A stretch of 27,015 bases of DNA, taken from assembly GCA_900128395.1 (NCBI GenBank), contig LT649423.1:1-27015 (forward strand), written 5' to 3'. Both the position numbers and the translations under genes were made by a program. Positions within the stretch are counted from its first letter, which is position 1, and the number at the start of each line of letters is the position of its first letter. Positions 1-27,015 of this stretch are shown here, piece by piece. The notes under the pieces are model-generated. The model saw nothing but the letters and a program-made list of their open reading frames with translations, searched no databases and was not told the DNA's origin. The stretch comes from Stramenopiles sp. TOSAG23-2 (Eukaryota > Sar).

Positions 1-1
1 A

Positions 2-535
2 ACACCTATTGTATGTGCATGTGAACACGGACGTATGGATGATGTCGAATTATTTATGAATCTTCATCCTTTTCACAAGTATATTACTAATTGTGATGTG
101 AATGGCTACAGAGATGATATGACAGTGAAAGATATGGTGAGTCAAGTCGGTAGAAGTAGTAGTGGTGGTGAATGTACACCTTTAATGGCAGCTGCAGCGT
201 ACGAACATTTCCAAGTAGTTCAATATTTGATTGAACAAGGTGAAGCTGATCCTAATATTACAAGTAGGTATGAAGAGAATGCATTACATCCTGCAGCATG
301 TCATAACAGAAAGAATACTGAGTTGATTGAATTGTTATTAACTCATATGTCTCTTGATAGCATTAATAAGAAGGACAGGGAGGGAGACACTCCCCTGGAT
401 GGGGCATATGCATATAATCGTAGTCCAATTCAACAAGAGATCATTGCACTTTTACGTTCAAAAGGTGGAAAAGCAAATAATTTTGATGAAAATGGTAGAC
501 ATGTAGGATATAATAATGGTGATTTAAATCATTAA
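2..535 (+). CDS. Ankyrin-repeat protein, 3' part (5' end outside the window)
   Basis: The frame is open from base 2 (reading TPIVCACEHGRMDDVELF), so the ATG at 35 is probably internal and the gene begins left of the window. About three ankyrin repeats are visible. One starts at TPIVCACEHGR. A second starts at CTPLMAAAAYEHFQVVQYLI, and a third runs from NALHPAACHNRKNTELIELL into GDTPLDGAYAYN. The C-terminal tail contains LLRSKGGKANNFDENGRHVG and ends in NGDLNH. From memory, tails of this type (GGKAN-DENGR-VG-GDLN) close many stramenopile ankyrin proteins. Ankyrin repeats bind other proteins; no catalytic domain is seen in this part, so the cellular role is unknown. The stop is TAA at 533-535. 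Confidence 0.85.
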   Translation, partial: TPIVCACEHGRMDDVELFMNLHPFHKYITNCDVNGYRDDMTVKDMVSQVGRSSSGGECTPLMAAAAYEHFQVVQYLIEQGEADPNITSRYEENALHPAACHNRKNTELIELLLTHMSLDSINKKDREGDTPLDGAYAYNRSPIQQEIIALLRSKGGKANNFDENGRHVGYNNGDLNH

Positions 536-1116
536 TTTCTTTTCACTCACATAAAATCACATTTCAAATTAAAGATATTAAATATAAATTAAAAAACACC
601 CATTTTGTAAAAAAAACACTATTTTTTTCTTAATTTATGCAGAATATAAAGGCACTCTTTCTCTCATCGACATCAAGCATTCACTACACACCCACCTAAA
701 CGAGTTTTTAACTTTGAGAGAAAGTCCATGACGATAACGTGTTTTAAAAATATATAAAAAATATTAAAAAATCAAAAATGCATTTTCTAAATTACAAAAA
801 CTTAAAATAAATTTTACACCACGCGCACACACATGTTTAAAACGAATTCACATTGGATGTGTCCAATATATAATTCTCATTATGTATACTTGTTTCCATG
901 CACACCTTTCCCCTTTTTTCATACTCGTATTATTAAACGCTACGAACACAAAACTGATGCCTCCTCTATCCCACGTGTTGTCCAAAAAACCATCTTTTAT
1001 TCCAGCTATTTAAATACATTTATCAAACACATTTTTATTTATAAAAAACTAACTACTACTAACATATATCTTTGCATGTATTATTCACAAACTATAAAAA
1101 AATAAAACATACAAAT
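536..1116. other. AT-rich spacer, no gene seen
   Basis: This stretch separates the ankyrin gene from the convergent mitochondrial protein gene. It is AT-rich with A and T homopolymers. A 90-codon open frame at 833-1105 has skewed composition (Tyr, Phe, Ile, Lys, His) and no recognisable motif, so I do not call it a gene. It presumably holds the 3' UTRs of both flanking genes. I see no RNA gene. Confidence 0.5.
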
Positions 1117-1530
1117 TTAATTGAATTGTGCTTCGTATTTAGCTGCATTACCTGGTGTTTTCATCCATTCTTCAAACTCGTCACATGATTTGTTGAATAC
1201 TTCTTCGTTACCTGGTTGTGCAATAAAATCATCAAATTTATCTGAAAACATGGATGGTACCATATCAACTGGACCGGAATCACCTGCAACCACCGTTGCT
1301 GGTTCTTCTTCTTTACTACTACCAGTCATTTTAGAGATCAATACACACGTTGCAATAAGTCCAATATATGCTGCTACGATTTGTTCATCTTTTGGCAAAT
1401 ATTGACGTACTACAGCTTCTGCACCTTCATATGTAACATTTGCATCTGAACCAAAATTTCTTCTTGCAACACGTTGTGTTGGTTGTGTTCTAACACTTTT
1501 TTTCACAGCAGTTTGCATTAAACGAAACAT
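1117..1530 (-). CDS. Small mitochondrial single-pass membrane protein, possibly an ATP synthase accessory subunit
   Basis: The product has 137 residues. Residues 1-28 form a typical mitochondrial presequence: rich in Arg, Lys, Ser and Thr, no acidic residue, ending in VARRNFGS, which suggests cleavage near the Arg-Asn-Phe motif. One hydrophobic segment lies at about 51-67 (IVAAYIGLIATCVLISK), followed by an acidic soluble tail. The tail carries a duplicated motif: FDDFIAQPGNEE (about 99-110) and FEEWMKTPGNAA (about 119-130). The layout (presequence, QYLPKDEQ just before one TM helix, short acidic tail) recalls the subunit k/Atp19-type accessory subunits of mitochondrial F1Fo ATP synthase, but the similarity is weak and the family call is inference. 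The gene has one exon, and the leader upstream of the ATG is purine-rich on the coding strand. Confidence 0.75.
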   Translation of the reverse strand: MFRLMQTAVKKSVRTQPTQRVARRNFGSDANVTYEGAEAVVRQYLPKDEQIVAAYIGLIATCVLISKMTGSSKEEEPATVVAGDSGPVDMVPSMFSDKFDDFIAQPGNEEVFNKSCDEFEEWMKTPGNAAKYEAQFN

Positions 1531-2480
1531 CTTCTTCTTTTTTTTTCTCTTTATATTTATTTTTCTTTCTTACTATATACGAATAATGTATTGATAATAT
1601 GTTTTTCCACACAAAGATATATCTATCTGTCTGTACAATTATCTATCTACGAAGTATTACATTTCTATTAACTAAACATATATATATATTCATTCATTTT
1701 CTATTAATAATTAACAACAAATATATTTATAAATATTATATTTTTGATCTATTTATCCATTAGTAAATCATAAAATTGGAAGAATGGTATAGAATACACA
1801 ATTTATTGTTTTCTATTAGCAATAGTATTTTACAGTAATGATGGAGGTATATAGGGTAATAATAATAAGTACATTTATTGTATTCTATTGTTTTTTTATG
1901 GATGACGATATAATATTAGAATAGTAATAAGTGTAAAATTATATAATGATATAATTAATAATGTACATTGGTGAATAAATATCCATTTTCATTTTCATAT
2001 TCAAAAGGGAGGAAAGAATATCTATTGTATTTAGCATAAAACTGTGTGGCCTGGTTTCCGCGTAATGGTGTGGCCTCGTTAAATCACAAATGGGTCGATT
2101 GGGATCCAACCACCCACGAATGATTTCTACCTATCAAAGGACCGATAATTTATACTTGAATGGCGAAATTAGAATATCAATCCTCACATCAATTCGGTTT
2201 CTGCCTATCAAATGACCAAAATTTATACTTGAATGGCGAAATTAGAATATCAAAAACTTCAAAGGGAAATTAGAATATCAGAAATCTTCACCATCATCGA
2301 TTTCACCTTAAAGGGAAATTAGAAAATCAAAAAATCAGAAAAATCAGAGAGTCTCTCTGGAAAAATATCGAATGACACATAATTTAAAAAAATAATTTGA
2401 AGATAGATTTCGATTTATATAAAATATTGAAAAAATACAACTAGGTAAATACTACTACTGGAGAGATTTTAAATATTATA
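1531..2480. other. AT-rich spacer between the mitochondrial protein gene and the receptor-kinase 3' end
   Basis: No coding frame of any quality is present. The left part (1531-2000) is simple AT-rich sequence. The right part (about 2040-2345) is less AT-rich and holds the degenerate direct repeats listed separately. The end of the receptor gene's 3' UTR should lie near its right edge. Confidence 0.5.
2124..2330. repeat. Degenerate direct repeats sharing GAAATTAGAATATCA
   Basis: Two near-identical units of 56-57 bases lie at 2124-2180 and 2198-2253. Both read TTTCT-CCTATCAAA-GACC, then TTTATACTTGAATGGCGAAA and TTAGAATATCAA. Two shorter copies of the right-hand half follow at about 2258-2281 and 2308-2330 (AAAGGGAAATTAGAAWATCA). 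The copies diverge by a few substitutions and small indels, so this is a decaying local tandem expansion rather than a CRISPR or a satellite. Confidence 0.8.
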
Positions 2481-5400
2481 TCACACAACATGCCTTTTAC
2501 TTGCTCTTTTACTCCAATTTGTAAGAATGTTTCGTACAAGAGATAAACGTGGTCGATCTTCCATTTTTTGTGACCAACATAAATTGACAAGGTCAACATA
2601 TCCAAGTCCTGTTTTTTTGTCATAAAAATGAAAATTTTTCAATGATTCCATATCTTTCAACGTAATCTCAGGTCGTAAACTATCATTCACAACAGCACGA
2701 TTGATCATATTCACTGGCTCGCCTTCAAATGGCATTTTATTTGTAAGCAAGGCCCATAATAAAACACCTATGGAGAAAACATCGCCAGCTTCTGAATATT
2801 GTTCTAACATTAACATTTCAGGCGGTAACCATCCCGCAAAGTTAGATTCATCACCAAGAACTTCAGCTTTATTACTTTTAACGATATTTTTATGAATCCC
2901 AGATAATTTTACCTTTATTTCTTGTGCATTTTTTTCCTTTGGTTGAAATAAACAAAACATTTCACTAGCAGATAAATGTCCATGGAAAACATTTCGTTCG
3001 TGTAAATATTCAAGAACATTGCATAATTTAGTAAGAATCTGTAGTTTTCTATTCCATCCTAATGATGGACCTTTATTTAGTATTAAACTCTTTAAAGTTT
3101 CGTACTCTTGTTCTTTTACTTGCTTGAACAATAAAAAACTTTTTGAATTATTAATCTTTACCGGATTCCATGTACAACCAATACATTCTAATAAATTTAC
3201 ATGTTTATAAGAAAATAAATTTGAAATTTCTTCAAGTATTTTTCGTTCACTACGTTGAATATTTTTTAGTTTCTTTCCACGTCGAAATTTCAACTTTAAA
3301 GCATAAATTGTCGTTTCTGTTGATATCACTTTGCCACAAATATATGACTCATGCAATATACTTTTATCCATTGGAGAATCAAAAAGCTGAATGTTGCTAG
3401 TATCTACAAACCAATCATGTTTAGTTGCATCTAACGTATTATCATTGGTCGCTGATGATGCTGTCTTTTTTACACCTGTTGTGCCCATTGCTGCTGGGTT
3501 GTTTTTCCATTCGTTTAAACTTAACCCAACTTCCGGGCCACTATATTCAACTTCATATTTAAGTTTTGTACATGCCGTTGATGCAGAACATCGTTCTTTT
3601 ACATCACCATTCCAGCAAGATTCTGTGATTTTTTGCATACCTTCCGCTTCCGCTTCACTCATTCCAGTCCCATCAAACACCCATGTTGGGCGTAAATTTT
3701 GTTTTGCAACATGTAAACTTTGTTGATATGCATTCAGATCGCTATCAAAATATGGTTCCTTTCTCGTTGCGATTTCGTATAATATAAGCGAGAAAGCAAA
3801 AATATCACCAGCAGTAGTGTAATCTCCGCCTAATGTAACTTCTGGAGGTTGATAAAGAAGTGTACCTTTCGGCCCTTTGAGACCAGGAGCTAAATTTTTT
3901 GTATCGCCTTGTCCATCATCAATTGCGACATTGTTCCGTAGCGCTGATAACCCATTTAGAGAGCCCGAAAATGAGCTATTAGAAGCACCACCTTCACTAT
4001 CATCTTTCTCAAATTCACTTAAACCAAAATCACTAATTTTACAAACCCAATGCTCATCAACAAGGATATTCTCACTTTTCATATCACAATGTGTCATTCC
4101 TTTTGAGTGCAAATATTCAAGACCAAGAGCAATATTAAATGCAAAGTCCCATAGTCTATTTGCATTTAAACGAATGGTAGGATCTTGTAAAATACCGCTA
4201 AGAGTTCCTCGTTCCATATAATCTACAACAAGAGAACTTTGTTCTAAAATGGCACCAATGAATTGGACTAAATGTTTATGACGTAAATCAACTAGACTCA
4301 CTAATTCTGCTACAAAGTCTGCATTTGAAAGTGCAGCTTTTGAAAATTTCTTTATAGCAACTTTGGTGTTTCCATATGTACCCAACCAAACTGTTCCATA
4401 GGCACCTGTTCCAATACTTTTCACAATCACCACTTCATTGGAATTGATGGTCCATGCATCTGATTTTGCAGATACAATTCGTTTGATGCTTTTGTAATAA
4501 TTTGTATTTGTACAAGTTTCCAATATTTTAATTACAATATTTGTAAATCTTGGGTTGAAAAAAAAAGCCCACAATACAAAGGCGGTCCACCATCTGCAAA
4601 ATGCACCAATGAGGACATTAATGGTTCCATCATTGTTTATTGTCGTGCTGTGGAGCGTAGCGTATGAATGAGTGATGTGTTAGAGACAATGCCCTTTTTA
4701 TTAGGTTTAGGATAATATAGAAGTTACTTACATTCTTAAATATAAAATTGTTGGTATTATTTGACATATTGTGCCATTGTAAACGGCTAATGAGATTGAA
4801 TGACTATCTTGAAAAATACTTTCAACATATGTATTTTGAATCGATAATAAAACTGCATATAAAATAATAGAAAATTCTATGAATGAAATGATAGGTATAT
4901 ATGTCAAAGCCGTATTTACTGGGCATACGTTGTGGACATAAAACAATGGAGCAATATTAGGCTTTACATTTGGATTTGAATATAATGGTTCAGGCCCTCG
5001 TATTTCTACATCTACGATTGCCCAAATTATTAAATAGACAATTACAAAAGCAAAGACGGCCAATGTTGTCATAATCATTTTCCTAGATTCACCTGGAAGA
5101 TATGTTTTTACTTTTTTACTTGAAAAAATGGCTGTCATTGATCTTAATCTACATACTAAAGGAATAATAGTAAATACTGTTGAAAAATATCGAAATGCAA
5201 ACTCTAAAGTGCAATGTATATTATTACCAGATTCTACATTTGGCTCCGCAGTAGTCAATATGACTTCAATGTTGACGCAAATTATACCAAAATACAATAC
5301 GTTTTCATAATTTCGTTGTTGAATATCCTTATCATTCAACTTTTGTTTTTTGAAATATGGAATGATATATGTCCCAATTATGGCACACGTACAATAAACG

Positions 5401-7259
5401 GCATGGGCGATAGCAATTACATGAAGAATTGAAAAAAATATTGGTATAGCATCATAGATTTTACTTCTATCATTTAATGATAGAACGTTTGGACAAAGGT
5501 ATCCTTCATGTACAGCACTTTTCCAATTGCGCCTCATTTCGCTTCGGTTTTCCGATATTACACTACAAAGTGCATGATTCATAGCAACACTTTCTATTTG
5601 TTTCCACCGTTGCTTGTAATTATTTTTTATAGTGTAATAGATTTTAAAAACCTTTTGCAAATTATCATCTTCAAATTGGTAATCTTTTAAAAAGGTGTAA
5701 ATTGGAGATGGAACATGTTTCTCATTAAAAAGTCTATCGTTTATCCTTTTTGCTTGCTTTTGTAATGATACAGATAGTGTTTTGTGAAGTGCTTGAGGTT
5801 TATCATCACAGTTTGCTTTTGAAAAATTTCGATAAACATCAGGATGTTCATTTTTGCATATATCTTTAAATATTTCTCTACGCGTTAGACGGCATTCTTT
5901 AGTAGATGTAGGAAACAAAACATCAAACATTTCAAATTCTGTTTCTGCATATTCATAAAATAAAACATCTGGTTTCCACCACCACATAAGAACCATTTCT
6001 TTCCGGTCTTTTGCTGCAGCCCATATTTCAGCAACGTTAGAAATAGTATAACCTCCCCGTTGTTTTGGTCCATGAAAACTAAGACTGACATTATTTAGCG
6101 GTATCATAAATTTTGAAAAATCTCCCCAATCGCATTTTTCTAATATTATTGCTGACCCAATGCAAGTTGATGGATTTAACGTGCAATTATTAATACCATT
6201 TCCATCAAAATAGCCATGAAACACTATTGTATCATTATTTGAGAATCGATGAAAATATTTATCTCCTAAATTTGTATTTAATGGTGGACATAATGATGAT
6301 TTTATTGATTCTAAAGGATAAAAACGATTGCAATATTCAGTCCAATTTACCGGCCTTTTAAATAATCGTGCCATTTTCTCTCGGTCTTGAAAACCACGAT
6401 AAGTAGCAAGTGAATGATCTGTATCCACTGCCCATTTAGGTACCATTAAGGCTATCCGTCCTATGAAACCTATTAAACCACCTCTCTCTATTGTACGATT
6501 TAAAGCCATTTTTTCAACCCGTTTAGCAACTGATTCCCAATATTCAAATTGCACATGCGCACATGGTTTTGTCGGATCAGTGCATTTGCAAGTTAAATTA
6601 AGGCGATTTGTTCCAGCTATATATGCGTTATTGATGCACCCACCATTTTTTATTGCATCTAAATCATATGCTGAAACTTTTTCTCTTGTATAAAGTGGAG
6701 TTTCTATATGCTCTTCATAAAATCCTTTTGAAACAGATTTATCGTAGCGATATAATACAGGGTATTTCATATACTCTACCATAAAAATCTGAGCCGCGTT
6801 AGACACAAGGTTTGCACTAAGCCAATTTTGGGGGGCAATATAAATTTCTTGACCTCGAAATAGCTCTCCAACTGGCGACGTATCACATCGTTTTAATTTT
6901 CGGTCAGAATCATCTATGCAAATACGATTTGTATAGTCATAATTCGTACATTCTTCCATAGGAAAAACACCAATATCTAATTTATTTATTAAATCACGGA
7001 AACATCCGTCTCTATATGGATTTAGACATTTTCTCACGGACAAGTCGCATTTTGGTGGCAGTGGAATTGCATCCCCACAGTCAGCACAATCAAAATTTAT
7101 TATACAATCACTGTCTTTCTCACAAGGGCATAATACTCCACTATTTGTTGATGATGGCAAACACGCAATAATAGGTTGAACTATACAACTAAATTTAAAT
7201 AGAAGAAGTAATGAAGAGAAAATCAATAATGAAATATTTTTAGTATGGCAAAAAAGCAT
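2481..7259 (-). CDS. Class C-type 7TM receptor fused to a TKL kinase and a pseudokinase (GPCR-TKL), two exons
   Basis: Exon 1 is 7259-4732 and exon 2 is 4593-2481 (TGA stop); the intron is 4731-4594. The predicted product has 1546 residues. Residues 1-33 are a signal peptide. Residues about 34-600 form a Cys-rich, N-glycosylation-rich ectodomain. Seven TM segments follow at about 604-635, 651-672, 683-706, 728-750, 783-810, 819-841 and 842-866. C683 at the start of TM3 and C779 before TM5 could form the usual GPCR disulfide. TM7, with the class C-like motif FFFNPRFTNIVIKIL, is encoded by the kinase exon, which itself has no in-frame ATG upstream of its kinase domain. The TKL kinase (about 900-1185) has GTGAYG, Lys924, Glu939, HCD Asp1013, Asn1018, DFG Asp1031 and a PPE motif. 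A degenerate kinase (about 1260-1535) follows. Fusions of this kind are known as oomycete GPCR-bigrams. Expected role: plasma-membrane receptor with its own cytoplasmic kinase. Confidence 0.85.
4594..4731 (-). other. Intron joining the 7TM exon to the kinase exon
   Basis: On the minus strand the donor is AGAAT|GTAAGTAACTT and the acceptor is GGTGCATTTTGCAG|ATGG. The intron is 138 nt, close to the 135 and 178 nt introns elsewhere in the window. Exon 1 ends on two bases (AT) and exon 2 supplies A, so codon 843 is Ile. The frame then continues WWTAFVLWAFFF into the kinase. If unspliced, translation would stop at the TAA inside the donor itself. Confidence 0.85.
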
Positions 7260-7285
7260 TCTCTCGCTCTCTCTCTCTCCCTGCC
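7260..7285. repeat. (CT)n microsatellite next to the receptor start codon
   Basis: The sequence CTCTCGCTCTCTCTCTCTCC directly precedes the receptor ATG. On the coding strand it is a GA-rich tract in the presumed 5' leader. It may act as a promoter-proximal or leader element, or be neutral. Confidence 0.7.
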
Positions 7286-7462
7286 TGCTTTTATGATTTA
7301 TGATGTGTATTTTATCTTTTTATAGTTATATATACATATATAGATAATAATAATGGGAGATCAACTATTTATATATATATATATGTTTTCAATTATCTAT
7401 ATCTAAAAAAAACTTTATTGAATTTATGTATTGCAACTATTGGCTATATTGGCAACATTGTA

Positions 7463-7484
7463 CCTTGCCAGGCTTGCCAGCTTG
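7463..7484 (+). repeat. Short direct repeat, left copy (CCTTGCCAG-TTGCCAG)
   Basis: The 22-base word CCTTGCCAGGCTTGCCAGCT-TG recurs at 8084-8105 in the same orientation with 20 of 22 bases equal. Each copy contains TTGCCAG twice. The copies flank the GC-richer block; see the finding. Confidence 0.7.
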
Positions 7485-8083
7485 AGCACGTGCTTGATGA
7501 TGAAGAATTAGAATGGTGGTGGCGTGGTGGTAGAGTGCCCAGGGAGTGCTAGATCTAGTGTGGTAGCTATAGATAGTCGTATATGCGAATAGCATGCAGT
7601 AGCTAGCGGGGTTTCCTGTGAGTAGCCGCCTATAGATAGTATAGTCGGAGTGCTGGAGTGCCTCGCCGCTATGCAGTAGTAGTGGCTTTTTGGTATATTT
7701 CAGGAAAAAGGCACTCAACCAATACCTAATAACTATAACACTACTATTTTCGACTCCTATCAACCATAATATCGTGACATCGTATATCCTATGTAATTTC
7801 TGTAGTCGTCTACTATAGATAGATAGATAGAGCTAGCTCTATAGCGTATCATCGAGAAGTGATGCACCTTTCTGATCAACAAACAGCATAAACTGGCATA
7901 TAGCATATATAGTAATAGGTAATAGAGCAGAAGATTAAGATGATAGCAGTTACTGTAGTAGCAGTTGCCATACTCATATATGGCATACATATATTCTATT
8001 TATACATTTTTACATTTAAAAGTGCAAAAGTAAACAAGTTAATAAAAGGATAATATTTTGTGGATATGGACAATAGAGATTTT

Positions 8084-8105
8084 CCTTGCCAGTTTTGCCA
8101 GCTTG
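8084..8105 (+). repeat. Short direct repeat, right copy
   Basis: This is the partner of 7463-7484, differing only where GC is replaced by TT in the middle. It lies about 30 bases upstream of the ATG at 8137, in the presumed 5' UTR of the membrane protein gene. Confidence 0.7.
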
Positions 8106-8136
8106 CCTGTACATATATCTTATAATATCCCCTACG

Positions 8137-9153
8137 ATGTCTGGAAATCGTATAAGTTACCCACCAACACAAGAAGAGTTTGAAGCAATGTTGCAGAAAA
8201 TACAATTATTAGAAGAAAAAGAACTTCAAGTTAATCTGTCTTTAGATGAAAATACTCAATCAACTAACAAAGATACTAAAGTCTTTGTAAAATCAATCGA
8301 ATTGGGATCACTACCTAAACCTGAAAGAGCTAGGAATAGGCGTGCAATCAATAGGAATTCGTGGGTTGACGCGTATCATGATATCACAGCAAGGAAACAA
8401 AACACAGTAATATTAGGAGAGGAAATTTCCATCGACGATTTTCTCGATTGGAGAGTTAAATGGAGTCAACGTGGTATGTTACTATTTGGATTTTTGTCAA
8501 TGATCACGTTTCTAATCAATGGCCTATTCCTGAATAGTGTTTTCGGCGGTTATACACTTATTTGCTTTGGTACAGCTACGATTCTCTGTGTTTGCATATT
8601 TTGTTACAAAAATTTTTCTCTATTTTTAATAAAACGTTTACTAAAAGAACCAAACGTTGTTTGTATTATTTTGCTTGCAGTTTTAAATTTTATCATCGAA
8701 ATTAGGTCAACATGGTCAGAAGTTGCATGGGTCTATGGTTTGCTGTACATGCTTGTTGCTTTCGCATTTATAAGTATGGATGCTGTTAAATTAAGATGCA
8801 GAGTTACTGTACTTTGTTTTGGTAATATTTTCATTATTATAAATGCATTTAATATTTATAATTGTATATTCGGTGAATCTGCCGTTGGTGTGGTACTTTT
8901 TAAATACACAGTTTATGGAAAAGAGTATTCATTCATGAGACGTGCAACTCAAAGATCTATTTTCATCCAAATTGCTTTATTCAGTATTAGTGCGGTATAT
9001 ACATTGTTTCATGATAAAAAAATGGAATTGATGCTATTTCTAACAAGCAATGTATACCGTAAAAGTGGTACTGTATTAGAAGAAATGATGTCAATTTCAT
9101 TCAAAAAACGAGAAGAAAAAAAAAAACCATCATCAAGTAGTAGAGCACACTAG
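8137..9153 (+). CDS. Six-pass membrane protein of unknown family
   Basis: The ATG at 8137 (MSGNRISYPPTQEEF) gives 338 residues and a TAG stop. The same frame is open upstream, but only with non-ATG codons, so 8137 is the likely start. The N-terminal ~110 residues are soluble and charged, with a short helical stretch (FEAMLQKIQLLEEKEL) and an ISIDDFLDWRVKWSQRG segment just before the membrane. Six hydrophobic segments follow: MLLFGFLSMITFLINGLF, GGYTLICFGTATILCVCIF, VVCIILLAVLNFIIEI, WVYGLLYMLVAFAFISM, VTVLCFGNIFIIINAF and SIFIQIALFSISAVYTLF. The tail is Lys/Glu- then Ser-rich (KKREEKKKPSSSSR). There is no signal peptide. I cannot assign a family, so no function is proposed. Confidence 0.85.
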   Translation: MSGNRISYPPTQEEFEAMLQKIQLLEEKELQVNLSLDENTQSTNKDTKVFVKSIELGSLPKPERARNRRAINRNSWVDAYHDITARKQNTVILGEEISIDDFLDWRVKWSQRGMLLFGFLSMITFLINGLFLNSVFGGYTLICFGTATILCVCIFCYKNFSLFLIKRLLKEPNVVCIILLAVLNFIIEIRSTWSEVAWVYGLLYMLVAFAFISMDAVKLRCRVTVLCFGNIFIIINAFNIYNCIFGESAVGVVLFKYTVYGKEYSFMRRATQRSIFIQIALFSISAVYTLFHDKKMELMLFLTSNVYRKSGTVLEEMMSISFKKREEKKKPSSSSRAH

Positions 9154-10531
9154 AACAAATAAAACTCGAGAAGACACAAACATATTTTGATAAAATATAC
9201 TTTTTAATTATGCAAGATAGAAGCAAACCATTACGAATTTGCGATTTTGTGTTTCAGTAGGGTTACTGCTTGGTATTTTTTCGTTTTATATCTCAATGGG
9301 CTCCAGTAAAGGTATTGGCCAAGGAGGTTGTAGAGCCATTGAAAATATAATATACAAAAGTACAAAAACATTATATTTCTATGGAGCATCAATACAAAAG
9401 ATATTGATATTTTTTTTTCAGGTTTCAAATCCGATTACTATTACGCTAGTCACAATTGTTATGTGTATAGGACTACATAATGCAATGCAGTATATATATC
9501 ACTGCTGCTGCAATCTTTCTTGTTGCGCCAGAGCTGAACCGCTCAATGGCAAAGTCGTGTTGCTCAAAAAGAAAAGCGACTAACCCTTATTTAATAGTTT
9601 TATTTTTGTACGTGAAAATAAGCGAGAAACTGCGAATGAATGCAAAGCAGAAAAATGCCTTTTCGACAGCGATGGTAGGCATAGTGTTTAATGATCATAT
9701 ATCAAATAAGCATGGTTAGAGTGTATATATCTAATAATCATAAGTTGGTAAAAAGACATTGCAAACGAGATGAGGGCATGTATACTTGAAAGATTGCAAA
9801 TGTATATGAAAATATATTTTGAATAAACAAAAATAAAAGATATGGATTAAATATATAAAATAGAAAAAAGTAATTAAAGAAGAGACCAACTTACAAAAAA
9901 AAGAATACGACATATTTATATATATATATAAACATATTTACCATACAATGCTACAATTTTTTTATTTTACTGTTTTGACTCTTATCTTGATTTGTGATAA
10001 AAGATACGCGTGGCGTGCAAAAATCACATTCAAAAAAATATCCCAAAAAAAAAATTGTTGTCCAAATCAAATGTTTTTCGTCGACAATCGACAATAAATA
10101 TTTTCCTTCACCTGAAAAAATCTTGTTTTTAGTGCTATGTAGTGCTAAAATTTATCTGCCAGGTAAATAGCACTATATTATAAAAACCTTACTCTGTCGA
10201 TCGATGGACACATCTAATTATTTCAAATTATGAATAATAAAATGCAAAACGGAAGAAGAAAATGCATTGAAATTTAATGAATTGTGCAATTTAATAAAAT
10301 ACAATATATTTTATTTATAATAAAGAAGAGTAAAGAGAATAGTAATATATACAATTGTCACATTGTGTAACACATCTTAGATCGATACTGACATTTTTTT
10401 ATAGATCGTCATATTGTTGTTGTTTCTGTAATCAACCATAATACACTGGAATTTGTATATCGTTGTCGCAGTAAAAGAAATAATTTTAAAGTAATAAAAA
10501 TACTAAAATAATATTATATATCTCGTTAAAA
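9154..10531. other. Long AT-rich spacer with one doubtful exon-like frame
   Basis: This is the longest spacer inside the gene-bearing part. Apart from the candidate frame at 9239-9583 I see no coding signal. Short words such as TAGTGCTA recur near 10130-10150 (GTGCTATGTAGTGCTAAAATT). The stretch 10200-10531 is AT-rich and presumably carries the promoter of the hydrolase exon at 10532. Confidence 0.4.
9239..9583 (+). other. Doubtful exon-like open frame, Cys-rich with hydrophobic segments
   Basis: The frame has no ATG near its beginning; it is entered through TTG or, if spliced, through the acceptor-like TTTGTGTTTCAG at about 9248-9259. It has two hydrophobic segments (SVGLLLGIFSFYIS and ITITLVTIVMCIGL), then a Cys cluster (YHCCCNLSCCA) and a basic end (LLKKKSD). 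A second acceptor-like tract, ATTTTTTTTTCAG, ends at 9420 inside the frame. No upstream exon was found. It could be an internal or last exon of an unseen gene, a decayed gene, or chance. Confidence 0.2.
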
Positions 10532-10687
10532 ATGAAATATAATAATCATAATGTCATCATATATCTAATAATATTCGTTATTATGAATGGTGTAAAAGCT
10601 CAAGGTATGAAAAAGAAAATTTTATGCCTTCATGGTGGAGGGAGTAGTGGACCAGCATTTCAATCACAAACTATAGCACTTACTACG
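10532..10687 (+). pseudogene. Orphan first exon of an FSH1-family serine hydrolase (truncated or broken)
   Basis: Fifty-two codons run from ATG 10532 to a donor-like ACG|GTAATG at 10688. Residues 1-24 look like a signal peptide (IIYLIIFVIMNGVKAQ). They are followed by MKKKILCLHGGGSSGPAFQS, which matches the N-terminal beta strand and oxyanion loop (LCLHGGG) of the FSH1/OVCA2 family of alpha/beta serine hydrolases. The rest of the enzyme, including the nucleophile Gly-X-Ser-X-Gly and the Asp/His, is not present: the following 430 bases are AT microsatellite DNA and the next gene is unrelated. Either the gene is broken by repeat expansion or deletion, or an unusually distant exon exists. A second Met at residue 26 is where cytosolic family members would start. 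Confidence 0.6.
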
Positions 10688-10740
10688 GTAATGTTTTTTT
10701 TTTGTGCATATTATATTAATATTATAATATTGATTGATTG

Positions 10741-10878
10741 ACGAAAGAATGAATTTTACCATTACAAAAATACACATATTACCATAGTAACAAAAAAGAA
10801 AGTATTATAAAACGTTGAGAGATATAATAGTACAATATTATAAAAAACATATATATATATAATAACAATTACAAGAAA

Positions 10879-10910
<32 letters not shown>

Positions 10911-11107
10911 TAAAATTTTCGTTCTTGATATATATAAAAATATATATTATTATATATATAAATAATATTTGAATTATTTTAATTATTATTTATAAATATA
11001 AATAAGTTTTAGTCAATATATAATATATAAATAATAATAATAATCTAACTTATTATATTATTATTTACCACCTAACTATATATATATATATATTTATACC
11101 AACATAA

Positions 11108-11138
<31 letters not shown>

Positions 11139-11168
11139 TAGACGAACAATATCAAAACAACATAGTAT
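10741..11168. repeat. AT microsatellite-rich spacer
   Basis: The stretch is made almost entirely of A and T. It includes a (TA)n run at about 10886-10911, others at about 11077-11092 and 11108-11127 (the last merging into (CA)n), and ATT/AAT triplet tracts around 10975-11065. It separates the orphan hydrolase exon from the TMEM184-like gene and would hold the latter's promoter. No coding potential. Confidence 0.75.
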
Positions 11169-12488
11169 ATGCCAAAGAGAAATTCATTTTCAATTGACGG
11201 TATGGTGGATGCACAGACACCTTTGACGGATAATGAGGATGGGTTGAGTAATAACGAAAAGGTAATAAATGAAAAAAATCGTTGTTGTCGTTGTACCACA
11301 TCTATTGGTGGTAAGTGTAAAGTGAAATGGAGTCTTGCACGTGTATTGACAACATCATTTTATACCTTGTCTCTCATAGCAATGGTGTTAACATCCATCG
11401 AATTAAGAGAATCTAGGTATAAAGATAGTTTACATAATGTTGGTTGGTTTATTGCTGGTGTATTTGTATGTTTAGCTGTACCATTATCCGTATTTGATAT
11501 TGCTCAACATTTACACAATTTTCAAAGTACAACTACACAAAAATATGTCATTCGTATTATGTGGATGGTACCAATTTATGCAATTGAAAGTTGGCTATCT
11601 TTGCGTTTTAAACAATTTGCTTTTACATTAGCATTATTTAGAGATTCATATGAAGCATATGTGATTTATTGTTTTTGTTATTTATTAATTGCTTTATTAG
11701 GTACTGAAAATGAAGTAAATGAAATTATTAAAGCTAAAACTGAGCATGATTTGGACCATATGTTTCCATTTAAATGCATGTTTAATAGATTTGAAAAATA
11801 TGAATTTTTAATTAAAGTAAAACGTGGTGTATTACAATACGTTGTTGTGAAAATTGTATGTACCATTATTACATTAATTACAAGTAATATTGTCATCAAT
11901 GCTGCTACGGATGAAACATTGTATGATGAGAATTCATATGATTTTGTACATTTCCATTTATATGTTGTGATATTAGTCAATTGCTCGCAAATATGGGCAA
12001 TGTATTGTTTAGTATTATTTTACCATGCATGCATGGAAGAATTAGCTCCATATCGACCATTTGGTAAATTTGTATGCGTAAAAGCAGTTGTCTTCTTCAG
12101 TTTTTGGCAAGAAATGGCAATTGGCATGGCTGTCCATTTTGGAATTATACATGGTACGACGAATCCATTTTCATCATATACACCACACGATGTTGCAAAA
12201 GGTTCACAAGATTTCTTAATATGTATTGAAATGTTCATTGCTGCTATTGCACATCATTTTGCATTTCATTATCGTGATTTTACGGATAGAAATGCTGATA
12301 GCAAAATTCCATTTTTAAAAGCATTTGCTGAAGTCAGTAATCCACATGATGTTGTAGAAGATATACGAACAAATTTACCATTGCCAAATCCATCCAATGT
12401 TAAATTGCCAAATGTACCGATCCCGAAATTATTTGCTGGAAAAAGCAAAACAGATGGTGATGATAATGAAGAAGAGTCGATTTTATAA
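11169..12488 (+). CDS. TMEM184 / organic solute transporter alpha family (DUF300) membrane protein
   Basis: The product is 439 residues from a single exon. After a polar N-terminus with a Cys cluster (CCRCTTSIGGKC, about 39-50), seven or so TM segments follow from about residue 58 to 365. Family signatures are clear: VPLSVFDIAQHLHNF (104-118), VPIYAIESWLSLRF (134-147), FRDSYEAYVIYCFCYLLIAL (157-176) and ELAPYRPFGKFVCVKAVVFF (291-310) followed by SFWQ. The family includes the bile-acid/steroid exporter subunit OST-alpha of animals and the LAZ1 and TMEM184 proteins of plants and animals, mostly at vacuolar, endosomal or plasma membranes. Substrate cannot be told from sequence. The acidic C-terminal tail ends in DDNEEESIL. 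Confidence 0.93.
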   Translation: MPKRNSFSIDGMVDAQTPLTDNEDGLSNNEKVINEKNRCCRCTTSIGGKCKVKWSLARVLTTSFYTLSLIAMVLTSIELRESRYKDSLHNVGWFIAGVFVCLAVPLSVFDIAQHLHNFQSTTTQKYVIRIMWMVPIYAIESWLSLRFKQFAFTLALFRDSYEAYVIYCFCYLLIALLGTENEVNEIIKAKTEHDLDHMFPFKCMFNRFEKYEFLIKVKRGVLQYVVVKIVCTIITLITSNIVINAATDETLYDENSYDFVHFHLYVVILVNCSQIWAMYCLVLFYHACMEELAPYRPFGKFVCVKAVVFFSFWQEMAIGMAVHFGIIHGTTNPFSSYTPHDVAKGSQDFLICIEMFIAAIAHHFAFHYRDFTDRNADSKIPFLKAFAEVSNPHDVVEDIRTNLPLPNPSNVKLPNVPIPKLFAGKSKTDGDDNEEESIL

Positions 12489-12927
12489 TATATATTTTCT
12501 GCACATAAATATTATACAATTTATTAAAAATATATTACGAAGTATATAAATTTTAATGCATTAACTTATTTTTTTAATTTACTCATGATAATTCCTACTC
12601 TCCAGAAAGAATACAATAACTCTGAGACAAATCTATCTCACTAAACTGAAAGACATTAATATAAAAAATATATAAAATATGTGTGTTCAAGTGAGATTGA
12701 ATGAGATGAATGTTTGAGTGTAAAATGTGTACAAGATATAAATAATTTTTTTATTAACAAAGTACATGTATATATATATAGAGAGAAAAAGGCTAATTTT
12801 ACGGTGTCTCAACAAATACCCCCGCATACACGCACACTTTCAAACAAAATCTCACGATTTCTCAACAAAAAGTTGTTTCACACACAGAGCTTTATCAACT
12901 TCTGCTTTCTTTTCTTTCTTTTTTTCG
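12489..12927. other. Convergent 3' spacer, no gene seen
   Basis: This stretch lies between the 3' ends of the TMEM184-like gene (+) and the WW-domain gene (-). It is AT-rich with a short (TA)n tract near 12771-12780. Plus-strand frames that begin here and run into the WW gene are shadows of that gene's Glu/Asp/Lys-rich C-terminus. No RNA gene or terminator is recognisable. Confidence 0.5.
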
Positions 12928-14580
12928 TTATATTGTTTCTTCTGCTTTTTCAATACCATCCTCTTCTCCTCCTTCTTTATCATCATTATTATCCTCCTCC
13001 TCTTCTTTCTCTTTTGCTTTTCGTGTTTTTACAACTTTTGGTGATATTATTAATGGTCGTTCCCAACTTGTTTGTTTTGTTACCTTGTTATAATAATAAA
13101 TACCACCACCTCTTGGATCCATTGCTGCTCTCCATGGCATTGGTAATGTTGGATCATGCACTTTTTTTGGTGATTGTAACATGGAATATAACACGTTTGA
13201 TTTTCGTGGTGAACCTGGTGTACGATTTCCATAATATTCATCTGCATCTGTTTTACCACCACCAACACCGCCACTACGACGAGTACTATTATTATCAGCA
13301 TTGTTTAATGTATATTCCACTTCATTCATTAATCGGATTTTTTGTTGACGTTTTTGTTTTAAACCTTTTAATAATGCTCGTCCAGATTTAGGTTTTGGTA
13401 CATCTTGAACAAGGTATGTTCGTGGCACGCCATCATTTCTCCACATATTTGTTACACGAAATTGAAAGTCTTTCATACCACTTAAACCATTTTGTGAATT
13501 AGTCGTAACATTGCGATTTGTTTTTGCATTTATTGACAATGCTAACGACTTCTCAATTTTATGGCACATGTATACAAATAATTCTTTTACTTTTAACACT
13601 ACATGTACATTATATTCGCGATATGCAACAAGTGCACAACGAATGATTGCTTCCCAAAATTCATCAAATGTTAACCTACCAATATGATCGACAATATGTG
13701 CTTTTACGGAACTTAAAAATATTTCCGACAACTCAATTGATGTTAAAATAGGTGTATTGTTCATCGATGAGCGTAAATTGAAATCTTCACAAAATTGCAA
13801 CCATTTTTCGAAACCTAATGCATTTGCCATGGAATTTATATTGTTATCCATTGAAAATCTTCTTCCACGTCCACCATGATAGTCTTCACGTTCAATCGAT
13901 GGACGGAATTCACCATAATATTGCAAAATTAATTGAAAACTAGGTGAAAATACTTCGTACATTTCTCGTACATATTTCAATTCCACTAAATTTTTCCTAA
14001 CAGGGCGTCTCCTGGAGTATCGAAATACTTTTTCATCCAATAAACGTTCCAAACAATGTTCATCAGAGCCTGGATATATTTTTTTACCTAAACGTGATAA
14101 AGCATTTAAAAAATCTGAAAAATTCATTTTCTTAATAGAACTAAAGCGTTTCTCTGGATCATGTCGTGTTTGCAGTTGCCTCGCACATTCCGACAGTGTT
14201 GCTTTCCCATGTGCATACCCACTAGCTTTACGCGTACCGCGTCCTGTAACATCATCCGCGCGCTTTGAGACAATATCTTTATAAATAACTGTACAATCTT
14301 GTTTTAATACTCGTTTCTCATCAATAATATTTGCTTCCTCACAAAATTCTGTAAAGGTTTGTGCACGTAAAAACATTGGTGTTTGTGGATTCCCATTAAT
14401 GGTATAAAATGTAAATATCCTCCATAATAATACTTCCAAATCACCATCAAGTTCATCAATATCTGGTTCATAAATGATTACTTCTTTGCTATTATTATTA
14501 TTGTAATTGTTGTAACTATTATTTTTCAACCTATTATTATTATTATTTACACTAACTATGGATGTGCTAAATGCTGACAT
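12928..14580 (-). CDS. Protein with two p25-alpha/TPPP-like modules and a C-terminal WW domain
   Basis: The product is 550 residues from a single exon. Residues 12-30 are Asn-rich and encoded by an AAT/AAC tract. Residues about 48-170 fit the p25-alpha (tubulin polymerisation promoting protein) pattern: LLWRIFTFYTINGNP, FTEFCEEANII, a charged insertion, then MNFSDFLNALSRLGKKIYPG. Residues about 205-323 repeat it in a more divergent form: FSPSFQLILQYYGEF, FEKWLQFCEDFNL, then RLTFDEFWEAIIRCALVAYR. A canonical WW domain lies at 479-509 (Trp483, YYYNK, Trp506, Pro509); WW domains bind Pro-rich peptides. The C-terminus is Lys/Glu/Asp-rich. TPPP relatives bind microtubules, so a cytoskeletal or ciliary role is plausible but inferred; the p25-alpha assignment is from pattern, not from a search. 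Confidence 0.8.
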   Translation of the reverse strand: MSAFSTSIVSVNNNNNRLKNNSYNNYNNNNSKEVIIYEPDIDELDGDLEVLLWRIFTFYTINGNPQTPMFLRAQTFTEFCEEANIIDEKRVLKQDCTVIYKDIVSKRADDVTGRGTRKASGYAHGKATLSECARQLQTRHDPEKRFSSIKKMNFSDFLNALSRLGKKIYPGSDEHCLERLLDEKVFRYSRRRPVRKNLVELKYVREMYEVFSPSFQLILQYYGEFRPSIEREDYHGGRGRRFSMDNNINSMANALGFEKWLQFCEDFNLRSSMNNTPILTSIELSEIFLSSVKAHIVDHIGRLTFDEFWEAIIRCALVAYREYNVHVVLKVKELFVYMCHKIEKSLALSINAKTNRNVTTNSQNGLSGMKDFQFRVTNMWRNDGVPRTYLVQDVPKPKSGRALLKGLKQKRQQKIRLMNEVEYTLNNADNNSTRRSGGVGGGKTDADEYYGNRTPGSPRKSNVLYSMLQSPKKVHDPTLPMPWRAAMDPRGGGIYYYNKVTKQTSWERPLIISPKVVKTRKAKEKEEEEDNNDDKEGGEEDGIEKAEETI

Positions 14581-14917
14581 TTTTGTTGTCGTTGTTGTTG
14601 TATTTGAGAAATTATTTATTATTATAATTTTGTTTAATAAACGTAAATTATGTAAATATTCTGTATACAGGTGTTTAAAATGATTTTGTTTTGGAATTGA
14701 TTATAAATCTAATCAAATAAAAAAGGGTTTGAATTATATTCTTCTATCCTTTTATTGTATTTTTTAAAAGATTTTTCGTATGATATATATAATAAGCGCA
14801 TAAGTTAATAATATACTACTGTAATAGGCTAATAATAATAATAACGAATAAGATGATGACGTGTGATTTTTCTTCTAATTTTTAATAATTTTCATCTTCC
14901 CTATATATTTCGTAGTC
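14581..14917. other. AT-rich upstream region of the WW-domain gene
   Basis: The region should contain the promoter and leader of the gene starting at 14580; (CAA/GTT) triplets lie just upstream of that ATG. An (AAT)n tract occurs near 14830-14843. No gene seen. Confidence 0.4.
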
Positions 14918-15289
14918 TTATTTTGTAGTTAGAGTGAGTTTAATGATATCCTTCAACATAGTAATGTTATCCGATATAACCGCTATCATCGGAAATGTGT
15001 GATTCTTTGCTAGTTTCACTAAATCTTGAAAGTTTGCACAATGATTTAATACGTATACCGAAACAGCTCCATGAGCTACCGTTTTCAGTATAGTCCCAAT
15101 TGTTGTTGAATTGCCTTTTTTCAAATTCGCTGCCATTCGTTTTCTTAATTTTAACGTAGACCCAATATAGAATTGCACCGCTGTTGCATTTTTATCGTTA
15201 ACGCACTTGCTAGGGTTATTGCTGTTGACAAAAAAATTATCCCGCAAATCATTGCAAATTACATGTATACGGTGGCATTGAAAAAGCAA
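14918..15289 (-). other. Doubtful open frame, possible terminal exon
   Basis: The frame spans 123 codons but has no ATG at its 5' end (it opens with TTG); the first in-frame Met is in RKRMAANLKKGN. The last ~60 residues look protein-like (GAVSVYVLNHCANFQDLVKL followed by AKNHTFPMIAVIS), with alternating hydrophobic strands. On the same strand another frame starts MICGIIFLSTAITLASALT, which resembles a signal peptide and is preceded by a TTTTTTTGTCAACAG acceptor-like tract. The two might belong to one spliced secreted protein, but I cannot find a convincing donor. No family recognised. Confidence 0.25.
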
Positions 15290-15744
15290 GAGAATAAGAT
15301 GATAACTATGTCATATGATAAATTTATATGCATCAAAATTTTAATGGGAAAGGTTACATGCATATAAGCAATGAATTGAAAAAAGCGCTGTATGTGTACA
15401 GTACATATCCTAATCCTGCTGTGTACATCATGCCAACATAAACACCGACCTATTTTTCATGTTCCTATTAGGTCTGGACACAATAGCATTGAAATAGCAT
15501 TACAACCAGTGCCTTCCATGCCAAAAAACCTGTGGCCAACTCCCAACTTCCTCTTCTTTTTATCATTTTTCCCAAAACTCAACAATGTTACCTGTGATTA
15601 TATATGAATTAAAGAACGATATAGGCACGCGTTTACAACACATAGATAGATAGAACCACAACATTGAACAATAAATTATAAGAAAAGAATTATTACGATC
15701 AATTATAAGGAATACAAATTTAGAAAAAAAGTAGTAAAAGAAAC
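15290..15744. other. Spacer upstream of the cytochrome b5 gene, no gene seen
   Basis: This is AT-rich sequence without a frame that resembles a protein. It should carry the promoter and 5' UTR of the cytochrome b5 gene beginning at 15745. Confidence 0.45.
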
Positions 15745-16162
15745 ATGTCGAAACAATTCAGTTTAAGTGAAGTAGCAAAACATAATAAAGAGTACGTATA
15801 TTATAAAAAGATTATTCTTTTTGATCTTCCTCATCATTCTTACTTTCTTTGTCCAACGCGAAACTAACTTATAATGTAAAAAATAATAATAATAATAATA
15901 TATGTAACTAACATAAAATATACATACATACATACATACATACATATAAACAAACTCCAAATAATATAGCGATGACTGTTGGATCGTTCTTAATGGTAAA
16001 GTATACGATATGACTGACTTTATGGAAGATCATCCTGGTGGTTCAAAAGTTGTTATGTTATATGCAGGTAAAGACGCAACTGACGAATTTACTATGTTGC
16101 ATAAACCAGCAATATTAAATAAGTTTGGACCACGTTTACTTATCGGTAACCTTGCCAAATAA
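15745..16162 (+). CDS. Cytochrome b5 domain protein, minimal soluble form, two exons
   Basis: Exon 1 is 15745-15791 ([15 protein letters not shown] plus two bases) and exon 2 is 15970-16162 (TAA stop). Splicing gives a 79-residue protein consisting of the heme-binding domain alone. The b5 signature is complete: [29 protein letters not shown], then EDHPGG with axial ligand His37, and the second axial ligand His60 in FTMLHKP. It ends in GNLAK with no C-terminal membrane anchor and no fused reductase or desaturase. Cytochrome b5 domains carry single electrons to desaturases, P450s, nitrate reductase-type or lactate dehydrogenase partners; a free soluble form is probably cytosolic. Neither exon is long enough to be obvious without splicing. 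Confidence 0.93.
15792..15969 (+). other. Cytochrome b5 intron with ATA/AAT and TACA microsatellites
   Basis: The donor is GA|GTACGTATA and the acceptor AATATAG|CGATG; length 178 nt. GA plus C makes Asp16, placing the intron just before the conserved DDCW segment. It contains an (AAT)n tract at about 15886-15900 and a (TACA)n tract at about 15921-15946, which may vary in length between individuals. Confidence 0.88.
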
Positions 16163-16694
16163 GATGATATGTATATATTAATTATATATATATATATATA
16201 TGGATGAATCTATATGAAGGTGGGTTATATGTATTTGATTCGGGCAAAGATAGTGGGTCCCGGCCCTTTTTTTTTGAACCAGTCATATGTGTATATACAT
16301 GTATATTTATATGCTGGGAGGGCGGACAGTGCCAATTATTTGATATATCATTTATAAATTTGAATCAACTTTAAAATGTGTTTGATTATATATTATTTGA
16401 GACGATTATATACATGTACGTAGGTATCAGCATAATACACGTAGATTAGCGCAAAGCGAACTTTCGTTTATATAATCATTGATTATGTTTTGATGTGCTG
16501 ATGTAGTTATGTGTGTATTGACATATCATACATTTAATTAATACAGTTCAACGTAATACTTAACGCTAGCGCATATATTTTATTTTTAAAAATTTAGCGC
16601 AACATCTCATGTGTATGTAGATCGGTGTTGTATCTATGATATAATACCATCATCCCTCATCTCTTTCACCCTTTTTATAATTTTTTTCAAAGAA
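16163..16694. other. Convergent 3' spacer, no gene seen
   Basis: Spacer between the cytochrome b5 gene (+) and the ankyrin-like exon (-). There is a (TA)n run near 16180-16202 directly after the b5 stop. No coding frame, RNA gene or larger repeat was found. Confidence 0.45.
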
Positions 16695-17237
16695 TTAATA
16701 AAAATTTTTTCCAGGTCGATAATATTTTCCACTTTTTACATCATCCATATAATTTCTAAATTGATCCAAACCTCCTTCTAAAACAGATTCTGTAAGTTGT
16801 GTTGCTACATGACCTCTTTCACCATTATCAAATCTTATAGAACGATGATGTCCATATTCTTTAGACAATTTTATATTTGTTTTGTTATTATACCCTTCTT
16901 TCTCTTGTGCAACTAATGATACAAATACTTTTGCGTCTTTCTTATTATTATTTATAATTTCTTTTTGTATATCTGTATTTGTATCATGTCTTGCTGCAAA
17001 TGCAATTGGTAAATAATTTGAAATTCCTCCGACTTCTTTACATCCATCTGGATATGCACGTATAATTGCCACTATTGTATCATCTGGACATTTTCGTTCT
17101 ATTAATATATATGTGTTTGCAGATGTATGATATTCATTATAATAATGTGTTAGTTTGTTTCTTGTAGTAGATTTTACAAAATGAGTGTGTGTGTGTGTAT
17201 ATACATACGAATTGCAATATGTAATGGCAATATGGGT
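16695..17237 (-). CDS. Exon of an ankyrin-like repeat protein; start codon not found (partial or pseudogene)
   Basis: The minus-strand frame is open from 17237 to the TAA at 16695 but contains no ATG in its first half. The readable protein includes LIERKCPDDTIVAIIRAYPD followed by GCKEVGGISNYLPIAFAARH. This fits an ankyrin-like repeat with the pattern PDE-VVLALLEAYPEAAKE-D--LPLH-A, which I associate with stramenopile proteins. The second half (VATQLTESVLEGGLDQFRNY then MDDVKSGKYYRPGKNFY) is a soluble C-terminus with no known motif. The 5' end must come from an upstream exon, or the gene is a decayed remnant. Several AG acceptors on the minus strand lie between 17100 and 17170. The (GT)n tract at 17184-17198 would sit inside or just before the exon. 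Confidence 0.6.
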   Translation of the reverse strand, partial: THIAITYCNSYVYTHTHTHFVKSTTRNKLTHYYNEYHTSANTYILIERKCPDDTIVAIIRAYPDGCKEVGGISNYLPIAFAARHDTNTDIQKEIINNNKKDAKVFVSLVAQEKEGYNNKTNIKLSKEYGHHRSIRFDNGERGHVATQLTESVLEGGLDQFRNYMDDVKSGKYYRPGKNFY

Positions 17238-17825
17238 TTATCCGTTTATAAATCTGAATGATCAAAAGGGATAGCCGGGATATAGCACTTACCCTCTTGT
17301 TGGTAATTAATCACGTTTCCTCACCCCGTCCCGTAGGCAATCCTGTGTCAATATATTCTAGCATAGTAATACGCATAAAACCAATAGCATATGTCCCATT
17401 ATCGATACAACGTTCAAAAAAAATGTCACACAGCTACTTTTAATATGGAATGATCACATCAGAAAGATGATACAAGGCTAATTTACGAGGGGTTCAGATA
17501 TATTAAGGTATAATGGTCAACAGACAGGACTATTTTTCGACACACACGTAGACACGTAGCATCCTTTTTTTATAAAAAATGTTCATTCTAAATGGATACA
17601 ATATAGAAACAGAGTGAGAGATAGAAGAAAGAGAAGACACGATATATAATATATATATGAAAACAATTATTATTCATTCATTATTATTATTTGATATATC
17701 CAAAAGTTAAGATACTATAAACAATTCATAATCTTTATATATCAAATATATATACGTATGTTATAGAGAAAAAAAATAGTAATAATAATAATAACATAAT
17801 TGTAATCAAAATTTAACCAACAAAT
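17238..17825. other. Spacer upstream of SIL1, with a faint minus-strand exon-like frame
   Basis: Most of this is AT-rich and should include the SIL1 promoter. At about 17329-17440 on the minus strand a short frame reads FFERCIDNGTYAIGFMRITM LEYIDTGLPTGR and ends next to a donor-like GGG|GTGAGG. It could be an upstream exon of the ankyrin-like gene or chance; the family is unknown. A GTAAGT also occurs on the minus strand near 17285-17292 but is not attached to an open frame. Confidence 0.3.
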
Positions 17826-20015
17826 ATGAAAAATAAAAGTAAATTAATATTCATATCTCTTGTCTTATTATTAGTATTATTTATATGTTTACCAACACAA
17901 GTAAATGGTTGGGGTTCCTTATTTGGTAGTAGTAGTAGTAATAATAATAATAATGATAACGACGATAATAATAATGATAACGACGATAATAACAACGACA
18001 ATATCCAAGAACAAAATGAAGAAAATAATGACAATAATAACATTATCCCTGAAAAAACACAGCCAATAATCAATAAACAACCAATCAAACGTAAAAATGC
18101 TGTATCAGAAGATGTTGAAAATAATGAAAACAACCAAGCAGAACCAACAATAGCACCACCACAACAACAACAACAACAACAATTGCAAGCTTTAACGATA
18201 GTGGAACAAGTACAAACTGATGATAATGAAATTGAAACAAAACCAATATCGTCTCCACCATCAACGCCACCACCACCATCACAACCATCCATTTTTGAAC
18301 CAGAAGATGATTGGAAAGAAATATTACCTGGACAGCATATACCTGGTGGATTAGATGTGCGTATGAATTTACAAACTGGTGAAAAATATGCACGTTTAAT
18401 GCCTGAAACTGCATCATCGTCGACACATTGGTCTAATAAGCGTAATAAAAATTTAAAAGGTGAAGATGTAATAGCAGCAGAAGAAGAAGAAGCAATAATA
18501 GTTGCAGATCATGCACCAATTATCAATAATAAAACATCTAATAACAATCATCGTAGGTTAGATATTAATAATTTGGATGAAGATGAAGATTTATCTCCAT
18601 TAGATGCTGAAATGAAATCAGCACAAATGATTGAACGAGTATTAAATGGATTACCATTGTAAGTATTGTTTGGGATTTATTTTTCCATTTTATATCCGCC
18701 CCACACAAATAAATGATTATATATATACAAACAACTAACAAAAAATATTATGTTATTATTATTATTTTTATTACTATGAATTATTTATTTCAGACCACCG
18801 AAAGAATTAAAATCAGCTAGTACGTTATCACCTGAAAAATACAAAGAAGTCATGCAATTGTTGTGGAAAAAACGACAACTGGAATTGAAAGATGCCGAAA
18901 GTAAAATCCATAATTCCGCAAAAGCGATGCAAACTGGTACAGATATATTATTAAATACTTCTTCACATGATAATGATAAGATACAAATTTTGAAAAATAT
19001 GGAATATGAAGTCCAACAATTAGATAATGCAATGGATTTTGCTACGATTGGTGGATTAGCTGCTACGATAAATTTATTAGATCATTCTAATTTTAAGATA
19101 CGAAAATACGCTGCTTGGGTAATAGGTACAGCAGTGAAAAATTATGATCAAGTACAAGAAGAGTTATTAAAATTAGGTGGAATTGATACATTTATTAATG
19201 TGATTCAATTGGAATCAAAAGGATTAGCGACAACAACGGAAACGATTGCAAAAAAAACATCAAACGACGATGAAGATGAAAATAATAACAATGAAGAAGT
19301 AAAAACAATTGATGTTATTGGTAAGCAATTATATGGCTTAGGTGCTTCTATTCGTGGTTCTTTGCGAAATTCGAATTATTTCTTTCAACGAAACGGTAGC
19401 AAATTATTATATAAATTGTTAAATATGATTAAAAAAGCAATTGATGTTGGTCCATTAAATCAAGTTGCCGGGCCACAAACTACGAATGGTGATCGTGCAT
19501 GGACACCAGAGACCATGGTATTGAAACGTAAATTATGTGGTGTACAAAACAAAGTTTTAAATTTAATTGGAGATAATTTAAATTTCGCAATTGATACCAT
19601 ACAACATTTCGGTGGTGTTGAAATGCAAGATGGTACAAATGGTATGTTAATAGCAAGATCGTTAACTACAGTTGAATGGTGTAAGATGTTAAATGATATC
19701 AGTGAAAGCTTATGTGATGATGATGTAAGTCGTGAAAAAATTTTACGTGCCTTGCAAATTATTTTACAAATTGCAAAAAGAAATGGTGCAACATATGAAG
19801 ATAATTTTGATGCTACCGCTGGTAGTAATAATGATGATAATATATCATTATCTAAATGTTTTAATATTATCCATCATTCCAATAAATTAAAAACAGCATT
19901 AAATGGTTGGAAAAAAGAATGGAGTGATGCATTATTGGAAGATCCAACGGATGATTATGCAAAAGATTTATCGAATATGGTTGACAGTGTATTGAAAAGA
20001 GAGGAGAGTAAATAA
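17826..20015 (+). CDS. SIL1: SIL1-type nucleotide exchange factor for ER Hsp70 (BiP), two exons
   Basis: Exon 1 is 17826-18658 and exon 2 is 18794-20015 (TAA), giving 684 residues. Residues 1-28 are a signal peptide (LIFISLVLLLVLFICLPTQV). Residues about 36-155 are low complexity: Asn/Asp runs, a Gln7 run and Pro-rich PPSTPPPPSQP. The conserved SIL1 segment at about 158-193 reads DDWKEILPGQHIPGG and VRMNLQTGEKYARLMPE. The armadillo-like core in exon 2 includes DFATIGGLAATINLLDH and IRKYAAWVIGTAVKNYDQVQ (about 359-404), the hallmark of Fes1/HspBP1/SIL1 proteins. SIL1 opens the BiP nucleotide cleft to speed ADP release during ER protein folding. The protein is far longer than the human (461) or yeast (421) forms because of the Asn/Asp/Gln region and loop insertions. 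It ends in KREESK, not a KDEL-type signal. Confidence 0.93.
18659..18793 (+). other. SIL1 intron
   Basis: The donor is CCATT|GTAAGTATTG and the acceptor TTATTTATTTCAG|ACCACC; length 135 nt. The join (TT plus A, Leu278) gives NGLPLPPKELKSAS and keeps the exon 2 frame open to the stop at 20015. Confidence 0.92.
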
Positions 20016-20509
20016 ATATTTCGGTAAAAAAATAAAATGAACTAAAATGGAACTTTTATTTGACGACACATTTGCCTTCGGGCACATGCACATCAATCAA
20101 TAAATTTAATACCGAAGTGTACAACTGTCCTTCATTTTTTATTACCATGTATATTAATATATCTAGACATAGTGCCATAATCGATATGCATTGCATATAC
20201 CGAAGAAAATCCCACTATAAAAATCTACACAAAATCTTTTTCGCAACACAATCCTATGTCTATGCTATAATCACTTATTTTAATTTCTCTGTCTACCAAT
20301 CGATTTTTACGTTGGGTTGTCAAAAACAAGAAAAAAGTTGGGCAAAGGTATTAATAATATCCAAAATGAATATATACAAAAGAGTCACACACGCATAGGA
20401 AAGTAAACAAAAATATATTGGACACAAGATATATATTTGTAATATATAGACTATTTATTGGACACAAGATACATTTGTAATATATATATATATATATATC
20501 TGTTATAAT
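20016..20509. other. Spacer upstream of the adenylyl cyclase gene
   Basis: A plus-strand frame at 20060-20398 opens with TTG and has no motif, so it is not called. The right end carries a duplicated segment and a (TA)n run (listed next) immediately before the ATG at 20510. This is where the cyclase promoter and leader should be. Confidence 0.45.
20416..20500 (+). repeat. Imperfect duplication plus (TA)n before the cyclase start
   Basis: The word TATTGGACACAAGATATATA followed by TTTGTAATATATA at about 20416-20448 recurs at about 20456-20485 as TATTGGACACAAGATACATT followed by TGTAATATATA. The second copy lacks about two bases and continues into a (TA)n tract ending near 20500, ten bases before the ATG. 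Confidence 0.75.
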
Positions 20510-23500
20510 ATGGCAGAAAAATACGCAGTGGAGCTGGCATTGCCTGGCAATGAAGCCAATAATAATAATAATAATAATGAGAATATGACATTTCTACTAG
20601 CAAAAGATGCTGGTCTCATACCACGTTCCGTACGATTAGAAATTGCAGCAAAAGGCGCCTTGCAAGATGCGCCATCAAAACAACTAGTAGAGCAAGCATT
20701 GCTTCTCTCGGATATATCTGGCTTTACGGCGCTTGGAGAAAAGTTAACTGCAGAACATGGTGATGCAAAAGGTGCTGAAGAATTTGCACATCAAATGAGC
20801 GAAGTTATTTCAGCTTTGGTCAATGTAACACACCGATACGAAGGTGAAGTTGTAAAAATAGCAGGAGATTGTTTAATTTGTACTTTTGCTGCAATCCCAT
20901 CGGATCCAGAAGATCGGGGTGATGAAAAAGCATTTGAACGAGCAAAAGAATGTTCCGTTGAGATGTTAAAAGTTGTTAAAGGAACAAACCCGGATCTTGA
21001 TCTCCATGGTGGATTAGCAGGAACAGCACCCTTGCAAAGGATTCACTTGAAAGAGTTGCGTGGATCATCCCCGCGATCCAATAGTGCAAGGCAACGTATG
21101 AAAAAAAACGATGAAAGTACGATGTCGCGTGCTGAATTTGAGCGCAGCAAACAGCGATGGTTTTTAATTGCTGGCAGACCTATAAAAATTGCAGCTGGAC
21201 TTCTTGATAGGGCAAAGCCTGGTACAGTCAAAGTTTTTGGTGGGTTAACTTTGACTCGGGAAACGAATACTGCTGATATTCTCGATGAGGAAGAAGATGC
21301 AAATCAAACAGAAAGGCGAATGTCTAAACGTGGTAGCATGATTGATACATATACTGCTGAACTTTCCACATGTCCAGAAATTGCATCTTCGTATCTCCCT
21401 CCAATTGTACGTGCTAAAGGTAATAGTGCACAGTTTGAAAATGAAAAACGACGGGTAGTAGTCGTATTTTTATCTTTACCTGGTTTAGCAAAAGAATCTG
21501 TCACCTCGAAAGGCGTGAACGAGGCGCATTTAAATGATGTTTATTCTGCACTTCGTTCTATACTTTCTAAGTTTGAAGGGCAAATGCGAGATTTTTTATT
21601 TGAAGACAAAGGTTGTACGTTGATTGCATGTTTTGGAATTACTCGTATTACTGAAGTGGATGCTTTGCGAGCAGTTCTTTTTGCACTAGAAGCTTCATCT
21701 GCATGTTCCTCCCTTAGTGACCCGTGCAAGATTGGGATATCAATGGGACAATGCTTTACTGGAATATGTGGCCATCCATCACGTAATGATTTTGTTGTAA
21801 TGGGACCAGAGACAAATATGGCAGCAAGATTGATGGGAAAAGCTGAAATAGGAAAAATATTGGTATCTGAAAGAGTATATAATGCCACACAAAATTACAT
21901 TGGATACGATATGTCGAATCCTATTGAAGTAAAAGGTAAAGATGGTACATTTCGTGCATTGTGTCCATATGGAAGACGAGCGGGTGCAGTACGTCATAAG
22001 AATCAAGATGAATTGGATAAAGCGGTTTTTGTTGGGCGTGAAAAAGAAATGACTGTATTACGAGCTGGTTTGAAGTCCATGTTGGAAGAACAAAAAGGTG
22101 GTGCTTTTATTTTAGAAGGTTTAGCAGGTATGGGTAAAAGTGCGATTGTATGGCAATTGCAAAGAGAAGCAATAAATGACAACGTTCGTTTTTTAATGGG
22201 TACTGGATCTGCAATTGAAAAACAGACACCATATTTTGCATTTGGTCAAATTTTAACTGCTGCTGCAAATTTATCAACTTCACCTTCGTATGGTGAAGTT
22301 TTGGCATTAAAATTTAATCATCAATTGGAAGAAGACGATATCAATGCGCTTGGTATTATGTTACCAACATTAGCAAAACGCGATGCAGCCGGTACACAGC
22401 TAGAACATGGACGTTTGGAAGCTCGTGCTGCACAAGTTTGTTTGAAAATATTTCAAAGCCTTGAAAATACAATTTTCGTATTTGAAGACGCTCATTGGAT
22501 TGATTCCCAATCTTGGATTATGTTGCAGATGGTATTACCACAATTATCAACTAAAAGTATTGTTATGATAGTTACACGCCCACCAAATATGATTTCTCAA
22601 CAAAAAGCTGGAGGTGCTGATCAATTATTGGAAGAAAATGAAGGTAAAATTGAAGATGAGTGGTTAGAAGATGACGATCGTATTAAATTCTCTCGAATTT
22701 TAGCTGCTTTGAAAGAAAATAGCGCTATTTCGTATTTGGAATTAGGTACAATGGGAACAGACGCCATGCGCGAATTAATCGCAAAAACGCTTGAAGTTGA
22801 TGGGTCATCGGTAAATGATGACTTTGTAAACTTAATGGATCAAAAAGCTGGAGGTATTCCAATGTATTTATCCTCCATGACCAATTGGTTAAAAGAACGC
22901 GATATGGTGCAAAAAAAGGAAGATGGTAGTATATTTTTTACTGGTGACATAAAAGAGATTAAATTTCCAAGTTCAATCATGGATACAGTACATGAGCGTA
23001 TTGATAGTCTCGACGATGAGGCAAAAGTTTTGATAAAAGTTTGCTCATGTTATGGATTTGAATTTCGTCAAGATAGTTTACAAAAAGTTGCTCCGCAATT
23101 TTTGTCTTCTAAAGATGAATCACATTTGCAAAAACACTTGGAAACATTGGCTGCACGTGGTTTGGTTGTAGCTGTTACTGGCGAATCCGTTAGTAAAATG
23201 ATGAAATTTACACATCAAATTATTACCGAATGTTCGCATAACTTAATGTTGGATTCACAAAGACGCCAAGTACACAAGGCAATTGTTGAAGAGTATGAAA
23301 GTTCTACAGTTAAGTATGAAATGGATGTACTGGCTTTTCACTGGTTGCGAAGTGGGGATGTTGAACGTGGTTGTGATATGTTACAAAATGCTGCTTTAAA
23401 AGCGCTCGAGATAGGAGCTTATAAAGAATGCGTTAATTCGTTAAGTCAAGCTATTGCATATGGGGTAAAACTAGACAATAGCCGTGTTGCATATTGGACT

Positions 23501-25429
23501 GCTTTGTTGGGATATGCTCGATATTCCTATTTTGATTTTTACTCTGCAGATCAAATCATGCTCAAAGCATGTCAAATTTTAAATGACAAAACGTTTAATC
23601 CTCAAAAAAGAACGGACGCATCTATTGACAAAATGGTCCGTCAATATGGAGAGTTTGACGATGCACCGACTGTTGTTGATGGTACATTTACCGATGCCGA
23701 TCGAACAAAAATGCTAGTTGCATTTGTTTTTTCTGAAGGCATAACTAGACCTCATACTATTCAACCTAAAGTCATGGAAGATTATGGCTTGACAGAAGAG
23801 GAAATTATTTCAAATGCCAAATGGTATAAGTATTATGCACTAGTAACATCGTACAAAAGTAATGATATTGATATTTGGTTCCGATGTCATGCGTATTGGC
23901 CACAAGTTAATAGTGGTCGACTTGTAAAAGAAGATCCGGATGGAGTTCGTAGGATTTACAGACGTCTGGGCGTATTATCCAAAGAAAAACGCTTGAAACC
24001 CCAACTACGATCATCGGCACTCTCTGCTCCGTACAATTGGTATGTCATGATTGCGCCAGAAAGTATTCCAGATGGACTAGAGCGATTACAGAGTGGTTTG
24101 GAATTGGTAGATGGAAATATAAAATACGCAATGGAACAAATTTGGCACTTGGGAGCTTTGCGATTCTCGTATTATTCTTTGGGTAATGTCAAAATGTATT
24201 TGCACTATGCAGATAGAATGGCGAAAGTAAAAACAGATTCTGAAGCTCTCGAAGACATGAAGGCGAATGGCTATTTTTTCGCAAGAATGTCATTGCTAGG
24301 ATCTAATGCATTGTTGGGTGATTTTGCACAAGTGAAAATAGAGTACGATAAATTGATGTCTATGGGTGATATTTTCCCAAACACTCGTTCAAAATATCCA
24401 CCTGAGTCGATGGCGATCATTTTCGCAAGGTATTACGCATATTCGCAACTACGGAGTGGTCAGTATGATATGGTAGAGCTACTCCTTGAAAAGATGTTTA
24501 GCAAAAAATGGGCTTATAGAGCTATTTTGCCTTTGAATCCACAATTTGAATTTAGTTTTTTTTGTGTGACCTATTCTGCTTTGTTGATGTATGAACATAA
24601 ATTGAAACAAGGTGAAGATGGCGGGTTTTATCGAAAAGCCATGAATATTATGCGAGGGTCACTTGAAATGTTTGGGAAAATGTCACCGGGTGTTTTTCGT
24701 TGCTCTGGAGCTGCCTTTGCTGCCAGGATATCTCTTGCTTTAGGTGATCGGCCAACTAAACCAATATTGGAAAAACTAGAAAAGACACTAGCGTATACAA
24801 TCGAACTAGGTTGTAAACCAATATGCGAACTATTTTTAAAAGGAGAGATAGGGCGTTGGAAAGGTGATGCTTCTCAAGTCTCTGAAGTTGCTGATAAATT
24901 CAAAACAATGGGGCATGTTGCATACCAAAACTTCTTTTCAGATATTGCGACATCTTTAAATATTGGTGACATGAAAGCTGTAGATTTGGAATATATTCCT
25001 GCCTCAACTGAAAAACAATTGACAAATGAAGAAAAACTCGCCGAGATAGAAAAATCTTTGGTCGAAATAAAAAAAGACATAACAGTGGCATCTAGCGAAG
25101 GCGACATGGAAGCTGTTAATGATGCACGGGCACGGGCAAAAGATTTAAAAAAGACAAGGAAGGAATTGAAAAAGAAAATAGAGGAGGCGAAACAGGGCAA
25201 AGCCCCTGCTGTTGACCAAGCTAAAATTGACGATTTGCGAGCAAAAATTGCTGACGCAAATACGCGCGTTTTGGCAGCATTTGACGATGATGATGATGAA
25301 GCGGAAGAAGCTGCAACAGCTGAAATGGCTGAATTAACGAAACAACTGAATGAGTTAACCGGTGGATCATCCATACCAAAGAAAAAATTGGAAGATGCAA
25401 AGAGTAAAGATGCTAATATAAATAAATAA
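20510..25429 (+). CDS. Soluble adenylyl cyclase, ADCY10 type: twin cyclase domains, ATPase and TPR-like region
   Basis: A single exon encodes 1639 residues (human sAC has 1610). C1 cyclase, about 60-250: metal-binding Asp68 in LLLSDISGFTALGEKL and Asp120 in EVVKIAGDCLICTF, with Lys116 at the position of the bicarbonate-binding Lys of human sAC. C2 cyclase, about 312-490: FEDKGCTLIACFGI, KIGISMGQCFTGICGHP, and Asn436/Arg440 in GPETNMAARLM, the residues that help bind ribose and stabilise the transition state. A STAND/AAA-type ATPase follows: FVGREKEM (507-514), P-loop GLAGMGKS (537-544), Walker B IFVFEDAHWID (655-665). A long helical TPR-like region follows. The C-terminus (about 1510-1639) is charged and coiled-coil-like. 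The enzyme makes cAMP from ATP in cytosol or cilia; the family is bicarbonate- and calcium-stimulated. C1 carries an extra loop (about 175-215). Confidence 0.95.
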   Translation: MAEKYAVELALPGNEANNNNNNNENMTFLLAKDAGLIPRSVRLEIAAKGALQDAPSKQLVEQALLLSDISGFTALGEKLTAEHGDAKGAEEFAHQMSEVISALVNVTHRYEGEVVKIAGDCLICTFAAIPSDPEDRGDEKAFERAKECSVEMLKVVKGTNPDLDLHGGLAGTAPLQRIHLKELRGSSPRSNSARQRMKKNDESTMSRAEFERSKQRWFLIAGRPIKIAAGLLDRAKPGTVKVFGGLTLTRETNTADILDEEEDANQTERRMSKRGSMIDTYTAELSTCPEIASSYLPPIVRAKGNSAQFENEKRRVVVVFLSLPGLAKESVTSKGVNEAHLNDVYSALRSILSKFEGQMRDFLFEDKGCTLIACFGITRITEVDALRAVLFALEASSACSSLSDPCKIGISMGQCFTGICGHPSRNDFVVMGPETNMAARLMGKAEIGKILVSERVYNATQNYIGYDMSNPIEVKGKDGTFRALCPYGRRAGAVRHKNQDELDKAVFVGREKEMTVLRAGLKSMLEEQKGGAFILEGLAGMGKSAIVWQLQREAINDNVRFLMGTGSAIEKQTPYFAFGQILTAAANLSTSPSYGEVLALKFNHQLEEDDINALGIMLPTLAKRDAAGTQLEHGRLEARAAQVCLKIFQSLENTIFVFEDAHWIDSQSWIMLQMVLPQLSTKSIVMIVTRPPNMISQQKAGGADQLLEENEGKIEDEWLEDDDRIKFSRILAALKENSAISYLELGTMGTDAMRELIAKTLEVDGSSVNDDFVNLMDQKAGGIPMYLSSMTNWLKERDMVQKKEDGSIFFTGDIKEIKFPSSIMDTVHERIDSLDDEAKVLIKVCSCYGFEFRQDSLQKVAPQFLSSKDESHLQKHLETLAARGLVVAVTGESVSKMMKFTHQIITECSHNLMLDSQRRQVHKAIVEEYESSTVKYEMDVLAFHWLRSGDVERGCDMLQNAALKALEIGAYKECVNSLSQAIAYGVKLDNSRVAYWTALLGYARYSYFDFYSADQIMLKACQILNDKTFNPQKRTDASIDKMVRQYGEFDDAPTVVDGTFTDADRTKMLVAFVFSEGITRPHTIQPKVMEDYGLTEEEIISNAKWYKYYALVTSYKSNDIDIWFRCHAYWPQVNSGRLVKEDPDGVRRIYRRLGVLSKEKRLKPQLRSSALSAPYNWYVMIAPESIPDGLERLQSGLELVDGNIKYAMEQIWHLGALRFSYYSLGNVKMYLHYADRMAKVKTDSEALEDMKANGYFFARMSLLGSNALLGDFAQVKIEYDKLMSMGDIFPNTRSKYPPESMAIIFARYYAYSQLRSGQYDMVELLLEKMFSKKWAYRAILPLNPQFEFSFFCVTYSALLMYEHKLKQGEDGGFYRKAMNIMRGSLEMFGKMSPGVFRCSGAAFAARISLALGDRPTKPILEKLEKTLAYTIELGCKPICELFLKGEIGRWKGDASQVSEVADKFKTMGHVAYQNFFSDIATSLNIGDMKAVDLEYIPASTEKQLTNEEKLAEIEKSLVEIKKDITVASSEGDMEAVNDARARAKDLKKTRKELKKKIEEAKQGKAPAVDQAKIDDLRAKIADANTRVLAAFDDDDDEAEEAATAEMAELTKQLNELTGGSSIPKKKLEDAKSKDANINK

Positions 25430-27015
25430 TTTTTAATTCATTTAACACTAATAACAATTGAAATGCGTATATTTTTCATCAAAGTTCACTAAAATCATCA
25501 TTTTCAACCTAAATTCTTATATTTCATCGTTATAATGATGGATTTTTCAGTTCATTACATGAAAACAAAGGAAAAACATTGAAAATACCTTTTTAAACTT
25601 AGGCTCCACTAGTATACCATTTTTCCTATCAATTGGCAAAATAATTTTGACATTTCACGTTTTCAGAAATTAGGGATAGCAGAATTTTAAGCATCAAATT
25701 TTTACATTAAAATTTATACTTAAATAAATTATTAATTTACCGAAATGTCTAAAACAAACTATAAAATTTATAAAAATCATTAAATTATAAAAATATCCAT
25801 TTTTTAAAACACAAAATACATGTAAAAATTACATCGTCATTTTAACAATTTCATCCTTTTCTTAAAATTATATATAAATACAATTAATATGAAATTATAC
25901 AAAATATCATATTATAGATGGAAATTCACTTTTTTACATAAATTGTAAATATCATTTTTGGATTATTGGGGCCTATCAAAATTTAGTATAATATTTTTAT
26001 ACTGCAAAGTGTAAGACAGAGCCGACACTACATGTGAAAATCACCTATCAAGTAGTGTTACAGCTATAGGGTTACGCGTTTTTTTCAACTTTTAACGGTT
26101 ATTCAAATATGAAATAAATACAAAAATATTAAGATACCTCGTATATTTATTACCAACCATATAGAAATTGATCGTGGGTACTTATTTTGCTAAATTTATA
26201 TGTGTATATATCCAATAAACTACCTTTTACAATTTTGAAATTTTGCATTTTTAGTCCAGCCTATGTCCATACTAATTTAAAAAAAAATCATCATTTTGAA
26301 AAAAATTCGTTACCTTGTCAGTTTCATTTAAAACATAATTAGATCAAAATATTCATGTACTTCTTTCGTTTAGACATGTGTTAAATAATTAGATCGAAAT
26401 ATTCATGTACTTCTTTCCTTTAGACATGTATTGAGAGATGTGTCTAAAAACGAATTCATTCGTAGAAGATTTAGATAGAAAAAATCGACACATTGTATTT
26501 TGGTGATATTTCTGATAATTTTTCAAGATTTTGATGATTTTTTGGTCTCTAACCCTAAACTAACCCGATCTTGAAAATCACATATCGATGTAAAGCTCGA
26601 CTTATATCCGGTGTATGGACAGGAGAACGGTCGGGGAATGTTCAGGGGATCAGTATACGACATTTAGGTATTGGTTTCAGCTTTGTATATAATGGAAAAG
26701 TGTAGAAATGGCATTCGTGTGAGTGTATGTTGGTGTTGAAAAATAGAGTGAGAGGTCCCGTCATGTACGGGTATGACCCCGCAGTGCTGAGTAGTGCTAG
26801 CATCTCTAACCCTAACGTAAATGATCAAAATGCACGATATTTTTAGTAAACAAGGTTCTACTTCTAAACTCCCCAGACCACGACCTACAGTCAATGAGTA
26901 TGTAATAAGTAACGGATATGCAACGTTTCAAAGTCTAATATGAATAACTTCAATGAAAGTTTTCAACCTTTCATGATTTTCACCATTCCATGCAAAAGTG
27001 CTCTAATACTAACTC
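25430..27015. other. Gene-free right end of the window
   Basis: No coding frame of quality exists on either strand in about 1.6 kb. The first kilobase is very AT-rich; from about 26520 the base composition becomes more balanced. Notable words are CTCTAACCCTAAACTAACCC near 26547 and CTCTAACCCTAAC near 26803, a small hairpin CCCGT-catgt-ACGGG at 26757-26771, and the tandem duplication listed next. A short minus-strand frame at 26664-26894 lacks motifs. The region might contain a decayed mobile element, but no terminal repeats or transposase remnants were seen. Confidence 0.5.
26336..26435. repeat. 50-base tandem duplication
   Basis: The units at 26336-26385 and 26386-26435 both read TAATTAGATC-AAATATTCAT, then GTACTTCTTTC-TTTAGACAT and GT. 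The first 43 or so bases differ at only a few positions (A/G at the eleventh, G/C near the 33rd, G/A near the end). It is a recent two-copy tandem duplication in non-coding DNA. Confidence 0.85.

Follow-up and report, generated by a model that had tools for sequence, protein, structure and literature searches.

Fusions of GPCRs to TKL kinases are known from oomycetes and amoebozoans (PMC5784254, PMC6033456) and from choanoflagellates (PMC12716839). In the GPCR-TKLs of Phytophthora infestans, the TKL domain is followed by a DEP domain in 8 of 17 cases (PMC5784254, PMC6033456), and three proteins with tandem kinase domains have been reported from the same organism, with dual domains also in transmembrane forms according to a figure legend (PMC3019232, Figure 3). 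The choanoflagellate fusions are inferred to have arisen repeatedly and independently, the 7TM regions of the GPCR-TKL/K group cluster with no other GPCRs, and none of the fusions was functionally characterised to the knowledge of the authors of that study (PMC12716839).

Here we describe a putative receptor kinase gene from Stramenopiles sp. TOSAG23-2, located on the minus strand of a DNA stretch of 27,015 nucleotides (contig LT649423.1; the window). Its predicted product resembles the oomycete and amoebozoan GPCR-TKL bigrams in having an N-terminal 7TM region followed by an intracellular, TKL-like kinase (PMC5784254, PMC6033456), and the choanoflagellate GPCR-TKL/K and GPCR-TK proteins in combining a 7TM region with a C-terminal kinase (PMC12716839). 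With both parts in one predicted polypeptide it has the layout of a GPCR-TKL bigram, a tie to the oomycete proteins that is one of likeness and not an assignment by descent.

Gene structure and splice junction

Two neighbouring minus-strand reading frames, already noted in the initial annotation, were located at positions 4728..7259 (843 amino acids from the ATG) and 2481..4679 (stop to stop). Frame inspection agreed with the earlier statement that the second frame lacks a methionine before its kinase domain, and the reported GTAAGT donor was found at 4731, directly 5' of the stop codon of the receptor frame. When positions 4560-4790 were scanned for frame-keeping GT-AG junctions of at least 40 nt, only two were found, both beginning at this donor. 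The junction from 4731 to 4594 was the one originally proposed; its acceptor, TTTTGCAG, is present and in frame, and its use removes a 138-nt intron and yields 1546 amino acids. The junction from 4731 to 4648 removes an intron of 84 nt (4648..4731) containing CTAAC and ending in the acceptor CTCCACAG, and yields 1564 amino acids. The 4594 acceptor thereby cuts out 18 residues, TTINNDGTINVLIGAFCR (4594..4647), which comprise ECL3 and the start of TM7.

All 18 of these residues are identical in the predicted orthologue P0001, 11 of the 18 are identical in a second predicted orthologue, P0002 (ANINQDGTINLLVSAACR), and the intronless paralogue C550 aligns without gaps to the 4648-spliced product over the same stretch. 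Loss of ECL3 and the beginning of TM7 would moreover leave TM6 abutting half a TM7. An HMM built from four paralogous 7TM regions agreed, scoring 62.6 bits for the product of the 4648 acceptor, 55.5 for the six-TM frame alone and 52.8 for the product of the 4594 acceptor. This test is weak on its own, since some inserts with shuffled residues outscored the real one (n = 200, median 56.7, maximum 65.4) and since removal of C550 from the HMM abolished the edge over the six-TM frame (5.2 bits for both, 1.2 for the 4594 form). The decisive evidence for 4731/4648 as the correct junction, which we consider well supported, therefore comes from the relatives, among them predicted gene models: the exon joins of P0001 and P0002 are themselves gene predictions, and at least one public model appears to be partly wrong, because P0001 starts with about 190 residues bearing no likeness to the other relatives.

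The 4594 acceptor looks good and keeps the frame open, so that a minor alternative form using it could exist, but as the splice of this gene it deletes residues found in P0001, P0002 and C550 and lowers the 7TM score in all three HMM versions used. We regard it as very improbable and take the product to be 1564 residues long, not 1546. Just as hard to credit are two separate genes, namely a six-TM receptor stopping after 4731 and a kinase gene whose first exon is a different one; the stop codon right behind the donor would suit such an arrangement, but gene prediction gives one protein of matching layout for each orthologue, and the kinase frame opens with ECL3 and TM7. That receptor and two kinase domains form one spliced gene is thus well supported by sequence comparison, and of the initial description the frames, six TM segments, donor and two kinase regions stand, the acceptor being the part that does not. 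Exon 1 (4732..7259) would encode the signal peptide, the ectodomain and TM1-TM6, that is, residues 1-842 and two bases of codon 843, and exon 2 (2481..4647) ECL3, TM7, the juxtamembrane region, kinase 1, a linker, the pseudokinase and the stop codon.

Domains of the predicted receptor

An approximate signal peptide (residues 1-32; 7164..7259) was assigned from hydropathy and from the alignment of ACLPS with P0002. It precedes an extracellular domain of about 570 residues (residues 33-600; 5460..7163), in which a Cys-rich start is followed by a region related to the ectodomain of C351 (E = 3.6e-6; hhalign E = 2.8e-10). The C351 ectodomain matches OpuAC, a substrate-binding domain of glycine betaine type, with 30.7 bits; OpuAC was matched in one of the nine rows of alignment A2, and the window protein itself gave no direct match. 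A search with the C351 ectodomain returned only three weak, chance-like matches, and a profile of six of the nine A2 rows (all but P0001, P0110 and C351) found nothing in the PDB up to E = 5. The structure model of exon 1 is poor (mean pLDDT 48). From these comparisons we infer that the ectodomain may adopt a periplasmic-binding-protein-like fold, which would correspond to the venus flytrap, the large ligand-binding domain of class C GPCRs.

The seven-helix domain (residues 604-872, limits set by hand; 4560..5450, with the intron inside) is of putative class C type, the type of the glutamate receptors. As previously noted, the receptor frame alone holds six hydrophobic segments beyond its signal peptide and its ectodomain, which correspond to six long helices in the exon 1 model; with six segments only, the C-terminus would lie outside. 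The motif FFFNPRF, correctly attributed to TM7, stands at the end of that helix. Counts of Lys and Arg were 5, 4, 0 and 5 in the inside parts versus 0, 2 and 0 in the extracellular loops, with the same hand-set TM limits. The class C likeness claimed earlier is borne out by P0001 and P0002, in which the 7tm_3 match reaches through TM7 (39.7 bits, profile positions 9-250 of 251, and 50.3 bits, positions 13-250 of 251, respectively), both above the cut-off and with the kinases matched as well. The six-TM frame of the window scored 32.6 to 37.5 bits (cut-off 33.5), and all nine rows of alignment A2 matched 7tm_3 at E up to 1. The HMMER search proposed for the joined protein gave a mixed outcome: although the six-TM frame and both orthologues match 7tm_3, no match was reported for the joined window constructs, and we think that these are dropped by the HMMER pre-filter.

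A search for PK_Tyr_Ser-Thr gave the anticipated kinase-family matches in two regions. The first, kinase 1 (residues 908-1190; 3606..4454), is supported by Pfam, motifs and a kinase tree; it is non-RD and appears TKL-like, with the lysine K942 (4352-4350), an HCD motif with D1031 (4085-4083) and the DFG aspartate D1049 (4031-4029). Its Lys, Asp, Asn and DFG are invariant in all seven cassettes compared, and the loop reads HCD in six and HSD in the seventh (P0038); kinase 1 thus looks like a working enzyme by its residues. Membership of the TKL group, asserted from the outset, is plausible: the PK_Tyr_Ser-Thr match and the Ser/Thr-type catalytic loop DMKSEN speak for it, whereas the closest solved sequences are the Tec/Src tyrosine kinases ITK, Lck and BTK. 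Single-kinase fold matches in Foldseek were RAFs, the aligned domain not being stated.

The second domain (residues 1279-1552; 2520..3341) was identified by its PK_Tyr_Ser-Thr match (77.6 bits), its motifs and the tree. His1400 (2978-2976) replaces the HRD aspartate, a position occupied by H, H, R, F, N, L and L across the seven cassettes, and GIH from Gly1426 (2900-2898) replaces DFG. Judged by these motifs the second kinase domain is inactive, which agrees with the kinase-pseudokinase order given in the initial annotation. It might instead bind ATP, have an unusual activity or act as a bait or a scaffold, a role argued for the pseudokinases of plant tandem kinases. Where the beta-3 lysine would stand, K-[FY]-R-x-G-K is indeed kept in 7/7 cassettes despite the lost HRD and DFG; with both the catalytic and the DFG aspartate missing from every one of them, we find such a role distinctly unlikely.

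A recurring kinase pair and its possible output

The kinase and pseudokinase pair recurs in C109, from the same genome, and in P0003, P0038 and P0039, the heads of which are 5'-nucleotidase and/or ANF ectodomains with one TM segment by eye; P0038 has a 5'-nucleotidase head and an ANF match as well. An [AS]KSxAW-like juxtamembrane sequence is common to four of the five cassette layouts. The genome has 128 kinase matches, of which eight (L001-L008) were placed in a tree together with the cassette kinases; in this tree the first kinases formed one clade and the second kinases another (100/100). The seven-cassette motif set includes P0037, which is 98% identical to C109. The kinase search gave 74 matches of 8000 scored, and the pseudokinase was checked in the best four (P0037-P0039 and P0003); further matches, P0040, P0042 and P0044 among them, cover 88-94% of the query. 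Both 7tm_3 and kinase domains were present in only 2 of 36 matches of the orthologue search. Among 4750 candidates, a receptor-profile search found just four unfused relatives of C550 type; the scarcity of further fused relatives means little, because this search missed the known P0001 and P0002. The receptor type is found with kinases in the window, P0001 and P0002 and without them in P0110-P0113 and in C550, which has its own tail after the 7TM region.

These data suggest that the kinase pair is a plug-in unit through which a seven-helix receptor could act as a receptor kinase. A more far-reaching proposal, which we put forward tentatively and at somewhat less than even odds, is that juxtamembrane helix, non-RD TKL-like kinase and pseudokinase form a transferable output cassette of single origin that has come to serve no fewer than three different types of head, namely the class C 7TM, a single-pass ANF and a single-pass 5'-nucleotidase head. 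Joined to this cassette, a GPCR would become a receptor kinase that needs no G protein and is driven by the geometry of its dimer.

Our main reading, to which we assign a probability of roughly 55%, is that the gene, after removal of its 84-nt intron, specifies a receptor kinase of 1564 residues that is dimeric, gated by ligand and headed by a 7TM region, with direct kinase output. What can be read from the sequence is the structure of the gene (by comparison), the order of the domains and the inactive state of the second kinase; on the signalling we can only infer. Class C receptors are pre-formed dimers, and the present receptor might be one likewise. Ligand binding would shut the ectodomain and re-orient the two 7TM bundles and juxtamembrane helices, which would free kinase 1 from its pseudokinase and allow autophosphorylation as well as direct phosphorylation of cytoplasmic targets. 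Because the HRD arginine is missing from kinase 1, the pseudokinase and dimer geometry would be expected to contribute more to its control than phosphorylation of the activation loop. In Foldseek, the best tandem-kinase matches were an EGFR kinase duplication, a JAK dimer complex and TYK2 (4oli), with TM-scores of about 0.3 and rmsd of about 20-25 Å; at such scores, and with poor models (mean pLDDT 48 and 62), the mutual placing of the two kinases cannot be read from them.

The same gene might signal mainly through G proteins, the attached kinase phosphorylating the receptor tail and loops as a built-in GRK that switches the receptor off. This function has been proposed in print for oomycete GPCR-TKLs (PMC6033456, Figure 2G legend; PMC5784254), the genome contains matches to G-alpha (C92, 87.4 bits) and to RGS, so that G-protein output is possible, and the unfused C550 with its own tail indicates that the 7TM region can exist kinase-free. 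However, the cassette also occurs under single-pass heads, which have no 7TM region for G-protein coupling or in need of desensitisation and whose signalling presumably relies on geometry or clustering. This is why direct kinase output is preferred, and a built-in GRK is considered rather unlikely.

Comparison with known systems

Two natural controls are offered by these proteins, namely a kinase pair that is found below 7TM heads as well as single-pass ones, and a receptor type that occurs both fused to the kinases and free of them; they bear on the signalling of GPCR-kinase fusions, none functionally characterised to the knowledge of the authors of PMC12716839. The suggestion that the tandem kinase-pseudokinase end may be new holds in part: tandem kinases are known in Phytophthora (PMC3019232), while in the literature searched we found no description of the pair as a cassette under differing receptor heads, and the combination is new within that literature. 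The GPCR-TKL bigrams differ in that the main text of PMC5784254 does not use the word 'pseudokinase', and likewise neither 'tandem' nor 'pseudokinase' occurs in the main text on the choanoflagellate fusions (PMC12716839). The dual-kinase TKLs of P. infestans differ in that both domains are reported to belong to the same family, and a kinase-pseudokinase receptor or class C 7TM is not described in the passages considered (PMC3019232). The plant tandem kinase-pseudokinase protein WTK1/Yr15 shares the order of kinase and pseudokinase, and its first kinase is also non-RD (PMC6170490). The 92 plant proteins surveyed there, however, have neither further conserved domains nor a receptor head (PMC6170490), whereas the seven cassettes, all with one catalytic aspartate lost, stand under 7TM, nucleotidase or ANF heads; the window protein may therefore resemble the plant group in its working at most and would not be a member.

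The JAK family likewise combines kinase and pseudokinase in one chain for receptor signalling. In JAKs, the pseudokinase precedes the kinase, and they are recruited to a separate receptor.

Predicted structure of the spliced receptor gene

The window comprises the entire contig C190 of an assembly of 17.45 Mb in 793 contigs, which is eukaryotic judged by its content; the G+C content of the window is 32%. Two frames lie on the minus strand. The receptor frame starts with the ATG at 7259 and stops at 4728; the kinase frame runs stop to stop from 4679 to 2481. Pfam identified two kinase regions in the latter, and, as the initial annotation had stated, no methionine precedes its kinase domain. The receptor frame matches 7tm_3 at 32.6 bits (cut-off 33.5 bits), its TM part alone at 37.5 bits.

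All GT-AG pairs of at least 40 nt within 4560-4790 that leave the whole frame open were enumerated by script. Exactly two were found, sharing the GTAAGT donor at 4731; one acceptor ends at 4648, giving an intron of 84 nt, and the other at 4594, giving one of 138 nt. The 4648 acceptor yields a gap-free alignment across TM6, ECL3 and TM7 with the paralogue on contig C550, an intronless single frame of 1034 aa. Two predicted orthologues were retrieved by protein search, P0001 (EukProt g3046.t1; 82% over residues 560-1564 of the window protein) and P0002 (an ENA sequence; 58%). Since the 18-residue stretch at the junction is carried by the C550 paralogue, P0001 (18/18) and P0002 (11/18), and the 84-nt intron contains CTAAC, which we take to resemble a branch site, exon 2 is predicted to start at 4647 and the protein to comprise 1564 residues. 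The initially proposed donor of this single spliced gene was thus retained, but not its acceptor at 4594, as the resulting product of 1546 residues would be missing ECL3 and the beginning of TM7 and would leave an 18-residue gap against the C550 paralogue.

Residues 1 to about 190 of P0001, absent from the window protein and P0002, likely result from a neighbouring gene having been merged into the gene model. Adjoining the receptor gene on the opposite strand is a 355-aa frame (8086-9153) that matches nothing in Pfam and in which several hydrophobic segments can be seen by eye. In a 1639-aa frame (20510-25429), presumably similar to soluble adenylyl cyclases, the first 663 residues include two stretches of cyclase domain and a match to the ATPase family AAA_16. 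The assembly seems to include redundant contigs, because kinase matches coincide in coordinates and scores on C163/C209 and C18/C644.

The kinase pair and its receptor heads

In kinase 1, the VAIK-type lysine, catalytic Asp, Asn and DFG are kept in 7/7 aligned proteins, and the catalytic Asp is preceded by Cys (6/7) or Ser (1/7), making the domain non-RD. Neither the catalytic Asp nor DFG is present in the second domain of any of the seven, in agreement with the kinase-pseudokinase tandem initially described. The PK_Tyr_Ser-Thr match and Ser/Thr-type loop suggest that kinase 1 is TKL-like, which is a matter of judgement since the nearest solved kinases by sequence are ITK, Lck and BTK. A fold search with a kinase module model of middling confidence (pLDDT 62) returned tandem kinases first (EGFR duplication, JAK dimer, TYK2) at a TM-score of about 0.3 and an rmsd of about 20-25 A, followed by RAF kinases.

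The pair also occurs under other heads. In the same genome, a single open frame of 1791 aa (C109, L024:265-5637) encodes a 5'-nucleotidase C domain (84.2 bits), one TM segment (by eye) and the kinase and pseudokinase, a layout common to the single-pass receptors P0038 and P0039; P0038 additionally matches ANF (26.0 bits, cut-off 25.4). P0003 consists of ANF, one TM segment and the pair. Kinase 1 is preceded by AKSDAW in the window protein, P0001 and P0002, by AKSEAW in P0003, AKSSAW in P0038, SKSDVW in P0039 and NSANAW in C109. In a kinase tree that also included eight further kinase matches from the genome, the first and second domains each formed one clade (100/100 each), and kinase 1 of the window grouped with that of P0003 (95/97). 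Searched against the window genome, the pseudokinase gave C109 as second-best match (133 bits; next 39.5). The receptor also occurs without kinases, in C550 and its relatives P0110-P0113. The parsimonious reading is that the pair arose once and its heads were exchanged later.

One further frame (C227, L025:2886-6656 minus) combines kinase-domain matches with the receiver domain of a response regulator (81.9 bits); judged by eye, this domain sits between two kinase regions.

Identity of the 7TM domain

The proposed class C-like identity is supported by both orthologues, which exceed the 7tm_3 cut-off and match to position 250 of 251 (P0001 39.7 bits, P0002 50.3 bits), and by 7tm_3 matches at E up to 1 in 9/9 rows of the receptor alignment A2. 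Counting against it, the joined window constructs gave no 7tm_3 row in Pfam; we provisionally attribute this to the HMMER pre-filter. With an HMM built here from four paralogous 7TM regions, the corrected, six-TM and 1546-residue forms scored 62.6, 55.5 and 52.8, and shuffled-insert controls reached 65.4, above the corrected form; without C550, the scores were 5.2, 5.2 and 1.2. The charge distribution, with TM limits placed by hand, is consistent with an N-out, C-in topology. On C28 (L023 about 3999-4490), a truncated sequence that nearly duplicates part of the C550 receptor and ends inside TM7 is probably a pseudogene fragment.

Possible signalling and known systems

At the sequence level, the layout, topology, loss of catalytic residues in the second kinase and reuse of the pair are documented. 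Class C receptors are dimers, and the single-pass receptors bearing the pair presumably signal by geometry; for these reasons we favour a mechanism in which ligand-driven re-orientation of the receptor would free kinase 1 from the pseudokinase. The main rival is G-protein output with self-desensitisation, because the genome encodes G-alpha and RGS.

A small solute is a possible ligand, since the window ectodomain is related to that of the C351 receptor (hhalign E 2.8e-10; genome search E 3.6e-6), which matches OpuAC (30.7 bits); the window ectodomain itself gave no direct match in Pfam, searched with A2, or in a profile search of the PDB. C351 (L022:4560-8999) is a further kind of receptor fusion, in which a class C 7TM protein bears an intracellular SAM domain and, on the extracellular side, an OpuAC match together with a weak one to an EGF-like domain. 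Another 7tm_3 receptor (C560, L020:3205-6024) has an ectodomain matching SBP_bac_1, a bacterial solute-binding family, at 37.4 bits.

No published description of a GPCR with kinase plus pseudokinase was found in the literature searched, which covers few subscription journals or preprints. Known systems include oomycete GPCR-TKLs (PMC6033456, PMC5784254), choanoflagellate GPCR-kinase fusions (PMC12716839), plant TKPs (PMC6170490), and the tandem-kinase proteins and transmembrane dual-kinase forms of the Phytophthora kinome (PMC3019232).
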